Shown: in pieces, positions 1 through 64,000 of the stretch | Layout of the letters: each line of letters opens with the position of its first letter | How positions within the stretch are numbered: the first letter of the stretch is position 1 | Source of the DNA: Flavobacterium algicola | GTDB lineage: Bacteria; Bacteroidota; Bacteroidia; Flavobacteriales; Flavobacteriaceae | Direction: 5' to 3' | Length of the DNA: 64,000 nucleotides | Assembly: GCF_022399565.1 (NCBI RefSeq) | Contig: NZ_JAJTUT010000001.1 | Location: forward strand, 1,291,336-1,355,335 | Translations under genes and position numbers: made by a program | The notes under the pieces: generated by a model | Databases searched by the model: none | Told to the model about the DNA's origin: nothing | What the model saw: the letters and a program-made list of their open reading frames with translations, nothing else

Positions 1-2139
1 TCTCAAAAATTCAAACTTGGATACAATCTCATCGCCTGCAAATTGATTAATTAAAACATCTGTTTTTTCCAAAACCTCATCAAATTTTTCTTCGTCATAT
101 AATGCATAGGTTTGATCATATACACCCTCGGGTGAATCTTCTGCCTCTACTACTTTTGAATTGCTGATAATTTGTGCATATCTGGAATCAGGAAATTGAG
201 TTATAATTGCTTGCTTAACTTCTAGTGCCTTTGATTGATTGGTAATTTGATAAATTTTATACAAATTGTATAGTGTAGGTAAAACCAATTTTTGTTCTGG
301 ATTTTGACGTAATAATTGCTCCAATTTGTTCGAAGCCAAATCATATTCTTTAAATTTTTCTTTATAGATAATTCCCAATTGATAGTAGGCGAAATTGCGC
401 TCTTTATTAATACTGTCAATTTCTTTTTTATCTGTTGGCAATTGACTTAAATAAAAATCAGTGTTGTAGGCTGGGTTATCTGCAATTTCATCTTCATTAT
501 CGGCACTAGTTACTTCGTTATCATCAGGAAAATTTGTAGCGGCTAGTTGATTATTCGAACCAGAATTTAATCGCCAGTTGCTACCAACTGTTCTTGTACC
601 CCAATTTTTCTTAAAAGCAACTTTTCCATAAGCAACGGTCGAAGGATTGTAAAAATAAAATAGTGGCGTTTGCTGGTTGCTCGTATTGATTGATGGTGGT
701 ACCATTGCTATATTGGGCTTAGAAATTCCTGAATTAGGATCAGAAATTGCGTTATCGCCATTAGAAGCACCGTTGTTAATTGCTATATTTTTTTGAATTT
801 GTAGCTGCTTTTCGATCAAGATTTGTTTCTTCTCGTCTTCTGCTTTTAATTGAGTAATATAATCTTTAAAGTAGGTTTCTCTATTTTCAACAGTCATATT
901 TAAAATAGAAATAATACTATCATTTTTTACAGCAATAGCTTCATATAAAATAACATCGTCGAGATCCTTTCTAACTTTTGAAAGATGTATGAACTCTCTC
1001 GTTTTATTATTCAATTTGGTTAGCGTACTGTCATAATATTTTGCCGCCATAGGATATTTGGCATCTTTAAAATAGCGATTGGCAATGTTTCTATAATTTG
1101 AAGCCATTAGGTATTCATCGCCTTTGGTCATTTTTAAAGAAGCATTATAGTATTTTTTGGCTCTATCATCATCATCTTGTTTGTCATAAAAAAGCCCGAA
1201 TTGATGATTTAGTACATCCAAAAATGGTCTGTTTTCTCTGTCTTTTAAAAGTTTATTAAAAGTTTCTACAAATAATAATGTGTCGCCATTTTTAAAATCA
1301 AACAATTGTGCTTTTTTGGCTTGCGCCTGAATTACGTATTTTCGTTCTGATTTGCGATTCATTGCTATGATAGATTCATAACTTTCCAAAGCTTTTTCAG
1401 GACTATTTAATTCTTCATACAGTTGTCCTAGAATAAAGCGATAACGTGCTTTTTGTTGGTTGTTATTTGAAAAATTTTCGGCCAATACTAATTTGGCTAC
1501 AGCACTATCTTTTTCTTCTAAGTTTAAGTAGGCTTCAGAGAGAAGTGCATTTGCATCTGACTTAATTTGTTTCTTGAGTTTATCACCATCCAAGAGTTGC
1601 TTCATATTATTTACAACAAGAGCGTCATTCCCAAGTCGCATATTGGTTTTTTCACGCCAAATTTTAGCTTCATATATCCGACTACTGTTGGGATATTTAT
1701 ATAAAATATAATTGAAGGCGTCGAGCGCTGGGATAAATCGTTGGTCATAATAACGTGATTTTCCTAGTAATAAGTAAGCTTCATCAGTTTGAAAATTCCT
1801 TTCGGTACCATCAATATTCATAGAATGTTTTTGAATCGCTTTGGTTGCTTTGCTCTCCGCTATTTCAAAATCAGGATTTTTGGTTTTTTTATCTCCAACC
1901 AGCTCTTCATTAAACTGCATTTTCTCAATTGGTAATCGCCTCCAAAAGTTATCTTGATCATTGGCGTTAATTCCTGCAACCCCTTTATCAAGCCCAATTT
2001 GTCCATTATACAAAATATTATATTTGGTACTTAAAGCATGTGTATTTCTTGACAAAAAACTGTCTCTTTTGGTAGAACAAGCTCCTAGAAGAATGAAAAG
2101 TCCTAACGAAATTGAAGAATTAACTATATTGGTTTTCAA
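1..2139 (-). CDS. sprE: SprE/PorW-type gliding and type IX secretion lipoprotein (3' end cut by window)
   Basis: Reading leftwards from a TTG start, the frame stays open for 713 codons to base 1, so the C-terminus lies outside the window. The N-terminus is a lipoprotein signal (LFILLGAC, lipobox Cys at residue 20). It is followed by repeated helical TPR-like segments such as AYLLLGKSRYYDQRFIPALDAF, cut here to residues 87-105 or so, and a low-complexity Asn/Ser-rich middle. This matches SprE/PorW, a periplasmic TPR lipoprotein of roughly 870 residues that Flavobacterium needs for gliding and type IX secretion. No in-frame ATG lies between the upstream stop and the signal peptide, so TTG at 2139 is the best start. 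Family assignment is by recognition. Confidence 0.83.
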   Translation of the reverse strand, partial: MKTNIVNSSISLGLFILLGACSTKRDSFLSRNTHALSTKYNILYNGQIGLDKGVAGINANDQDNFWRRLPIEKMQFNEELVGDKKTKNPDFEIAESKATKAIQKHSMNIDGTERNFQTDEAYLLLGKSRYYDQRFIPALDAFNYILYKYPNSSRIYEAKIWREKTNMRLGNDALVVNNMKQLLDGDKLKKQIKSDANALLSEAYLNLEEKDSAVAKLVLAENFSNNNQQKARYRFILGQLYEELNSPEKALESYESIIAMNRKSERKYVIQAQAKKAQLFDFKNGDTLLFVETFNKLLKDRENRPFLDVLNHQFGLFYDKQDDDDRAKKYYNASLKMTKGDEYLMASNYRNIANRYFKDAKYPMAAKYYDSTLTKLNNKTREFIHLSKVRKDLDDVILYEAIAVKNDSIISILNMTVENRETYFKDYITQLKAEDEKKQILIEKQLQIQKNIAINNGASNGDNAISDPNSGISKPNIAMVPPSINTSNQQTPLFYFYNPSTVAYGKVAFKKNWGTRTVGSNWRLNSGSNNQLAATNFPDDNEVTSADNEDEIADNPAYNTDFYLSQLPTDKKEIDSINKERNFAYYQLGIIYKEKFKEYDLASNKLEQLLRQNPEQKLVLPTLYNLYKIYQITNQSKALEVKQAIITQFPDSRYAQIISNSKVVEAEDSPEGVYDQTYALYDEEKFDEVLEKTDVLINQFAGDEIVSKFEFLR

Positions 2140-2359
2140 TTGAATGTGTTTTTTATCATTTAACTTCTAAAAGAATCATTTAGTATAATGACTGGTAAAA
2201 ATACATTTCTTTTTGAAATATAGAAATTTAAAGTCTTAAAAGCTTTTAAAAAGCTTTTTATCAGCCGATTCTAAAAAGTTAAAAACCAATAGCATTCAAT
2301 ATTTTAAGGATCACAATAAAAAACAATCTTCATAGTAGGTACATTTTATCAAGGTTTGC

Positions 2360-2367
2360 TATTTTTG
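2360..2367 (+). promoter_or_regulatory. Bacteroidota -7 promoter element (TATTTTTG)
   Basis: TATTTTTG fits the TAnnTTTG -7 consensus of Bacteroidota sigma-A promoters. It lies 17 nt before the ATG of the reductase at 2385, implying a very short leader. No convincing -33 TTTG was seen at the usual spacing. Confidence 0.6.
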
Positions 2368-2384
2368 TAAAAAATTAAATAATT

Positions 2385-3437
2385 ATGTCTTCATTTTTAA
2401 AATTAATTATAAAAGAAGTAAAACGTGAAACTGCAAATGCTGTTTCTATTCTTTTTAATATACCCGAAGAATTAAAATCAGGTTATAGTTTTGTAGCTGG
2501 ACAATATGTCAATCTAAAATTGACTCTTGACGGTAAAGAAATCCGCAGAGCTTATTCTATTTGTTCTTCTCCAGAAAGTGGAGAATTGCGAATAGCAGTA
2601 AAAGCAGTTGATAATGGTGTCTTTTCGCAATTTGCAAATAAACAACTTAAGGCTGGAGATGTTATTGAAGTTGGAAAACCAGAAGGTAAATTTACTTTTG
2701 AACCAGTAGCAGATAAGCAGAATAATTATATCGCATTCGCTTCTGGAAGCGGAATTACGCCTGTAATTTCAATCATCAAATCGGTTTTGAAAAGCGAACC
2801 TAAAAGTTCATTTGTATTGATTTACGGAAACAAATCACCTGAGGAAACCATCTTTCATCAAGAATTGCATGATCTGCATTTAAAATATGTGAGTCGTTTT
2901 TTTATTGATAACGTCTACAGCAAAGTAAATGTTGAAAATGCACAGTTTGGTCGTATTGATAAATCTGTAATTAATTTTGCTTTAAACAACAAACATAAAG
3001 AAATCGATTTTGATAAATTTTATTTGTGTGGACCAGAAGAAATGATCAACACTGTTTGTAGTGTATTAAAAGAAAAAAATGTAAAAGATTCTGCCATACG
3101 TTTTGAACTTTTCACATCCTCTTCTCAAGAAATCGAGATCAAAGAATCACTAGGTGGACATTCAAAAATTACTGTAATGGTGGATGATGAAGAGACGAGT
3201 TTTGAAATGTCTCAGAAACAAACCATATTGGAAGCTGCTTTGAAAAAAGGAATTGATGCTCCTTATTCTTGTCAAGGCGGAATATGCAGTAGTTGCCTTG
3301 CTAGAGTAACCGTAGGAACAGCAGAAATGACAAAAAATTCTATATTAACGGATAAAGAAATTGCTGATGGTCTTATTTTGACTTGTCAAGCGCATCCAAC
3401 ATCAGAAACTATTTATATAGATTATGATGATGTTTAG
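2385..3437 (+). CDS. PaaE-like FAD/NAD(P)/2Fe-2S ferredoxin reductase
   Basis: 350-residue flavoprotein electron-transfer reductase with three domains in order: an FAD-binding domain (RRAYSICS near residue 54), an NAD(P)-binding domain (GSGITPV near 121, CGPEEM near 215), and a C-terminal plant-type 2Fe-2S ferredoxin domain with CQGGICSSC and a fourth Cys in LTCQAHP. This architecture is that of PaaE-type and related NAD(P)H oxidoreductases. It would pass electrons from NAD(P)H through FAD and the cluster to an oxygenase or other acceptor. No oxygenase or phenylacetate gene is nearby, so the partner is unknown. It is divergent from sprE and convergent with dprA. Confidence 0.85.
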   Translation: MSSFLKLIIKEVKRETANAVSILFNIPEELKSGYSFVAGQYVNLKLTLDGKEIRRAYSICSSPESGELRIAVKAVDNGVFSQFANKQLKAGDVIEVGKPEGKFTFEPVADKQNNYIAFASGSGITPVISIIKSVLKSEPKSSFVLIYGNKSPEETIFHQELHDLHLKYVSRFFIDNVYSKVNVENAQFGRIDKSVINFALNNKHKEIDFDKFYLCGPEEMINTVCSVLKEKNVKDSAIRFELFTSSSQEIEIKESLGGHSKITVMVDDEETSFEMSQKQTILEAALKKGIDAPYSCQGGICSSCLARVTVGTAEMTKNSILTDKEIADGLILTCQAHPTSETIYIDYDDV

Positions 3438-3535
3438 ATGATTAGCAGTAGTAAGGAGTATGTGTAAAGTCGATTTATAGAGTTCAATAAACTTGGCCTA
3501 CTTCCTAAATTACTAAACAATTGTAACATAAAGAG

Positions 3536-3580
3536 ATGCTTATACAGCTGGACATACCAGTGGTATAAGCATTTTCATTT
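3536..3580 (+). terminator. Stem-loop terminator of the reductase gene
   Basis: ATGCTTATAC (3536-3545) pairs perfectly with GTATAAGCAT (3563-3572). An inner CTGG/CCAG extends the stem, and a T-rich tract follows (TTTCATTT). The U-tract is weak, but the position just after the reductase supports a terminator. Confidence 0.6.
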
Positions 3581-3656
3581 ATATCAAACATTTATTCGAA
3601 ATAGACAATCAAATATATTGCTCTACTCAAATTGTAATGCCGTTACCAAAATCAAT

Positions 3657-4757
3657 TTATATTGCCTCGAATAATTTACCTGGCAAAGGTCTTATCAAAC
3701 CTTTCAGTTCCATATTGAGTAATAATCCCGATATTCGATAAATAGGAAAATCACATTGCAAGGCAATAATATCCATTAACTCTTTGCCTGTTCTAAGTAA
3801 GTAGTTATAAATAATTTGTTCATCTGGTTCTAGCTCTATAAAAAGTTGTTTTTGTACCGGTTTTGAAACCGCTTGAATATTCCAATTTAGAATATAAAGC
3901 AAATCTGCAGCCGAACTGAGCACATGTGCCTTTTGCGTTTTAATTAGGTTGTTGCAACCTTGACTGTATTTATCGGTAACACGACCCGGCACCGCGAACA
4001 CATCACGATTGTAATCATTGGCCATGTTAGCTGTAATTAATGATCCACCCCTATCTGCCGATTCAATTACGATAGTCGCTTCAGTCATACCAGCAACAAT
4101 GCGATTACGTCGTACAAAATTCTCTTTATCGGGGTTGGTTGTGCTCCAAAACTCTGTCATAAACCCTCCATTTTCCTCCATCTTGGCAACATATTTTTTA
4201 TGTGGTTTAGGATAAATTTGATTGAGTCCATGTGCAACTACTCCAATTGTCTGCAAATCATTATCCATTGCCAGCTGGTGCGCTACGATATCTACACCAT
4301 AAGCAAAACCACTAACAATAATAGGATTTAAGGGGGCTAAGTCCTCTATTAATTTTCGGCAAAATTCAGTTCCGTAGGAAGTAATTTGTCGCGTTCCTAC
4401 AATACTAATCATTTTACAGTTGTTCCAATCAATATTGCCCGAACTAAATAATAGTACTGGGCCATCAAAACAATGTTTTAAACGTTCTGGATAATTTTGA
4501 TCTTGATAATAATGGGTTTTGATGCGATTCGACTCCAAAAAGCGGAGTTCACTATTCGCTTTATCAAAAACTGATTTGTCTTGCATGTTTTTTAGCAATG
4601 CACTGCCTACTCCATCAATAGTGGATAGTTGTTGCGGCTTGGCTTTGAAAACTTCTTCGGCAGAACCATAGTTTGTGAGTAGTTTTTTGGCCATAATATC
4701 TCCAACTCCATCTACTCTTTGAAGCGCCAATAGGTAAAATAATTCTTGTTCTGTCAT
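3657..4757 (-). CDS. dprA: DNA-processing protein DprA (Smf)
   Basis: 366-residue DprA. It protects incoming single-stranded DNA and loads RecA during natural transformation. Visible parts: N-terminal helix-hairpin-helix segments (VDGVGDIMAKKLL, IDGVGSALLKNM), the Rossmann-like core with GTRQITSYG, SGFAYGVDIVAH and AHGLNQIYPKPH, the conserved RNRIVAGM and ADRGGSLITA motifs, and a C-terminal winged-helix DML1-type domain (about residues 305-366). Length and motif order are typical. It is convergent with the reductase and divergent from the HU/SPOR gene. No other competence gene is in the window. Confidence 0.95.
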   Translation of the reverse strand: MTEQELFYLLALQRVDGVGDIMAKKLLTNYGSAEEVFKAKPQQLSTIDGVGSALLKNMQDKSVFDKANSELRFLESNRIKTHYYQDQNYPERLKHCFDGPVLLFSSGNIDWNNCKMISIVGTRQITSYGTEFCRKLIEDLAPLNPIIVSGFAYGVDIVAHQLAMDNDLQTIGVVAHGLNQIYPKPHKKYVAKMEENGGFMTEFWSTTNPDKENFVRRNRIVAGMTEATIVIESADRGGSLITANMANDYNRDVFAVPGRVTDKYSQGCNNLIKTQKAHVLSSAADLLYILNWNIQAVSKPVQKQLFIELEPDEQIIYNYLLRTGKELMDIIALQCDFPIYRISGLLLNMELKGLIRPLPGKLFEAI

Positions 4758-4847
4758 GCTAATGAATTGTGTCTGAAAAGTATAAAAAATTTATCTTATT
4801 TGTTAATAAAAATTGTGAATAAAATTTTGATAACTATTTTCATTGTA

Positions 4848-4855
4848 TAACTTTG
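4848..4855 (+). promoter_or_regulatory. Bacteroidota -7 promoter element (TAACTTTG), start-deciding
   Basis: TAACTTTG fits TAnnTTTG and sits only 5 nt before the ATG at 4861. It overlaps the alternative upstream TTG start at 4843, so that TTG cannot be translated from this promoter. The mRNA would be leaderless or nearly so. Confidence 0.6.
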
Positions 4856-4860
4856 TAACT

Positions 4861-5799
4861 ATGAATATCGAACTCTACATTGCCCAGCTTTTATACCGTT
4901 ATCAGTGCGTTACAGTACCTGGTTTTGGTGCTTTTTTGACCGAAATTCAATCTGCTCAATGGATTGAAGAAAGTCATTCATTTTTCCCTCCAAAAAAATC
5001 TGTTTGTTTTAATGCTAACATTAAAACGAATGATGGATTATTAGCTAATCATATTGCAAATACAGAGAAAACATCTTATAGTTATGCTGTAAGTGCAATT
5101 CAACATGCTGTATTAAATTGGAAGAATAGCTTGGATCAAAATGGAAGAATCACGCTAAAAGACATTGGAGATATCCAGTTAAATAGTGAAGGAAGTCTAG
5201 TATTCAAACCTGCAACTCAAAATGATTACATGACGAGTTCTTTTGGATTAAGTTCTTTAGTATCTCCAGCAATTAAAAGAGAAGTCGAAAGTTTTATTGA
5301 AACTATTGAAGAAAAAGAAGTTATTGTTTTTGAACCAGAAGTTTCAAACAGCCGTTCGTATTTGAAATATGCAGCTGTTTTTATTCTTGGTTTAGGTTTG
5401 ACTGGAACAATCGGTTATCCTTTGTATCAAAATGAAATGGCTAGTCAAAAAACAATAGTTGATAAAGCTGTTCAAAAACAAGTTGAAACCAAAATTCAAG
5501 AAGCTACATTTTTCATCAAAAATCCGCTTCCTACGGTTACACTTTCTATAAAAGATAAGAAAGTAAAAATGTCTTATCATGTTATGGCAGGTGCATTTAG
5601 AGATGAAAATAACGCCAATAAGATTTTGGAAAAATTAATAAAATCGGGTTATAATGCTAAAAGAATTCCGCTAAACAAAAGTAGTTTGTACCCTGTTATA
5701 TACGGTAGTTACAAAACTTTTTCTGAAGCTGAGCAAGTAAAAAGAGAAATCAATGGTAAAGACAATCCAGATGCCTGGATTTTAATCGAATCTTTATAG
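4861..5799 (+). CDS. HU-CCDC81 and SPOR domain membrane protein
   Basis: 312-residue protein. The N-terminal half resembles the HU-CCDC81 domain pair of Bacteroidota proteins (starting MNIELYIAQLLYRYQCVTVPGFGAF, cut here, with DPGFGAFLT-like spacing of a DNA/HU-fold domain). A single membrane helix follows at about residues 170-192, then a C-terminal SPOR domain (YHVMAGAFRDENNANKIL onward) that binds denuded septal peptidoglycan. The expected role is a cell-division or envelope protein with the SPOR domain outside the cytoplasmic membrane. ATG 4861 is chosen because the upstream TTG overlaps the promoter. What the HU-like domain binds is not known. Confidence 0.85.
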   Translation: MNIELYIAQLLYRYQCVTVPGFGAFLTEIQSAQWIEESHSFFPPKKSVCFNANIKTNDGLLANHIANTEKTSYSYAVSAIQHAVLNWKNSLDQNGRITLKDIGDIQLNSEGSLVFKPATQNDYMTSSFGLSSLVSPAIKREVESFIETIEEKEVIVFEPEVSNSRSYLKYAAVFILGLGLTGTIGYPLYQNEMASQKTIVDKAVQKQVETKIQEATFFIKNPLPTVTLSIKDKKVKMSYHVMAGAFRDENNANKILEKLIKSGYNAKRIPLNKSSLYPVIYGSYKTFSEAEQVKREINGKDNPDAWILIESL

Positions 5800-5820
5800 A
5801 ATACCATTTTAATTATAAAC

Positions 5821-5862
5821 AAAACCTCCAATAAGCCAGATGCTGATTGGAGGTTTTTTGTA
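5821..5862. terminator. Bidirectional stem-loop terminator
   Basis: AAAACCTCCAAT (5821-5832) pairs with ATTGGAGGTTTT (5846-5857). T-runs lie outside the stem on both strands. It sits between the convergent HU/SPOR and DUF6503-like genes and can serve both. Confidence 0.85.
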
Positions 5863-5865
5863 GCC

Positions 5866-6696
5866 TTATTTTTTGAAATCTTCGACTGTCAAATCGTTTG
5901 AAAATTTTATGTTGGTCCAGTTAACCATAATCCAGGGCTTGTCAGTTTCTATAGCATCCCAGTCAGAACTTTTATATTTTCTTTTTGCTGGAATTAAAAT
6001 TCCATCTACATTTACATATTCAAGCTGCATCAACATAGGGTCTGTTTTACCGTAATCGACAACAGTAAATAAAAACTGATCTACCAAATTTGTCTTTTTA
6101 TTAATATATAATTGATAGGTATCTTTAGGCTTATTGTCATTAGATTCAAAAGCTATTTTAACCACATCATAAGCGTTTCCTTTGATTACTTTCTCACCTA
6201 TATAAACATAGGTAATTCCTGGATCTAATAACTTTTGCATCATTGCAAACCAGTAAAAATTTGTAGGTCTACTAAAACGAACTCTCTGAATAATTTTCTC
6301 ATTATCTAAAGAGACACCATTGTGTTTGAACCAGTAATCGCTTCCGTCATATCCTTGCTCAATTGTTCCTTCTAATTCGGGGAAAGTGCGTTCATGACGA
6401 TCTAATTTTCCATATGATAATTCTCCTGAAAAAATATATTTTTCATTGGACACATCAGTCTTGCCATCTGGTGTTTGATAAGAGTTTGTATAAGTAACGT
6501 CGTGCTTTTGCAACAACTTATTAAAATCCCCAACCTTTTGAACCATGTTGTAAACTAGCTCGTGACCTTTGTTTTGAAAACTAGGAACTGCAACAGCAGT
6601 TGCATTTTCTTGATGATTATCGGAAGTAGACTTTAAATTATTACAACTACTTAAACCAACGACCAAAGCCAAACTCAAACATAAAGAACCTTTCAT
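5866..6696 (-). CDS. DUF6503-like lipoprotein, LolA-like fold suspected
   Basis: 276-residue lipoprotein of unknown function. Signal peptide MKGSLCLSLALVVGLSSC has its lipobox Cys at residue 18. The mature part carries a beta-rich pattern ending in VIKGNAYDVVKIAF then DTYQLYINKKTNLVDQF. That pattern resembles the DUF6503 protein at 48454 in this window (IKGKKYDVIEVTF then DQYQYWINQETHLMDYF), so the two look like distant paralogs. Proteins of this type have the layout of LolA/outer-membrane lipoprotein-sorting folds, but no activity can be assigned. A perfect 12-bp inverted repeat lies just upstream. Confidence 0.65.
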   Translation of the reverse strand: MKGSLCLSLALVVGLSSCNNLKSTSDNHQENATAVAVPSFQNKGHELVYNMVQKVGDFNKLLQKHDVTYTNSYQTPDGKTDVSNEKYIFSGELSYGKLDRHERTFPELEGTIEQGYDGSDYWFKHNGVSLDNEKIIQRVRFSRPTNFYWFAMMQKLLDPGITYVYIGEKVIKGNAYDVVKIAFESNDNKPKDTYQLYINKKTNLVDQFLFTVVDYGKTDPMLMQLEYVNVDGILIPAKRKYKSSDWDAIETDKPWIMVNWTNIKFSNDLTVEDFKK

Positions 6697-6718
6697 AATA
6701 GATAAAATTTGAAATTAA

Positions 6719-6744
6719 ATATCGTCTGATGTATCAGACGATAT
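6719..6744. promoter_or_regulatory. Perfect 12-bp inverted repeat upstream of DUF6503-like gene
   Basis: ATATCGTCTGAT (6719-6730), a 2-nt spacer, and ATCAGACGATAT (6733-6744) form a perfect palindrome, 22 nt upstream of the minus-strand ATG at 6696. There is no U-tract in either direction, so an operator or a 5'-leader hairpin fits better than a terminator. The rest of 6745-7031 is AT-rich with no supported gene. Confidence 0.5.
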
Positions 6745-7031
6745 TGTATTGAGGATTCTGCATCATTTGGCATATCAACCTCAAAAAAATAGAATATTTG
6801 CTAACCTAATCATTCATTTAGATACAAAAAAGCCATTTAACAGAATATTATATTTCGAAAGAAATAATTCATTATCATGCAATTATATAATTTTGAAAAT
6901 TAATCTAATCTATGAAATCAAACTGTTTATAGATGTAAATAGTCACAACGTCTATTTGCTTTTTGAGACAGATGTAATTAAAATACCTTTAACCCAATGA
7001 TTAGAAAAACATTAATTTAAATTCAACTATT

Positions 7032-7598
7032 ATGAAAAATATTTATAAAACTATCGTATTAAGCATCGTTCTACTTTCTGGAATTACAGAAGTAACTGCT
7101 CAAAACAGAACTACCAAAACGGTAGCTACAAAAAAAGTTTCGGTAAAAAGAGTACCATCATCAAAAGTGGTTTATAAAACGCCTAAAAGTAAGGTAGCCA
7201 CTGTGCGTACATTACCCAACAAAACTAACATCAAATACAATGGACAAAATTACTATTATTCAAACAATAAATATTACACATATTCACAAGGTCATTACGT
7301 AAATATAATGCCCAAAGTAGGTTTTAAAACACGTGTATTACCTCAAAATTTCGTAAAAGTTAATTTCAAAAATCATAACTATTTTCAGTCTCAGGGAATG
7401 TTTTACATCCAGAGCGGTAGCGATTATGAAGTAGTAGACCCAGAGATTGGAACTATAGTTTACGAGCTTCCGAGTGATTATGAAAAAGTGACTATTGATG
7501 GTCAAACTTATTATGAATATGGAAACATACTATATGAAAAAGTACAAGATAACGGTGCAAGAGCTTACGAAGTGGTAGGTTTTATTGATGCCAATTAA
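7032..7598 (+). CDS. DUF6515 family secreted protein
   Basis: 188-residue exported protein with an N-terminal signal peptide (MKNIYKTIVLSIVLLSGITEVTAQ, cut here to its hydrophobic core IVLSIVLLSG). A basic Ser/Lys/Val linker follows, then three Tyr-rich repeats of about 45 residues, each with a pattern like LPxxxxxVxxxGxxYYxxxxxxY (near residues 60, 108 and 155). This matches the DUF6515 family of Bacteroidota. Function is unknown; the repeats suggest a beta-structured envelope or surface protein. It is a single-gene unit with its own terminator. Confidence 0.72.
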   Translation: MKNIYKTIVLSIVLLSGITEVTAQNRTTKTVATKKVSVKRVPSSKVVYKTPKSKVATVRTLPNKTNIKYNGQNYYYSNNKYYTYSQGHYVNIMPKVGFKTRVLPQNFVKVNFKNHNYFQSQGMFYIQSGSDYEVVDPEIGTIVYELPSDYEKVTIDGQTYYEYGNILYEKVQDNGARAYEVVGFIDAN

Positions 7599-7632
7599 TT
7601 AAAAGAATAAAAGGTTGTTATAATTCAAATGT

Positions 7633-7676
7633 TTAAAGGGTCTTCGTCATTATTGATGAAGACCCTTTAATTTTTA
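7633..7676 (+). terminator. Stem-loop terminator of DUF6515 gene
   Basis: TTAAAGGGTCTTCGTCA (7633-7649) pairs with TGATGAAGACCCTTTAA (7654-7670) with one G-U, loop TTAT, followed by TTTTT. Confidence 0.88.
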
Positions 7677-7840
7677 AATAAACAAGATAATATCTACCTT
7701 AGAACGCCCTGTTTTATGCGGTTTAGAAGGTTTTAAGACTAAAAACAATAAAATAATGTGGTCCTATAAAATTAAGTCTTAAAAACGCTTATTTTAGCAT
7801 TTTCTGCGGTACTGGCTATACACACTCGCTTTAATCTCCT

Positions 7841-7888
7841 GGGCTACGTAATAAGAGCTCAAACAATCGCTCCTATCCCTAATACAAA
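7841..7888. repeat. Degenerate flavobacterial intergenic repeat (GGGCT...CCTATCCCT)
   Basis: GGGCTACG... followed by GCTCCTATCCCTAATACAAAC resembles the copy at 38526-38574 (GGGCTATTCG... TTCTATCCCTCATGCAAAC). The two share the outer blocks but not the middle. It is a non-coding dispersed repeat of unknown role in a gap (7677-8109) where no gene is visible. Confidence 0.45.
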
Positions 7889-7950
7889 CTCGAGTTACAA
7901 TTCAAAACATTCTACCTCACTCGATGAGATACCCAGTATCCAGTAAAAAA

Positions 7951-8065
7951 ATTCTTTGTCAAGTCGAGCGCAGTCGAGACATTTTTATGCACTAAAAATT
8001 TGATCGAATTGACTGCTGGTTCTGAATAAGCAGATTCTTTGTCAAGTCAAGCGCAGTCGAGACAT
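7951..8065. repeat. Pair of 32-bp direct REP-like repeats
   Basis: Two copies, 7951-7982 and 8034-8065, agree at 31 of 32 positions. Each contains the near-palindrome GTCGAGCGCAGTCGAG (second copy GTCAAGCGCAGTCGAG). Such short GC-richer palindromes against an AT-rich background are typical REP-like extragenic elements. They lie downstream of the PIF1-like helicase stop and upstream of nothing obvious. Confidence 0.65.
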
Positions 8066-8109
8066 ATATTTCTAACAATCATGTATGTATATAAAATTTA
8101 AATAAGAAT

Positions 8110-10383
8110 CTAATTCAAACTTGCTTTAAACATTTTTAATTCTTCCCAACTAAATTTATCACCTAATTTTTCTTTCATTGGTGTCAAGGATTCTTCCTGG
8201 TAAAATTGAAAAGCTTCTCTTAATTCTACTATTTTATCATCGGGCAATATTTCATTTATAGAAACTCTCTTGGCTTGAATTAGTTTAACTAGATGACCTT
8301 CGATAGTGAGCGGTGTCACTTTGCGAAGTTCTGCAATTTCAGCAACACTGTTTTTTGCTATCCACAAATCATATGTTTCATCTACAGTAGATTTTTTTGG
8401 GACTTTTTTATCTGTTTTTTTCTTAGCAGCGTAACGATCAATATCGGCTTCATCTTCAATTAAAGTAATATGAGTCTCTTTAAATTGATTTTGAATCGCG
8501 TTTGTTTTTCGAGATAAATAATTTTTAATATCATTGGACGTCAATTTTTCCTTCGAAATACTCTCACCAGCCACTACTGTTTCTATCAATAGTTTGGCTT
8601 TCATTAAACGTAAGACCGATTTGGACTGAAAATCTTCTAATGCTTTTAATTCTTCATAACGGGTTTTGGCTTTTTGCAAGCGTTTAACCTCTTCAATTTT
8701 CCAGAGAATTTCAAATACTAATTCATCAAGAGCCGGTAAGAAATAATTAAACGCCGCATCGATTCGTTGTGAAACGTGTAATAAATCGACCGTTTCTTGT
8801 TTGAAGATAGAGTTAAGCTGAACGATGAACTTTTGAGCCGATACATACAACCCATCCATCATCATAAAATATTTATTTGCCCAAACCGCATGAGCCGACT
8901 TAGCTGGTGATTCGGGATCTTCATTATAACTGTATCTGTGCGTACGCCATTCTTGAGCCAATTCTTGCCAGTCAAAACTGTTTATTAGGTAGTTATGAAT
9001 AAAATTTTTAGTTTCAAAGTGCAACGAATTTTTTAAAACCTCCTCCGAAGCTTTATTTTGTGCATATTCCATCACTTCTTCGTCGTTGGAAATTCCGTTC
9101 ATACGCAAGGGAGAAAGCAAAATAAGCCCTTCTAAAGAACGTAATCGCGATAATGCAACATATGCCTGTCCTGGCATAAAAACTTGCGAAACATCGACCG
9201 CAGCTTTGTCAAATGTAAGTCCTTGACTTTTATGCACCGTTATCGCCCAAGCCAATTTCAGCGGGTATTGTACAAATGTGCCCAAAATCTCTTCTTGTAT
9301 CTCCTTTGTCATTGGGTCTACACTATAGCGAATGTTTTGCCATTCGTATTTATCAACTTCAATTGTTTTATTTTCTTCAGGAAAATGCACCCGCACTTCT
9401 TTAAGCGATAGCGTCTTAATGATTCCCATTTTACCATTAAAATAATGTTTATCTGGGGATGTATCATTTTTAACAAACATCACCTGTGCTCCTATTTTCA
9501 ATGAAAGTTCTTTTTCTAAGGGATACATTTTCTCTGGAAAATCATCTGTAATTTCTGGTTTGTAATTTACCAAACTTCCTTCTAGATCGGTCAAAGCTTG
9601 CGCATTCATTGTATCTGCTTTCACGTTATGTGTCGTTAGGGTAATATAACCCTTATTGGCTTTTAGATCAAAATTGGGCTGCACATATTGATTCAGCGCT
9701 TGCACATCGGCGTTTGTAATTGTGTTGTTTCGTAAATTGTTAAGGACCGCAATAAACTTATCGTCGCTCTGGCGGAAGATTTTAGATAATTCGATATATA
9801 AAGGTGGACTTTGCTGAACGGCATGCGAATGAAAAAAGAATTTTCCTCTGTAATATTGTCTTAATGTGCTCCATTCCTCATCACGGATAACGGGTGGTAA
9901 TTGCAGTAAATCTCCAATATATAACACTTGAACACCTCCAAAGGGCATCGATTTCTTGCGCACTGTTTGCATCATAAAATCAATAGCATCAAGTAAATCG
10001 GCACGTAGCATACTTACTTCATCGATCACTAGCAATTCCATATTCTGAATGACAGCTTTCTTGGTAGCATTCATCTTAAAATGACGTCTTAGGGTATCCT
10101 TAGATTCAAATTTAACACGCTCATTAAATTGAGATGCAACATTAAAGGCTGGAATAAATCCGCCAAAGGGTAGTTGAAACATTGAATGTATGGTAACACC
10201 ACCGGCATTCAAGGCAGCAATACCAGTTGGAGCTACTACCACGGTGTTTTTATGTGTAGATTCAATAATTTGACGCAGGAGCGTAGTTTTACCAGTACCC
10301 GCTTTACCTGTCAAGAAGATAGATCGTTGCGTCTGATTGATAAATTGTAAAGTGTAATTTGCGGCTTCAGTTAATGTTTGCAT
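8110..10383 (-). CDS. PIF1/RecD2-like SF1 helicase with C-terminal helix-turn-helix
   Basis: 757-residue superfamily 1 DNA helicase. Walker A GKAGTGKT is at residues 26-33. Walker B is in LLVIDEVSML, with a PIF1-like GGVQVLYIGDLLQLPPV segment after it. Late helicase motifs are VHKSQGLTFD and YVALSRLRS. The N-terminal about 430 residues are the ATPase core. The C-terminal tail (about 665-757, VDETYDLWIAKNSVAEIAEL, cut here) resembles the HTH_40 domain found at the end of some RecQ/PIF1 proteins. Likely role: unwinding DNA at stalled forks or G-quadruplexes, inferred from the family. It is monocistronic on the minus strand. Confidence 0.88.
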   Translation of the reverse strand: MQTLTEAANYTLQFINQTQRSIFLTGKAGTGKTTLLRQIIESTHKNTVVVAPTGIAALNAGGVTIHSMFQLPFGGFIPAFNVASQFNERVKFESKDTLRRHFKMNATKKAVIQNMELLVIDEVSMLRADLLDAIDFMMQTVRKKSMPFGGVQVLYIGDLLQLPPVIRDEEWSTLRQYYRGKFFFHSHAVQQSPPLYIELSKIFRQSDDKFIAVLNNLRNNTITNADVQALNQYVQPNFDLKANKGYITLTTHNVKADTMNAQALTDLEGSLVNYKPEITDDFPEKMYPLEKELSLKIGAQVMFVKNDTSPDKHYFNGKMGIIKTLSLKEVRVHFPEENKTIEVDKYEWQNIRYSVDPMTKEIQEEILGTFVQYPLKLAWAITVHKSQGLTFDKAAVDVSQVFMPGQAYVALSRLRSLEGLILLSPLRMNGISNDEEVMEYAQNKASEEVLKNSLHFETKNFIHNYLINSFDWQELAQEWRTHRYSYNEDPESPAKSAHAVWANKYFMMMDGLYVSAQKFIVQLNSIFKQETVDLLHVSQRIDAAFNYFLPALDELVFEILWKIEEVKRLQKAKTRYEELKALEDFQSKSVLRLMKAKLLIETVVAGESISKEKLTSNDIKNYLSRKTNAIQNQFKETHITLIEDEADIDRYAAKKKTDKKVPKKSTVDETYDLWIAKNSVAEIAELRKVTPLTIEGHLVKLIQAKRVSINEILPDDKIVELREAFQFYQEESLTPMKEKLGDKFSWEELKMFKASLN

Positions 10384-10594
10384 GGCGTATAGAGTATAAA
10401 ATTGATACCGTAAAATTACATTTTTTGATCATATGTAGTTACGTCAAAGAATAAAGTTTTTAGATTGAAAATTTGCATCCTAACAACTTATGATGCAAAG
10501 TGTCATTTTGATTTCTGACTTATATTTTGGGGTCATATTTTAAAGTAAGACAGATACTAATTACAGGTAAATTGATTACTGCACTAAAACAAAA

Positions 10595-10625
10595 AAGCCT
10601 TCATTCTAAATTAGAATGAAGGCTT
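10595..10625 (-). terminator. Stem-loop terminator of the OmpH-like gene
   Basis: AAGCCTTCATTCTAA (10595-10609) pairs perfectly with TTAGAATGAAGGCTT (10611-10625). On the minus strand it is followed by a T-rich tract. It lies 20 nt after the stop of the OmpH-like gene. Confidence 0.88.
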
Positions 10626-10645
10626 AATTATGTATTTATGAGATA

Positions 10646-11227
10646 TTATTTTTTAACCTCAGTTTCTTTTTTCTCCTCGACTTTTTCTTCTTTTTTCTCT
10701 TTAGAAGCATACTTGTCATTTAGCTCTTTGATGATTGTTTTTGTAATATCAAATTTTTCTTCTGCATATAAAACAGATGCTGCATCTCCTGTACCGTAGA
10801 TGTAAGCATAGCCATTCTTTTTACCATATTCTTTAATGAATTTTTTCACGCCAGTAACTAGTGTGTCCATTTCTGCACCACTCTCTTGTTGCAGTTGTTG
10901 TGATAAAGCTTGTTGAGCATATCCTAATTGTTGCTCTCTCTTTTGCAATTCAGCACCTTTTTTCTGTGCCCACTCTTGACCATTTGCTTGCGCTTGTGAT
11001 TGAAAGCTGGCAGCGTCTTGTTTGAAACGATTTATCTCTGCTTCTAGTTGTCTTCCTTTTTCTTCAGACTGTGCTTTGTATTTTGCTTCAAGATCTTTTG
11101 CCTCTGTGTATTCCTTCATTAATTCCGAAGTATCAACATACGCTGTTTTCACTTCTTTTACTTCGGCCGCTTTTTGACATGATAGAATTGAAACTGCCAT
11201 TGCGGTAATTAATAATACTTTTTTCAT
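10646..11227 (-). CDS. OmpH/Skp-family lipoprotein
   Basis: 193 residues. Signal MKKVLLITAMAVSILSC has a lipobox Cys at residue 17, unlike the soluble periplasmic Skp of Proteobacteria. The mature protein is a long charged coiled coil (about residues 40-125, rich in Glu, Gln, Lys and Ala), the tentacle-like region of OmpH/Skp. Then come the conserved core end (IKEYGKKNGYAYIYGTGD) and a Lys/Glu tail. The expected role is a chaperone for outer-membrane proteins, here predicted to be membrane-anchored. It has its own promoter and terminator and is separated from the methyltransferase by 244 bp. Confidence 0.82.
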   Translation of the reverse strand: MKKVLLITAMAVSILSCQKAAEVKEVKTAYVDTSELMKEYTEAKDLEAKYKAQSEEKGRQLEAEINRFKQDAASFQSQAQANGQEWAQKKGAELQKREQQLGYAQQALSQQLQQESGAEMDTLVTGVKKFIKEYGKKNGYAYIYGTGDAASVLYAEEKFDITKTIIKELNDKYASKEKKEEKVEEKKETEVKK

Positions 11228-11259
11228 TTTGGTTTATTTGTTATTAAATGTGATTAGAA

Positions 11260-11267
11260 CAAAAATA
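11260..11267 (-). promoter_or_regulatory. -7 promoter element of the OmpH-like gene (TATTTTTG)
   Basis: The minus strand reads TATTTTTG, matching TAnnTTTG, 32 nt upstream of the ATG at 11227. Confidence 0.55.
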
Positions 11268-11471
11268 TAAAAAATTTATTAGTAACCTAAAATTGTTTGA
11301 AAATTGTACCATTTTCTCACTATTAGATTTAACTATAACTATTCGTTATGAGATAATTGAAAGCTATAAAAAACGGCTTTTATATCTTTATTTTAAGCTA
11401 ATTTTAAAAATTTTGATAGGTTGTATCTGTTTACGAATAAAATATACGCTTAAAATCGCTTAAAATGATTT

Positions 11472-12320
11472 TTAAGCATTTTTAAGGACGTAAATATGTG
11501 ATGAGTACTCTGAATTAGCTTTTGCTTTGATGTTTGACTGTAATCCTATAAAAGATGCTTTAATAAAATTCATTCTTCCAGTTTTGTATTTTTCTGATAA
11601 TAAACTAACATAATAAGAATCAAATTTCATAGGTAGCACTTTTTCCAATTCCATTTTTTCATTTAGAAAAAGTTTTTGAATGGCTGTTTTTGAAAAATGC
11701 CAAAAATGTATTGGCACATCATATGCTGCCCAAAATTCTTTATAATGTTTTGCATCGAATGATTTAAAATTTGGAACTGCAATTATTAAAGAACCTGAAG
11801 GTTTCAACAACCGCTTCAACTCCTTTATTTGAAAATCAAGATTTGGAACATGTTCCAATACATGCCACATTGTAATTACATCAAAAGAGTGTGCATCCAA
11901 ATCGGAAGTAGATTCAACAAAATCGATCCCTTTTGTAATTGCAATACCTTTGGCGCGATCGCTTGGTTCTATCCCTACTGTTTTCCATCCGTTTTCCTTT
12001 GCTACATTTAGAAAATCTCCAGTACCTGCACCAATGTCCAAAATTGCACCTTTAGACATTTGCATTTTATTGATAAGATTCAATTTGTTTTTCAGGGCAA
12101 TGCCTTTTACAAATTGGTACGCTTTTTCAAAAAACGATCTTCTGTTATCGGTATGAGATATATAATCTTCACTTTCATAATATTTACCTAACATTTCTAA
12201 ACTAGGTTGTGGATGCGTAATAAGCATATCCAATGTTTCATCGTGATATAATTCAAAAGTTTCTTTGGAGACAGAATGATCTTTAACAGTTAGAAAGTGT
12301 TTTTTATTTGAAATATTCAT
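11472..12320 (-). CDS. Class I SAM-dependent methyltransferase
   Basis: 282 residues with a Rossmann-type methyltransferase domain. Motif I is LDIGAGTG (residues 94-101), the acidic residue after strand 2 is in GIEPSDRA, and the motif-III region is FDVITMWHVLEHV. A C-terminal PxxFxSFDAKHYKEFWAAYD-like segment (W, D and H-rich, about residues 183-208) is typical of the Methyltransf_23 group that acts on lipids, sugars or small molecules. Substrate unknown. It lies 273 bp downstream of mnmG on the same strand, with a parS-like site in the gap, so co-transcription is uncertain. Confidence 0.85.
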   Translation of the reverse strand: MNISNKKHFLTVKDHSVSKETFELYHDETLDMLITHPQPSLEMLGKYYESEDYISHTDNRRSFFEKAYQFVKGIALKNKLNLINKMQMSKGAILDIGAGTGDFLNVAKENGWKTVGIEPSDRAKGIAITKGIDFVESTSDLDAHSFDVITMWHVLEHVPNLDFQIKELKRLLKPSGSLIIAVPNFKSFDAKHYKEFWAAYDVPIHFWHFSKTAIQKLFLNEKMELEKVLPMKFDSYYVSLLSEKYKTGRMNFIKASFIGLQSNIKAKANSEYSSHIYVLKNA

Positions 12321-12440
12321 TTTTATATTTAGTATTCGATTGTGAAGTCTTCATCAGTCCTTACTGAGTGAAATTCAAAGTTTAAATTGTAATTAAAACA
12401 TTTATACAGTTTTCTTAGCAATGGCAGTGGTTAACAAGGT

Positions 12441-12456
12441 AGTTTCACGTGGAACA
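12441..12456. promoter_or_regulatory. parS: parS-like ParB binding site (15 of 16)
   Basis: AGTTTCACGTGGAACA matches the bacterial parS consensus TGTTnCACGTGnAACA at all positions but the first. It lies in the mnmG-methyltransferase gap. Two perfect copies sit about 2.1 kb away on the other side of mnmG. Confidence 0.78.
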
Positions 12457-12593
12457 TCCTATTTTAATTAAATAATAGTTATTAGATTTATAATCTAGGT
12501 CGCATAATAATCTACAGCTACTTTCGAATAAAAATCAAACTGCATCAGATAAACGCTAGATTAAAACCAAAGTTCAAATCTAGCATTCAAATT

Positions 12594-14465
12594 TTAACGA
12601 CCCATGTGTACTAATAGGACAGATATATCACTAGGTGAAACACCACTAATTCTTGAAGCTTGAGATATTGTCACAGGACGAATCTTAGTCAATTTTTGTT
12701 TTGCTTCTATTGACATCGATTTTATCTTATGAAAATCAAAATCCTCTGGAATTTTTACATCCTCTAGACGCGTTAACTTATCGGCATTATTTCTTTCCTT
12801 TTCTATATAACCTGAATATTTAACTTGAATTTCTGCTTGCTCTAATATTTCATCATCTACTTCATTTTGTGAAATAAATTCTTGAACTTTTTCAAACTTC
12901 TTCATGTCCTCCAAATCAATCTGCGGGCGAGAGAAAATTTTAAACATCTTATCACCTTGTGAAATAAGTGCCGTACCCTTCTCTTCTAGTATTGGATTCG
13001 TTTCAGCAATTGACACACTAGTATCTCTAAAAAATGAAACCATTTTTTCAGACTGATTGAACTTATGTTCCATTCGACGTAAGCGCTCATCAGAAGCCAA
13101 ACCAATTGCATTTGACATAGGAGTCAATCTAAAATCGGCATTATCTTGGCGCAATAAAGTTCTATATTCAGCACGAGACGTAAACATTCTGTATGGTTCT
13201 TCGGTACCTTTGGTAATCAAATCATCTATTAGAACTCCAATATAGGCTTCATCACGTTTTAAAATTAAAGGCGCTTTTTCATGCACTTTTAGATGTGCAT
13301 TTATACCTGCCATTAGTCCTTGGGAAGCAGCTTCCTCATATCCAGTTGTACCGTTTATTTGTCCTGCGAAATACAAACCTTCCACTAATTTAGTTTCTAG
13401 TGTATGTTTCAATTGCGTTGGAGGAAAGTAATCATACTCGATTGCATAACCTGGACGAAAGAATTTCACGTTTTCAAACCCAACTACAGAGCGAAGAGCT
13501 TTAAATTGAATATCTTCTGGTAAAGAAGTTGAAAAGCCATTTACATAAACCTCGCAAGTTTTCCAACCTTCTGGCTCTACAAATAATTGGTGGCGTTCCT
13601 TATCAGCAAATCGATTAATCTTATCCTCTATTGAAGGGCAATATCTTGGCCCTAGACTTTTAATTCTTCCGTTAAACATTGGCGAACGATCAAAACCTTC
13701 TCTCAATATATCATGAACATCCAATGAAGTATATGTCATATGACAAGAACGTTGATGAATGAGCGGACGTGTTACATCTGAATATGAAAATTTATTTGGC
13801 TTATCATCACCTTTTTCTTCATTCATTTTGGAGTAATCCAAAGAACGACCATCGACACGCGGAGGTGTTCCTGTTTTCATTCTTCCAGATTCAAAACCTA
13901 CTTTAACTAAATCTTCTGTGATTCCAAAAGCAGCACTCTCTCCTGCTCTACCTCCTCCAAATTGTTTTTCACCAATATGAATTAAACCATTCAAAAAAGT
14001 ACCATTTGTAAGGACAACAGACTTTGAGCGAACCTCAACTCCAAGCGAAGTTTTAATTCCTTTGATTTGGTTATTCTCAATAATTAATCCTTTTACCATC
14101 TCTTGGTAAAAATCTAAATTTGGCGTTCCCTCCAACATTAATCTCCACTCCTCAGCAAATCGCATTCGATCACTTTGTACACGCGGAGACCACATTGCAG
14201 GACCTTTAGATTTGTTCAACATTTTAAATTGAATCGCAGTATTATCAGATACAATTCCTGAGTATCCGCCTAGCGCATCAATCTCACGAACTATCTGTCC
14301 TTTGGCAATTCCACCCATTGCAGGATTACATGACATTTGTGCGATGTTCTGCAAACTCATTGTAACCAGCAATGTTTTCGATCCTAGATTAGCAGCAGCA
14401 GCAGCAGCTTCTGAACCTGCATGACCTGCTCCAACAACAATTACATCATATTCTTCTTGAAACAT
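12594..14465 (-). CDS. mnmG: tRNA uridine-5-carboxymethylaminomethyl modification enzyme MnmG (GidA)
   Basis: 623-residue FAD enzyme. With MnmE it installs cmnm5 groups at the wobble uridine (U34) of certain tRNAs. FAD-binding GAGHAGSEAAAAAA is at residues 12-25. The conserved SCNPAMGGIAKGQIVREIDALGG lies near 45-68 (key block NPAMGGIAKG). GTPPRVDGRSLDYSKM and GQINGTTGYEEAASQG follow, then the C-terminal helical domain ending SDISVLLVHMGR. Length is normal. mnmE is not in the window. In many bacteria this gene (gidA) lies close to oriC, which fits the parS sites on both sides. Confidence 0.97.
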   Translation of the reverse strand: MFQEEYDVIVVGAGHAGSEAAAAAANLGSKTLLVTMSLQNIAQMSCNPAMGGIAKGQIVREIDALGGYSGIVSDNTAIQFKMLNKSKGPAMWSPRVQSDRMRFAEEWRLMLEGTPNLDFYQEMVKGLIIENNQIKGIKTSLGVEVRSKSVVLTNGTFLNGLIHIGEKQFGGGRAGESAAFGITEDLVKVGFESGRMKTGTPPRVDGRSLDYSKMNEEKGDDKPNKFSYSDVTRPLIHQRSCHMTYTSLDVHDILREGFDRSPMFNGRIKSLGPRYCPSIEDKINRFADKERHQLFVEPEGWKTCEVYVNGFSTSLPEDIQFKALRSVVGFENVKFFRPGYAIEYDYFPPTQLKHTLETKLVEGLYFAGQINGTTGYEEAASQGLMAGINAHLKVHEKAPLILKRDEAYIGVLIDDLITKGTEEPYRMFTSRAEYRTLLRQDNADFRLTPMSNAIGLASDERLRRMEHKFNQSEKMVSFFRDTSVSIAETNPILEEKGTALISQGDKMFKIFSRPQIDLEDMKKFEKVQEFISQNEVDDEILEQAEIQVKYSGYIEKERNNADKLTRLEDVKIPEDFDFHKIKSMSIEAKQKLTKIRPVTISQASRISGVSPSDISVLLVHMGR

Positions 14466-14527
14466 ATTTTTTATGATTTACCTAGCAAGCCAGGATTTGT
14501 ATTAATTTTTTATAAAACATATCGGCT

Positions 14528-14543
14528 TGTTCCACGTGGAACA
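14528..14543. promoter_or_regulatory. parS: parS site (perfect palindrome)
   Basis: TGTTCCACGTGGAACA is a perfect 16-bp palindrome fully matching TGTTnCACGTGnAACA, the ParB/Spo0J-binding centromere site. It lies between ybeY and mnmG. Confidence 0.9.
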
Positions 14544-14573
14544 CGAACCATAGTGTTTTACATTACCACCACT

Positions 14574-14589
14574 TGTTCCACGTGGAACA
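14574..14589. promoter_or_regulatory. parS: parS site (perfect palindrome, second copy)
   Basis: Second identical TGTTCCACGTGGAACA. Its start is 46 bp from the start of the previous site (about 4.4 helical turns). One extra flanking base pair, T and A, extends the symmetry. Confidence 0.9.
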
Positions 14590-14602
14590 ACTAGATTTAG
14601 AA

Positions 14603-15013
14603 TTAAATAAACATTGCCATTTTCTCCTCCTCCTTAGATCGCATCAACGCCTCGTCCTTATCAGACTTGTCTTTGTACCCACAGTAATGTAACACACCAT
14701 GAACTAATACACGTTTCAATTCTTCTTCAAAACTTACTTCAAAGTCTTTTGCATTATCCAAAACTCTTTCAACTGAGACGTAGATATCTCCATGCAATTC
14801 ATTACCCATAGAGTAATCAAAACTAATAATATCTGTTAAAGTATCATGATTGAGATATTCTAAATTGATCTTGTGCAAATACTCATCATCACAAAATATA
14901 TAATTTATTTCCCCTTCCTTTTTGTTTTCTGATTCTATAACCGCAGATAACCAAGTAGCGTATGCTTCTTCGTTTTCTAAACTGAATTCATTTTCGTAAT
15001 TAAAACTGATCAT
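14603..15013 (-). CDS. ybeY: Endoribonuclease YbeY, 16S rRNA maturation
   Basis: 136-residue metal-dependent RNase involved in 16S rRNA 3'-end processing and ribosome quality control. The metal motif region reads LVHGVLHYCGYKDKSD: the first two His of the usual HxxxHxxGxxH are present, but the third position is Asp (GYKD). The N-terminal half includes TDIISFDYSMGNELHGDIYVS (key TDIISF and GDIYVS). Its ATG overlaps the TGA of the upstream DUF4175 gene by 4 bp (ATGA), so the two are translationally coupled. Confidence 0.92.
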   Translation of the reverse strand: MISFNYENEFSLENEEAYATWLSAVIESENKKEGEINYIFCDDEYLHKINLEYLNHDTLTDIISFDYSMGNELHGDIYVSVERVLDNAKDFEVSFEEELKRVLVHGVLHYCGYKDKSDKDEALMRSKEEEKMAMFI

Positions 15014-18000
15014 TTTTTATTAAAATATTCTTGAACTTTTTGTTCAAAATTAGAGCGCAAAGGTAACGATTGTCTGTTTAAAATTTCTATACTCTTTAAA
15101 TATTCTAAAAGAGTATTTGGCAGCGCATTAGAACTATTCTGAAAGGCTTTATTATTAGTCTCCGATTCTCGTTTACTATCTTGATTCTGTTCTTGAATAG
15201 CTGTGTCTAATTTCAGCAATTCCTGCTTAACATTTAATATGCGTTGAAGCACTTCATTATTAAAACCTTTGTTTAATATTTGCTTTTCTATTTGCTTCAT
15301 TTGATCTAAAGCATTAGAACCATTCCGACCTAAACCTTGCTTTTTTAATTCATTCTCCAAAGCTTCACGTAACTCTTTTTGTTCTTTATAAATTTTCATA
15401 ATAGCTTCAGCATTGCCTTCACCCTCTTCACTACCTTTACCTTCACCTGAATTTGACCCCTTTCCACTTGAACCTTCTTTGCCACTACCTGGAGAACTTG
15501 CTTTCATACCGTCCTTAAGTTTATCACCCAGTCCTTGCTGTTTCTTAATTATGTCTGGAAGCTGCATTCCGCTACCCTCTCCTTGTCCTGGTTTAGGTTT
15601 ACCTCCCGGACTCCCAGAAAGAGACATTTGCATATTTGAAAGTATCTCACTTAAAAAATCCCCTAAAACATTAGCCGATGCTACCACGTATTGTTGATGA
15701 GAAAGCCCTTTGGATAATTGAGAATTAGTGAAACTATCTAATGATTTATCTACATTATACTGAATGTTTCCAATTTCTTTGGTAACATCTTCAGCTATCT
15801 TAACATTCCGCAAAGACATTGCAAAAAGGCTATCATCAATATGTTTGAATTGTATTTTTAAATTTTGTTGTAATTTAATATTTCGATTTAAAGACGGTGA
15901 ACCTGGTTTAAGGTTTCTAAATTGCTTCATTAAATCTTCTTCGGACTTAGAAAAAGCTAATAGATTATCTAGAACCTGACGTAACATTTTAACATCCTCC
16001 TCTAATTTCTCCTTTTCATCATCGCCCATTGATTCTTTCATTTTCTGAGACAATGTCTTCATTTTCTGCGCGGCACTTTTCTGCTTAGGTTTTGCCTTTG
16101 CATTGTTCTTTTTATTTAACTCTTCATGAGCTTTATCTAAATCTTCTGTAATTTCTTTTTTCAAACCGTCCTCTTTGGGTAAATCAATAGGCGTCTTTAA
16201 TTCTTTATTATCTTCTGATAAATTACTAAGCTCTTTCTTTATATTATCAAAATCTTTGTTAACCTTATCTTGCATCTTCGCAGATTCATCGTTAGGAGTG
16301 TCGGCCAATTTATTCTGCTTGTTGGCCAAATCATTTAATTTTTCTCCTAACTGCTCGGCTTTTTTTTCTACATAATATTTCTTTGTTAGTTCGATTAGTT
16401 GCTCTAAACTCTTAGTTTGATTTTTACTATTCTGTTTAAATTTATCGAGCTTTTGTAAAAGTTCTTCACTTTTAATTTTATCATTTAAAGCTTTCAATTC
16501 ATCAAGTAATTTTTCATTCTTATCCAGATCCTTTTTAGTTTCCTCAAGTCTTTTTTGAAGATCTTCTTTTAGATTATCTTTTTTATTGTCTTTTACAGCA
16601 TCTAAATTCTCTTTCATCTTATCAGTAAACTGTTTCATCAAATCGTCCTGCTTCTTTTGGCGTTGTATAAAATCATTTACATTTTGCTGCTCTTTAAAGT
16701 CAAAATTGTTTTTTTCTTTACCTAGCTGTTGCAACTTATCAAGAGTTGATATTTGTTTTGTTTGTTCCCTTAATGATTTCTGCAATCCATTAATATTATC
16801 AGACTGATCTTTAAAAACTTCATCAACCTTTTCTTCCTCTGTAGATACGCGATTAGAGAAAATAGTTGACTTAGAACTTTTATAATTATGAAGTGCATCA
16901 TTATCAAATATTTCAAAATAGTAATCATACACAACACCTTGCACAACTGGTAGATTTGCAGGAAATGTAAAAACAAACTGATCTACCGTTTTTCCTTTCA
17001 AGGGAATTGTTCCACGTTTCGCAGTATTGACTTTTCCTTGGATATAATATACTACTTGCAGTTTATGTAATCCATAATCATCGGCAATTTGACCTAAAAC
17101 ATATTTCGTTTTGATTTTTAAACTGTCTGGAGCAAACCCAACATTGATACTTGGGAATTGATCCTTCACTACGTGCAATTCATATTGTAATTTTTCAAAG
17201 TCCTTTACATCTCTATTAGAAGTAATAATTTGATATTCGGTATCTTGACTTATACTTTTAGCAAAACTAAATTCACCTTTGGCAAATTGGAATGGAATGG
17301 AACTACTTGCACATACAAAATCAACTTTCTGAGTTGCAACAGTAGCTAACTTCCAATAAACTCGAGTACCTTCGGGAACAATCGCGTTTCCAGTACCTTT
17401 AATAATTTCGGAATTACGTCTAAGATAAGATGGAAAGTTCAAAACCATTTCGAAATTAGATATTGATGGAACTTGAATTACAATAAGTTCATAATTCGGA
17501 GAGATTACACCATTGGCCTCCACGTGAAACAATATGTTATCTACTGGATTGGTAATGGTATACTTAAATTCACCAGTCTTAGTGCTTTCTAAGAAATAAG
17601 TCTCGTTTCCTATATGAATTGTTGCGTTCTCTGGAACAACATTACCAACCGTTTTAATTTTAAATACAAAATCTTGGTTTTGTTCTGTTCGAAAATTAGA
17701 ATTTAATACTACAAATTCAAATGGCGCTGGTGGACTAAATTTTTGGTTATGGTGCACTACTCTATTCAAACTTTGAGAAATAATTTCGTTGTTACCAGAA
17801 AAATAGAATACTGCAAATAATAAAATAGGAATAAAGGCAAGCGGTACTAATTTTTTATTTGCATTAAAATTAATAGCATTACCAAATGGAATTGGTTGTA
17901 ATGAATTTGCTTTCTGTTCAATAGAAGCAATCAATAATTCAGATTTTAAATTAGTATTAGATGCTTCAGATAACTGAAGAAAGTTTGTCAATTGATCTTC

Positions 18001-18312
18001 TACCTCTGAAAAATGATTTCCTATAATTGCCGAAGCTTGATTGTAATTAATTCCTTTTTGAATTTTAAATAATTTAAAAACCGGAAAAACTATAAAACGA
18101 CACAGCAGAAACAGTTCAACAGCATCAAATATCCAGAATAAAATTGTCCTCGATAGTGGTTGCAGCCATAAAAAATATTCTATAAACAAAGTGAACAGCA
18201 AATACAACAGCCCTAGACCAATAAATAGAATGCTCCCACGAATGAGCTCGTTGGTGTAATATTTACGAATGAATGATTCTAACTTTTGATAAATGAAAAC
18301 AGTTTGCTCCAA
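15010..18312 (-). CDS. DUF4175 family large membrane protein with coiled coil
   Basis: 1100 residues. Two membrane helices lie near the N-terminus (about 24-47 and 58-80) and a third at about 157-173. A beta-rich segment (about 190-480) precedes a very long Lys/Glu/Asp-rich coiled-coil region (about 500-780). Then comes a Gly/Ser/Pro-rich low-complexity linker (about 895-965) and a final helical part. This is the DUF4175 architecture of Bacteroidota. Function is unknown; the topology suggests a membrane-anchored protein with a long periplasmic coiled coil. It is first in a unit with ybeY. Confidence 0.8.
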   Translation of the reverse strand: MEQTVFIYQKLESFIRKYYTNELIRGSILFIGLGLLYLLFTLFIEYFLWLQPLSRTILFWIFDAVELFLLCRFIVFPVFKLFKIQKGINYNQASAIIGNHFSEVEDQLTNFLQLSEASNTNLKSELLIASIEQKANSLQPIPFGNAINFNANKKLVPLAFIPILLFAVFYFSGNNEIISQSLNRVVHHNQKFSPPAPFEFVVLNSNFRTEQNQDFVFKIKTVGNVVPENATIHIGNETYFLESTKTGEFKYTITNPVDNILFHVEANGVISPNYELIVIQVPSISNFEMVLNFPSYLRRNSEIIKGTGNAIVPEGTRVYWKLATVATQKVDFVCASSSIPFQFAKGEFSFAKSISQDTEYQIITSNRDVKDFEKLQYELHVVKDQFPSINVGFAPDSLKIKTKYVLGQIADDYGLHKLQVVYYIQGKVNTAKRGTIPLKGKTVDQFVFTFPANLPVVQGVVYDYYFEIFDNDALHNYKSSKSTIFSNRVSTEEEKVDEVFKDQSDNINGLQKSLREQTKQISTLDKLQQLGKEKNNFDFKEQQNVNDFIQRQKKQDDLMKQFTDKMKENLDAVKDNKKDNLKEDLQKRLEETKKDLDKNEKLLDELKALNDKIKSEELLQKLDKFKQNSKNQTKSLEQLIELTKKYYVEKKAEQLGEKLNDLANKQNKLADTPNDESAKMQDKVNKDFDNIKKELSNLSEDNKELKTPIDLPKEDGLKKEITEDLDKAHEELNKKNNAKAKPKQKSAAQKMKTLSQKMKESMGDDEKEKLEEDVKMLRQVLDNLLAFSKSEEDLMKQFRNLKPGSPSLNRNIKLQQNLKIQFKHIDDSLFAMSLRNVKIAEDVTKEIGNIQYNVDKSLDSFTNSQLSKGLSHQQYVVASANVLGDFLSEILSNMQMSLSGSPGGKPKPGQGEGSGMQLPDIIKKQQGLGDKLKDGMKASSPGSGKEGSSGKGSNSGEGKGSEEGEGNAEAIMKIYKEQKELREALENELKKQGLGRNGSNALDQMKQIEKQILNKGFNNEVLQRILNVKQELLKLDTAIQEQNQDSKRESETNNKAFQNSSNALPNTLLEYLKSIEILNRQSLPLRSNFEQKVQEYFNKK

Positions 18313-18448
18313 AATAATTTACTTGTAGATGTATTAACCAATAAAAGTAGTAATTTATATCGCATAAGAAATGTTAAGAAACACCTATTTTTAGAATTAG
18401 ATAAGCACAAACTCAATTGGAAACAAAGAGATTGACTAATTGAAATTG

Positions 18449-18456
18449 TATATTTG
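18449..18456 (+). promoter_or_regulatory. -7 promoter element of gltX (TATATTTG), start-deciding
   Basis: TATATTTG matches TAnnTTTG, with TTGAC about 17 bp upstream. It lies downstream of an in-frame TTG at 18440, which is therefore outside the transcript. This fixes the gltX start at ATG 18473. Confidence 0.65.
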
Positions 18457-18472
18457 CCAAAAAATTAAACAA

Positions 18473-19978
18473 ATGTCAAAGCAAGTTAGAGTGCGTTTTG
18501 CACCAAGTCCTACGGGACCATTACATATTGGAGGAGTGAGAACCGCTTTATTTAATTATTTATTTGCAAAGAAAAATGGCGGAACCTTCTTCTTGAGAAT
18601 TGAGGATACTGACCAAAATCGTTTTGTACCAGGTGCAGAAGCATACATTATGGAGGCATTAGAATGGTTGGGTATAGCTCCTGATGAAACTATTGGTAAA
18701 AATGAAAAATTTGGACCTTATAAACAAAGTGAAAGAAAGCATTTGTATCAAGAATATGCTGATCAACTAATAAACTCTGGATGGGCATATTATGCCTTTG
18801 ATACTGCTGATGCATTGGATGCTCATAGAAAAGAACATGAAGAAAATGGTAAAACCTTTATCTACAATCATCACAATAGAGAAAAACTAGACACTTCATT
18901 GGTGTTGTCTACAGAAGAAACAGCCAAACGAATTGCCAACGGTGATGCTTATGTAATTCGATTTAAAACTCCGGTTGATGAAACTTTACATTTGCAAGAC
19001 ATCATACGCGGAGATGTAAAATTTGATACCAACCTATTAGATGATAAAGTACTGTTTAAAAGTGACGGAATGCCGACCTATCATTTAGCAAACATCGTAG
19101 ATGACCATTTAATGGAAACTTCTCATGTTATTCGTGGTGAAGAGTGGTTACCGTCTATGCCGTTGCACGTATTGTTATACAGAGCTTTTGGATGGGAAGC
19201 TCCAGAATTTGCACATTTACCCTTGATATTAAAACCAATCGGTAATGGAAAATTATCAAAGCGTGATGGTGATAAATTAGGTTTTCCAGTATTTCCATTA
19301 GAGTGGAAAACGGATGAAGGCACATCAAGTGGTTATAAAGAAAATGGATTTTTTCCTGAGGCAGTTATTAATTTCTTGGCCATGTTGGGCTGGAATGATG
19401 GTACTGATAAGGAACTTTATTCTCTAGATGAACTGATTGCTTCATTTGATTTAAACAGAGTTCACAAAGCAGGAGCAAAATTTGATCCAGACAAAAATAA
19501 ATGGTTCAACCACCAATACCTTGTTCAAGCTGCTGATGCTGATTTAGCAATCGCCTACTCCCCTATTTTGGAAGAAAAAGGAATAGAAGTTAATCAAGAA
19601 AAGTTGACTAAAATCGTTTCTTTGATTAAAGAAAGAGCTCATTTTGTTACTGAATTTTGGGAAATGAGTGATTTTTTCTTTGTGGCTCCAACAGAGTATG
19701 ATGCTAAGGCAAAGAAAAACTGGAAAGAAGAGACACCTTTACTGATGCAACAGTTAATAGTAGTCCTAGAATCAATAGAAGATTTTAGTTCAATGAATAT
19801 TGAAACAATTGTAAAAGAATGGATGACAGTAAATGAAATTGTAATGGGAAAAGTAATGCAACCTTTCCGATTGAGTTTGGTTGGCGCTTTGAAGGGTCCA
19901 CACCTATTTGATATTGTTGAAGTGATTGGTAAAGATGAGACAATTGCTAGAATTAATAAAGCAATTTCAATTTTATAA
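18473..19978 (+). CDS. gltX: Glutamyl-tRNA synthetase
   Basis: 501-residue class I synthetase charging tRNA-Glu. The HIGH-type motif is in PSPTGPLHIGGVRTALFN (residues 10-27). The KMSKS-type motif is KLSKRDGDKLGF. The conserved HVIRGEEWLPSMPLH block is present, and the C-terminal anticodon-binding helical cage follows. A separate glnS is present at 23421, so this enzyme need not misacylate tRNA-Gln. Start ATG 18473 (MSKQVRVRF) is preferred over the upstream TTG because of the promoter position. A strong terminator follows. Confidence 0.96.
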   Translation: MSKQVRVRFAPSPTGPLHIGGVRTALFNYLFAKKNGGTFFLRIEDTDQNRFVPGAEAYIMEALEWLGIAPDETIGKNEKFGPYKQSERKHLYQEYADQLINSGWAYYAFDTADALDAHRKEHEENGKTFIYNHHNREKLDTSLVLSTEETAKRIANGDAYVIRFKTPVDETLHLQDIIRGDVKFDTNLLDDKVLFKSDGMPTYHLANIVDDHLMETSHVIRGEEWLPSMPLHVLLYRAFGWEAPEFAHLPLILKPIGNGKLSKRDGDKLGFPVFPLEWKTDEGTSSGYKENGFFPEAVINFLAMLGWNDGTDKELYSLDELIASFDLNRVHKAGAKFDPDKNKWFNHQYLVQAADADLAIAYSPILEEKGIEVNQEKLTKIVSLIKERAHFVTEFWEMSDFFFVAPTEYDAKAKKNWKEETPLLMQQLIVVLESIEDFSSMNIETIVKEWMTVNEIVMGKVMQPFRLSLVGALKGPHLFDIVEVIGKDETIARINKAISIL

Positions 19979-19996
19979 AAACGTATATAATAAAAC

Positions 19997-20034
19997 TGCC
20001 CCCAAATAGAATTCCTCTATTTGGGGGCATTTTG
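19997..20034 (+). terminator. gltX terminator
   Basis: TGCCCCCAAATAGA (19997-20010) pairs perfectly with TCTATTTGGGGGCA (20016-20029), loop ATTCC, followed by TTTTGTTT. It lies between gltX and the convergent beta-barrel gene. Confidence 0.92.
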
Positions 20035-20053
20035 TTTAAATTTATATAAAGAA

Positions 20054-20695
20054 CTAAAGGTAAACAATAACATTACCATTGATAACACCAAGATTACCTT
20101 TTAAATCAGCACCCATACTATTATCCTTTAAATTGCCGAATAGATTAGTTAAACCGTACTGATAAAATACATGAAGACGTAAATGTTTGCTTCCGCCACT
20201 GATACCGATTGTAGGATAAAAATTAAACTTGGATACATCTATAATATCTCTAGCAAACAAATTTGTTCCCGAAATAATATTGTTCTCTTGATTAGCATCT
20301 AATTTTAATTTTCCATTTACCTGCACAATTGGACCAAACTCTATACTCAGATGATTTGGCAATACTACATAACTAAGTTGTAAAGATATTTGACCGCCGG
20401 GTAATTTGTATTTAACATCTTCATCAATTATTCCTAATTTTTGAGTTGCCAGAGCAAATTTGTTTTCGCTAAATTGAATACTGTATACCATATCCCAATT
20501 ATTGTAAAAATTTCCACGCATTGATAGTCCACCATTCCATCCTGTTTCTGCCGAAGTGCGAAAATTATTTGTGTTAAGTGTGGTTTGATTGATACCAAAA
20601 GTGATACTTATTCGATTAGAATCTCTATAACCATATTGTGCATAACTAACTAAGAAAGCGAAAAACAAACTGCACGCAAAGATTGATTTTTTCAT
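20054..20695 (-). CDS. Outer-membrane beta-barrel protein (PorT-like OMP_b-brl)
   Basis: 213 residues with signal peptide MKKSIFACSLFFAFLVSYAQ, cleaved after AQ. The mature part consists of alternating amphipathic strands with aromatic ends (ISITFGINQTTL, DMVYSIQFSENKF, LRLHVFYQYGL) ending NVIVYL. That is the pattern of small outer-membrane barrels of about eight strands in the PorT/OMP_b-brl group. Start ATG 20695 is chosen because the -7 promoter element at 20716-20723 overlaps the longer alternative start. Ligand or role unknown. Confidence 0.7.
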   Translation of the reverse strand: MKKSIFACSLFFAFLVSYAQYGYRDSNRISITFGINQTTLNTNNFRTSAETGWNGGLSMRGNFYNNWDMVYSIQFSENKFALATQKLGIIDEDVKYKLPGGQISLQLSYVVLPNHLSIEFGPIVQVNGKLKLDANQENNIISGTNLFARDIIDVSKFNFYPTIGISGGSKHLRLHVFYQYGLTNLFGNLKDNSMGADLKGNLGVINGNVIVYL

Positions 20696-20715
20696 ATTAT
20701 AATATTGAATCAACA

Positions 20716-20723
20716 CAAACCTA
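20716..20723 (-). promoter_or_regulatory. -7 promoter element of the beta-barrel gene (TAGGTTTG)
   Basis: The minus strand reads TAGGTTTG, matching TAnnTTTG, 20 nt before ATG 20695. It coincides with the alternative upstream start and so rules it out. Confidence 0.6.
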
Positions 20724-20770
20724 AAGTATTTTTAGTAATTTAGAAGAATTATCAATCAAAAATTATAAAA

Positions 20771-21763
20771 ATGGGTATTACATTAATTATTATATTATTC
20801 ATAGCTTTATTTATCCTTCTCTCCTCCTTCTTTACTGTTAAGCAACAAACAGCAGTAATTATCGAACGATTTGGAAGATTTCATAGTATTAGACAATCGG
20901 GACTACAACTTAAAATTCCGATAATTGATCGTATTGCAGGAAGAATGAATTTAAAAATTCAACAACTGGATGTTATTATCGAAACAAAAACAAAGGATAA
21001 TGTATTTGTAAAATTGAAGGTGTCTGTACAATTTATGGTTGTTAGAGAAACTGTATATGATGCATTTTACAAATTAGAATATGCACACGATCAAATTACA
21101 TCTTACGTATTTGATGTTGTACGTGCAGAAGTACCAAAAATGAAATTGGATGATGTTTTTGAACGTAAAGACGATATCGCAATTGCAGTAAAGCGTGAAT
21201 TAAATGAAGCAATGACTACTTATGGATATACTATTATCAATACTTTGGTAACAGATATTGATCCAGATATCCAAGTAAAAAATGCTATGAATAGAATCAA
21301 TGCTGCAGACAGAGAAAAAACAGTAGCAGAATTTGAAGCAGAAGCTTCTAGAATTAGAATTGTTGCAAAAGCAAAAGCAGAAGCGGAGAGTAAACGTCTA
21401 CAAGGTCAAGGAATAGCAGATCAAAGAAGAGAGATTGCAAGAGGATTGGTAGAAAGTGTTGATGTCCTCAACAGAGTCGGTATCAATTCACAAGAAGCGT
21501 CTGCATTGATCGTTGTAACACAACATTATGATACCTTACAAGCTATTGGAGCAGATTCAAATTCTAACTTAATATTGTTACCTAATTCTCCACAAGCAGG
21601 AAGCGAAATGTTAAACAACATGGTAGCTTCTTTTAGTGCATCCAATCAAGTAGGCGAAATGATGAAAAAAGGTAATAAGAAGAAGAAAAAAGAGGAAGAT
21701 TTTGAAATCCCAAGATTTATTGAACCGCAGGTTGAGGAAGACGAAAATGAAAAGGAAGATTAA
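20771..21763 (+). CDS. SPFH/Band 7 membrane protein (stomatin/QmcA-like)
   Basis: 330 residues. N-terminal membrane anchor at 2-21 (GITLIIILFIALFILLSSFF, 20 residues), then the SPFH domain (QQTAVIIERFGRF to about residue 190). A helical, Ala/Glu-rich coiled coil follows (EFEAEASRIRIVAKAKAEAE, 20 residues). The tail is acidic and lysine-rich. SPFH proteins form ring-shaped membrane assemblies that organise membrane microdomains and often regulate FtsH-type proteases. No NfeD partner is adjacent, which favours the stomatin/QmcA type. It is monocistronic with a bidirectional terminator. Confidence 0.88.
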   Translation: MGITLIIILFIALFILLSSFFTVKQQTAVIIERFGRFHSIRQSGLQLKIPIIDRIAGRMNLKIQQLDVIIETKTKDNVFVKLKVSVQFMVVRETVYDAFYKLEYAHDQITSYVFDVVRAEVPKMKLDDVFERKDDIAIAVKRELNEAMTTYGYTIINTLVTDIDPDIQVKNAMNRINAADREKTVAEFEAEASRIRIVAKAKAEAESKRLQGQGIADQRREIARGLVESVDVLNRVGINSQEASALIVVTQHYDTLQAIGADSNSNLILLPNSPQAGSEMLNNMVASFSASNQVGEMMKKGNKKKKKEEDFEIPRFIEPQVEEDENEKED

Positions 21764-21800
21764 TTCGATTACGTCAATTTAGAATTGATAGAAAATAAAA

Positions 21801-21826
21801 AAGAAGCCTAATGGCTTCTTTTTTTG
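21801..21826. terminator. Bidirectional terminator between SPFH and DUF6327 genes
   Basis: AAGAAGCC (21801-21808) pairs with GGCTTCTT (21813-21820), loop TAAT, with a T-run on the plus side and A-run upstream. The stem overlaps the last codons of the minus-strand gene ending at 21808. Confidence 0.85.
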
Positions 21827-22062
21827 TTTAAATACCATTTGATAACAAATGGAATACCTAACTTGTAATATTTGCTATAGGAGCCTGAGAATAGGTCTCC
21901 TACCCCACCGAAAACATTTTTTGTAATTCCCGATGGTGTGAACTGCTCTTTTGTCCTCTGAACGCCTAGAATTACTTTTTGATAATTAATTTGCTTCTCT
22001 ATATCAAGAATAGCGAGATCTGATTCTATTTGTTCAAAAGAACTATATACTTTTTTCTCCAT
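21808..22062 (-). CDS. Small DUF6327-like protein
   Basis: 84-residue soluble-looking protein (MEKKVYSSFEQIESDLAILD at its start). It has a helical N-terminal half and a basic C-terminus (IKWYLNKKRSH). It is the third gene of a tight unit after the YtxH and holin-like genes (4 bp gap). It resembles the DUF6327 family that accompanies these genes in flavobacteria. In E. coli the analogous yqjD-yqjE-yqjK cassette also ends with a short basic protein. Function unknown. Confidence 0.6.
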   Translation of the reverse strand: MEKKVYSSFEQIESDLAILDIEKQINYQKVILGVQRTKEQFTPSGITKNVFGGVGDLFSGSYSKYYKLGIPFVIKWYLNKKRSH

Positions 22063-22066
22063 AAAT

Positions 22067-22417
22067 TTAACTATTAAAAAACATTTTAGAACATTTTCTT
22101 AAAAAAGGACCTTCAATTAACTTTCTTTTAAAGATGAATAATAACAAAGTTAAAATAGTATAAAGTCCGGCTACACTAACAAAACCAAGTGCATAACTTC
22201 CAAAATAAATACTTAGGGCAAAAGCTAATGCTAAGGAACAAAAGAACAAAACCATTAAAAATGAAATAGAAACTAAAACGAATTTCATAATTGAAACGCT
22301 TGATTTCATTATAACCCTAAAGAACTTAAGCTTGTAATAAGCTAAACTATGTTCTACATAGGAATGTACTTGCTCTTTAATGTATTCCGTATTTTCTTTT
22401 AATTCTTCGAATGCCAT
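22067..22417 (-). CDS. Phage-holin-3_6/YqjE-like membrane protein
   Basis: 116 residues with two membrane helices (about 39-66 and 72-95) preceded by an amphipathic N-terminus (MAFEELKENTEYIKEQVHSY, 20 residues). This is the putative Actinobacterial holin-X/YqjE family. Despite the holin name, proteins of this family in stress-linked cassettes are not lysis proteins, and there is no phage gene near. Middle gene of the YtxH cassette. Confidence 0.78.
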   Translation of the reverse strand: MAFEELKENTEYIKEQVHSYVEHSLAYYKLKFFRVIMKSSVSIMKFVLVSISFLMVLFFCSLALAFALSIYFGSYALGFVSVAGLYTILTLLLFIFKRKLIEGPFLRKCSKMFFNS

Positions 22418-22448
22418 ACGCTAACTTATTTTATTTTAAGGTTTAAAA

Positions 22449-22778
22449 TTATTTTTGAAGTTTTGCGTTTTTATCTTTCAACTCAGATAATTTAATTTCA
22501 AGAAAAGAAATAACATCCTCTGTCTTATAACTCATGTTTGATAATAAATCTTCATAGCTTCCTTCAAGATCAACTTTACCTGCAGATACTTTTGCTTTTA
22601 CTTCTTCTGAAAGTTTATCGAATTTTTTCCTTAGATCTTTCTCAGCATCTTTGTATCCGTCTTTGATTTTAACTCTTGTTTTTGATCCTTTATCTGGAGC
22701 AAATAAGATACCTACTCCTGCCCCTATGGCAGCACCTGTTAATAGTGCTAAAATTGCTTTTCCTGAATTATTTGACAT
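22449..22778 (-). CDS. YtxH domain protein
   Basis: 109 residues. An N-terminal Gly-rich membrane segment (ILALLTGAAIGAGVGILFAP, residues 9-28) is typical of YtxH. A charged, helical tail follows (KKFDKLSEEVKAKVSAGKV). It is the first gene of the YtxH/holin-like/DUF6327 cassette. Such cassettes are often induced by general stress, and related YqjD/ElaB proteins bind ribosomes at the membrane. Whether this one does is unknown. Confidence 0.85.
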   Translation of the reverse strand: MSNNSGKAILALLTGAAIGAGVGILFAPDKGSKTRVKIKDGYKDAEKDLRKKFDKLSEEVKAKVSAGKVDLEGSYEDLLSNMSYKTEDVISFLEIKLSELKDKNAKLQK

Positions 22779-22868
22779 AACTTTATTATTTTATATTTTC
22801 ATAAAGATAGTTAATCTAAAGGCCAGAAGCAACTGAAAGACAGATTATCTAAATAAAATTAACAAAAA

Positions 22869-22896
22869 AATACCTCAAGAAATATATATTGAGGTA
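22869..22896 (-). terminator. Orphan minus-strand terminator-like hairpin
   Basis: TACCTCAA (22871-22878) pairs with TTGAGGTA (22889-22896). On the minus strand the stem is followed by TTTTTTT. The nearest minus-strand gene upstream (glnS) already has its own terminator at 23392-23415. The 22779-23391 gap is otherwise very AT-rich with no ORF or recognisable RNA. It could end an unannotated small RNA. Confidence 0.45.
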
Positions 22897-23391
22897 TATT
22901 AAATAATAGGACTAAAAATTCGTAATTACATTATTATAAATTATTTGTACAAACTCTTAACCTATTTAAAACATTCTAAAATATAGAAGTAATTATCATA
23001 AATTGATTAAGATGTAGATGAATTGAAGTAGCATATATCTTTTGAATAGAATAAAATATTGTGTCATAAATAAAATTAATAGAAAATCAGTATTGTAAAA
23101 ATTCAATTAAGTGAATAATGAATAAAACAATTAATTTTTTATCTCTATCCTTAATCCAGTTACACTATATATTAAAATCCACAAAAAATAATATAGGTAT
23201 TAAAATGAAGTAGAATCATCTCAAAAAGGGAATAAAAACGAATATTAAGCGTTTTAAAGGCTTAAAAATACTCTAGATATAAACATGTATAGAAAAATAC
23301 TTTTCGATAATTAAAAACATTCTAACAAAGTCATTTTTAATAAATAATATCTATCGATAATTATTTAAAATAGAAAAAAATAATCATAAAA

Positions 23392-23415
23392 AAAAGCACT
23401 TAAAAAAGTGCTTTT
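23392..23415 (-). terminator. glnS terminator
   Basis: AAAAGCACTT (23392-23401) pairs with AAGTGCTTTT (23406-23415); on the minus strand a run of T follows. It sits 6 nt after the glnS stop. Confidence 0.85.
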
Positions 23416-23420
23416 GATAA

Positions 23421-25544
23421 CTAAAATTTATTCAGTATTTTTTCAATAAATTCTTTTTCCCGATCAGTAGTACTCTTAGTCGGATTTGCTTTTAATTTTA
23501 TAATTTCATCTTTAAAAGATTGAAGATAATTTGCATCTAATTCTAAATCTAATAAATTTAAAATTGCTCTCAGTCGAACAAAAGATGATTCACTTCGAAG
23601 AGACATCAAAAACAATTTAGAAAGTTCTTCCCTATCATAATCTACTAGTTGTAAAGAAGAATATTTTAAAATAAGATTTGCAAACAATAATGAACTCTTA
23701 TTGTTATTGATGTTCTTTCTAAAAGAAGTCTGTAACAAACTATAATTTGAAATACCTGCAAGTGTCTCACCTATTGCTTTGCGAATTACAATACGTTCTT
23801 CTCTGCTGCCAACTTTAAAATACTTATTAATATCTTTTAAAGAATTATTAATACTGTTAGTATCCTTTTTACCTTTCTCTTCCCAAGCATCCTTTAAACC
23901 TACTGTCTTATTGATAACTAATTTTGAATCATTAGAATCCTTGTCCACAGCAAAATAACCTAGACGTTGAAATTGAAATTGATCACCAACTTGTGCGGTA
24001 GCCAAACTTGGCTCTAAATACGCAGTGGTAACATTTAATGAATCTACATTCATAAAATCTAGAAAATTCTTTTCTTTATGACTATCTGGAGCTTCATCAA
24101 TAAACAATCGATCATATAAACGAACTTCGGCAGGTATAGCATGCGCTACAGAAACCCAATGTAATGTTCCTGCAACTTTACGTTGTGATGCTTCACTCCC
24201 ACTTCCGCTGCGACTATCCTCGTCATAAGACACCTGAATTTCTGTTATCTTTCCAGATGCATCCTTAGTAACCGATTCTCCTTTAATGATATAACCATTT
24301 TTTAAACGAACTTCATTACCGATACTAAGTCTAAAAAACTTAGGCGGAGCTACTTCCAAAAAGTCTTCTCTCTCAATATATAATTCTCTAGAAAATGGTA
24401 CTTTTCTGAAACCTGCAGACTCATCTTCTTGGTTATTTTCGGCATCCAACAATTCTTCTTTACATACAGGATAATTAATGACAACCACTTTTACAGGATC
24501 AAGAACAGCCATAACTCTAGGAGCTATCTTATTTAAATCATCACGTAAACAAAACTCTAATAAAGAAAAATCTATTATATTTTCACGCTTGGCAACTCCA
24601 ATATTTTCACAAAATTTACGAATAGAATTTGGTGTGTAACCTCTCCTTCTTAAACCCGATATAGTTGGCATACGAGGATCATCCCATCCGTTAACAATTT
24701 TATCTTGAACCAACTGCAAAAGTTTTCTTTTACTCATTACAGTATAATTCAAATTCAAACGAGCAAATTCATACTGATGTGGTCTCACTTTGTTCTCGTC
24801 ATAAATCTGATCAAGAAACCAATTGTATAATTCTCTATGCATCACAAATTCTAATGTACATATAGAATGAGAGACTTGTTCTATGTAATCACTTTCACCA
24901 TGTGCAAAATCATACATTGGATAGATTTTCCAATCATTACCTGTACGGTGGTGATGGCGATGTAATACTCTATAAATTAAGGGATCACGCATCAACATAT
25001 TTGTAGATGCCATATCTATTTTGGCACGTAAAACATGACTTCCTTCAGGAAAATCACCATTTTTCATACCTTCAAATAAACTTAAATTTTCTTGGACAGA
25101 ACGGTTTCTATAAGGACCATCAACACCTGCTTGAGTAGGTGTTCCTTTTTGCGCAGCCATATCTTCAGATGACTGACTATCCACATAGGCTTTACCATCA
25201 TTAATCATCTTTACAGCCCAATCATATAACTGTTGAAAATAATCAGATGCATAACGTTCTTCAGCCCATTCAAAGCCTAACCAATTTAAATCTTCTTTTA
25301 TTGCATCAACATATTCCTGTTCTTCTTTGGCAGGATTGGTATCATCAAAACGTAAATTAACTGGAGCATTGTACTTTAACCCTAGACCAAATTGTAAGCA
25401 AATTGATTTAGCATGACCAATGTGTAAATAGCCATTTGGCTCTGGTGGAAAACGAAAACGCAATTGGTCTTGTGGAAAACCATTTGCTAGATTTTCTTCA
25501 ATGATTTGTTCTATAAAATTAAGCGATTTATCGTCGGTAGCCAT
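23421..25544 (-). CDS. glnS: Glutaminyl-tRNA synthetase with C-terminal extension
   Basis: 707 residues. Class I synthetase that charges tRNA-Gln. HIGH-type motif in PPEPNGYLHIGHAKS (residues 31-45), KMSKS-type in VMSKRKLLQL, then the beta-barrel anticodon-binding domains. The catalytic and anticodon parts account for about 560 residues, as in E. coli GlnRS. The remaining 140-150 (from about KYFKVGSREERIVIRKAI) form an additional helical domain with a HEAT-like look (SFVRLRAILNLLDLE). It does not obviously match the YqeY-like extension of Deinococcus GlnRS. Own promoter and terminator. Confidence 0.95.
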   Translation of the reverse strand: MATDDKSLNFIEQIIEENLANGFPQDQLRFRFPPEPNGYLHIGHAKSICLQFGLGLKYNAPVNLRFDDTNPAKEEQEYVDAIKEDLNWLGFEWAEERYASDYFQQLYDWAVKMINDGKAYVDSQSSEDMAAQKGTPTQAGVDGPYRNRSVQENLSLFEGMKNGDFPEGSHVLRAKIDMASTNMLMRDPLIYRVLHRHHHRTGNDWKIYPMYDFAHGESDYIEQVSHSICTLEFVMHRELYNWFLDQIYDENKVRPHQYEFARLNLNYTVMSKRKLLQLVQDKIVNGWDDPRMPTISGLRRRGYTPNSIRKFCENIGVAKRENIIDFSLLEFCLRDDLNKIAPRVMAVLDPVKVVVINYPVCKEELLDAENNQEDESAGFRKVPFSRELYIEREDFLEVAPPKFFRLSIGNEVRLKNGYIIKGESVTKDASGKITEIQVSYDEDSRSGSGSEASQRKVAGTLHWVSVAHAIPAEVRLYDRLFIDEAPDSHKEKNFLDFMNVDSLNVTTAYLEPSLATAQVGDQFQFQRLGYFAVDKDSNDSKLVINKTVGLKDAWEEKGKKDTNSINNSLKDINKYFKVGSREERIVIRKAIGETLAGISNYSLLQTSFRKNINNNKSSLLFANLILKYSSLQLVDYDREELSKLFLMSLRSESSFVRLRAILNLLDLELDANYLQSFKDEIIKLKANPTKSTTDREKEFIEKILNKF

Positions 25545-25562
25545 TATTTTGTTTTATTTTAG

Positions 25563-25570
25563 CAAAGATA
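25563..25570 (-). promoter_or_regulatory. -7 promoter element of glnS (TATCTTTG)
   Basis: The minus strand reads TATCTTTG, matching TAnnTTTG, 18 nt before the glnS ATG at 25544. Confidence 0.6.
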
Positions 25571-25649
25571 AAAAAAAGGTTTTAGGTTTCAGGTTTAAAG
25601 TTAAGACTATGAACCTGCAATTTTCAACTTGCAAATTTAAACAAATATT

Positions 25650-26009
25650 ATGGGTGTTATAAAATTAAAAAATATTAGAACTTTTTCCTTTCATGGTTGT
25701 CTAGTCGAAGAATCTAAAATAGGATCTGACTACAGCGTAGATCTAAAAATAAAAACAGATTTGACCACCTCTTGCCTATCAGATGAGCTAAACGATACTG
25801 TAGATTACGTCTTACTAAATAAGATTGTTGTTGAAGAAATGGCTATTCGATCAAAATTATTAGAACATGTAGCACAAAGAATTATATTTAGAACATTCAA
25901 GGAGCTACCGCAAGTAAGTAAAGTAACTATTGGAGTTTCAAAATTAAATCCTCCTATTGGTGGAGATGTAGAATCTGTTACTGTAGAGCTTACAGAAGAT
26001 AGAAATTAA
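25650..26009 (+). CDS. folB: Dihydroneopterin aldolase
   Basis: 119 residues. It catalyses conversion of 7,8-dihydroneopterin to 6-hydroxymethyl-dihydropterin and glycolaldehyde in folate synthesis. Family marks: IRTFSFHGCLVEESKIG (family pattern HGxxxxE with the catalytic-site Glu), a DYSVDL strand, LNDTVDYVLL, and the late Lys in VSKLNPPIGG. The enzyme works as an octamer with tetramer rings. It is divergent from glnS and upstream of tRNA-Cys on the same strand. Other folate genes are not in the window. Confidence 0.93.
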   Translation: MGVIKLKNIRTFSFHGCLVEESKIGSDYSVDLKIKTDLTTSCLSDELNDTVDYVLLNKIVVEEMAIRSKLLEHVAQRIIFRTFKELPQVSKVTIGVSKLNPPIGGDVESVTVELTEDRN

Positions 26010-26186
26010 TAAAAGTCTAAGGAACAAGAGCAATTAAAAATTTGTACAAAATTAATTTGTACAAAAGAATCAATCAACTACTTTAATTAGTGGTAGTTAT
26101 ACTAAATGAAAAGAAAGTATTATTGAAACTTAAATTTATATTCTAAAGTTTTAATCTTTTAAGTTTTAATTTTTAAAGTTTTTGAT

Positions 26187-26194
26187 TACTTTTG
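26187..26194 (+). promoter_or_regulatory. -7 promoter element of tRNA-Cys (TACTTTTG)
   Basis: TACTTTTG matches TAnnTTTG and lies 16 nt before the first base of the mature tRNA, a normal distance for a short 5' leader. Confidence 0.65.
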
Positions 26195-26210
26195 TCACCC
26201 GATTAACAAT

Positions 26211-26281
26211 GGCGTCGTGGCCGAGTGGCTAGGCTGGGCTCTGCAAAAGCTCCTACTCCGGTTCGAATCCGGACGATGCCT
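26211..26281 (+). tRNA. tRNA-Cys (GCA)
   Basis: Full cloverleaf: acceptor GGCGTCG (26211-26217) pairs with CGATGCC (26274-26280) with one G-U. D-arm GCC...GGC. Anticodon stem GGGCT/AGCTC around loop CTGCAAA with anticodon GCA (Cys). T-arm TCCGG-TTCGAAT-CCGGA. Discriminator base T at 26281. CCA is not encoded. Immediately followed by a terminator and by five extra partial copies of its own 3' end. Confidence 0.95.
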
Positions 26282-26765
26282 CAAAAACCTTCAAAGAAAT
26301 TTGAAGGTTTTTTTTATGTCGAAATTTTTAGAAAAAATTAGATAAATTACTGTTCGAATCCACACGATGCTTAAATAATCTTTAAAGAAGTTTAAAGGAT
26401 TTTTTATATAGAAATTTTTAGAAAAAATTGGATAAATTATTGTTCGAATCCGGACGATGCCTCAAAAACTTTCAAAGAAATTTGAAGGTTTTTTTTATGT
26501 CTAAATTTTTAGAAAAAATTAGATAAATTACTGTTCGAATCCGGACTATGTATCAAGAACCTTTAAAGAAGTTTGAAGGATTTTTTATATAGAAATTTTT
26601 AGAAAAAATTGGATAAATTATTGTTCGAATCCGGACAATACCTCAAAAACCCTTAAGGAAATTTAAAGTTTTTTTTTGTATATAAATTTTTAGAAAAAAT
26701 TGGATAAATTATTGTTCGAATCTGGACGATGTCTCAGAAATCTTCAAAAAGACTTTAAATTTTTT
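26262..26765 (+). repeat. Tandem array of tRNA-Cys 3'-end plus terminator units (about 91 bp period)
   Basis: Units start with TTCGAATCC-type T-loop sequence at 26262 (inside the real tRNA), 26353, 26443, 26534, 26624 and 26715. Spacings are 91, 90, 91, 90 and 91 bp. Each later unit keeps 15 to 19 of the 19 bases covering T-loop, T-stem and acceptor 3' strand; the unit at 26443 is exact. Each then has a hairpin with T-run and a shared AT-rich tail (AATTTTTAGAAAAAATT). Odd and even units differ consistently, so the array looks like duplication of a 181-bp dimer. None of the extra units has a 5' tRNA half. After 26765 the gap to 27046 shows nothing recognisable. Confidence 0.93.
26286..26315 (+). 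terminator. tRNA-Cys terminator
   Basis: AACCTTCAAA (26286-26295) pairs with TTTGAAGGTT (26300-26309), loop GAAA, followed by T-run. Degenerate versions recur in every later unit of the array. Confidence 0.9.
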
Positions 26766-27046
26766 TGCTTATAATTTAGACAAATTATAAAACTAGAATT
26801 TACAAATAAATACTAAAATTCAAACTTTTGTCAACTGTGAATTTCATAAAATTGTAATGATGAATTACTAAGCTACTAATAAATACAGTAGAAAATTTAA
26901 ATAGATTAGCAAAGGTTTAAAGCAGCTGTAATTTAATATTGTTTAAGTTTTCAAATATTCCATTAGATACCATTGTAAGAGCTTGATAGTATGTTTTTAT
27001 ATCAATTACAGTCGAATAGATAAAAGATGTTAATACGGCATAAAAA

Positions 27047-27065
27047 AACGTCCCTGAAGGACGTT
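27047..27065 (-). terminator. Terminator of the rnr-DUF2807-LysE operon
   Basis: AACGTCC (27047-27053) pairs with GGACGTT (27059-27065); on the minus strand a TTTTTTATG tract follows, just past the LysE stop. Confidence 0.85.
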
Positions 27066-27069
27066 CTCA

Positions 27070-27756
27070 TTATTTTTTATATTCAATCTTTTTAAAAGCT
27101 TGCTTGACTATTTCCTTTTCGTTAGGAAAAAAGCCTTGTGACATCAGCACGATACCAAAAACCATCAACACGATGCTTATCCCCTGTTTGATCTTTAGTA
27201 TGTTACTTGGAATCATTTTTGATTTTAACTGCTTTGCTAGAATGATTTTTATCGCATCTATAATCAAATAAGTTACAATTACAGTTGTAAAAAATGTCAT
27301 CATACGAGATGTTTGCATCTCCAACTTAGGTCCGATAGATATTATAATTGCTAACCAAAATCCGAGAACACCAATGTTAATTATGTTTAAGATAAAACCT
27401 TTGAAAAATAGACTGAGGTAATTCTTTTTGATGATTTCGTTATCAATTTCTTTAGTATTGATTCTCTTTTCTTTATGAAGATTTAAAAAAGAAATTATAC
27501 CATAAGCTGCCATGATAATACCTCCAAAAATGAAAAGCGAAGGTTTATCTTCTAGACTTTTAATCATTCGATAACTACCCAAATAAGCAATAGATATAAA
27601 AATAGTATCTGCAAGAACAACTCCTAAGTCAAATACTAAAGCAGCCCTGAAACCTTTTACAATACTAGTTTCTAGCAGTATAAAAAATACAGGACCGATC
27701 ATAAAACTTAAAAAAATACCCCAAGGAATACCAGCTAGAATATCATTTATCATCAA
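27070..27756 (-). CDS. LysE family transporter
   Basis: 228 residues with about six membrane helices. It begins with the family pattern IPWGIFLSFMIGPVFFILLE (residues 10-29, including GPVFF near the first helix) and a GFRAALVFDLGVVLADTIFI segment (20 residues). The LysE/RhtB group exports amino acids or related metabolites; the substrate is unknown. Third gene of a tight operon after rnr and DUF2807 (34 bp gap), ending at a terminator. Confidence 0.8.
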   Translation of the reverse strand: MMINDILAGIPWGIFLSFMIGPVFFILLETSIVKGFRAALVFDLGVVLADTIFISIAYLGSYRMIKSLEDKPSLFIFGGIIMAAYGIISFLNLHKEKRINTKEIDNEIIKKNYLSLFFKGFILNIINIGVLGFWLAIIISIGPKLEMQTSRMMTFFTTVIVTYLIIDAIKIILAKQLKSKMIPSNILKIKQGISIVLMVFGIVLMSQGFFPNEKEIVKQAFKKIEYKK

Positions 27757-27790
27757 AATCTTAAATTTACTTTAATATGAAATGTGCAAT

Positions 27791-28459
27791 TTAATTTTTT
27801 TCTTCAATTTTCCCACCAAGAACGGTTGCTTTATTAATTTGTTTTGGCTTACCATAGATGTAAATAGAACCTCCTGCTCTTACCTTTGCATCAACTAAAG
27901 TTGAAGCATTGATTTCGGCGTTCCCTCCTGCAGACATTGTAATGGTTGTTTGCGAAGTTTGAAAATCACTTGCTTGAAGTATACCACCTGTAGAGATAGT
28001 AACGTCTTGATTACTGGCTTTACCTGACAATCCAATAATTCCGCCTGTTACTGCTTTTACATTAACTTTATCAGCATTTAGCTCCACCTCTATTTCAGCA
28101 CCTTCACGTGCACTAACGTTCATAATTGTAGCTTTAAATATAGCATCACTACCAACGTACGAACCTTCACTAGCACTAATTCCGTCAATGTTTTTAAAAT
28201 ACAATTGAATTTTAATATCATCACCTGATAATAATTTTGGAAAAGGCATTCTTAACTTGAGCTCTCCATTGTTGTTCACAGTCTCTACCTCTGAGGCCCT
28301 AGAACCAGTGATTACAATTTTATTTTCTGATCCTGGAATCAACTTAACATTTAGTTTATCAAAAACACTAACAGCATTAAAGTCCCCTAAGTTTTTTGTA
28401 ACCTGTGCCAATGTGATTTGCGAAATCAACACAAAGGCAATCATCATTAATTTTTTCAT
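27791..28459 (-). CDS. DUF2807 (GIN head domain) exported protein
   Basis: 222 residues with a signal peptide (MKKLMMIAFVLISQITLAQ). The mature region has short repeated beta-strand units (VKAVTGGIIGLSGKASNQDV, 20 residues; ISTGGILQASDF; MSAGGNAEINAS), consistent with the right-handed beta-helix of the GIN/DUF2807 domain. Found widely as putative auto-transporter or adhesion head domains in Bacteroidota. Its start lies 12 bp after the rnr stop, so it is co-transcribed. Function unknown. Confidence 0.82.
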   Translation of the reverse strand: MKKLMMIAFVLISQITLAQVTKNLGDFNAVSVFDKLNVKLIPGSENKIVITGSRASEVETVNNNGELKLRMPFPKLLSGDDIKIQLYFKNIDGISASEGSYVGSDAIFKATIMNVSAREGAEIEVELNADKVNVKAVTGGIIGLSGKASNQDVTISTGGILQASDFQTSQTTITMSAGGNAEINASTLVDAKVRAGGSIYIYGKPKQINKATVLGGKIEEKN

Positions 28460-28471
28460 TTTGTCTTTATT

Positions 28472-30655
28472 TTATAGTTTGTCGTTTCTACGTATAAAAT
28501 TAAAATCTAACTGCTTTTTGACTAAGTCAGCATTTTTAACCTTTACATAGATCTCGTCACCTAGTTGCAATAACTGTTCCGAAGTCGCTCCAACCATAGC
28601 ATATTGTTTTTCGTCAAAAGTATAATAGTCGTCTTTCAAATCTCTAATTCGCACCATACCTTCACATTTATTATCGATAATTTCGACATAAATACCCCAC
28701 TCTGTAACACCAGATATAACTCCTAAAAATTCTTCATCTTGATGATCTTGCATGTATTTAACCTGCATGTATTTAATAGAGTCTCTTTCTGCATTTGTTG
28801 CTAATCCCTCCATCGTAGAGCAGTGTAAACACCTAGTTTCATACAATTCTTCGTCTGCAGACTTGGCTCCGTCTAGGTAAAATTGCAATAAACGGTGTAC
28901 CATTACATCTGGGTAACGACGTATTGGAGAGGTAAAGTGAGAATAATAATCGAATGCCAAACCATAATGACCAATATTATCTGTTGAATATTTGGCTTTA
29001 CTCATAGAGCGAATTGCTAGTGTATCGATAAGGTTTTGTTCTTTCTTACCGTTTACATCTTCCATTAACTTATTTAAAGCTTTGGAAACATCACCTTGTT
29101 TGAAATCAATTTTATAACCGAATTTTGCTATAACAGCTTGCATAGCAAACAATTTATCCTCATTTGGTTCATCGTGAATTCTATAGATAAATGTTTTCTT
29201 TTGTTTACCTATGTATTCGGCCACTTTCTTATTGGCAAGAAGCATGAACTCTTCAATCAAATGATTGGCATCCTTGGAAACTTTAAAATAAACACCCTCT
29301 GGCTCACCAGCTTCACTTAAATTAAATTTCACTTCTACTTTATCAAATGAAATCGCTCCATCTTGCATTCTCTTTCTTCTGAAGATTTTTGCTAATTCAT
29401 CTAATTTAAGCGTCGCTGAGACAATTTCTGGAGAAACTTGATAAGAACTACCCGTAATCGAAATATCTTCGGGAATAGTATCGTCTTTAGTCTCTATAAT
29501 ATATTGTGCTTCCTCATAAGCAAAACGTTGATCAGAAAATATAACTGTTCTACCAAACCATTGGTTAATAACTTCACACTTTTCACTAATTTCGAAAACA
29601 GCAGAAAAAGTATATTTTTCTTCTTGCGGGCGTAATGAACAGGCAAAATTTGAAAGTACTTCTGGCAACATAGGTACTACTCTATCAACCAAATAAACGG
29701 ATGTTGCACGTTGATATGCTTCATCATCAAGTATAGTTCCCTCTTCAAGATAATAGGAAACATCTGCAATGTGAATACCAATTTCGTAATTTCCGTTTTC
29801 TAACTTTTTAAATGATAATGCATCATCAAAATCTTTAGCATCCTTAGGGTCAATTGTAAACGTCAGCGTATCACGCATGTCTCTACGATTGGCAATTTCT
29901 TCTGGAGTAATAGAGGTATCTATTTTTTGAGCATAAGTTTCTACTTCTATAGGAAACTCAGACGGTAAGCCATACTCTGCCAAAATAGCATGAATTTCGG
30001 TATCATGTTCTCCGGGTTTACCAAGTACTTTTGAAACTATACCAAATGGACTGTCTGCTTTTCGAGGCCAATCTTCAATATGAACTAGTACAACATCTCC
30101 TTGTTCAGCCTCTCCTATCTTATCTTTTGGAATAAAGATATCTGTATACATCTTAGGGTTGGCAGTAGATACAAAAGCAAAATTCTTTTGAATGTCAATC
30201 ACACCTACAAAATCTGTTTTGGCTCTTTCTATAATTTCAACTACTTCTCCTTCAGGACGTTTACCTCTTCTTCGATTATAAACATATACTTTTACAATAT
30301 CCTTATCAAGTGCATGATTTAAATTATTGGTAGGAATAAAGACATCCTCTCCAAATTCTGGACATACAAAATAAGCCGTCTTACGACTAGTCATGTCAAT
30401 TTTACCTTCGTAGTATTCTCTACTCTCGGTTTTTATTAAATATTTACCAGGTTCAGTTTCAACAATTTTCTTATCGGCCGTTAATAACTTCAAATCTTTA
30501 ATGATTTGATTACGACTTTGGGTATCATCCAATTCCAATTTAGCAGCTATTTGCTTGTAAGTGAATTCTTTATTAGCACTATTGGATAGTATTTTTATAA
30601 TTTTGTCTGAGAAATCCAATTCTTTCTTAGTCGGTTTTCTTAATTTTTTACTCAT
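28472..30655 (-). CDS. rnr: Ribonuclease R
   Basis: 727-residue 3'-5' exoribonuclease for structured RNA. Order: N-terminal winged-helix (about 12-75), cold-shock-like OB domains, the RNB catalytic domain with acidic cluster TFTIDPKDAKDFDDALSF (about residue 270) and the HFTSPIRRYPDVMVHRLLQ block (key TSPIRRYPD), then a C-terminal S1 domain (EFLGVISGVTEWGIYVEI, 18 residues). Typical length. First gene of an operon with DUF2807 and LysE. Confidence 0.96.
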   Translation of the reverse strand: MSKKLRKPTKKELDFSDKIIKILSNSANKEFTYKQIAAKLELDDTQSRNQIIKDLKLLTADKKIVETEPGKYLIKTESREYYEGKIDMTSRKTAYFVCPEFGEDVFIPTNNLNHALDKDIVKVYVYNRRRGKRPEGEVVEIIERAKTDFVGVIDIQKNFAFVSTANPKMYTDIFIPKDKIGEAEQGDVVLVHIEDWPRKADSPFGIVSKVLGKPGEHDTEIHAILAEYGLPSEFPIEVETYAQKIDTSITPEEIANRRDMRDTLTFTIDPKDAKDFDDALSFKKLENGNYEIGIHIADVSYYLEEGTILDDEAYQRATSVYLVDRVVPMLPEVLSNFACSLRPQEEKYTFSAVFEISEKCEVINQWFGRTVIFSDQRFAYEEAQYIIETKDDTIPEDISITGSSYQVSPEIVSATLKLDELAKIFRRKRMQDGAISFDKVEVKFNLSEAGEPEGVYFKVSKDANHLIEEFMLLANKKVAEYIGKQKKTFIYRIHDEPNEDKLFAMQAVIAKFGYKIDFKQGDVSKALNKLMEDVNGKKEQNLIDTLAIRSMSKAKYSTDNIGHYGLAFDYYSHFTSPIRRYPDVMVHRLLQFYLDGAKSADEELYETRCLHCSTMEGLATNAERDSIKYMQVKYMQDHQDEEFLGVISGVTEWGIYVEIIDNKCEGMVRIRDLKDDYYTFDEKQYAMVGATSEQLLQLGDEIYVKVKNADLVKKQLDFNFIRRNDKL

Positions 30656-30794
30656 AATTCTTTTCTTAAAATTCGAAATTACAAAATTGTTAACAGTTAA
30701 AAGTCGATTGATCTAAGTTTTAAATAAATAATAACGTAAAAGTGAGTTTAGCAGTATTTCTATTTGAACTATCTTTATGAACAAACGAAAGAAT

Positions 30795-31034
30795 ATGGAA
30801 ACCTTTGTAACCCTTGCTATATTTGATTATACACATCAAATTGAAATTATAAAACATCGATTGGACATTGAAGGATTTCAATACTTTTTTGAAAACGAAA
30901 TCATGTCTTCTTTTGCACCGATGTATTCAACAGCGTTGGGTGGAATCAAATTAAAAGTTCATCCGAATGATTTTGACAACATAAAATTGATTCTGCAACA
31001 AATGAAGTATGAAAACAATTTGAGAATCGTTTAA
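30795..31034 (+). CDS. DUF2007 (putative signal-transducing) small protein
   Basis: 79 residues starting METFVTLAIFDYTHQIEIIK. The pattern ...RLDIEGFQYFFENE... followed by GGIKLKVHPNDFDNIKLIL fits the DUF2007 ferredoxin-like fold. This is a small regulatory or metal-binding-like domain of unknown function. An in-frame ATG at 30777 would add six residues (MNKRKN), but a near-match -7 element (TATCTTTA, 30770-30777) overlaps it, so 30795 is preferred. It borders the proposed origin. Confidence 0.72.
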   Translation: METFVTLAIFDYTHQIEIIKHRLDIEGFQYFFENEIMSSFAPMYSTALGGIKLKVHPNDFDNIKLILQQMKYENNLRIV

Positions 31035-31035
31035 T

Positions 31036-31713
31036 ATTTTTGAAAGTTGTCAACATATATATAATACAACAAAAAGAAAAATTAAATTTAAATTATTTAT
31101 TTATGGGTATTATAGCATGTTAATAGTGACTATAAAATTAATAGAAAGTGTATTGTTTATTAGTTTTTGAGTGTTATCAACAGTTATCAACAACCTTTAT
31201 TATACTTAAAGCATTCATTATAAACTGTTATTCATTTTTAATTAACAACGGTTGATAAACCAAATGATATAGAAATTGTAAATAAGTATTTTTAATTTTT
31301 CTGTTGATAAATAGTAAATGAGTATTGATAACTTTTCTAAAAATAGAACAAACTTTTCTAGGTTATTAATTTCCTATTTTGGATTACATTTTTATTTGAT
31401 ACGACCAAAATATAGTTCTAATATTCTATGTCAACTTATCAACATTTTGTATTAACATAAGGTTAACTGAAAATCAAGGATTTAATAAGCGTTATTAACA
31501 ATGTAAATTTTATTGTAAAATAATGAATATTATTTACTGATTATCAGTTATTTATGAGTTATTAATAATTGTTTATAACTCATAATCTATTTAATATCAG
31601 TCTATTAAAAATTCAATTTTTGAAAACGATTTATCAAGTAAACAAGTTTTGTATTCTATGGATAATACATATTGTTTTGGTAAATTTGCAAACACAACTT
31701 AATAATATAGAGA
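31036..31713. other. oriC: Candidate chromosomal replication origin (oriC)
   Basis: A 678-bp gene-free, extremely AT-rich stretch between DUF2007 and rpiB. Exact TTATCAACA boxes occur at 31174-31182, 31184-31192 and 31436-31444 (plus) and one at 31302-31310 (minus). One-mismatch boxes occur at 31047-31055, 31250-31258, 31323-31331 and 31492-31500. TTATCAACA differs from the classical DnaA box TTATCCACA at one base. The genes on the left run mostly leftward and those on the right mostly rightward, as expected around an origin. Three parS sites lie about 17 kb away. dnaA itself is not in the window, which is common in this phylum. Confidence 0.68.
31681..31688 (+). promoter_or_regulatory. -7 promoter element of rpiB (TAAATTTG)
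   Basis: TAAATTTG matches TAnnTTTG, 25 nt before the rpiB ATG, at the right edge of the proposed origin. Confidence 0.6.
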
Positions 31714-32145
31714 ATGAATATTTCGATAGGAAACGATCACGCTGGTCCAGAGTATAAGAAAGCAATTGTAAAAATGCTTGAGGAAAAAGGTCATGTAATT
31801 ACAAATTATGGTACAGATTCTGTTGATTCTGTTGATTACCCAGATTTTGGACATCCTGTAGCCACAGATGTAGAAACAGGTAAAGCCGATTTTGGTATTG
31901 TTATCTGCGGTAGTGGTAACGGTATTGCTATGACTGTAAATAAACATGCAGGCGTAAGAGCAGGTTTATGTTGGACAAAAGAAATTGCTTATTTGACTCG
32001 TTTACATAATGATGCCAATGTTGTGAGTATTCCAGCACGTTTTACATCTATAGAACAAGCTCTTGAAATTGTTGATACTTTCTTAAAAACTGAATTTGAA
32101 GGTGGTAGACATCAAAATAGAGTAAATAAAATTGCATGTAGTTAA
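31714..32145 (+). CDS. rpiB: Ribose-5-phosphate isomerase B
   Basis: 143 residues. Interconverts ribose-5-phosphate and ribulose-5-phosphate in the pentose phosphate pathway. Family marks: IGNDHAGPEYKKAIV at the N-terminus, the active-site Cys in FGIVICGSGNGIAMTVNKHAG (key CGSGNG, anion hole loop), and CWTKEIAYLTRLHNDANV (key HNDANV). Length is typical of the B-type isomerase. Own promoter and strong terminator. Confidence 0.95.
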   Translation: MNISIGNDHAGPEYKKAIVKMLEEKGHVITNYGTDSVDSVDYPDFGHPVATDVETGKADFGIVICGSGNGIAMTVNKHAGVRAGLCWTKEIAYLTRLHNDANVVSIPARFTSIEQALEIVDTFLKTEFEGGRHQNRVNKIACS

Positions 32146-32163
32146 GTAATAATAAAATACTTC

Positions 32164-32212
32164 AAACCGCATACTAAACTATTTAATGTAGTTTTTATGC
32201 GGTTTTTTTTGT
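32164..32212 (+). terminator. rpiB terminator
   Basis: AAACCGCATA (32164-32173) pairs with TATGCGGTTT (32196-32205), with an inner AAACTA/TAGTTT extension, followed by TTTTTGTTTT. Confidence 0.9.
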
Positions 32213-32219
32213 TTTCTAT

Positions 32220-32276
32220 TGACTGAATTAATGTAATTTAGCTAAAGCACTGACTCATTTTACATTAATTCAGTCA
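32220..32276. repeat. Perfect 17-bp inverted repeat with 23-nt spacer
   Basis: TGACTGAATTAATGTAA (32220-32236) and its exact complement TTACATTAATTCAGTCA (32260-32276). It follows the rpiB terminator and precedes the stop of DUF1294, so it is not needed as a terminator for rpiB. No U-tract is adjacent. It could be a small MITE remnant or a protein-binding site; no family is recognised. Confidence 0.7.
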
Positions 32277-32290
32277 GTAAATTTAAATAT

Positions 32291-32575
32291 TTATAATTTT
32301 AAAGAAATTATTTCGTTTGTAAAAAGCAGGTACAAAACTACAATATGTAAAATGATTATTCCCCAAAACTTCAAAAGGTAACTTCTCTTTGATGTCTTAT
32401 GTCTAAAAATTAGCATTCCTATACCAGAACCAATACTTCCTCCAAATGCAGCGATACTCAAAAGAGTTTTCTCTGGAATTCTTCTTTTACGTCTTCTTGC
32501 TAAGAATTTATCGTATCCAGTACTTGTAAATCCTAGAAAATTGACAATCAAAAAATAGCAGAATAATATTGACAT
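32291..32575 (-). CDS. DUF1294 membrane protein
   Basis: 94 residues with hydrophobic segments at about 3-18 and 62-90. A conserved basic, Gly-rich middle lies between them: GYDKFLARRRKRRIPEKTLL (20 residues), then GGSIGSGIGMLIFRHKT. This matches the C-terminal DUF1294 domain, usually fused to a cold-shock domain in Proteobacteria but free-standing here. Function unknown. Confidence 0.82.
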   Translation of the reverse strand: MSILFCYFLIVNFLGFTSTGYDKFLARRRKRRIPEKTLLSIAAFGGSIGSGIGMLIFRHKTSKRSYLLKFWGIIILHIVVLYLLFTNEIISLKL

Positions 32576-32627
32576 TTATCTTAAATTAAGTTTCAAAGAT
32601 ATTATTTAGATAACAAATATAAAACAA

Positions 32628-32668
32628 GTAAATAATGCGAGATTTTACGAGAATCTCGCATTATTTAC
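32628..32668. repeat. 41-bp palindromic repeat, copy 1, upstream of fic
   Basis: GTAAATAATGCGAGATT (32628-32644), a 7-nt loop TTACGAG, and the exact complement AATCTCGCATTATTTAC (32652-32668). It abuts the -7 element of the Fic gene. A copy differing by one base lies at 33988-34028 on the other side of the gene, in the same orientation. No T-run follows. Confidence 0.9.
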
Positions 32669-32669
32669 A

Positions 32670-32677
32670 TAAATTTG
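32670..32677 (+). promoter_or_regulatory. -7 promoter element of fic (TAAATTTG), start-deciding
   Basis: TAAATTTG matches TAnnTTTG. It directly follows the palindrome and overlaps an in-frame TTG at 32675, leaving ATG 32693 as the start. Confidence 0.65.
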
Positions 32678-32692
32678 CAAAAAATTAGTTGC

Positions 32693-33991
32693 ATGATAGA
32701 GTCGCCACCAGCATATAAATATGATGAAAAAACTTTTGCTTTGTATAATCAATTGCGTGATAATGGAGAGTTGAAGGAAATAAATGATGCTTATTTATAT
32801 TGGGATAAGATCAAATATAAGACTAAAATTGCAAGTCCACAAGAATATTGGAGCGCTATAAAAATGGCTCGAATTTTAAATTCAAAAACCATTAATTTTG
32901 GAAAGAATAGTTTTCAATTTAGTTCAACTGATTTTATTCAACAATTACTACATTATTGTGATTTAAATATTGGAGGAAATCTAGGAAGTAATGTTGGTAT
33001 TGCTGAGACTGATAAGACAAAGTTCATGATTAGTTCCATCATGGAAGAAGCTATTTCGAGTAGTCAAATGGAAGGGGCAAATACTACTCGAAAAAAGGCT
33101 AAAGAAATGATTCAAAAAGAGTTGAAGCCTAAAAGTAAATCGGAACAAATGATTATGAATAATTTTGTTACAATGAAACATATTGTGCAAAATAAATCAG
33201 ATGATTTAACTCCAGAAAAGTTGCTTTACATACATAATTTGATTTCAAATGATACCTTAGATAATAAAAATGAAGAAGGTGTATTTAGAGAAAATGATGA
33301 AATTTATGTTGTAAATTATTCTAATAGTGAAGTTGTTCATACTCCACCCAAACATCAAGAAATAGAAGGATTGATAAATGAGTTATGTGATTTTTTTAAT
33401 AAAGATCAAAAAATATTTATACATCCCATCATTAAAGGAATCATTATACATTTTATGATAGGATGGATTCATCCTTTTAGCGATGGTAATGGACGAACGG
33501 CTAGAGCTCTTTTTTATTGGTATATGCTAAAAAACGGATATTGGTTAACTGAATATCTTGCCATTTCAACAATCATTATGGATACTAAAAATCAATATGA
33601 GAAAGCTTTTATGTATACTGAAATAGATCAAAATGATATGACTTATTTTATCACATATCATTTAAAAACAATGGAAAAAGCATTCCTTAGTTTGAAAGAA
33701 TACATAGGTCGAAAGCAAAAAGAAGTCATACAAGCTGCAAAGTTTATTAAGATTCCAAATGTAAATGACAGACAAGCACAGATTTTAAAAATTATAAGTG
33801 AAGATTCAGATAGAGTTTTAAGTAGCAAAGAGATAGAAAACAGATTTAATATTTCAAATTTTACCGCTAGGGCGGATTTAAATAATCTTGAAAGTTTAGG
33901 TTTTTTAGAAAAAATACAAGTGAATAAAATAAAACATAATTTCATTAAATCTAAAAATTTTAATAAAATTATAAAATCATATAAGTTGTAA
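32693..33991 (+). CDS. Fic family adenylyltransferase with C-terminal winged helix
   Basis: 432 residues. Order: N-terminal Fic-N helical domain; an inhibitory [S/T]xxxE[G/N] motif at residues 123-128 (SSQMEG), placing it in class II, self-inhibited; Fic core with the full catalytic motif HPFSDGNGR (260-268), His 260 being the base for AMP transfer; and a C-terminal winged-helix DNA-binding domain (about 345-425, DRVLSSKEIENRFNISNFTA, 20 residues). Expected to transfer AMP to a protein target and possibly bind DNA. No separate antitoxin gene is next to it. The 41-bp palindromes at both ends could be its operators or traces of insertion. Base composition is lower in GC than tex. Confidence 0.9.
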   Translation: MIESPPAYKYDEKTFALYNQLRDNGELKEINDAYLYWDKIKYKTKIASPQEYWSAIKMARILNSKTINFGKNSFQFSSTDFIQQLLHYCDLNIGGNLGSNVGIAETDKTKFMISSIMEEAISSSQMEGANTTRKKAKEMIQKELKPKSKSEQMIMNNFVTMKHIVQNKSDDLTPEKLLYIHNLISNDTLDNKNEEGVFRENDEIYVVNYSNSEVVHTPPKHQEIEGLINELCDFFNKDQKIFIHPIIKGIIIHFMIGWIHPFSDGNGRTARALFYWYMLKNGYWLTEYLAISTIIMDTKNQYEKAFMYTEIDQNDMTYFITYHLKTMEKAFLSLKEYIGRKQKEVIQAAKFIKIPNVNDRQAQILKIISEDSDRVLSSKEIENRFNISNFTARADLNNLESLGFLEKIQVNKIKHNFIKSKNFNKIIKSYKL

Positions 33992-34028
33992 ATAATGCGA
34001 AATTTTACGAGAATCTCGCATTATTTAC
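33988..34028. repeat. 41-bp palindromic repeat, copy 2, between fic and tex
   Basis: Same as 32628-32668 except one base in the left arm (GCGAAATT instead of GCGAGATT). It includes the Fic stop codon and ends 14 nt before the tex ATG. Forms the same hairpin with one mismatch. Confidence 0.9.
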
Positions 34029-34042
34029 TAAAAAATTAAACA

Positions 34043-36166
34043 ATGACTAACATACAATTCATCTCCAAGTCTGTTAATACAGCAGCCATAAACATTCAAA
34101 AAACAGTTCAATTATTACAAGAAGATTGTACGATTCCGTTTATTTCTAGGTATCGAAAAGATACTACGGGAAATCTAGACGAAGTACAGATCGAAAATAT
34201 AGCCAGGCTTCAAAAGGAATATGAAGTGATTGTAAAGCGCAAAGATGCAATTTTGAAATCAATTATGGAGCAAGGAGCCATGAACGAAACCTTGTTTGCT
34301 AAAATTGACAAAAGTTTTGATTTACAAGAGTTAGAAGATTTCTATTTGCCCTATAAAAAGAAGAAAAAAACGAAGGCTGATGTCGCTCGTGAGAATGGGT
34401 TAGAACCTTTGGCTAAAATTATTATGTCACAAGGCAAGGATGATGTTGATTTCTTGTCGACTAAATATTTGAACGAAAATGTAATAAACGAAGAAGCTGC
34501 ACTTCAGGGCGCACGTGATATCGTAGCGGAGTGGATCAATGAAAATATATATGTTCGAAAGCAGTTGCGACGTTTGTACGAGCGCAAGGCGACCATTACA
34601 ACTAAGGTCGTTAAAACTAAAAAAGACGACGAAGCAGCACAAAAATTCAATCAATATTTTGAGTGGTCAGAGCCGTTGACCAAAGCACCATCGCACCGTT
34701 TAATGGCGATGTTACGTGCCGAAAATGAGGGATTTATTAAGTTTAAAGTCGAAGTTGACATTGATGATGCGTATGCAATTATAGACGAAATAGTTTTAAA
34801 AGGGCAGAGTGCGAGTACACCACATGTGCAATTGGCTATCGAAGACAGTTATAAGCGTTTACTAAATCCAGCAATTTCTAATGAAGCCTTGCAAGAAGCC
34901 AAAGCAAAAGCTGATGCCAATTCGATTCAGGTATTTGCGAATAATTTAGGACAGTTGTTACTGGCACCGCCATTGGGCGAAAAACGTATTCTAGCAATTG
35001 ATCCAGGTTTTAGATCGGGATGTAAAGTGGTTTGTTTGGACGAAAAAGGAGATTTATTATACAATGAAAATATCTATCCGCATGCGCCACAAAATGAAAC
35101 GGCTATGGCGATGAAAAAGATAAAATCGATGGTAAATGCCTATAAAATTGATGCGATCTCGATAGGAAACGGAACCGCTTCGCGCGAAACCGAATTCTTC
35201 ATCAAGAAAATTGCATTTGATAAACCGGTACAAGTTTTTATAGTTTCAGAGGCTGGAGCTTCGGTTTATTCGGCTTCGAAAATTGCTCGAGAAGAATTTC
35301 CAGATTATGATGTAACCGTTCGTGGTTCGGTTTCGATTGGTAGAAGATTGTCAGACCCGTTGGCCGAATTGGTAAAAATTGACCCGAAAGCAATAGGCGT
35401 AGGGCAGTACCAACATGACGTGGATCAAAATAAATTAAAAGAAGAGCTGGATAATACGGTGATTCGTTGCGTGAACTCAGTAGGGATCAATATCAACACA
35501 GCTAGCAAACATTTGTTGAGTTACGTGAGTGGAATAGGAGAGAAGCTGGCGGAAAACATTGTAAACTACCGCTCAGAAAACGGTCCATTCGAAGACAGAA
35601 AACAATTGAAAAAAGTCCCTCGCTTGGGCGAAAAAGCATACCAACAAGGAGTTGCATTTATCCGAATTTCGAATGCTAAAAACCCGTTGGACAACTCGGC
35701 GGTGCACCCAGAAGCTTATAAAATTGTGGAAAAAATGGCTAAGGATTTAAAATTGACTGTTAATGATTTGATTGCCAATAAAGAAAAAACAGCCTTAATC
35801 AAACCAGAGAATTACATAACTGCAGAAATTGGTTTATTAACCTTAAAAGACATCATCAAAGAGCTAGAAAAACCAGGATTAGACCCAAGAAAAGCAGCAA
35901 AAGTTTTCGAATTTGATCCAAACGTAAAAACAATAAAAGACGTAAAATCAGGAATGATTCTGCCAGGAATTGTGAACAACATTACCAACTTTGGTTGTTT
36001 TGTAGATATAGGAGTCAAAGAAAGTGGTTTGGTTCATATCTCACAGCTAAAAGCAGGCTTTGTAAGCGACGTTAATGAGGTTGTTAAGTTACACCAACAT
36101 GTTACCGTAAAAGTCACTGAGGTGGACGAGGATAGAAAACGAATTCAATTGACGATGGTGATTTAA
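34043..36166 (+). CDS. tex: Tex-family S1 RNA-binding protein
   Basis: 707 residues. Tex is a conserved nucleic-acid-binding protein linked to transcription. N-terminal helical Tex domain; YqgF/RNase H-like domain with RILAIDPGFRSGCKVVCLDE (20 residues); a helix-hairpin-helix pair (LLSYVSGIGEKLAENIVNYR, 20 residues); and a C-terminal S1 domain (GMILPGIVNNITNFGCFVDI, 20 residues). Typical length. No promoter of its own is visible after the palindrome, so it may be co-transcribed with fic, or start within the palindrome. Confidence 0.95.
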   Translation: MTNIQFISKSVNTAAINIQKTVQLLQEDCTIPFISRYRKDTTGNLDEVQIENIARLQKEYEVIVKRKDAILKSIMEQGAMNETLFAKIDKSFDLQELEDFYLPYKKKKKTKADVARENGLEPLAKIIMSQGKDDVDFLSTKYLNENVINEEAALQGARDIVAEWINENIYVRKQLRRLYERKATITTKVVKTKKDDEAAQKFNQYFEWSEPLTKAPSHRLMAMLRAENEGFIKFKVEVDIDDAYAIIDEIVLKGQSASTPHVQLAIEDSYKRLLNPAISNEALQEAKAKADANSIQVFANNLGQLLLAPPLGEKRILAIDPGFRSGCKVVCLDEKGDLLYNENIYPHAPQNETAMAMKKIKSMVNAYKIDAISIGNGTASRETEFFIKKIAFDKPVQVFIVSEAGASVYSASKIAREEFPDYDVTVRGSVSIGRRLSDPLAELVKIDPKAIGVGQYQHDVDQNKLKEELDNTVIRCVNSVGININTASKHLLSYVSGIGEKLAENIVNYRSENGPFEDRKQLKKVPRLGEKAYQQGVAFIRISNAKNPLDNSAVHPEAYKIVEKMAKDLKLTVNDLIANKEKTALIKPENYITAEIGLLTLKDIIKELEKPGLDPRKAAKVFEFDPNVKTIKDVKSGMILPGIVNNITNFGCFVDIGVKESGLVHISQLKAGFVSDVNEVVKLHQHVTVKVTEVDEDRKRIQLTMVI

Positions 36167-36182
36167 GTTTGAAGAGTACAAT

Positions 36183-37210
36183 CAACTTCCCCACCGCTTG
36201 TATCGCTAAAAGCATCTCAACTACTGTGAGTCACTTGAGTAGAGATTCTTTCAGAGTGACAAATATTGTGTGATAAGGATTTGACAACATTATTCCTTAA
36301 TCAACTTCCTTCTAATTTGTCTCGCTGAAAGCGTCTCAGCAATTGTGAGTCACATGTGTAGTGACTCTTTCAGAGTGACAAATACTGTGTGATAAGGTTT
36401 GTGTAGTAACAAATTGTGTAACAAATCTTTAACAATAATAATCCAGAATTAAGTTCCATCTAGTTTGTCACGCTGAAAGCATCTCAAGAACTATGAGTCA
36501 CTTATGTAGAGACTCTTTCAGAGTGACAAATATTGTGTGATAAAGTTTGTAGTAAGAGTTGCGTAAAAAGCATTCGACAATAATAACCGACAATCAACTT
36601 CCCCCCAATTTGTCTCGCTGAAAGCGTCTCAGCAACTATGAGTAACTTGTGTAGAGACTCTTTCAGAGTGACAAATATTGTGTAAAAGCACTCTACAAAA
36701 ATAAGCCACAATAAAACTCCCCACCGTTTGTCACACTGAAAGCATCTCAGGAACTATGAGTAACTTGTGTAGAGACTCATTCAGAGTGGCAATACTGGGT
36801 GATAAGTATTGTGTCAAAGTTTTATTTATAAAATTGTTGACAACAGTATTCTATAAATTACTTCTATCTAGTTTGTCACGCTAAATGTATCTCAGCAATT
36901 GTGAGTTACGCGTGCAGAGACTCTTTCAAAGTAACAATTTTATGGTTATTTTTTTTGCGTAAAAAGCACTTAACAACAATAATCTACAATCAAATTCCCC
37001 ATAGTTTGTCTCGCTGAAAGCGTCTCAGCAACTTTGATTCGCTTATGCAGAGACTCTTTCAAAGTGACAATTTTATAGTTATTTTTTTTGCGTAAAAAGC
37101 ACTTAACAACAATAATCCACAATCAAATTCCCCATAGTTTGTCTCGCTGAAATCGTCTCAGCAACTGTGAGTCACTTACGAAGAAACTCTTTCAGAGTGA
37201 CAATATTGTG
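36183..37210. repeat. Array of eight degenerate REP-like repeats (118-148 bp apart)
   Basis: Unit starts (TTTGTCTCGCTGAAAG-type) are at about 36196, 36316, 36464, 36609, 36727, 36872, 37005 and 37138. Each unit ends with CTTTCAGAGTGACAAA, the near-complement of its start, giving a 15-16 bp imperfect inverted repeat around CGTCTCAGCAACTGTGAGTC-type sequence (20 bases). Spacer sequences also share blocks (TAATCCACAATCAA). It fills the 1.06-kb gap between the convergent tex and PepSY genes. No supported ORF lies in the array. Confidence 0.9.
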
Positions 37211-37226
37211 TTGTAATGTATAAAAA

Positions 37227-37742
37227 TTACAAAAACAACATTAAAAGAGTTAGTACAATTCCAGCTGCGGTAAAGTACATTCCCTTTTTGAATATAGTAG
37301 TTTTTGGTGCAAACATCCAAAAAGTTGAAATTACAAAGAAGAATAGTGAAACTCCAAAAAACACATTTAAAACAAAAAGAGGATCGCCTGATTGTGCTTT
37401 GTGCAGTTTGTTCATTTTTTCGATTAGAAAGGGTTGACTACTCGTTTTATAGTCTGCAATACCAGTCTTTTTATTATAAGTTCCTTGTTTAAAGTAAACT
37501 ACATCACCTTCTTCGCGATCCGCTTTAAATTTTTTAAGATGTAATGCTTTACCTAAATCTTCACCAGTTAAATTAGGCTCAATAGTTTTAACAATTGCTT
37601 TGTCTTGCTTTAAGAAAGGTGTATCTCTAAAAATTAATATGATACCACTTAATGAATAAACTGCCATAATTCCGGCTAGAAAAAATCCTAAATAACGGTG
37701 AATAATTCGCATTAAATTACTTGTTTTTTTCTTTTTTGTCAT
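37227..37742 (-). CDS. PepSY-associated membrane protein
   Basis: 171 residues. One membrane helix lies near the N-terminus after HRYLGFFLAGIMAVYSLSGI (20 residues; family mark HRYLG) and two at the C-terminus (about 122-140 and 149-170), with a periplasmic middle. This is the short PepSY_TM form found in Bacteroidota, related to PiuB-type proteins tied to iron or siderophore handling. No iron-transport gene is adjacent, so the link is only by family. Confidence 0.75.
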   Translation of the reverse strand: MTKKKKTSNLMRIIHRYLGFFLAGIMAVYSLSGIILIFRDTPFLKQDKAIVKTIEPNLTGEDLGKALHLKKFKADREEGDVVYFKQGTYNKKTGIADYKTSSQPFLIEKMNKLHKAQSGDPLFVLNVFFGVSLFFFVISTFWMFAPKTTIFKKGMYFTAAGIVLTLLMLFL

Positions 37743-38048
37743 TTCTTTAAGATTTGTTTATTTTGTATAATTTTTTCTGGCGATAAAAATAGATGATTAC
37801 GATTTATTCTAGATAGCACTTAAGAAACTTTTATAATTTTATATCAGTTTACATATCATCTCGCAATAATAGAGAACTAAATACTATGTAAAATGGGACT
37901 TTCGATTCAGTATTAATTATAAACTATCAATATGTAGTTGCTATAAAATGTATTGATTACTACTAAATTAAACATAAATGAGATATAAATCTAAATAGAT
38001 GATAATAGAATTAGTAAAGATTATTAAAGTTAAATCTCAAACAAAAAA
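37743..38048. other. Gene-free AT-rich gap
   Basis: The gap between the PepSY start and the tatA terminator shows no supported ORF, promoter consensus or hairpin. It is simply AT-rich. Confidence 0.6.
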
Positions 38049-38085
38049 AATCCCAAAACTCGATTATAAATCAAATTTTGGGATT
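38049..38085 (-). terminator. tatA terminator
   Basis: AATCCCAAAA (38049-38058) pairs with TTTTGGGATT (38076-38085); on the minus strand a T-run follows. Confidence 0.85.
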
Positions 38086-38105
38086 CAAATAAGAAAAGTA
38101 ATTTC

Positions 38106-38288
38106 TTATTTAGTCTCATTTACGCTATCTTCTTTTTTTTCTGCAACAGTTTCGTCTTTAGATGCATTCTTAAATTCTTTAAGACCACTTCCTAAACCTT
38201 TCATTAATTCTGGAATTTTTTTACCTCCAAAAAGTAATAATACAACTGCCAAAATAACCAGGATTTCTGTAACTCCAAATCTTCCCAT
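38106..38288 (-). CDS. tatA: Sec-independent translocase protein TatA/E
   Basis: 60 residues. N-terminal membrane helix [20 protein letters not shown] (residues 6-25) with the characteristic [20 protein letters not shown] (20 residues) amphipathic helix, then an acidic/basic tail. It forms the pore of the twin-arginine pathway. tatC is not in the window. Start ATG 38288 (MGRFGV) is chosen because the -7 promoter element at 38334-38341 coincides with the longer alternative start. Confidence 0.92.
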
Positions 38289-38333
38289 GATCGAATAATT
38301 TATGCCGAAGCCTATTTGTAATAAATCTAGCGG

Positions 38334-38341
38334 CAAAGGTA
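38334..38341 (-). promoter_or_regulatory. -7 promoter element of tatA (TACCTTTG)
   Basis: The minus strand reads TACCTTTG, matching TAnnTTTG, 45 nt before ATG 38288. It overlaps the alternative start at 38336 and so excludes it. Confidence 0.6.
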
Positions 38342-38478
38342 TATAGAATTCCTCAATACAAACTCAATAAAACTGATTTATTTATAATCTAACAAGTTAA
38401 AACTTTATTAAAAGCATTTCACTCAATCTATAATTTGCCATTTCAAATTTATACATGGGCATGCCACCAGTAGTTAAA

Positions 38479-38574
38479 TGGGCTACCAATTATTGCGCAT
38501 ATATAGCCCATATAACTACTGCTGTCGGGCTATTCGCGCTACTTCGGTAGCTAGCTTCTATCCCTCATGCAAAC
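38479..38574. repeat. Flavobacterial intergenic repeat with UUCG hairpin
   Basis: TGGGCTA/TAGCCCA (38479-38485 and 38504-38510) is followed by GGGCTATTCGC and GCTAC-TTCG-GTAGC (38538-38551), a stem closed by a very stable C(UUCG)G tetraloop, then CTATCCCTCATGCAAAC. Shares outer blocks with 7841-7888. It lies in the 38342-38670 gap, which otherwise shows nothing. Confidence 0.55.
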
Positions 38575-38670
38575 AGAGGTTTAAATACATTTGTTAAAAA
38601 TTGATAGAACTTATATTCATTAAATACTTACAACTTTACACATATAACACCAATAAATTGTCCAAAAAAA

Positions 38671-38706
38671 AACCGAAAACAACATAATTTAATGTTGTTT
38701 TCGGTT
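38671..38706 (-). terminator. Terminator of the coiled-coil protein gene
   Basis: AACCGAAAACAACAT (38671-38685) pairs perfectly with ATGTTGTTTTCGGTT (38692-38706); on the minus strand a run of nine T follows. Confidence 0.92.
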
Positions 38707-38727
38707 ATATAATGCTGTAAATCAGTT

Positions 38728-39396
38728 TTATCTAGTATAAGCTGACCTTTGATTTTGGTACTCTATAACTCTTTGACGCTGCTTTTCAATATCACTAGCT
38801 CTTGATTCCATCATCTTAAGATTATCCTCAATTTCATTTTCTTTTTTAGCTATTAAATCTTTAGCTTTTTCAATATCCTTAGCTGCTTTCTCGTTTTCTT
38901 TGATTAAGTCTTTTTTACTGTCTTCCAGCTTAGAATAAACTTTGTTTTGGTCCTTAATTACTTCATCCATATTAAGTTCAGAAGCTTTCATTGCAATTTT
39001 TCTAACAACAGAAGTTGCGTAAGCAAATTTTTCTGAGCTATAAGCACTGTCTAAGAATTTACCTCCTAGGTTAAAAAAAGCAGTATATTTATAACCGTTG
39101 TCAATTTTCTCTACAACTTGATGAATATCAATTGAATTAGGGCTAATTTCCTTAATCTGAGCATTATCTATATAATTCTCATCGCTGCGCTTAATTTTCC
39201 TTACTTTACCTTTGTATTGTTTTGTAACGTCTTTAATCGCATCTTCAACATTGTCATCAGAAACATTAGGTATAAATACGCTAATTCCTGGTTGTGTTCC
39301 CTGACTCATTGTTTGTGTAACGGCAGCGGGTATCAAATCTTGTGAAAACCCTACACCATATGCGAATAAAGTTATTGCTAAAAATGTGTATTTCAT
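38728..39396 (-). CDS. Exported coiled-coil protein of unknown function
   Basis: 222 residues. Signal peptide MKYTFLAITLFAYGVGFSQ, then a mixed alpha/beta part (about 40-135, with DDNVEDAIKDVTKQYKGKVR, 20 residues, and YKYTAFFNLGGKFL). A long Lys/Glu-rich coiled coil ends the protein (about 140-215). I do not recognise the family. It lies 54 bp downstream of mntR on the same strand with its own terminator, so it may be the last gene of the mntH-mntR unit. Any link to manganese is only positional. Confidence 0.7.
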   Translation of the reverse strand: MKYTFLAITLFAYGVGFSQDLIPAAVTQTMSQGTQPGISVFIPNVSDDNVEDAIKDVTKQYKGKVRKIKRSDENYIDNAQIKEISPNSIDIHQVVEKIDNGYKYTAFFNLGGKFLDSAYSSEKFAYATSVVRKIAMKASELNMDEVIKDQNKVYSKLEDSKKDLIKENEKAAKDIEKAKDLIAKKENEIEDNLKMMESRASDIEKQRQRVIEYQNQRSAYTR

Positions 39397-39450
39397 AATT
39401 ATCTATATTATTTTGTTCTATCTCAATATACAAAAAAACTAGGAGAAAAG

Positions 39451-40104
39451 CTAATTTAACTTCATGAATATATTGCTGGCAATCTTGTTTGAGATACTCA
39501 AAATAGTGTGATCCACCTTAATTTTCAGAGATAAATCGAATTCTTCTCTTTCTAAAAACTCGATTTGAGAACCTAGTGAAATTTTTTGCTTGTCAAGGTA
39601 TTTTAAGAACTCAGACGAAGTATCTTTTACTCCCACACAAATTCCATTTTGCCCAATGTTTAATTCAGATAGCAATTGCTTCTCCACTTTTTGCACATCT
39701 CCATTTGCATCGGGTATAGGATCACCGTGTGGATCTTCTGTTGGATTTCCTAGAAAATCGGCAAGTTTATTAATCAATTTTTCAGATTTTATATGCTCCA
39801 GTTGTTCGGCTACATCATGGACTTCGTCCCAAGAAAAATCAAGTTTTTCTACCAAAAAAACCTCCCAAAGACGGTGCTTCCTCACAATCATTTTGGCAGC
39901 CAAACTACCTTTTACAGTAAGTGAAACACCTTGGTACTTTTTATAATTAACTAGATCCTTCTCGGCCAATTTTTTAATCATATCGGTTACAGATGAAGCC
40001 TTGGTCTCCATTGTTTCTGCGATAGCATTTGTACTTACATCTGTATCTGTGATAGTGGTAAGGTGGTAAATTGCTTTAAGATAATTTTCTTCTGATTGCG
40101 TCAT
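39451..40104 (-). CDS. mntR: MntR/DtxR-family metal-dependent repressor
   Basis: 217 residues. N-terminal winged helix (SEENYLKAIYHL, then TNAIAETMETKASSVTDMIK, 20 residues), central dimerisation domain with metal-ligand-type residues (MIVRKHRLWEVFLV, EQLEHIKSEKLI, PTEDPHGDPIP), and a C-terminal FeoA/SH3-like domain (about 150-217). It would sense Mn2+ or Fe2+ and repress metal uptake. It lies 44 bp downstream of mntH, and a candidate operator lies upstream of mntH, so autoregulation is likely. Confidence 0.9.
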   Translation of the reverse strand: MTQSEENYLKAIYHLTTITDTDVSTNAIAETMETKASSVTDMIKKLAEKDLVNYKKYQGVSLTVKGSLAAKMIVRKHRLWEVFLVEKLDFSWDEVHDVAEQLEHIKSEKLINKLADFLGNPTEDPHGDPIPDANGDVQKVEKQLLSELNIGQNGICVGVKDTSSEFLKYLDKQKISLGSQIEFLEREEFDLSLKIKVDHTILSISNKIASNIFMKLN

Positions 40105-40148
40105 TTGATATAAATAGTAGAGTAACTTATTTTAAATATAAGCAATTA

Positions 40149-42020
40149 TTATTGCTTAACAATAAACAAAGGTATCGAAATTTTGTGGCGTATTTTGTCT
40201 ACGGTTGTACCAAATACTAAATCTTTAAAACCAGTGTGACCATGGGTTCCCATTACCAATACATCAAAATCTCCTTTGTTTATCAAGGTCGGAATCACTT
40301 TGTCTGGTGAACCAAAACCTAATAAAATACTGACCTTAAATCCTTTGTCGATTAGCATGGCTTCGTATTCCATTAATAATTTTTCATCAATAGTGGTTTC
40401 ATGGTCATCTGTATTCTCACCGTGAATCAAAGCACCAACAGTTTCGACAATATGTATTAAAGTATATTTTGCATCATTTCCGCCTAGTTCAAATGCATTA
40501 TTAAGTGCTACTTCATCTGCAGCTGAGAAGTCTACCGTTACTGCAAGATTCCTTTTCGAATAAGTTTTTGCAGTAGGAAATCTTAATTTTAAATGATGAG
40601 GAGAATGATTATGTATTACTCTTTTGGATTTATCAAAAACAGGTTTAAAAACGATATAAAGTAATAATATTAAAAAACCAAAAGCCATAGGAACTACTGT
40701 CAACCACAGTATAATTGGATGATCAGATATTTCTAACCAGCCTGTAATTTCGTCATAAACCAATTTTCCATTTAAAATCACGATTATTGAGGCTACAATC
40801 CAAGAGGCGATTTGCGTAATTTTACTTATATGGAATCCCTTCATTTTCGTTTTATCACTCACAAAATGTATTAATGGAATAATAGCAAAACCTAATTGTA
40901 AACTTAGAATAACTTGACTTAAAATCAATAGCTTACCCGTCACGCCTTCACCAAAAATAGTGATAACAATAACTGCGGGAACGATAGCAATCAAACGAGT
41001 AATGATACGTCGTACCCAAGGTTGAATTCTTAAATTCAGATAGCCTTCCATGATGATTTGTCCAGCCAACGTTCCAGTAATGGTCGAACTTTGTCCTGCT
41101 GCAATCAATGCTACAGCAAATAATATTGGTGCCCACTTAGTACCCAAAAGTGGCTCTAGAAATTGATGTGCATCTTGTATTTCGGCCACTTGAAACATTC
41201 CGTTTCTGTAAAAAGTAGCGGCTGCCAAAATAAGAATAGCTGCATTTACCAAGAATGCTAAGTTCAGTGCTATGGTCGAGTCTATAAAGTTGTACTTTAA
41301 AGCTTGTTTAATTCCAGCTTTTGAGCGATCAAATTTTCGAGTTTGTACTAGTGAAGAGTGCAGGTACAAATTATGTGGCATTACGGTAGCTCCAATAATA
41401 CCTATAGCGATATACAAAGCAGTTTCTGTTGGCATTGTCGGAATTAGTCCTAGCAACACTTTATCCATTTCTGGTTGTGCAAAAACCATTTCAAAAATAA
41501 AAGATACTCCAATAACAGTAACAAGGGTAATGATGAAAGCTTCCATTTTTCTAATCCCTTTATTAATTAGGAATAGCAACAAGAAGGTGTCTAAAACAGT
41601 TATCATTACTCCCTCAATTAATGGGATATCAAACAACAAATTAATACCAATTGCCATACCCAAAACTTCTGCAAGATCGCAGGCAGCGATAGCAACTTCT
41701 GCTAGAAAGTATAAAATATAATTGATAAAAGGGGAGTAAGTCTCGCGGGAAGCTTGCGCTAAATCGCGTTGAGTTACGATTCCCAGACGAGCACTTAAAC
41801 TTTGCAATAGCAAAGCCATAATATTACTCATTAACAGTACCCAAAGTAATGAATACCCGAATTGGCTACCTCCAGCAATATCGGTGGCCCAATTTCCCGG
41901 ATCCATGTACCCAACACTAATTAAATATGCGGGACCAAAAAAGGCTAATATTTTTCTAAAAACTGATTTTTTATTCTGTGCAGAAACCGATTCATTGACT
42001 TCTTCTAACGACTTGCTCAT
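40149..42020 (-). CDS. mntH: Nramp divalent metal transporter fused to universal stress domain
   Basis: 623 residues. The first about 455 are an Nramp transporter: DPGNWATD in the first helix (metal ligands Asp and Asn), MPHNLYLHSSLVQTR in helix 6, and about 11 membrane helices. The C-terminal about 145 residues are a UspA-like domain (RNLAVTVDFSAADEVALNNA, 20 residues, and the nucleotide-loop pattern GTHGHTGFKDLVFGTTVDKI, 20 residues). Imports Mn2+ or Fe2+ with protons. The Usp domain may regulate transport by ATP or AMP; this is inferred. Start ATG 42020 is chosen over an upstream start because of the promoter at 42037-42044. Confidence 0.92.
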   Translation of the reverse strand: MSKSLEEVNESVSAQNKKSVFRKILAFFGPAYLISVGYMDPGNWATDIAGGSQFGYSLLWVLLMSNIMALLLQSLSARLGIVTQRDLAQASRETYSPFINYILYFLAEVAIAACDLAEVLGMAIGINLLFDIPLIEGVMITVLDTFLLLFLINKGIRKMEAFIITLVTVIGVSFIFEMVFAQPEMDKVLLGLIPTMPTETALYIAIGIIGATVMPHNLYLHSSLVQTRKFDRSKAGIKQALKYNFIDSTIALNLAFLVNAAILILAAATFYRNGMFQVAEIQDAHQFLEPLLGTKWAPILFAVALIAAGQSSTITGTLAGQIIMEGYLNLRIQPWVRRIITRLIAIVPAVIVITIFGEGVTGKLLILSQVILSLQLGFAIIPLIHFVSDKTKMKGFHISKITQIASWIVASIIVILNGKLVYDEITGWLEISDHPIILWLTVVPMAFGFLILLLYIVFKPVFDKSKRVIHNHSPHHLKLRFPTAKTYSKRNLAVTVDFSAADEVALNNAFELGGNDAKYTLIHIVETVGALIHGENTDDHETTIDEKLLMEYEAMLIDKGFKVSILLGFGSPDKVIPTLINKGDFDVLVMGTHGHTGFKDLVFGTTVDKIRHKISIPLFIVKQ

Positions 42021-42036
42021 TATTAACTGTTTGAGG

Positions 42037-42044
42037 CAAATATA
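42037..42044 (-). promoter_or_regulatory. -7 promoter element of mntH (TATATTTG)
   Basis: The minus strand reads TATATTTG, matching TAnnTTTG, 16 nt before ATG 42020. It lies within the longer alternative ORF. Confidence 0.65.
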
Positions 42045-42074
42045 TACAATTAAACATAAAAGCAAAAAAATATA

Positions 42075-42090
42075 TTTAGACTACACTAAA
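42075..42090. promoter_or_regulatory. Candidate MntR operator
   Basis: TTTAGACTACACTAAA is TTTAG-N6-CTAAA, a perfect inverted repeat of 5 bp arms, 30 bp upstream of the mntH -7 element. It resembles DtxR/MntR-type boxes (TTTAGG...CCTAAA). The binding protein is inferred from the neighbouring mntR. Confidence 0.5.
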
Positions 42091-42175
42091 AATAAGTTTA
42101 AATTTCTAATGAGTTGGACTCATGTGGTCTAGCAAATTATGTTGTATCATGATCATTTTAGAAAGAGAACAATCC

Positions 42176-42183
42176 TATATTTG
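42176..42183 (+). promoter_or_regulatory. -7 promoter element of the acid phosphatase (TATATTTG), start-deciding
   Basis: TATATTTG matches TAnnTTTG, 15 nt before ATG 42199, and lies downstream of the in-frame ATG at 42139. Confidence 0.65.
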
Positions 42184-42198
42184 CAAAAAAGAGAAAAA

Positions 42199-43011
42199 AT
42201 GAAAATTAAGTTTTGCCCAAATTTAAAAAAGTCGATCTGTATACTTTTTTTAGTATTAAGCGTACCAAACTTGCAGGCGCAAGATAAGTCCAATACCTAT
42301 GACGAGAGTCAAATGAAAGCCTACTCAATTTTGTGGCAACAAACTGCTGCAGAATATAGAGCATTATGTTATCAAGCATTTAATTTGGCTTCAGTTCGTT
42401 TGAAGGAAATTCCAAGAAGACAATTCCGAAAGGGAAATTTGGCTATAATTACCGATCTAGACGAAACTATCCTTGATAATAGTTATGTAGGAGCACAATT
42501 GATAAAGGAGCACAAACAAATGAATGGTGCCGAATGGGATCGTTGGACGGCAGTTTCAAAAGCAACTGAAGTTCCAGGTGCGGTAGCATTTTTAAAAGAA
42601 GCTTCTAAAAAAGGAATTACGATATTTTATGTTTCCAATCGCGATACCGCTAGTGTAGAAAATACATTGATTGATCTTAAGCGACTTGAACTTCCAAACG
42701 CAGATGCGGCGCATTGTCTTTTCAAAACGGATACTTCATCAAAGGAAATACGCAGAAAAAAGATTGAGGAAAACTACAAAATCGTCATGTTAATGGGAGA
42801 TAATTTAACGGATTTTAGCACTGCTTTCGAAAAAAATAGCATTCAAGATCGATTCGATAAAACTGATTTAGATCAAAAAAAATGGGGAGATAAATTTATT
42901 GTACTTCCTAATTGTAATTATGGTGAATGGGAGAATGCACTATATAATTACGAAAGAAAAAGTGATGATGAAAAAGTCAAAATGCGTATGGAGTTATTAA
43001 AAGGATTTTAA
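42199..43011 (+). CDS. 5'-nucleotidase, lipoprotein e(P4)-type HAD acid phosphatase
   Basis: 270 residues. Signal peptide followed by LQAQDK. Class C acid phosphatase: the HAD motif I is AIITDLDETILDNS (catalytic DxD, DLD), FYVSNRD is motif II, and MLMGDNLTDF is motif III. The signal peptide ends in an AQ site and shows no lipobox Cys near the cleavage site, so it is probably soluble in the periplasm rather than a lipoprotein. It removes phosphate from nucleotides such as NMN in the e(P4) family; the true substrate is unknown. ATG 42199 is chosen by promoter position. Confidence 0.9.
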   Translation: MKIKFCPNLKKSICILFLVLSVPNLQAQDKSNTYDESQMKAYSILWQQTAAEYRALCYQAFNLASVRLKEIPRRQFRKGNLAIITDLDETILDNSYVGAQLIKEHKQMNGAEWDRWTAVSKATEVPGAVAFLKEASKKGITIFYVSNRDTASVENTLIDLKRLELPNADAAHCLFKTDTSSKEIRRKKIEENYKIVMLMGDNLTDFSTAFEKNSIQDRFDKTDLDQKKWGDKFIVLPNCNYGEWENALYNYERKSDDEKVKMRMELLKGF

Positions 43012-43051
43012 TACAAGAGATACAAATAACACAGTTCTATGTACTATAATT

Positions 43052-43090
43052 AAACCCGAGATCAGTCTGCTGATCTCGGGTTTTTCATTT
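43052..43090 (+). terminator. Acid phosphatase terminator
   Basis: AAACCCGAGATCAG (43052-43065) pairs perfectly with CTGATCTCGGGTTT (43070-43083), loop TCTG, followed by TTCATTT. Confidence 0.92.
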
Positions 43091-43236
43091 AATACAATTT
43101 TCCAAAATCCAATTTTCCCCAATTTCTGCTGCATAAAGCATTAGTAAATAGAATTATAATACTATTTTATTGTTTATTTAAAATTTATTTTTAGTTTTAT
43201 CTAAATTATAAATTTAATAGTATCTAAAATATATTT

Positions 43237-45489
43237 ATGAAAAACCTAATTCTATGTTGTGGCTTATTGATTAGTAGCATAACAGTAGCACAGTCTTCGA
43301 TAAAAGGAATAGTGCAAGGAGGCAATAACTTTTTACCGTATGCCAATGTAATTTTGAAGAAATCAAATAATGCAGTGGTAACAGATAGTGAGGGTAATTA
43401 TTTGTTCGAAAATTTAGCAGCAGGAAAGTATGAGGTTGTAGCAACTTTTACTGGCTTTCAACCTGAAAAACAAACAATAACTATAGCAGATAGCACAATA
43501 ACTACTCTTAATTTTCAGTTACGAGAAAATAACACCTTAGATGAAGTAGTCATAACTGGAACTTTAAAACCGGTAAGTCGTTTAGAAAGTCCAGTACCTG
43601 TTGAGGTGTACAAACCCGCGTTTTTTAAGAAAAATCCAACCTCTAATATTTTTGAAGCCTTGCAAAATGTAAACGGTGTGCGTCCGCAACTCAATTGTAA
43701 TGTTTGCAACACGGGAGACATTCACATTAACGGTCTTGAAGGTCCTTACACTCTTGTTTTAATTGACGGAATGCCCATTGTAAGTGGCTTGTCTACGGTT
43801 TATGGCTTGTCTGGAATTCCGAATTCACTTTTAGAACGTATCGAAATTGTAAAAGGACCAGCGTCTTCGCTCTATGGTAGCGAAGCCGTGGGTGGATTGA
43901 TTAATATAATTACCAAAAATCCAACTAACGCTCCCGTATTTTCAGCAGATTCTTTTATTACAGATTGGGGCGAACTCAACGTGGACTTGGGTTTTAAGGG
44001 AAATGTGGGCAAAGCAGCAACGGTCTTAACGGGTGTGAATTACTTTAATTATAGCAATCCAATTGACAACAACAACGATAATTTTACTGATGTCACCTTG
44101 CAAGACCGCATCTCAGTTTTTCAAAAATGGAATTTTAATCGAAAAAGCCAAAAACAACTATCACTAGCCGGACGTTTTTTTTATGAAGACCGTTGGGGTG
44201 GCGAATTGGAATGGAACAAAGGCTTTCGCGGAGGAGATGAAGTATACGGAGAAAGCATTTATACCAAACGTTGGGAATTATTAGGAGCGTATGAATTACC
44301 TACGGTTGAGAAAATGTTGTTTTCGTTCTCGTACACAGACCATGATCAGAATTCAGTTTATGGAGACACTCCATACTTAGCACAACAACGCATCGGTTTT
44401 GGACAATTGACTTGGGACAAAAAAATAAACAAACACGATTTGCTTTTTGGAACTGCTTTACGTTACCAGTATTATGATGACAACACCACAGCAACAGTAA
44501 CCGAAGATGTAAATTGGATTCCGAGTTTGTTTGTACAAGACGAAATCGCTTTTAATGACAATCACAAAATATTGCTGGGAGCGCGCTACGATTATAACAG
44601 CAACCACGGAAACATTTTTACACCGAGATTTGCCTATAAATATAAAATCAATGACAATAACATTCTGCGTTTCAATACCGGAACAGGTTTTAGAATTGTA
44701 AATCTTTTTACCGAAGAGCACGCCGCGTTAACTGGATCTAGAGATGTTGTTGTTCTCGAAGATTTAAAACCAGAACGCTCAATAAACGCCAACATTAATT
44801 ATCTTAAAAAGTTTTACACTAACAACGGAAATTTCATAGGTCTAGAAACTACGGCTTGGTACACACGATTTAGCAATTCGATTATTCCGGATTACGATAC
44901 CAATCCCAACCAAATCATCTATAAAAATTTAGACGGTCATGCTGTCACAAAAGGTATTAGTACCAATCTTGACTTCGTTTTTAACAATGGTTTGAAAATG
45001 ATTCTAGGCGCTACGTATATGGATGTATCCAAAACAGAAGAAGGTGTCACAACCAGACAAATATTGACCGAGAAATTCTCTGCTACTTGGGCGATTTCAT
45101 ACCGAATCAACAAATTATTTCTTGACGTTGATTACACTGGAAATGTCTACGGTCCGATGCGTTTGCCACTTTTGGGAGATTTAGATCCGCGTAGTGAATA
45201 CTCGCCAACTTGGAGCATCCAAAACATTCAATTTACATTCAATAAATTTAAGAATATCGAAATCTATGGTGGTGTCAAAAATTTATTAAACTGGACGCCC
45301 AATAAAAGCAACCCATTCATTATTGCAAGAGCCAACGATCCATTTGATAAAAATGTACAGTTTGATGCAAACGGTAACGCACAAGCAACTGCCGATAATC
45401 CTTATGCATTGACATTCGACCCCTCATATGTGTATGGGCCTAATCAAGGAATTCGCAGCTTTTTTGGATTACGATATACTTTGCAATAA
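43237..45489 (+). CDS. TonB-dependent receptor with N-terminal CarboxypepD_reg-like domain
   Basis: 750 residues in the outer membrane. Signal peptide to about residue 19, carboxypeptidase-regulatory-like beta domain (about 21-95), TonB-box-like LDEVVITG (101-108), plug domain with QLNCNVCNTGDIHINGLEGP (key Cys 154 and Cys 157 in CNVC), then a 22-strand barrel ending GIRSFFGLRYTLQ. The Cys pair in the plug is characteristic of one Bacteroidota receptor subgroup. Candidate cargo is a metal chelate, heme or cobalamin-like molecule. First gene of a unit with a thioredoxin-like protein (24 bp gap) and a cyclase-like protein. Confidence 0.9.
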   Translation: MKNLILCCGLLISSITVAQSSIKGIVQGGNNFLPYANVILKKSNNAVVTDSEGNYLFENLAAGKYEVVATFTGFQPEKQTITIADSTITTLNFQLRENNTLDEVVITGTLKPVSRLESPVPVEVYKPAFFKKNPTSNIFEALQNVNGVRPQLNCNVCNTGDIHINGLEGPYTLVLIDGMPIVSGLSTVYGLSGIPNSLLERIEIVKGPASSLYGSEAVGGLINIITKNPTNAPVFSADSFITDWGELNVDLGFKGNVGKAATVLTGVNYFNYSNPIDNNNDNFTDVTLQDRISVFQKWNFNRKSQKQLSLAGRFFYEDRWGGELEWNKGFRGGDEVYGESIYTKRWELLGAYELPTVEKMLFSFSYTDHDQNSVYGDTPYLAQQRIGFGQLTWDKKINKHDLLFGTALRYQYYDDNTTATVTEDVNWIPSLFVQDEIAFNDNHKILLGARYDYNSNHGNIFTPRFAYKYKINDNNILRFNTGTGFRIVNLFTEEHAALTGSRDVVVLEDLKPERSINANINYLKKFYTNNGNFIGLETTAWYTRFSNSIIPDYDTNPNQIIYKNLDGHAVTKGISTNLDFVFNNGLKMILGATYMDVSKTEEGVTTRQILTEKFSATWAISYRINKLFLDVDYTGNVYGPMRLPLLGDLDPRSEYSPTWSIQNIQFTFNKFKNIEIYGGVKNLLNWTPNKSNPFIIARANDPFDKNVQFDANGNAQATADNPYALTFDPSYVYGPNQGIRSFFGLRYTLQ

Positions 45490-45513
45490 TATCAAGAACA
45501 ACAATTGGTTTAA

Positions 45514-45972
45514 ATGAAAAAAAATATACTCTTACTATTCCTTTTACTTAGTGCTATTCCATCTGGTTTTGCGCAATTAAAAACGCATACTTTTCAAGAA
45601 GCTGAGCAATTAGCAATCAAAAACCCAAAACCTATTGTGGTATTTATCCATACAGCGTGGTGTAAGTATTGCAAAATGATGGAACATAGTACGTTTAAAA
45701 ATAAACAAGTCATTGAGACTTTAAACGACAACTATTATTTTGTTCCTTTTGATGCCGAATCTACCGAGCCAATCACTTTCAACAATCATACTTTCAGTTT
45801 TCAACCCACAGGAACGAAAACTGGGATTCATGAGTTGGCGACAGCTTTAGCAACAATAAACGGTCAAGTGGTATATCCTACGACAACAATTTTAGGAACT
45901 GATAACTCGATTATTTTTCAGCAACATTCTTTGATTCGCGCTGTAGACCTGCTTTCAATTATCAAAAGCTAA
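45514..45972 (+). CDS. Exported thioredoxin-like protein
   Basis: 152 residues. Signal peptide (MKKNILLLFLLLSAIPSGFA, 20 residues), then a thioredoxin fold with the redox pair in HTAWCKYCKMM (Cys 50 and Cys 53). VVYPTTTIL has the cis-Pro position. It belongs to the DUF255/thioredoxin_7-like branch. Acts in the periplasm, probably reducing or isomerising disulfides. Being second in the operon after a TonB receptor with a Cys pair in its plug, it could act on that receptor or its cargo. That is inference. Confidence 0.82.
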   Translation: MKKNILLLFLLLSAIPSGFAQLKTHTFQEAEQLAIKNPKPIVVFIHTAWCKYCKMMEHSTFKNKQVIETLNDNYYFVPFDAESTEPITFNNHTFSFQPTGTKTGIHELATALATINGQVVYPTTTILGTDNSIIFQQHSLIRAVDLLSIIKS

Positions 45973-46013
45973 AATAATATCCCTATTTTTGAAGTAAATT
46001 TGGAATACCCTTT

Positions 46014-47162
46014 ATGAAAAACTACGATTACATTTTTACAGGCTCGGGTTTAGCAGCATTGATGACCGTTTATAAAATGATTACATCTGGTAAATTTGCC
46101 GATAAGTCTATTTTATTAATCGATTCCGACAGTAAAAAAAACAACGATCGTACTTGGTGTTTCTGGCAAGAAGGGACTTCGACTTGGGAGCAATCGGTAA
46201 CTAAAAAATGGGATTTGGCTCTGTTTGCAAATACCGATTTTCGTCGGGATTTAGAATTGAAACCCTACACTTATAATTGTATAAAAGCTTCTGATTTTTA
46301 CAGCCAAGCATTTGATTTGATTTCGAAACAAAAAAACATTCACTTCCTCAATGAGAAAGTTACGGATATCAATGAATTAAAAACGCATGTATATGTTGCC
46401 ACCGAAAGTCAAAGTTTCACAGGCGACAAATTATTCAATAGTATTTATCGAAAAGGGGAAGCCGAGAGCCAAAACCAATATCCGGTTTTACAGCAGCACT
46501 TTATAGGTTGGTTTATAAAGAGTAAAGAAGCAGTTTTTAATCCAGAGCAAGCGACTTTTATGGATTTCTCTGTGGAACAAAAAGGCAACACTCGTTTTAT
46601 GTATGTTTTGCCAACGTCAACCACCGAAGCTTTGCTGGAATACACCTTGTTTTCGCATGATTTGTTAGCAAAAAGCGAGTACGAAAATGAGATTCAAAAT
46701 TACATCTCAAAACAGGGCATCACTGATTACGAAATCATAGAAAAAGAGCAAGGAAGCATCCCGATGACCTGCTATCCTTTTTGGAAAAAAAATACTCAGC
46801 GCGTTCTCAACATAGGAACTGCCGGCGGATGGACCAAAGCCAGTACGGGTTATACGTTTAAAGGATCAGATAAAAAATCAACAGCATTAATCGCTTTTTT
46901 ACAAAAGGAAAATGATTTAACAAAATTTCATAAACGCACCAAATTCTGGTTTTACGATTTACTTTTACTAGATATTTTAGATCGAAAAAACGAAAAAGGA
47001 TCAGGGATATTTTCTTCGATGTTCAAAAATGGAAGCCCTGCTTTGATTTTTAAATTTCTGGATGAAGAAACGTCTTTTTATGAGGATATAAAGGTGATTT
47101 TAAAATGTCCAAAAATGCCTTTTATTTGGTCATTAGTACGATCAGTTCGTTATTTATTCTAA
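46014..47162 (+). CDS. Lycopene cyclase (CrtY)-like FAD/NAD-binding protein
   Basis: 382 residues. N-terminal Rossmann segment YDYIFTGSGLAAL (residues 4-16), the CrtY-type NNDRTWCFW (43-51), and a late GTAGGWTKASTGYTF motif, all typical of CrtY-type lycopene cyclases. Those convert linear lycopene to beta-ring carotenoids. It is 41 bp downstream of the thioredoxin-like gene and not accompanied by crtB, crtI or crtZ, unusual for a carotenoid gene. It could be a true cyclase in an unlinked place or a paralog with another substrate. Confidence 0.78.
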   Translation: MKNYDYIFTGSGLAALMTVYKMITSGKFADKSILLIDSDSKKNNDRTWCFWQEGTSTWEQSVTKKWDLALFANTDFRRDLELKPYTYNCIKASDFYSQAFDLISKQKNIHFLNEKVTDINELKTHVYVATESQSFTGDKLFNSIYRKGEAESQNQYPVLQQHFIGWFIKSKEAVFNPEQATFMDFSVEQKGNTRFMYVLPTSTTEALLEYTLFSHDLLAKSEYENEIQNYISKQGITDYEIIEKEQGSIPMTCYPFWKKNTQRVLNIGTAGGWTKASTGYTFKGSDKKSTALIAFLQKENDLTKFHKRTKFWFYDLLLLDILDRKNEKGSGIFSSMFKNGSPALIFKFLDEETSFYEDIKVILKCPKMPFIWSLVRSVRYLF

Positions 47163-47232
47163 TGAAATAAGGCGGCTATCAAACAATAACAAAACTTTAT
47201 AGAGCAAATAATGGAGTTCTTTTTAAACTTCG

Positions 47233-47240
47233 TAACTTTG
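47233..47240 (+). promoter_or_regulatory. -7 promoter element of the bacilliredoxin gene (TAACTTTG)
   Basis: TAACTTTG matches TAnnTTTG, 33 nt before the ATG at 47274. Confidence 0.6.
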
Positions 47241-47273
47241 CACCTTCAAAACTAATATTTAAAATATAACGAT

Positions 47274-47684
47274 ATGTATCCAGAAGAAATGGTAAAACCA
47301 ATGCAAGCTGAATTAACAGTAGCAGGTTTTCAAGATTTACATAGTGCTGAAGCAGTTGATACTGCAATAAAAGCGGAAGGAACTACACTAGTAGTTGTGA
47401 ATTCTGTTTGTGGTTGTGCAGCAAGAAATGCACGTCCAGGAGCAAAGATGAGCTTGGAAGGTGCTAAGAAACCAGACAATTTAATCACGGTTTTTGCAGG
47501 TGTTGACAAAGAGGCTGTAGATGCAGCAAGACAACATATGTTCCCTTTCCCTCCATCATCACCATGTATGGCGTTGTTCAAAAACGGAGAATTGGTTCAC
47601 ATGTTAGAGCGTCACCACATTGAAGGTCGTCCAGCTGAAATGATTGCTGAGAACTTACAAGATGCTTTTAACGAATACTGTTAA
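47274..47684 (+). CDS. BrxA/BrxB-family bacilliredoxin
   Basis: 136 residues. Thioredoxin-fold protein with the bacilliredoxin CGC active-site motif (Cys 46 and Cys 48 in [14 protein letters not shown]) and the conserved [11 protein letters not shown] block. Bacilliredoxins remove bacillithiol from oxidised protein thiols. Flavobacteria are known to make bacillithiol, so the activity is plausible, but its synthesis genes are not in the window. Own promoter and terminator. Confidence 0.92.
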
Positions 47685-47707
47685 TACATCCCAAAGCATA
47701 TTATTTA

Positions 47708-47738
47708 AAACCACGTCTTCTCGGCGTGGTTTTTTTAT
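47708..47738 (+). terminator. Bacilliredoxin terminator
   Basis: AAACCACG (47708-47715) pairs with CGTGGTTT (47725-47732), followed by TTTTTATTT. Confidence 0.88.
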
Positions 47739-47742
47739 TTAG

Positions 47743-47820
47743 AGCTATTTCCAGCTGTACACTGTATCTTTTACTGGCTAAAGAAGCCAGCAAAAGGATG
47801 CCGTTCCCATCTGGGCTAGA
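47743..47820. repeat. Flavobacterial intergenic repeat (CCAGCTGTAC...CCCATCTGGGCT)
   Basis: AGCTATTTCCAGCTGTACAC-type start (20 bases), then ATCTTTTACTGGCT and AGCCAGCAAAAGGAT, which pair imperfectly around AAAGA, then CGTTCCCATCTGGGCT. I recognise this pattern as a dispersed non-coding repeat of flavobacterial genomes. No role is known to me. Confidence 0.5.
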
Positions 47821-47916
47821 AAATGTTTAGTGTAAGAAAGAGAAATTATTTATATTTAACGTTAGTCAATAATAATTAGAATTTTTCGCGAATGTATTTG
47901 CATAGATACATTTCCA

Positions 47917-48303
47917 ATGCTTTATTATTCGAATAAAAAAAATCTTCACTTTCACTTGAAACCCAATCCATTGTCAGAAAAACATCAACCCATTCATTTT
48001 ACCGCTATCGATAACGGCCACAAAACTGCAGTAACTTGCCATCACGGAAGTCATCCCAACTTAATGTTTTTATTAAAAGACAAACTGGGTTTAGACTATT
48101 TTGGGGAATGTGGTGGAGTAGGGCGTTGTGCAACCTGTGTGGTTGACGCAATTGGAATTAAAGGGAAATCTATTATTAAGGAGCGAAATGAGCCCGCTAC
48201 ACTCAGCAAAATGGGGTATGATGATGAGACGACTAGATTGTCCTGTCAATTATTTGTTACAGCAGATTTAGAAGGGGCTGTAATTACAATTTTAGAAGAG
48301 TAA
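47917..48303 (+). CDS. 2Fe-2S ferredoxin
   Basis: 128 residues. Plant-type ferredoxin fold with cluster ligands Cys 65, Cys 71 and Cys 74 in GECGGVGRCATC, and Cys 110 in RLSCQ. Residues 1-25 are a weakly conserved leader with no clear signal peptide, so a later start cannot be excluded, though none fits better. Soluble electron carrier; the partner is unknown. Single gene. Confidence 0.87.
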   Translation: MLYYSNKKNLHFHLKPNPLSEKHQPIHFTAIDNGHKTAVTCHHGSHPNLMFLLKDKLGLDYFGECGGVGRCATCVVDAIGIKGKSIIKERNEPATLSKMGYDDETTRLSCQLFVTADLEGAVITILEE

Positions 48304-48453
48304 CTTTTAGAATTTCATAACCTCCTTTACATAACAAAACAATTGCAAAAGTCTGATTTTTGATAAATAAGTTGAGAGCCTGATCAAAGTTAAACTTAAT
48401 ACAAATAGTTAGATCGGTTTTTAACTACTCACAAAAAGTAATATTTTTATAAA

Positions 48454-49236
48454 ATGAAAAAATCGATACTTACTCTCTGCATTTTAGCGGCTGTTACAAT
48501 CTCTTGTAAAAAAGAAAATCAGGATGACACTATAAAAAACGATACTATTGAAGCCGTTGCATCATTATCAAAAGCAGATTCTATTGTAAATACAGCTATT
48601 GAAGCCCATGGTGGAAAGCGGTATGATACTGCCGATTATTCATTTACTTTTAGAGATAAAACATACCGTTTTAAAAACGATGGTAGTAATTACGAATATA
48701 GTTCTACAATACAAAAAGGAGATTCGCTTATCAAAGATGTAATGATCAACAGCGATTTCGCGCGTTACAATTATACTCAAAAACAAAATCTTACTGCCGA
48801 AGATGCTGGTAAATACGGCGAATCACTGAATTCTGTTATTTATTTTGCTACATTGCCTCACAAACTGCAGGACGCATCAGTTCATAAAAAGTTTGTGGAA
48901 GAGACTACTATCAAAGGGAAAAAATACGATGTAATCGAGGTTACTTTTGGTCAAGACGGTGGCGGAAAAGATTTTGATGACCAGTATCAATATTGGATCA
49001 ATCAAGAAACACATTTAATGGATTACTTCGCTTATAATTATCAAGTCAATGAAGGTGGCGTTCGTTTTAGAGCTGCTTTTAATACTCGAGTTGTTGCAGG
49101 AGTAACTTTTCAAGACTATATTAATTATGAAGCTCCAATAAAAACTCCTTTAAAAGATTTACCTGCTCTATATGAACAAGGGAAATTAAAAGAAGCTTCC
49201 AAAATACTGACTGAAAACGTGGTTAATAATAAATAA
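48454..49236 (+). CDS. DUF6503 family lipoprotein
   Basis: 260 residues. Lipoprotein signal MKKSILTLCILAAVTISC with Cys 18. The mature part has the DUF6503 pattern: VNTAIEAHGGKRYDTADYSF (20 residues), then IKGKKYDVIEVTF and DQYQYWINQETHLMDYF. Likely LolA/LppX-like fold facing the periplasm; function unknown. Distant paralog of the protein at 5866. Single gene. Confidence 0.8.
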   Translation: MKKSILTLCILAAVTISCKKENQDDTIKNDTIEAVASLSKADSIVNTAIEAHGGKRYDTADYSFTFRDKTYRFKNDGSNYEYSSTIQKGDSLIKDVMINSDFARYNYTQKQNLTAEDAGKYGESLNSVIYFATLPHKLQDASVHKKFVEETTIKGKKYDVIEVTFGQDGGGKDFDDQYQYWINQETHLMDYFAYNYQVNEGGVRFRAAFNTRVVAGVTFQDYINYEAPIKTPLKDLPALYEQGKLKEASKILTENVVNNK

Positions 49237-49446
49237 ATAAATATTTTTTTGGTATTTTAAGCTGTAAAAACAGTGTTTATCTATCAACTATAAAATAAAT
49301 TGTTTTTTTAAACATGCTTTAAAGGGGTATTTACAGTTTTACTACCATTTCACTGATAACTTACCATAGTTCACTGATTCTCTAGCTATTTTTTCTACTT
49401 AAATTCTATTTTTGGTTATTCAACTAACAATTAATTTCCAAATCTT

Positions 49447-50424
49447 ATGAAAAAAGTAACTTTGTTCTTGTTTGCAACAATGACGTTAACACTTGCAAAC
49501 TCTTGTAGTAAAGACAGCGACGAAACGACATCATCGACTACTGAGGCTGTTGTTATTGATGTAGAATCTGCCAATTTTTTGAGTGCAGGATTATCAGAAC
49601 CGATTACAATTGTTTCTAAGACATTATCAAATGGGAAAACAGTTGACTGTTATAAGATTGTAGTAACGAGTCTGGCAACAGATCATGATATGGGACCATG
49701 GTGTCCTGGTAATATTAGTGATGATGCCACTCAAGGTGGGATCTGGCTTGAAGGCGGAGAGGTATATGATGTTGACGGTGCTTTTGTAAAAAACTTAGCA
49801 ACTTTCTATAAAGACACCCAATGGATGATGTATAACGCTACAACGGGTGCTATAACAAAAACGAGTACAAAAGAAGAATGTGCCGGTGCAGCCATTCCAG
49901 ATGTGGGAACCGCTTATAAAAATTATTGTGTGCAGTGTTTACCTTCTTACTTGGGGACATTAAGCACAACTTATTACCTACCAGTCACGCCAGTTGCAGC
50001 AAGTTCTGTAATTTCGTTTGGTGGAGCGGGACCACAATCAACTGGACCTAGTTCTAGGGGAATTGCTTTTAACGGAGTTGTATTTGATGCACCAGCGCCA
50101 ACAAGTAATATTTTGGCAGCCTATACATTGGCACCTTTTGATGATGCAGGTGGTCATATCAATTTGAATGCAGGTTACCACTATCATGCCGCTATGGGTA
50201 AAACAACTCAAATTGCACAAGCTGATGGTCATGCCGCAATGATTGGATATGCTTTTGATGGATACGGAATGTTTCAAAATCTAAATCCAACGACAGGTCT
50301 TGCATACACAGATCTTGATGCGTCACTTGGACATTATGATGATATAAGAGGTTACCACTATCATGTGGATTATGCCGGAAAAAATAATTTTATAAACAGT
50401 TTACATGGAGAATATGTTAAATAG
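49447..50424 (+). CDS. YHYH-domain lipoprotein
   Basis: 325 residues. Lipoprotein signal with NSCSK (Cys 20), a short Ser/Thr linker, then the YHYH domain. It has two GYHYH motifs at residues 243-247 and 302-306, and conserved CPGNISDDATQGGIWLEGGE (20 residues) and GYAFDGYGMF. The His pairs suggest metal binding. YHYH proteins are found in many environmental bacteria with no proven activity. Its last 20 bp overlap the next gene, a membrane protein, so the two are a unit. Confidence 0.87.
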   Translation: MKKVTLFLFATMTLTLANSCSKDSDETTSSTTEAVVIDVESANFLSAGLSEPITIVSKTLSNGKTVDCYKIVVTSLATDHDMGPWCPGNISDDATQGGIWLEGGEVYDVDGAFVKNLATFYKDTQWMMYNATTGAITKTSTKEECAGAAIPDVGTAYKNYCVQCLPSYLGTLSTTYYLPVTPVAASSVISFGGAGPQSTGPSSRGIAFNGVVFDAPAPTSNILAAYTLAPFDDAGGHINLNAGYHYHAAMGKTTQIAQADGHAAMIGYAFDGYGMFQNLNPTTGLAYTDLDASLGHYDDIRGYHYHVDYAGKNNFINSLHGEYVK

Positions 50425-51049
50425 AATAGTAAAAAGTGGTTGGATTGCAATATTGTTTTTAGCTTCGTTTGTAAGTCATGCGCACCAAGCAGAATTTTCA
50501 TCATCTCTTTTATCAAAGACTGACGATGGGAAATATATCCTGCAAATCGCAAGTTCAATGACCGCTTTTCAAGGTGAAATTGATTATATCTATACGCAAA
50601 AAGCATATAAAACGCCTGAGGAGTTTAAAAAGCTGGTAATCGATTATTTTAATAAAAACGTATCATTTATAGTAAATGGTACCGAAGTATTAAAATTTAA
50701 AGATCCGGTAGTCTTGCTTGGTCATGAAACAAAATTGATTGTAGAAGTGCTTAATATTCCAGAAGTAGTAAATGAAATCACATTTACCAACACAATGTTC
50801 AAGGACATGTCTCACAATAAAATGGGACTAATTATGTTGATTGATAATTTTCCCAAGGAACAATATGTGTTAGAAAATGAAAATGAACAAAGTATTAATT
50901 TATCTTTCGAAGATGGGATTTGGGTAGATACAGCAACTACAGGTTTCAAAGCCAAAAACATATTTTATATTTTAGGTTTTCTAGTATTAGCAGCAGTGCC
51001 ATTATTTTACTTTAGTTATTTGGATCGAAAATATTTACGTAGGACATAA
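50405..51049 (+). CDS. Exported protein with C-terminal membrane anchor, YHYH partner
   Basis: 214 residues. N-terminal signal WIAILFLASFVSHAHQAEFS (residues 13-32; His/Ala after cleavage), a beta-rich domain of about 140 residues, and a C-terminal helix NIFYILGFLVLAAVPLFYFS (20 residues) followed by a basic tail (YLDRKYLRRT). The N-terminal part recalls the extracellular domain of HupE/UreJ-type proteins (HAHQAE), but their multi-helix part is absent. The start overlaps the YHYH gene; an alternative ATG at 50414 is possible. Function unknown. Confidence 0.7.
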   Translation: MENMLNRIVKSGWIAILFLASFVSHAHQAEFSSSLLSKTDDGKYILQIASSMTAFQGEIDYIYTQKAYKTPEEFKKLVIDYFNKNVSFIVNGTEVLKFKDPVVLLGHETKLIVEVLNIPEVVNEITFTNTMFKDMSHNKMGLIMLIDNFPKEQYVLENENEQSINLSFEDGIWVDTATTGFKAKNIFYILGFLVLAAVPLFYFSYLDRKYLRRT

Positions 51050-51066
51050 TTGGATTACACCAATAC

Positions 51067-51097
51067 AAAAAGCTCAGAAGTACATTCTGGGCTTTTT
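51067..51097 (+). terminator. Terminator of the YHYH unit
   Basis: AAAAAGCTCAGAA (51067-51079) pairs with TTCTGGGCTTTTT (51085-51097) with one mismatch. The rest of the gap to 51492 contains degenerate intergenic repeat pieces (such as GGTTTCCCGTAAAGACGC, and GTCTCAGCAAAC as in the 36-37 kb array) but no gene. Confidence 0.85.
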
Positions 51098-51492
51098 GCA
51101 TTTACAGATAAACCGTCCATAAACTCCAAATCTTCTAGCTCATCAAAATTACGCTGCTCTGAGGGTTAGGTATCCTATGATAAAAATTTCCGAATTACGG
51201 TTTCCCGTAAAGACGCTATCTATGAAGTAATTATCTTTGAATATTATTAATAACTGAACACTAGTTAGCCTCCCAAATGTCTCAGCAAACTTACTCTTTG
51301 AGAGTACGAGTTAGAAACTTGTATTAGCCACTGAAAATTAGAGAAGAAGTTGAGGAATAAAAAAACTAAAACAGCTTTAAAAATTATAGTTTTAATTCAA
51401 CTACTTTTACACTGAAAATAAGCATCGAAATAGTATTGCGTCGCTTTTTATACAAATTGAAATTAGAAAATAAATTAAGCAAGATTCACTAA

Positions 51493-51990
51493 ATGAAAAA
51501 CCTGAATTTACTAGTAGTATTCCTTATTGGATTCACCTTTTTATCATGTTCATCGGATGAAAATAATGATGTAAATATTGATCCTGTGATTGGAATATGG
51601 AAACCAATAAAAGATGTTTATACATACGTTGATAATTCAACAACAGAGGATGCTTATTCATCTTGTGATCAAATGTCGAGATTAAGTTTTCAACAAGATG
51701 GAAGTTTAAAAATTGAAGAATTCAGTACTGACCAGAGAACTGGTATTTGTACACAAAGATTAGAACCTGTTTTAACAAATGGAAGTTGGGACAAAGACTC
51801 AAATGGAGAATATAGGCTTATCACAACATACACCTACACTGGGAGTGGGTCTAGTTATACAGACGATAATCCTACTACACTTAGATTTACAAATAAAAAT
51901 AATATTCTTAAAATTGAATATGCAGACGATGAAATATTTAATGGAAAGCAATTAAAAAACCATTATACAGAGTTTGCTAGAGTACAATAA
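51493..51990 (+). CDS. Lipocalin-like lipoprotein
   Basis: 165 residues. Signal MKNLNLLVVFLIGFTFLSC with lipobox Cys 19. The mature part fits the lipocalin_5-like pattern IGIWKPIK (GxW), with a predicted eight-strand barrel (LSFQQDGSLKIEEF, YRLITTYTYT, LRFTNKNNILKIEY). Binds an unknown hydrophobic ligand, if any. Single gene. Confidence 0.72.
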   Translation: MKNLNLLVVFLIGFTFLSCSSDENNDVNIDPVIGIWKPIKDVYTYVDNSTTEDAYSSCDQMSRLSFQQDGSLKIEEFSTDQRTGICTQRLEPVLTNGSWDKDSNGEYRLITTYTYTGSGSSYTDDNPTTLRFTNKNNILKIEYADDEIFNGKQLKNHYTEFARVQ

Positions 51991-52082
51991 TTTTACCACT
52001 CCTCGTACCGCACTTTAACAAACTAATGTTCATAAATAGGCAAATTCACTATTTACATTTCATTTTAGTTCTGTTTGTATCT

Positions 52083-52090
52083 TACCTTTG
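52083..52090 (+). promoter_or_regulatory. -7 promoter element of the DUF3754 gene (TACCTTTG)
   Basis: TACCTTTG matches TAnnTTTG, 49 nt before the ATG at 52140. Confidence 0.5.
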
Positions 52091-52139
52091 TTGAAACCTT
52101 AAAAGGGTAATCAATTAAGATTAATGAACCCCATTTAGA

Positions 52140-53369
52140 ATGAAAAGAGAACATTATATCCCATTTGATAAGGAATTCTTGCTCGAACAACAATTAGCAG
52201 CTTACGACAAAAATCCTAAAACGGTTGAAGATTTTAAAAAGCTATTCGATATCGTTGAACATTATTTTCACTACGAAGCCTTTAACCTCATTCGTACTCT
52301 AAAACACAATTACGCTTCGTTCAATCCAGATGTCAGCTCAGAAGAACGTGTTCTTAATAGCCACAAAACCGATTTTACGAATTTTAAAGAAACGCTTCTC
52401 ACAGTTTTGGAGCGAAGTAATTACAGCCGAGTAAATCAAGAAACTTTGGATAAGGCACTCAAAGATTCCGATTTGATTGGTCTCGATCTTGCTATCGATT
52501 TTACCGTTTATAAAGAATATGAGTTGTATGTGCGTGGGCAACACACAACCAAAGAAAAAGTACGTCATTATTATTTTTGGAAGAAAGAAATTGAAATTGA
52601 ATATTATGATCGTGTCATGGTGTATCTCCATTACAATGAAGACGAATATTTCGAAGACAAGAAAATTAATTTAAAAAAGCTCCTTATTGAACCAGGCTGC
52701 ATTGTTCTGAAAGTTTTTAAACGAGTCCCAAAAAACGATCTCGAAACCGTATTTCCAAATGCTATTCCCAAAATGTCCACCACCGACAAACTCTTGTTTT
52801 GGGTTCCTGGAGTTGCCGGAGTCATTTCGTTATTAAGTACCACGGTAATTCCTGCGTTAATAACAATGGATGCCGCCTACAAATCAGGCGAACACATTGA
52901 TTTATTAAATAGCAAAACCTCGTTAAATCAAGGTTTGATTGCACTTGGAATATTGGGAGCGTACTTATTTCGCCAATACAACAATTTTGTAAACAAGAAA
53001 ATCCGATATTCAAAAATGCTTTCGGACAGTCTTTACTTTAAAAATCTAGGGAATAATAGTGGCGCTCTATATTCTCTGTTAAACGCATCGGAAGAAGAAG
53101 TGCTGAAAGAAACGCTATTGGCCTACTCTTTTTTAAATCGAAGCGAAATCCCATTAACGGCAGAAGCACTCGACAACCAAATTGAATCTTGGTTCCAAAC
53201 CACCTTAAACACAGACCTTGATTTTGATGTACATGATGCTTTAATACAATTAAAAAACATGGGACTAGGCAGCGAAATCAACGGAAAATGGACTGTTATT
53301 CCGCTAGAAGAAGCACTGATTAAAATAGATGAACTATGGGATGGCGTTTTTGATTACAACCAAAAATAA
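52140..53369 (+). CDS. DUF3754/TMEM143-family membrane protein
   Basis: 409 residues. A large N-terminal soluble part (about 1-210, with FTVYKEYELYVRGQHTTKEK, 20 residues), two membrane helices (about 220-243 and 262-281), then a C-terminal helical part. This is the layout of DUF3754, whose eukaryotic relative is the mitochondrial TMEM143. No biochemical role is established. Single gene. Confidence 0.75.
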   Translation: MKREHYIPFDKEFLLEQQLAAYDKNPKTVEDFKKLFDIVEHYFHYEAFNLIRTLKHNYASFNPDVSSEERVLNSHKTDFTNFKETLLTVLERSNYSRVNQETLDKALKDSDLIGLDLAIDFTVYKEYELYVRGQHTTKEKVRHYYFWKKEIEIEYYDRVMVYLHYNEDEYFEDKKINLKKLLIEPGCIVLKVFKRVPKNDLETVFPNAIPKMSTTDKLLFWVPGVAGVISLLSTTVIPALITMDAAYKSGEHIDLLNSKTSLNQGLIALGILGAYLFRQYNNFVNKKIRYSKMLSDSLYFKNLGNNSGALYSLLNASEEEVLKETLLAYSFLNRSEIPLTAEALDNQIESWFQTTLNTDLDFDVHDALIQLKNMGLGSEINGKWTVIPLEEALIKIDELWDGVFDYNQK

Positions 53370-53515
53370 TCACAGCTGCCGTTGTTGTTATGCGATCAAT
53401 ACAAAAATAGCAACCAGTACTTCCAAAAAAAAATTAACTAATTAGAAACGAAGTTTCATCAAGTCTTCATGCCGTAAATTACTGGCTGGTTCAAAAAACT
53501 TAAAACGGCAGAAAC

Positions 53516-53546
53516 TTTGACATTTATTCCCTTTTCCGTACTTTTG
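53516..53546 (+). promoter_or_regulatory. Complete Bacteroidota promoter of trhO (TTTG - 19 nt - TACTTTTG)
   Basis: -33 TTTG (53516-53519) and -7 TACTTTTG (53539-53546) are separated by 19 nt, matching the Bacteroidota consensus. ATG of trhO follows 35 nt later. Confidence 0.75.
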
Positions 53547-53581
53547 CAAAAATAATTTTTCACACTTAAACCGTTTATAGC

Positions 53582-54961
53582 ATGCAACTGTATAACACTT
53601 TAAGCGCAGAAGAAAGAGCCATCATGATTGATGATGCCGGAAAACAAAGACTTACTTTGTCTTTCTATGCTTATGCGCAAATTCAAGATCCAACACAATT
53701 TCGTAACGATTTATTCCGTGCTTGGGACCCGCTAGTGGTTCTTGGTCGAATTTATGTAGCCAAAGAAGGTATTAACGCTCAGTTATCGCTTCCGGCAGAT
53801 AATTTCTATGCTTTTAAAGATACTATCGAAGCCTACGATTTTATGAAAGGGATGCGATTGAATATTGCCGTAGAGCATGATGATCACTCGTTCTTGAAAC
53901 TGACGATTAAAGTGCGTGACAAAATTGTTGCCGATGGTTTGAATGATGAAACCTTTGATGTTACAAATATAGGTGTGCACTTAAAAGCCAAAGAATTCAA
54001 TGCTATCTTAGATGATCCCAATACAATTGTTGTTGATTTTCGAAATCATTATGAGAGTGAAATTGGCTATTTTAAAGGCGCCATTACTCCTGATGTAGAT
54101 ACTTTTAGAGAATCATTGCCTATTATAAACGAGCAGTTACAAGATTTTAAAGAAGACAAAAACTTAGTGATGTATTGCACTGGCGGAATTCGTTGTGAGA
54201 AAGCTTCGGCATATTTTAAACACCAGGGTTTTAAAAATGTATTTCAGTTAGAGGGTGGTATTATTAACTATGCAAAGCAAATTAAGGAAGAGGAACTAGA
54301 GAGTAAATTTATTGGTAAAAACTTTGTATTTGATCACCGCTTAGGCGAAAGAATTACAGACGATATCGTTTCACAATGCCACCAATGCGGTAAACCTTGC
54401 GATGTACACACTAACTGTATCAACGAAGGTTGCCACTTACTTTTTATTCAGTGTGAGGAATGTGCTCAAGCCATGCAAGGCTGTTGCTCACAAGACTGCA
54501 TTGATATTATTCACTTACCTGAAGAAGAGCAAAAAGCAGTACGTCGTGGTGTTAAAAACGGAAATAAAATATTCAAAAAAGGAAAATCTGATGTGTTGAC
54601 TTTCAAAAACAGAGAAGCAAATCAAGACCCGTTAGCTTCGGTTCCTAATTTGGTTGACTTGACAAAGTCAAAAGCGCTGGCTAAGAAAGAGCCAAAGATT
54701 AAAAAACAATACATTGGTAGAGGAACTCACTTTTTCCCAAAACCAAGTGTTGGCCAATTTACAATTGAAGAAAATGAAATCAATGTCGGCGATACGATCT
54801 TGATCAAAGGGATGACCACGGGCGAACAAAAGCTGTTGCTAACAGAAATGTTAGTAAACGATAAAGCTGCTGATAAAGCTGCGGTGGGTGATATTTGTAC
54901 TTTTCAACTACCATTTAGAATTCGACTATCAGACAAATTATATAAAGTTTTAGAAGCTTAA
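53582..54961 (+). CDS. trhO: tRNA uridine(34) hydroxylase (rhodanese-type), TrhO
   Basis: 459 residues. Oxygen-dependent tRNA uridine(34) 5-hydroxylase of the YceA/rhodanese type. An N-terminal acylphosphatase-like domain precedes the rhodanese domain, which has the catalytic loop YCTGGIRC (Cys 199). A C-terminal Cys-rich region follows (CHQCGKPCD, CINEGCHLLFIQCEECAQAM, cut at 20), probably zinc-binding. The last about 130 residues extend beyond the E. coli enzyme, as in other Bacteroidota homologs. Role in wobble modification is by family, next to mnmG function elsewhere in the window. Confidence 0.9.
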   Translation: MQLYNTLSAEERAIMIDDAGKQRLTLSFYAYAQIQDPTQFRNDLFRAWDPLVVLGRIYVAKEGINAQLSLPADNFYAFKDTIEAYDFMKGMRLNIAVEHDDHSFLKLTIKVRDKIVADGLNDETFDVTNIGVHLKAKEFNAILDDPNTIVVDFRNHYESEIGYFKGAITPDVDTFRESLPIINEQLQDFKEDKNLVMYCTGGIRCEKASAYFKHQGFKNVFQLEGGIINYAKQIKEEELESKFIGKNFVFDHRLGERITDDIVSQCHQCGKPCDVHTNCINEGCHLLFIQCEECAQAMQGCCSQDCIDIIHLPEEEQKAVRRGVKNGNKIFKKGKSDVLTFKNREANQDPLASVPNLVDLTKSKALAKKEPKIKKQYIGRGTHFFPKPSVGQFTIEENEINVGDTILIKGMTTGEQKLLLTEMLVNDKAADKAAVGDICTFQLPFRIRLSDKLYKVLEA

Positions 54962-54983
54962 TTTCTTTTCTATTACCAATATC

Positions 54984-55028
54984 AAAGAAGTTCTATCCTA
55001 TAAGTTAATGGGGTAGAACTTCTTTTTG
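54984..55028 (+). terminator. trhO terminator
   Basis: AAAGAAGTTCTATCC (54984-54998) pairs with GGGTAGAACTTCTTT (55011-55025) with one G-U, followed by TTG after a T-run. Confidence 0.88.
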
Positions 55029-55195
55029 CATTTCAGCAGTTGGGAAAGATGTTCTGCAATGGCTTTTTTTCGAATAAAATTTAAGAATTATTGCTGATTC
55101 CAACAATTGCAACTTACGCTTAAAAAATACTATCTTTACGAATTAAACGTTTTAAGAACTTAAGTTGTGTCTTTCACAACACTACATATAAAATT

Positions 55196-56542
55196 ATGGC
55201 ATGTACAAGTTGTTCAACTTCTGATGGTGGTGCACCTAAGGGTTGTAAAAATAATGGGACTTGCGGCACCGATAGCTGCAATAAATTAACAGTCTTTGAT
55301 TGGCTTTCAAATATGAGTTTACCTAGTGGTCAAGCGCCATTTGATTGTGTTGAGGTACGTTTCAAAAACGGACGTAAGGAATTTTATCGAAATACAGAAA
55401 AATTAACTCTAAGCATTGGTGACATTGTTGCGACAGTAGCTTCGCCAGGACATGATATCGGAATTGTAACATTGACCGGTGAATTGGTTCGTGTACAAAT
55501 GAAGAAAAAAGGTGTAAGTCCTACAAGCAATGAAGTTCCAAAAATCTATAGAAAAGCATCTCAAAAAGATATTGATATTTGGTCTGTAGCTAGAGAAAAA
55601 GAAGAGCCGATGAAAGTGCGTGCTCGTGAACTTGCAATCGCACACAAACTAGAAATGAAAATTTCTGATATTGAGTTTCAAGGTGATGGTTCAAAAGCAA
55701 CTTTTTATTATACAGCCAACGACCGTGTTGATTTTAGATTATTGATCAAGGATTTTGCTAAAGAATTCAGCACTAGAGTCGAAATGAAACAAGTAGGTTT
55801 CCGTCAGGAAGCGGCTCGTTTGGGTGGAATTGGATCTTGTGGTAGAGAATTATGTTGCTCAACTTGGTTAACAGATTTTAGAAGTGTAAACACCTCTGCA
55901 GCACGTTACCAACAACTGTCATTGAATCCGCAAAAATTAGCAGGACAATGTGGTAAATTGAAATGTTGTTTGAACTATGAGTTAGACACTTACATGGATG
56001 CTTTAAAAGGTTTTCCAGATTTTGATACTAGATTAGTAACAGAAAAAGGAGATGCTGTTTGTCAAAAGCAAGATATTTTCAAAGGGTTAATGTGGTTTGC
56101 TTATACTAGCAATTATGCCAATTGGCATGTATTGAAGATCGACAAAGTGCGTGAAATCGTTGCTGACAATAAGCAGAAAATTAAAGTTTCTTCTCTGGAA
56201 GATTATGCAATAGAAATTGTAGAAGAAGTAGAAAAAGACTTTAATAATGCTATGGGGCAAGAGAGTCTGACTCGTTTTGACCAACCTAAGAAAAAGAAGA
56301 AACCTAATAGAAAACCAAAACCAGCAGCTGAAAAAGTTGGTTCTGAAAACATCATTAGACCTGCTAATGAAAATAAAATTATTAGTGCGAAACTAGCTGG
56401 TAAAAAACCACCAAGGCCAAACAATAATAAAAAGCCAAACAATAACAATCCTAACAAATCGGCGGCTCCGAAAGACGAAACCAAACCGAACCCGCAACCT
56501 AGAAAACCTATAATTATTACCAAAAATGAGAATAAAAAATAG
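55196..56542 (+). CDS. ricT: RicT/PSP1-family Fe-S protein
   Basis: 448 residues. N-terminal Cys-rich tail (MACTSCSTSDGGAPKGC...), then the PSP1 C-terminal domain with the two Cys clusters GSCGRELCCSTW and GQCGKLKCCLNYE, which in RicT bind an Fe-S cluster of the Ric complex. The last about 90 residues are Lys/Pro/Asn-rich low complexity. In Bacillus RicT acts in mRNA processing with RicA and RicF; those are not present here. It is 5' to gldH with a 17-bp overlap, a linkage typical of flavobacteria. Confidence 0.88.
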   Translation: MACTSCSTSDGGAPKGCKNNGTCGTDSCNKLTVFDWLSNMSLPSGQAPFDCVEVRFKNGRKEFYRNTEKLTLSIGDIVATVASPGHDIGIVTLTGELVRVQMKKKGVSPTSNEVPKIYRKASQKDIDIWSVAREKEEPMKVRARELAIAHKLEMKISDIEFQGDGSKATFYYTANDRVDFRLLIKDFAKEFSTRVEMKQVGFRQEAARLGGIGSCGRELCCSTWLTDFRSVNTSAARYQQLSLNPQKLAGQCGKLKCCLNYELDTYMDALKGFPDFDTRLVTEKGDAVCQKQDIFKGLMWFAYTSNYANWHVLKIDKVREIVADNKQKIKVSSLEDYAIEIVEEVEKDFNNAMGQESLTRFDQPKKKKKPNRKPKPAAEKVGSENIIRPANENKIISAKLAGKKPPRPNNNKKPNNNNPNKSAAPKDETKPNPQPRKPIIITKNENKK

Positions 56543-57005
56543 TTTTTTATTGCTTCTAATGGCTATACTGCTTTTTTCATGTGACGAAAAAAGAGTTTTT
56601 GACGAATACAAATCGGTTGGTAGTTCGTGGCATAAGGACAGTATTGTAACTTTTGATTTGCCTGAATTGGATTCTACAAAAAGGTATGATTTGTTTATCA
56701 ATTTGAGAGACAATAATAATTACCCATACAATAATTTATTTCTAATAGTTACCTTAGAAAAGCCAAACGGTTATACTAAAGTAGATACATTAGAATACGA
56801 AATGACTGCTCCAGACGGAAGTTTGCTAGGGGATGGTTTCACAGACATCAAAGAGAGTAAATTGTTTTATAAAGAAGGAGTTCGCTTTCGCGGAAAATAC
56901 AAATTGAACATCAAACAAGCAGTGAGAGAGTCGGGCAAAGTACCAGGTGTTACGGAGCTAGAAGGTGTCACAGATATCGGTTTAAGAATAGAAAAAAAAG
57001 AATAG
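56526..57005 (+). CDS. gldH: Gliding motility lipoprotein GldH
   Basis: 159 residues. Lipobox signal (MRIKNSFLLLLMAILLFSC, Cys 19). The mature part fits GldH (YKSVGSSWHKDSIVTFDLPE, 20 residues; LRDNNNYPYNNLFLIV). GldH is needed for gliding and for stability of the T9SS GldKLMN-linked machinery in Flavobacterium. It begins inside the ricT gene (17-bp overlap) and is followed 14 bp later by the PBP gene, so the three form an operon. Confidence 0.92.
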   Translation: MRIKNSFLLLLMAILLFSCDEKRVFDEYKSVGSSWHKDSIVTFDLPELDSTKRYDLFINLRDNNNYPYNNLFLIVTLEKPNGYTKVDTLEYEMTAPDGSLLGDGFTDIKESKLFYKEGVRFRGKYKLNIKQAVRESGKVPGVTELEGVTDIGLRIEKKE

Positions 57006-57019
57006 AATAGTATTAATTT

Positions 57020-59317
57020 ATGGCTACAAAAAAGAATAATTCAACCAACACTAGTTTCAAAAAGTACACAGCAACTTTTTGGAAAATATTTTTTTACGGA
57101 CTCGGTAGTATAGCCGTGTTTTTCTTATTTGCTTCTTGGGGAATCTTCGGTTCTATGCCTTCATTTGAAGATTTAGAAAATCCAGACTCTAATTTAGCAA
57201 CAGAAATTATCTCCTCAGACGGTGTCGTTCTTGGAAAATATTTTCAGAAAAACAGATCACAATTAAAGTATTCTGATTTACCAAAGAACTTGGTAGATGC
57301 ACTAGTTGCTACAGAAGACGAGCGTTTTTACGAACATTCAGGTATTGATGGTAGAGGAACATTAAGAGCAATTGCAAGCTTAGGTAGTAGTGGAGGTGCA
57401 AGTACACTTACACAACAATTAGCCAAACAACTGTTTCATGGAGAAGGATCAAAATTTCTTCCATTTAGAATCGTTCAAAAGGTAAAAGAATGGATTATCG
57501 CTATTCGATTAGAAAGACAATATACAAAAAATGAAATCCTTGCCATGTACTGTAACGTATATGATTTCGGAAATTATTCTGTTGGTGTAAGCTCTGCAGC
57601 GCAAACTTATTTTTCTAAATCTCCCAAACAGTTAACGGTTGATGAATCGGCTATTCTGGTGGGGATGTTCAAAAATTCTGGACTGTACAATCCGGTACGT
57701 AATCCGCAAGGAGTAAAGAACCGTCGTAATGTTGTTTTGGCACAAATGGAAAAAGCCAAAATGATTACCAAAGAGCAAAAGCTGAAATACCAAGCTTTGC
57801 CAATTACCTTAAATTTCAAATTAGAGAGTCACCGTGAGGGAATAGCAACCTACTTTAGAGAATACCTTCGTGATTATATGAAGAAATGGGCGGCAGACAA
57901 TAAAAAAGCCGATGGTTCGGATTATGACATTTACAAAGACGGTCTTAAAATCTACACTACTATCGACTCAAGAATGCAAGAACATGCAGAGACAGCCGTA
58001 AACTCTCACATGGCCAACTTGCAACAAGAATTTTTTATCCAAGCAAAAGGAAATAAAAATGCTCCTTTTGTAAATATTACAGATTCAGAAACGCAACGTA
58101 TCTTAAAACAAGCCATGAAAACGTCCAATCGTTGGAACGTTATGAAAGGTATGGATAAAACAGACGAAGAAATAGAAGCTTCTTTTTATAAAGAAGCAAA
58201 AATGACGGTTTTCACCTGGAAAGGAGAAAGAGATACTATCATGAAACCTATCGATTCTATCCGTTATTACAAACACTTTTTACAAGCAGGTTTAATGGCT
58301 ATGGAGCCACAAACAGGAAATATTAAAGCGTGGGTTGGCGGGATCAATTACAAATACTTCCAATACGATCACGTTGCTCAAGGTGCACGTCAAGTAGGGT
58401 CAACCTTTAAACCTTTTGTGTATGCAACAGCAATTGAGCAATTAAACATGTCTCCTTGTGATAGCATTATCGATGCGCCTTTTACAATTCCGGTAGGCCG
58501 TCATCATGTTACAGCAACTTGGACACCAAGAAATTCAGACAACAGATACAGAGGAATGATAACATTGAAGAAAGCTTTGGCGAATTCTATCAATACTATT
58601 TCTGCAAAATTAATGGACAAAGTTGGTCCAGAGGCTGTAGTTGAATTAACACACAAACTGGGAGTAAAATCTCAAATTCCGTTGCAACCGTCGATTGCTC
58701 TAGGAGCTGTAGAAATTACTGTAGAAGATATGGTAGCAGCCTACAGTACTTTCGCAAATCAGGGAGTATACAACAAACCACAATTTTTAGATCGTATTGA
58801 GGATAAGAGTGGGATCGTAATCTACGAACCAATTCCAGAATCGCATGATGTATTAAACAAAGATATTGCCTTTGCTGTAATCAAATTACTAGAGGGAGTA
58901 ACCGAGGGTGGTTCTGGTTCTCGACTGCGTACTACCGGTGGTGGTGGTGGATCAAATCGTTGGACAGGTTATCCTTATTCATTCAGAAATCCAATTGCAG
59001 GTAAAACAGGAACAACTCAAAATCAATCCGATGGTTGGTTTATGGGAATGGTACCAAACTTAGTAACTGGTGTTTGGGTAGGTTGTGAAGACCGTTCGGC
59101 ACGTTTTAAGAGCATTACCTATGGTCAAGGGGCAACAGCAGCTTTACCAGTTTGGGGTTACTTTATGAAATTGTGTTACAACGATCCCGAATTAAAAGTG
59201 TCTAAAAAAGAATTTGATCGCCCGGCAAATTTATCGATCAAAGTAGATTGCTACACAGCACCAAAAATTAAAGATACAATAGCAACACAACAAGATACCG
59301 AAGAATTTTCATTTTAA
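57020..59317 (+). CDS. Class A penicillin-binding protein 1A
   Basis: 765 residues. Bifunctional peptidoglycan synthase: N-terminal membrane anchor (about 20-42); glycosyltransferase domain with catalytic Glu in ATEDERFYEHSGID and GASTLTQQLAKQLF; transpeptidase domain with SxxK at Ser 461-Thr-Phe-Lys 464 (GSTFKPF), the SxN motif in ALANSINTI, and KTGTT; short C-terminal tail. Located in the cytoplasmic membrane facing the periplasm. Third gene of the ricT-gldH operon, followed 22 bp later by a GNAT gene. Confidence 0.94.
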   Translation: MATKKNNSTNTSFKKYTATFWKIFFYGLGSIAVFFLFASWGIFGSMPSFEDLENPDSNLATEIISSDGVVLGKYFQKNRSQLKYSDLPKNLVDALVATEDERFYEHSGIDGRGTLRAIASLGSSGGASTLTQQLAKQLFHGEGSKFLPFRIVQKVKEWIIAIRLERQYTKNEILAMYCNVYDFGNYSVGVSSAAQTYFSKSPKQLTVDESAILVGMFKNSGLYNPVRNPQGVKNRRNVVLAQMEKAKMITKEQKLKYQALPITLNFKLESHREGIATYFREYLRDYMKKWAADNKKADGSDYDIYKDGLKIYTTIDSRMQEHAETAVNSHMANLQQEFFIQAKGNKNAPFVNITDSETQRILKQAMKTSNRWNVMKGMDKTDEEIEASFYKEAKMTVFTWKGERDTIMKPIDSIRYYKHFLQAGLMAMEPQTGNIKAWVGGINYKYFQYDHVAQGARQVGSTFKPFVYATAIEQLNMSPCDSIIDAPFTIPVGRHHVTATWTPRNSDNRYRGMITLKKALANSINTISAKLMDKVGPEAVVELTHKLGVKSQIPLQPSIALGAVEITVEDMVAAYSTFANQGVYNKPQFLDRIEDKSGIVIYEPIPESHDVLNKDIAFAVIKLLEGVTEGGSGSRLRTTGGGGGSNRWTGYPYSFRNPIAGKTGTTQNQSDGWFMGMVPNLVTGVWVGCEDRSARFKSITYGQGATAALPVWGYFMKLCYNDPELKVSKKEFDRPANLSIKVDCYTAPKIKDTIATQQDTEEFSF

Positions 59318-59339
59318 AATAACCCAAAATATATCATGT

Positions 59340-59762
59340 ATGTCTGATATTAAAACAGCAATTACCGAAATAGAAATAGCTTCCTGTTGGGAAGCTATTT
59401 CTATTTTACGACCTAAGTTGCAACAAGAACAATTTGTAGGTCAGATTATGGAGATGCAAAAAGAAGGATACACCCTTTTGTACCTACAGGAAAACGATCA
59501 AACGGTAGCTATAGCGGGTTATCGCATCTATTCCATGCTATACTGTGGCAAAATGCTGTATTTGGATGACCTTTCTACCCTAGAAAACCAGAGAGGAAAA
59601 GGCTATGCTTCACAACTTTTGAACCATTTGAAAGATATTGGATTAAAGCAAAACTGCATTTCCTTACATCTGGATTCTGGACCGAATCGCACAGTAGCTC
59701 ATAAATTGTATTTCAAAGAGAACTTTACGATTACTTCTTTTCATTTTTCGAAAAATTTGTAG
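59340..59762 (+). CDS. GNAT-family N-acetyltransferase
   Basis: 140 residues. GNAT fold with acetyl-CoA loop QRGKGYASQLLNHL (R/QxxGxG/A pattern, about residues 83-97) and the late HKLYFKENF motif. The substrate is unknown. Lies 22 bp after the PBP gene and may be co-transcribed. Confidence 0.87.
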   Translation: MSDIKTAITEIEIASCWEAISILRPKLQQEQFVGQIMEMQKEGYTLLYLQENDQTVAIAGYRIYSMLYCGKMLYLDDLSTLENQRGKGYASQLLNHLKDIGLKQNCISLHLDSGPNRTVAHKLYFKENFTITSFHFSKNL

Positions 59763-59846
59763 ACATGTCCTTTTTTGATTGTCAATAATGTTTTTTCTTT
59801 CGAATATAAAGTCCTAATTTTAAGATATCAAAGAAATTCAACTGTC

Positions 59847-60548
59847 ATGATTAACAAAAATGTAAATACCGTTCAAGAGGCACTAGTAGGAATAGAAAAT
59901 GGCATGACCCTACTTCTAGGTGGGTTCGGACTTTGTGGTATACCCGAGAACTGTATAGCCGAACTTGTTCAAAAAGAAACTAGCCAACTCACTTGTGTTT
60001 CCAACAATGCAGGCGTTGACGATTTTGGTCTTGGCTTACTGTTACAGAAAAAACAAATTAAAAAAATGATTTCGTCCTACGTGGGTGAGAATGCCGAGTT
60101 TGAGCGCCAAATGCTTTCGGGCGAGCTTGAAGTCGAACTGATTCCGCAAGGCACCTTGGCCGAACGTTGTCGTGCGGCACAAGCAGGTATTCCCGCATTC
60201 TACACCCCCGCAGGTTATGGAACCGAAGTAGCCGAAGGTAAAGAAACCCGAGACTTTAACGGAAAAACGCACATTTTAGAGCATGCTTTTGAAGCTGATT
60301 TCTCCATCATCAAAGCTTGGAAAGGTGATACTGCAGGCAACCTTATCTTCAAAGGAACCGCCCGAAATTTTAATCCATGTATGGCAGGTGCAGCAAAAAT
60401 AACCATAGTAGAAGTCGAAGAATTGGTAGAGGCTGGAACCTTAGACCCCAATCAAATTCATATTCCGGGTATTTTTGTACAGCGAATTTTTCAAGGAGAG
60501 AAATACGAAAAGAGAATTGAACAACGCACCGTTCGTACCAAAAACTAA
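59847..60548 (+). CDS. 3-oxoacid CoA-transferase subunit A
   Basis: 233 residues. Alpha subunit of a 3-oxoacid (succinyl-CoA:acetoacetate-type) CoA-transferase, ScoA/AtoD type. Start [20 protein letters not shown] (20 residues); key [15 protein letters not shown] loop and [20 protein letters not shown] (20 residues). ATG 59847 is chosen over an upstream TTG-type extension because the family starts there. It lies 10 bp upstream of subunit B, clearly one operon. Confidence 0.94.
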
Positions 60549-60558
60549 TCCATACATT

Positions 60559-61215
60559 ATGTTAGATAAAATCGGAATCGCAAAAAGAATAGCACAAGAA
60601 CTCAAAGACGGTTATTTTGTAAACCTAGGGATCGGTATTCCGACTCTCGTTGCCAACTACATCCCAGAAGGCATAAACGTCGAAATTCAAAGCGAAAACG
60701 GCGTCCTAGGAATGGGTCCATTCCCTTTTGAAGGAGAAGAAGATGCTGATATCATAAATGCCGGAAAACAAACCATAACCACCTTAGCAGGCGCGTCCTT
60801 TTTTGACTCAGCAATGAGTTTCGCCATGATTCGTGGCAAACACGTTGACTTAACCATTTTAGGCGCCATGGAAGTTTCTGAAAACGGCGACATCGCCAAC
60901 TGGAAAATCCCAGGAAAAATGGTCAAAGGCATGGGGGGAGCGATGGATTTGGTAGCTTCTGCCGAAAACATTATCGTTGCCATGATGCATGTTAATAAAG
61001 CTGGAGAGTCTAAGATCTTAAAAAAATGTACACTACCTCTAACAGGTGTAAATTGCGTCAAAAAGATTGTAACAGAATTAGCCTTTATGGAAGTCACAGA
61101 TAAAGGTATTCGTTTATTAGAACGTGCTCCTGGAGTTTCTGTTGAACAAATAGTAGCAGCTACAGAGGCTACATTATTGATAGTAGGTGAAATTCCTGAA
61201 ATGGTAATTGAATAG
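60559..61215 (+). CDS. 3-oxoacid CoA-transferase subunit B
   Basis: 218 residues. Beta subunit with the catalytic Glu 46 in SENGVLGMGPFP, and GAMEVSENGDIANWKIPGKM (20 residues), typical of ScoB/AtoA. Together with subunit A it moves CoA between succinyl-CoA and acetoacetate (or similar acids) in ketone-body or branched-chain breakdown. ATG 60559 is chosen because it lies just after the subunit A stop. Confidence 0.94.
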   Translation: MLDKIGIAKRIAQELKDGYFVNLGIGIPTLVANYIPEGINVEIQSENGVLGMGPFPFEGEEDADIINAGKQTITTLAGASFFDSAMSFAMIRGKHVDLTILGAMEVSENGDIANWKIPGKMVKGMGGAMDLVASAENIIVAMMHVNKAGESKILKKCTLPLTGVNCVKKIVTELAFMEVTDKGIRLLERAPGVSVEQIVAATEATLLIVGEIPEMVIE

Positions 61216-61303
61216 GTTTCCGAGAAAATTTGTGACATTACTGCCAGTTAAAAGATTTCGATAAAGAAATTGATACGATGTATCTAATTCCTTTATACAA
61301 AAT

Positions 61304-61348
61304 AAAAAGAGAAAGCACGATCTAGACAGAATCGTGCTTTCTCTTTTT
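61304..61348. terminator. Bidirectional terminator between CoA-transferase and bestrophin
   Basis: AAAAAGAGAAAGCACGAT (61304-61321) pairs perfectly with ATCGTGCTTTCTCTTTTT (61331-61348), 18 bp, loop of 9. A/T runs on both sides serve both convergent genes; the bestrophin stop lies at its edge. Confidence 0.93.
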
Positions 61349-62295
61349 TACAGAACAAAATAAGCCTCTTGTTCTGAATTTTTATTCTGAGCTTTCATAG
61401 CGTTGTTGTCGCTAATCTCAAATTCATTTCGATATTCATTGACCATCTGCATCAAATTGTTTTCGATAGTATTTGCAATTGCAGTAACAGGAGTATCTGT
61501 TGGTTTATTTTCAAAGGGATCCTGCAAATGAATGGCCATTTTTTCGATCAAAAAGAAAGAAGTTGCTATTGTAGTAATTAATGGAATAGCAAACCAGCTT
61601 AACAAACTTATTAAACCAAATGGCAGTAGAATGATAAACAAACAAAGTGTAAAATGAATGTATATGCTGTAGGTAGTTGGGAACACGGTGTTTTTAATAC
61701 GCTCACATTTACCCATAGCATCACACAATCTACTCAAAGTATTGTCTAACTCTACTTGTTGATAAGTCGTAATTTGTTTCTCTTTTAGTGCAATTCGTAA
61801 GTCTTTTGCATGCAAGACCAATAATGCATTGGGAATGTGCTTGTGATTTTTTACAAATCGCAATTCATCTGGCGATAACAACTTTTTTATTGGCTCGATT
61901 GCGTCTTCATTACGCAGGGACTGCCCTAAACTATAGCACCATGCAATTTGTCTTTTTGCAAATTTTTGCTTAAATTCATCTGCTTGTACCGAGAAATCAG
62001 GGTCTTTGTAAAATGTAATCATTTGCCTGACCAATGTTCTAGATTCATTAACAATCGATCCCCAAATTATTCTAGCTTCCCACCAACGGTCATAAGCTTG
62101 ATTGGATTTGAAAGCTAATAATAAGGATATAATAGTACCAATTATTCCGGGTACGGCAATGGGTATTTCTACATTGATATTAATAAAATAGTGGTGAAAT
62201 ATTTCAAATAATATGGTATACGTCAATACAAGAGCCAATTCTACTTTGATTTTTCCCAGAACGTATCTTAATGGAATTTTCTTTTTTAATAACAT
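61348..62295 (-). CDS. Bestrophin-family anion channel protein
   Basis: 315 residues, bacterial bestrophin (UPF0187/RFP-TM). Membrane helices near the N-terminus (about 20-45 and 49-65); the hallmark NQAYDRWWEARIIWG; a soluble helical middle; helices at about 200-245. Bacterial bestrophins form pentameric ion channels; the ion is not predictable. Downstream of a universal-stress-like gene (32 bp) and a sensor kinase on the same strand. Confidence 0.88.
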   Translation of the reverse strand: MLLKKKIPLRYVLGKIKVELALVLTYTILFEIFHHYFININVEIPIAVPGIIGTIISLLLAFKSNQAYDRWWEARIIWGSIVNESRTLVRQMITFYKDPDFSVQADEFKQKFAKRQIAWCYSLGQSLRNEDAIEPIKKLLSPDELRFVKNHKHIPNALLVLHAKDLRIALKEKQITTYQQVELDNTLSRLCDAMGKCERIKNTVFPTTYSIYIHFTLCLFIILLPFGLISLLSWFAIPLITTIATSFFLIEKMAIHLQDPFENKPTDTPVTAIANTIENNLMQMVNEYRNEFEISDNNAMKAQNKNSEQEAYFVL

Positions 62296-62327
62296 ATTTT
62301 ATAATTTAGATTTGACTGTTTGTTCGT

Positions 62328-63047
62328 TTATACCGCCTCTTCATAGAGCGATAAAACGGGAAGTCCCAATTTATCATTGAAATCTTCTTTTCTAGCCTTG
62401 TTAAATTTTATCTTTTGATTTTTACGAGTTTGAACGAGCATATCAATACTATGCTTGCTTATCGCTTCGTTGAGGTAAGTCGACATATCTTCATAATTGT
62501 CTTGAAAATTGGATGTTTGACTAACAATTTCTAACGGGAAATGTTCATTTAAGAACTGCTGAATATTCTCCACAGTCTTAGTAGTGTTGTTTTCTATATA
62601 AAGCGCTTTGTTAAAATTGCCTTCACATTCTATATTACCCAAATTAAGAATTGGACATTTGTGATTGGTAGCTAATTGAACTAAATATTGATGAATTTTT
62701 TGAGTCTCTTGTCGGTAAGAATGTGGAAATACGACTAACTTTATTTCGTAAAACTCAATAATACCTTTGAAAATCAAAGACGATAGACCCGATTGATTGT
62801 GAATTTTTAGGGTACAGTTTGGATGAATGCTTGCGATATAACGACAAGTTTCTAAAACTTCTTCTTGATTTGGAGTCAAACCAATTCTCATTTCTCTTAA
62901 ATACTGACTAGCAGAATAGGTGTCAGGTGCCTCAGTAGTCATCATTAAAAGAATGGTGCAATCTTTTGTACTGGCTTGAAATATAGCAGATTTTACAGCC
63001 GATAAAGTGTCAGATTGTAATGTTGTAGGGATTAAAATGTTTTTCAT
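62328..63047 (-). CDS. Universal-stress-like protein
   Basis: 239 residues, starting MKNILIPTTLQSDTLSAVKS (20 residues). The N-terminal half fits one Usp fold (ILIPTTLQSD; later LVVFPHSYR). The C-terminal half looks like a degenerate second Usp-like unit (NKALYIENNTT...MLVQTRKNQ). The glycine-rich nucleotide loop of active Usp proteins (GxxGxxG) is not visible in either half, so it may not bind ATP. ATG 63047 is preferred; an upstream ATG at 63071 is possible. Between a sensor kinase gene and bestrophin. Confidence 0.72.
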   Translation of the reverse strand: MKNILIPTTLQSDTLSAVKSAIFQASTKDCTILLMMTTEAPDTYSASQYLREMRIGLTPNQEEVLETCRYIASIHPNCTLKIHNQSGLSSLIFKGIIEFYEIKLVVFPHSYRQETQKIHQYLVQLATNHKCPILNLGNIECEGNFNKALYIENNTTKTVENIQQFLNEHFPLEIVSQTSNFQDNYEDMSTYLNEAISKHSIDMLVQTRKNQKIKFNKARKEDFNDKLGLPVLSLYEEAV

Positions 63048-63123
63048 ATGTATAGCTTTTAGTTTATACATACAAATTAATCAGTCCTACATTAGAACGC
63101 TCTTAATTTAAAATTAGAATATC

Positions 63124-64000
63124 CTAAGATTCAACATTAGAATTTTTAATGTTCGATTTCTTAAAGATAATTGTGACAATAGTACCCTTATCCTGCTCAG
63201 ATTGTACTAGAAGCTCTCCATCGTGCATTCGAATAATTTTCATAGCAAGAGGTAGTCCTAAACCATAGCCGATATACTTTGCTGCAATTTTACCTCTAAA
63301 GAATGGTTCGTAAAGATGTGGAATGTCCTCTGGAGGAATTCCGATTCCAATGTCATTTATGGCAATCTTTATCGCCTCATTACTTGCGGTAAGCACAACA
63401 AAGACTTCATTATTATCCGAATATTTTACTCCATTTGTAATAATATTATTAATAGCCAGTTCCAACAATGGTTTGTTACAGGGTAACAGCAATAAATTAG
63501 AATCTGTTGGTGCAAAATTTAGTTTGATTACTACTCTGTTATTCGGGTGTAATTTATCTATATCAGATTTCACATCCAGTAATAACTCATCAATTCTAGC
63601 AATATCCTGCACTTGTTTTTTGCCATCGTAACCTGTTTGTGTCAATTTAAGTAGACTTTCGGTCAAGTTGCCTAATCGAGAGGCTTGATTGTATATATTG
63701 CCCAAAGAATGTTTGTATTCTTCTGCATCTCTTTCTTTCAAAAGCATAATTTCAGCTTCGGCAATAATGGTTGTAATTGGTGTTTTTAATTCGTGTGATG
63801 CGTTGTTGATAAAGTTGGCTTGTATCTCAAAGGAGGTTTCTAAACGGTCCAGCATATCGTTGAATGTAGCTGTTAAATCAGATAGTTCTGGAGAATTTTT
63901 GACATCGGGTAATCTGTTGTGCAGGTTGGAAGCGCTAATACGTTTTACCTCTTTTGTAATTCTAGATACTGGAAAAAAGACACGCTTGGCCAAGATTCGA
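63124..64000 (-). CDS. Sensor histidine kinase (5' end cut by window)
   Basis: The frame is open to base 64000, so the N-terminal sensor part is missing. Visible: end of a membrane helix and HAMP domain (PVSRITKEVKRISASNLHNR, 20 residues), HisKA with the phospho-accepting His in NASHELKTPITTII (codon at 63795-63793), then HATPase_c with N-box NNIITNGVKYSDNN, G1 NDIGIGIPPEDIPHLYEPFF (20 residues) and GYGLGLPLAMKIIRMHDG. The response regulator is expected beyond the window. It lies 76 bp before a Usp-like gene, followed by bestrophin. Confidence 0.93.
   Translation of the reverse strand, partial: RILAKRVFFPVSRITKEVKRISASNLHNRLPDVKNSPELSDLTATFNDMLDRLETSFEIQANFINNASHELKTPITTIIAEAEIMLLKERDAEEYKHSLGNIYNQASRLGNLTESLLKLTQTGYDGKKQVQDIARIDELLLDVKSDIDKLHPNNRVVIKLNFAPTDSNLLLLPCNKPLLELAINNIITNGVKYSDNNEVFVVLTASNEAIKIAINDIGIGIPPEDIPHLYEPFFRGKIAAKYIGYGLGLPLAMKIIRMHDGELLVQSEQDKGTIVTIIFKKSNIKNSNVES

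What the first reader, a model, noticed from the sequence alone, without database searches (positions are those of the whole stretch)
26262..26765. Tandem array of tRNA-Cys 3'-end plus terminator units
Seen directly: after tRNA-Cys there are five further partial copies of its T-loop/acceptor 3' strand. They start at 26353, 26443, 26534, 26624 and 26715. Spacing alternates 91/90 bp and odd and even units differ consistently, so a 181-bp dimer was duplicated. Each unit keeps a hairpin with T-run. No 5' tRNA halves and no integrase are present. Possibilities: successive integration/excision scars at the tRNA 3' attB; replication slippage; or a multi-copy terminator or small-RNA platform. The exact copy at 26443 shows constraint or recent duplication.
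Basis: partly seen in the sequence, partly recalled or inferred. Interest (0 to 1): 0.7.

Follow-up and report, generated by a model that had tools for sequence, protein, structure and literature searches.

The report
Tandem tRNA-end fragments behind palindromic box
Behind the cysteine tRNA gene sit repeated, truncated copies of that gene's end, each introduced by the same short mirror-image sequence; the same sequence and layout recur at other tRNA and 5S rRNA genes in many Flavobacterium relatives, which points to an unexplained DNA process that acts at structural RNA genes.

Summary
The array is real. Behind tRNA-Cys (26211-26282) five further copies of the gene's last ~22 nt lie 90/91 bp apart, with a 181-bp dimer. 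It is not a local oddity: such units follow tRNA-Cys in 16 of 36 same-genus loci. Copies are preceded by a near-invariant AT palindrome, AATTTTTANNAAAAATTANNTAAA (the "box"). The exact box occurs in 68 of 150 same-genus genomes (reversed-pattern control 1 of 150). Of 48 box loci read, 47 adjoin a structural RNA gene or fragment: tRNA-Cys, -Ser, -Ala, -Leu or 5S rRNA. At tRNA-Leu the box is upstream and reversed and the copied piece is the gene's 5' end. The box lies 5-6 nt from the gene fragment in 77 of 91 tRNA-Cys loci, while the join point inside the gene ranges from position 29 to 60: one side of the junction is set by the box, the other is loose. Copy number differs between close species. 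Best reading: a box-ended joining event founds the fragment, recombination amplifies it. The enzyme is unknown; no integrase or larger element was seen. E. coli tyrT/tyrV repeats are the closest precedent.

The parts
26187..26194 (+). candidate -7 element TACTTTTG of the tRNA-Cys promoter (Bacteroidota-type TANNTTTG; consensus recalled)
   Evidence: read from the sequence; not tested
26211..26282 (+). tRNA-Cys (GCA), intact gene
   Evidence: ARAGORN; Rfam tRNA 52.2 bits
26261..26351 (+). unit 1: 3' end of the real tRNA, terminator, box, 5-nt junction
   Evidence: fold z -3.57
26283..26315 (+). intrinsic terminator of tRNA-Cys (13-bp stem, GAAA loop, T-run)
26323..26346 (+). box 1 (AATTTTTAGAAAAAATTAGATAAA), exact match to the box
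26352..26441 (+). unit 2: displaced tRNA-Cys fragment (4 of 20 mismatches), weak hairpin, box
26413..26436 (+). box 2 (1 mismatch)
26442..26532 (+). unit 3: exact copy of the tRNA end, strong hairpin, box
   Evidence: fold z -3.81
26504..26527 (+). box 3 (exact)
26533..26622 (+). unit 4: tRNA fragment (3 mismatches), hairpin, box
26594..26617 (+). box 4 (1 mismatch)
26623..26713 (+). unit 5: tRNA fragment (2 mismatches), decayed hairpin, box
26685..26708 (+). box 5 (1 mismatch)
26714..26770 (+). unit 6: last tRNA fragment, decayed hairpin with T-run; no box follows
25650..26009 (+). upstream neighbour folB (dihydroneopterin aldolase)
   Evidence: Pfam FolB, E 9.2e-30
27070..27756 (-). convergent downstream neighbour, LysE-type translocator
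   Evidence: Pfam LysE, E 9.1e-18

Best explanation
The array is a string of displaced tRNA-Cys fragments. A DNA end defined by a short AT palindrome (AATTTTTANNAAAAATTANNTAAA plus 5-6 bp) became joined to a position inside the RNA gene, and the gene was kept intact on the other side by duplication of its end. The product is always: intact RNA gene, flank (here the terminator), box, 5-6 bp, then a gene fragment that runs from an internal position out to the gene's end. The same product, with the same box, arose at tRNA-Cys, tRNA-Ser, tRNA-Ala and 5S rRNA (3' fragments) and in mirror image at tRNA-Leu (5' fragments). Once founded, the unit multiplies and shrinks by unequal recombination or slippage, which gives the 181-bp dimer and the varying copy number, and keeps copies similar to the species' own tRNA. 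Shown: the composite motif, its near-exclusive place beside RNA genes among the loci read, the fixed box-to-fragment distance with variable gene break point, copy-number lability. Inferred: that a nuclease/strand-transfer enzyme or hairpin-stalled template switching that recognises the box makes the junction. Unknown: the enzyme, and whether the cell gains anything.
For: Box conserved over 181 units of 64 same-genus loci: columns of AATTTTT and AAAAATTA 0.89-1.00, against about 0.4-0.7 for the junction columns 85-90. Exact box in 68 of 150 same-genus genomes, control 1, and in 17 of 397 family genomes (12 of 237 genera), control 2; of the 14 genomes outside the genus, 12 have it right behind tRNA-Cys. 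47 of 48 loci read adjoin an RNA gene or fragment (28 picked by the tool, 20 by me, mostly because they were not at the tRNA-Cys place). 91 of 95 distinct box-bearing tRNA-Cys loci have a tRNA fragment right after the box. Gap box to fragment 5-6 nt in 77 of 91, 4-7 in 87, while the fragment starts at tRNA positions 29-36 (10 loci), 43-53 (75) or 58-60 (6). Same 5-6 nt gap in 29 of 34 boxes at Ser, Ala, Leu and 5S; of the other five, two were matched by the script to the neighbouring tRNA-Gly and read 5-6 by eye. Copy number 9 vs 4 between species 98.1% identical in the 840-bp flank, 2 vs 3 at 98.0%, 3 vs 5 at 97.0%. Copies follow the species' own tRNA.
Against: No enzyme, no mobile element and no empty/occupied strain pair was seen, so insertion is inferred from anatomy. 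The box could have been there first (for instance as a binding site or replication barrier) and have caused the duplication; 3 loci carry a box without a detectable fragment (L060, L405, L321; a fourth, L129, ends at a contig end). Duplication lengths differ: ~68 bp with terminator at tRNA-Cys, about 12 bp at tRNA-Leu. Most other genera have neither box nor array: only 6 of 130 have a box (<=2 mismatches) within 600 nt. Many loci were picked because they had several copies, so the 91 of 95 is not an unbiased sample. No random expectation was computed for the 5-6 nt gap.
Confidence: 0.55

Rival explanations
1. Plain tandem duplication: the terminator and AT palindrome stall replication, slippage duplicates the tRNA 3' end plus flank, and the array drifts neutrally with homogenisation.
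For: Copy number changes quickly; 181-bp dimer; within-array identity 0.89 against 0.76 between loci; the outermost unit usually lacks the box.
Against: Does not explain why the same box, nearly letter for letter, sits at five kinds of RNA gene with different flanks, why it is kept across genera, or why it is rare elsewhere (in this genome 5 of 10 hits to the 17-nt core with <=1 mismatch are the array, against 7 hits for the reversed control).
Confidence: 0.2
2. Scars of integrative elements: a tyrosine integrase used the T-loop or anticodon loop as attB, the box is an integrase arm site, and elements were lost, leaving stacked att sites.
For: Regenerated gene plus displaced fragment is the published mark of islands in tRNA genes (PMC4383910, start of abstract seen in the listing). 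Break points cluster at the anticodon loop and T-loop, the usual integrase sub-locations (recalled).
Against: No element of kilobase size between tRNA-Cys and a box in any locus read; the two long gaps looked into hold insertion sequences (L156, Pfam DDE transposase; L157, IS200-like TnpA by eye). 0 viral contigs carry the 19-nt tRNA end; 5 carry the box, none beside a tRNA. Phage and plasmid hits cover only the tRNA body. Break points also fall at 43-49 and 58-60, so there is no fixed core.
Confidence: 0.15
3. Functional RNA or multi-terminator platform: the units are kept because their transcripts (tRNA-like end, terminator hairpin, AT hairpin) act as small RNAs, processing decoys or back-up terminators.
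For: Terminator pairs are kept in 90.6% of cells against 72.4% in shuffles, with 293 double changes against 97 +- 7, and in 88.6% in later units alone. TTCGAATCC stays at 0.92-0.98 in 118 later units while the acceptor part falls to about 0.7.
Against: The tRNA-Ser and tRNA-Ala arrays seen have no terminator in the unit; no promoter was recognised before later units; closely related species lack arrays or hold one copy; several of the window's own units no longer fold. Block-wise swapping of whole terminators can mimic covariation.
Confidence: 0.1

Closest known systems
E. coli tyrT/tyrV tandem repeats (rttR/tpr region)
   Same: Tested here on K-12: behind tyrV lie three exact 19-nt copies of the tRNA-Tyr 3' end at 178-bp spacing, and a fourth sits between tyrT and tyrV. 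As here, only the gene's end is copied, in tandem, downstream. By eye a small hairpin (AGCGC GCA GCGCT) and 4 nt precede each of the three copies behind tyrV.
   Different: 178 against ~90 bp, copies exact, tRNA-Tyr, no AT box; to my knowledge (recalled) described for one operon, not as a motif shared by several RNA genes.
Genomic islands in tRNA genes (tyrosine-integrase elements; Islander, PMC4383910)
   Same: Intact gene regenerated, displaced gene fragment at the far end, break points in anticodon and T-loops.
   Different: The 'island' is about 90 bp, has no cargo and no integrase, and the break point is not fixed.
Dispersed palindromic repeats (REP/BIME, MITEs)
   Same: Short palindrome of conserved sequence found at several places of one genome (G091: tRNA-Cys, -Ser and -Leu loci).
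   Different: Nearly confined to RNA-gene ends, one orientation relative to the gene fragment, always coupled to a truncated gene copy.

Membership tests
E. coli tyrT-type tRNA-end repeats | Tandem downstream copies of the tRNA 3' end only | tested here: met
   window; E. coli
E. coli tyrT-type tRNA-end repeats | 178-bp units with exact 19-nt copies | tested here: not met
   90/91-bp units with 0-4 of 20 mismatches
E. coli tyrT-type tRNA-end repeats | Match to an Rfam model other than tRNA (an RtT family is recalled to exist) | tested here: not met
   nothing but tRNA reaches its gathering score in 25500-27600; no RtT among 9 matches at E<=5
Genomic island in a tRNA gene | Regenerated target plus displaced fragment | tested here: met
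Genomic island in a tRNA gene | Integrase gene and cargo between the two | tested here: not met
   units of ~90 bp; nine scanned ORFs without recombinase
Genomic island in a tRNA gene | Fixed crossover core | tested here: not met
   break point 29-60 in the tRNA
REP-like or MITE repeat | Conserved palindrome at several places in one genome | tested here: met
   G091 holds boxes at tRNA-Cys, tRNA-Ser and tRNA-Leu; in the window's own genome only the tRNA-Cys locus does among the tRNA loci read
REP-like or MITE repeat | Cognate transposase (RAYT or other) in the genome | not tested
Multi-copy terminator | Terminator in every unit | tested here: not met
   units 2, 5, 6 fold no better than shuffles; tRNA-Ser units without terminator

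The most novel reading that the evidence does not exclude
A previously undescribed DNA-joining system of Flavobacteriaceae recognises an AT palindrome and joins the DNA 5-6 bp beyond it to the interior of tRNA and 5S rRNA genes, regenerating the gene and leaving stackable micro-insertions of under 100 bp at structural RNA genes.
Probability: 0.35. Interest if true: 0.9.

Novelty: new variant of a known kind. Interest (0 to 1): 0.72.

Why it matters
Tandem copies of a tRNA end were known to me from one E. coli operon, where their origin and role are, as far as I recall, unsettled. Here natural variation over hundreds of species, several RNA genes and both orientations separates the constant part (box plus 5-6 bp) from the variable part (break point in the gene). 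That turns an old curiosity into a testable question: what cuts or switches next to the box, and why at RNA genes? If an enzyme is behind it, it would be a new kind of sequence-guided DNA joining; if replication stalling is behind it, the family is a natural record of fork trouble at structural RNA genes.

Tried and rejected
Genus-only array: first suggested (3 of 397 family genomes, all same genus), withdrawn when the box alone was searched and copies starting in the anticodon loop were seen in other genera.

T-loop as a fixed start point: rejected.

Terminator platform as the general cause: rejected because tRNA-Ser units have no terminator.

Integrative element between tRNA and fragment: not found; the long gaps in L156 and L157 hold insertion sequences. 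Phages and plasmids: only the tRNA body matches (31 phage records, 1 plasmid). Viral contigs: 0 for the tRNA end, 5 for the box, none by a tRNA.

Small ORF after the T-run: looked at by eye, the frame is not kept between units.

Sigma-70-type promoter scan: 9 sites against 5.7 +- 2.4 in shuffles, not informative for this phylum.

These 31 include contig ends, pieces cut from longer arrays and single hits in unrelated A/T-rich genomes that look like chance.

Paper searches without relevant result; one search gave the Islander abstract. The library lacks most subscription journals, so absence from print is not shown.

Box palindrome covariation: only 8 double-change cells over 8 pairs against a shuffle mean of 1.5, because the arms hardly vary; not claimed as evidence for an RNA hairpin.

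Full report
What is in the window. tRNA-Cys(GCA) lies at 26211-26282 between folB and a convergent LysE-type gene. Behind it the last ~22 nt of the gene recur five times, at 26352, 26442, 26533, 26623 and 26714, in steps of 91, 90, 91, 90 and 91 bp. Odd and even units differ and a 181-bp dimer is repeated (TRF score 777, 90% matches). The third unit copies the last 20 nt of the tRNA exactly, the others with 4, 3, 2 and 2 mismatches. None of the other 44 tRNA genes found in the genome has such copies.

Anatomy of the unit. In 191 complete units from tRNA-Cys loci, 168 are 88-92 bp long (about thirty loci were chosen because they hold several copies). Aligning 181 of them from 64 loci shows three parts: the tRNA end, a terminator hairpin whose sequence is exchanged while its pairing is kept (90.6% of cells paired, shuffles 72.4%), and an AT palindrome, AATTTTTANNAAAAATTANNTAAA, whose arms are almost invariant. 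In later units TTCGAATCC stays at 0.92-0.98 while the acceptor part falls to about 0.7. Units within an array are 0.89 identical, between arrays 0.76.

Distribution. Copies behind tRNA-Cys (<=5 of 20 mismatches) occur in 16 of 36 same-genus loci (one further genome, G031, gave no tRNA-Cys). This criterion misses copies with an inserted palindrome, such as L009 and L014. The junction of box and T-loop is found in 3 of 397 family genomes, all same genus, but the box alone in 17 of 397, 12 of 237 genera, with 2 genomes in the reversed-pattern control. Of the 14 genomes outside the genus, 12 (nine genera) carry it right behind tRNA-Cys, 2 inside unrelated sequence. There the copies start in the anticodon region and often have a changed T-arm. 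Most other genera have just tRNA-Cys and a terminator: 6 of 130 loci have a box with <=2 mismatches within 600 nt, 0 of 130 shuffles and 0 of 130 on the other strand.

The decisive step. A search for the exact box in 150 same-genus genomes found it in 68, control 1. I read 48 loci: 28 given by the tool and 20 that I picked, mostly away from the tRNA-Cys place. 47 lie at a structural RNA gene or fragment: tRNA-Cys (33), tRNA-Ser GGA (2), tRNA-Ala GGC (2), tRNA-Leu CAA (4), tRNA-Leu UAA in a Gly-Leu pair (4) and 5S rRNA (2; one 5S gene called by Rfam, the other seen only as a fragment at a contig end). One, L451, has no RNA gene. At tRNA-Leu the box is upstream and reversed, and the copied piece is the gene's 5' end; L493 has an array of four such units by eye. 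At tRNA-Ser of L195 there are seven boxes in 66-bp units without terminator.

The junction. In 95 distinct tRNA-Cys loci with a box, 91 have a tRNA fragment directly behind it; the exceptions are L129 (contig end), L060, L405 and L321. The distance from box to fragment is 5 or 6 nt in 77 of 91 and 4-7 in 87, but the fragment begins at tRNA position 29-36 in 10, 43-53 in 75 and 58-60 in 6 loci. In the outliers L301 and L486 the script took a later stretch of the copy; by eye their copies also start about 5 nt behind the box. At Ser, Ala, Leu and 5S 29 of 34 boxes show 5-6 nt; in two of the other five (L468, L490) the script matched the neighbouring tRNA-Gly and the Leu fragment stands at 5-6 nt by eye. 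No random expectation was computed for this gap. One side of the join is thus fixed by the box and the other is loose: that is how an end-defined joining event looks, not a pair of att sites.

Dynamics. Pairs of species nearly identical in the 840-bp flank differ in copy number: 9 vs 4 at 98.1%, 2 vs 3 at 98.0%, 3 vs 5 at 97.0% (526 bp aligned), 6 vs 10 at 95.6% (sequences of some pairs). One other close pair of different genomes in that list (97.6%) has one copy each. Copies follow the species' own tRNA where that differs. So arrays grow and shrink by recombination, and the window's dimer is an ordinary product of it.

Mechanism. Shown: composite motif, location, junction rule, lability. Inferred: something acts 5-6 bp beyond the palindrome, either an enzyme that cuts and joins there or a polymerase that stalls on the palindrome and switches template into the RNA gene. 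The event must leave an intact gene, because tRNA-Cys is single-copy in this genome (loci and the ARAGORN list show no other tRNA-Cys); that would explain why only products with a regenerated gene are seen. An integrase origin is possible but no element was found. A role for the RNA is possible but not needed.

Comparison. In E. coli K-12 three exact 19-nt copies of the tRNA-Tyr end follow tyrV at 178-bp steps and a fourth lies between tyrT and tyrV; by eye a small hairpin and 4 nt precede each of the three behind tyrV. It is the same kind of layout at another RNA gene in another phylum, without the AT box. Published tRNA islands share the regenerated target and displaced fragment (PMC4383910, start of abstract) but carry an integrase and cargo. 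My searches of the open-access library found no description of this family; that is weak evidence of novelty.

Noticed in passing
own genome G000:C1, about 713029-713146, between tRNA-Gly and tRNA-Leu(UAA); outside the window: A diverged relative of the mirror-image layout: GCTGAATGG, then TTAATTAA, then palindrome GTGATTTT-TTC-GAAAATCAC, then CATCCATT, before tRNA-Leu. The arms differ from the box but still pair.
   Followed up: partly
fragments in L009, L014, L077, L217, L296-L300 and the 5S fragment of L479: A second palindrome, TCCCGA-NNNN-TCGGGA or a close variant, sits inside many displaced RNA fragments. The window's genome holds 24 such palindromes (control 0), none in the window.
   Followed up: partly
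window 36299-37204: Tandem intergenic repeats of 145, 118 and 133 bp sharing a CTCGCTGAAAGCGTCTCAGC-like core.
   Followed up: no
L156:956-2404 and L157 about 714-1150: Insertion sequences inside the arrays: a DDE transposase gene in a terminator hairpin (Pfam) and an IS200-like TnpA gene next to a box (by eye).
   Followed up: partly
L299, L304, L390, L442: Variant box TAAATTTTANNAAAATTTATAGTAAGA with the same layout in other genera, sometimes in one array with the usual box.
   Followed up: partly
L216 and L283: Contigs filed as Rhizobium and Bifidobacterium breve MAGs carry Flavobacterium-type sequence; L283's contig has the same length (51,472) as contig C4 of a same-genus genome, G021. 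Probably mislabelled records.
   Followed up: no
L484:401-481: A Flavo-1 RNA (Rfam RF01705, 52.8 bits) lies a few hundred bases from the 5S fragment.
   Followed up: no
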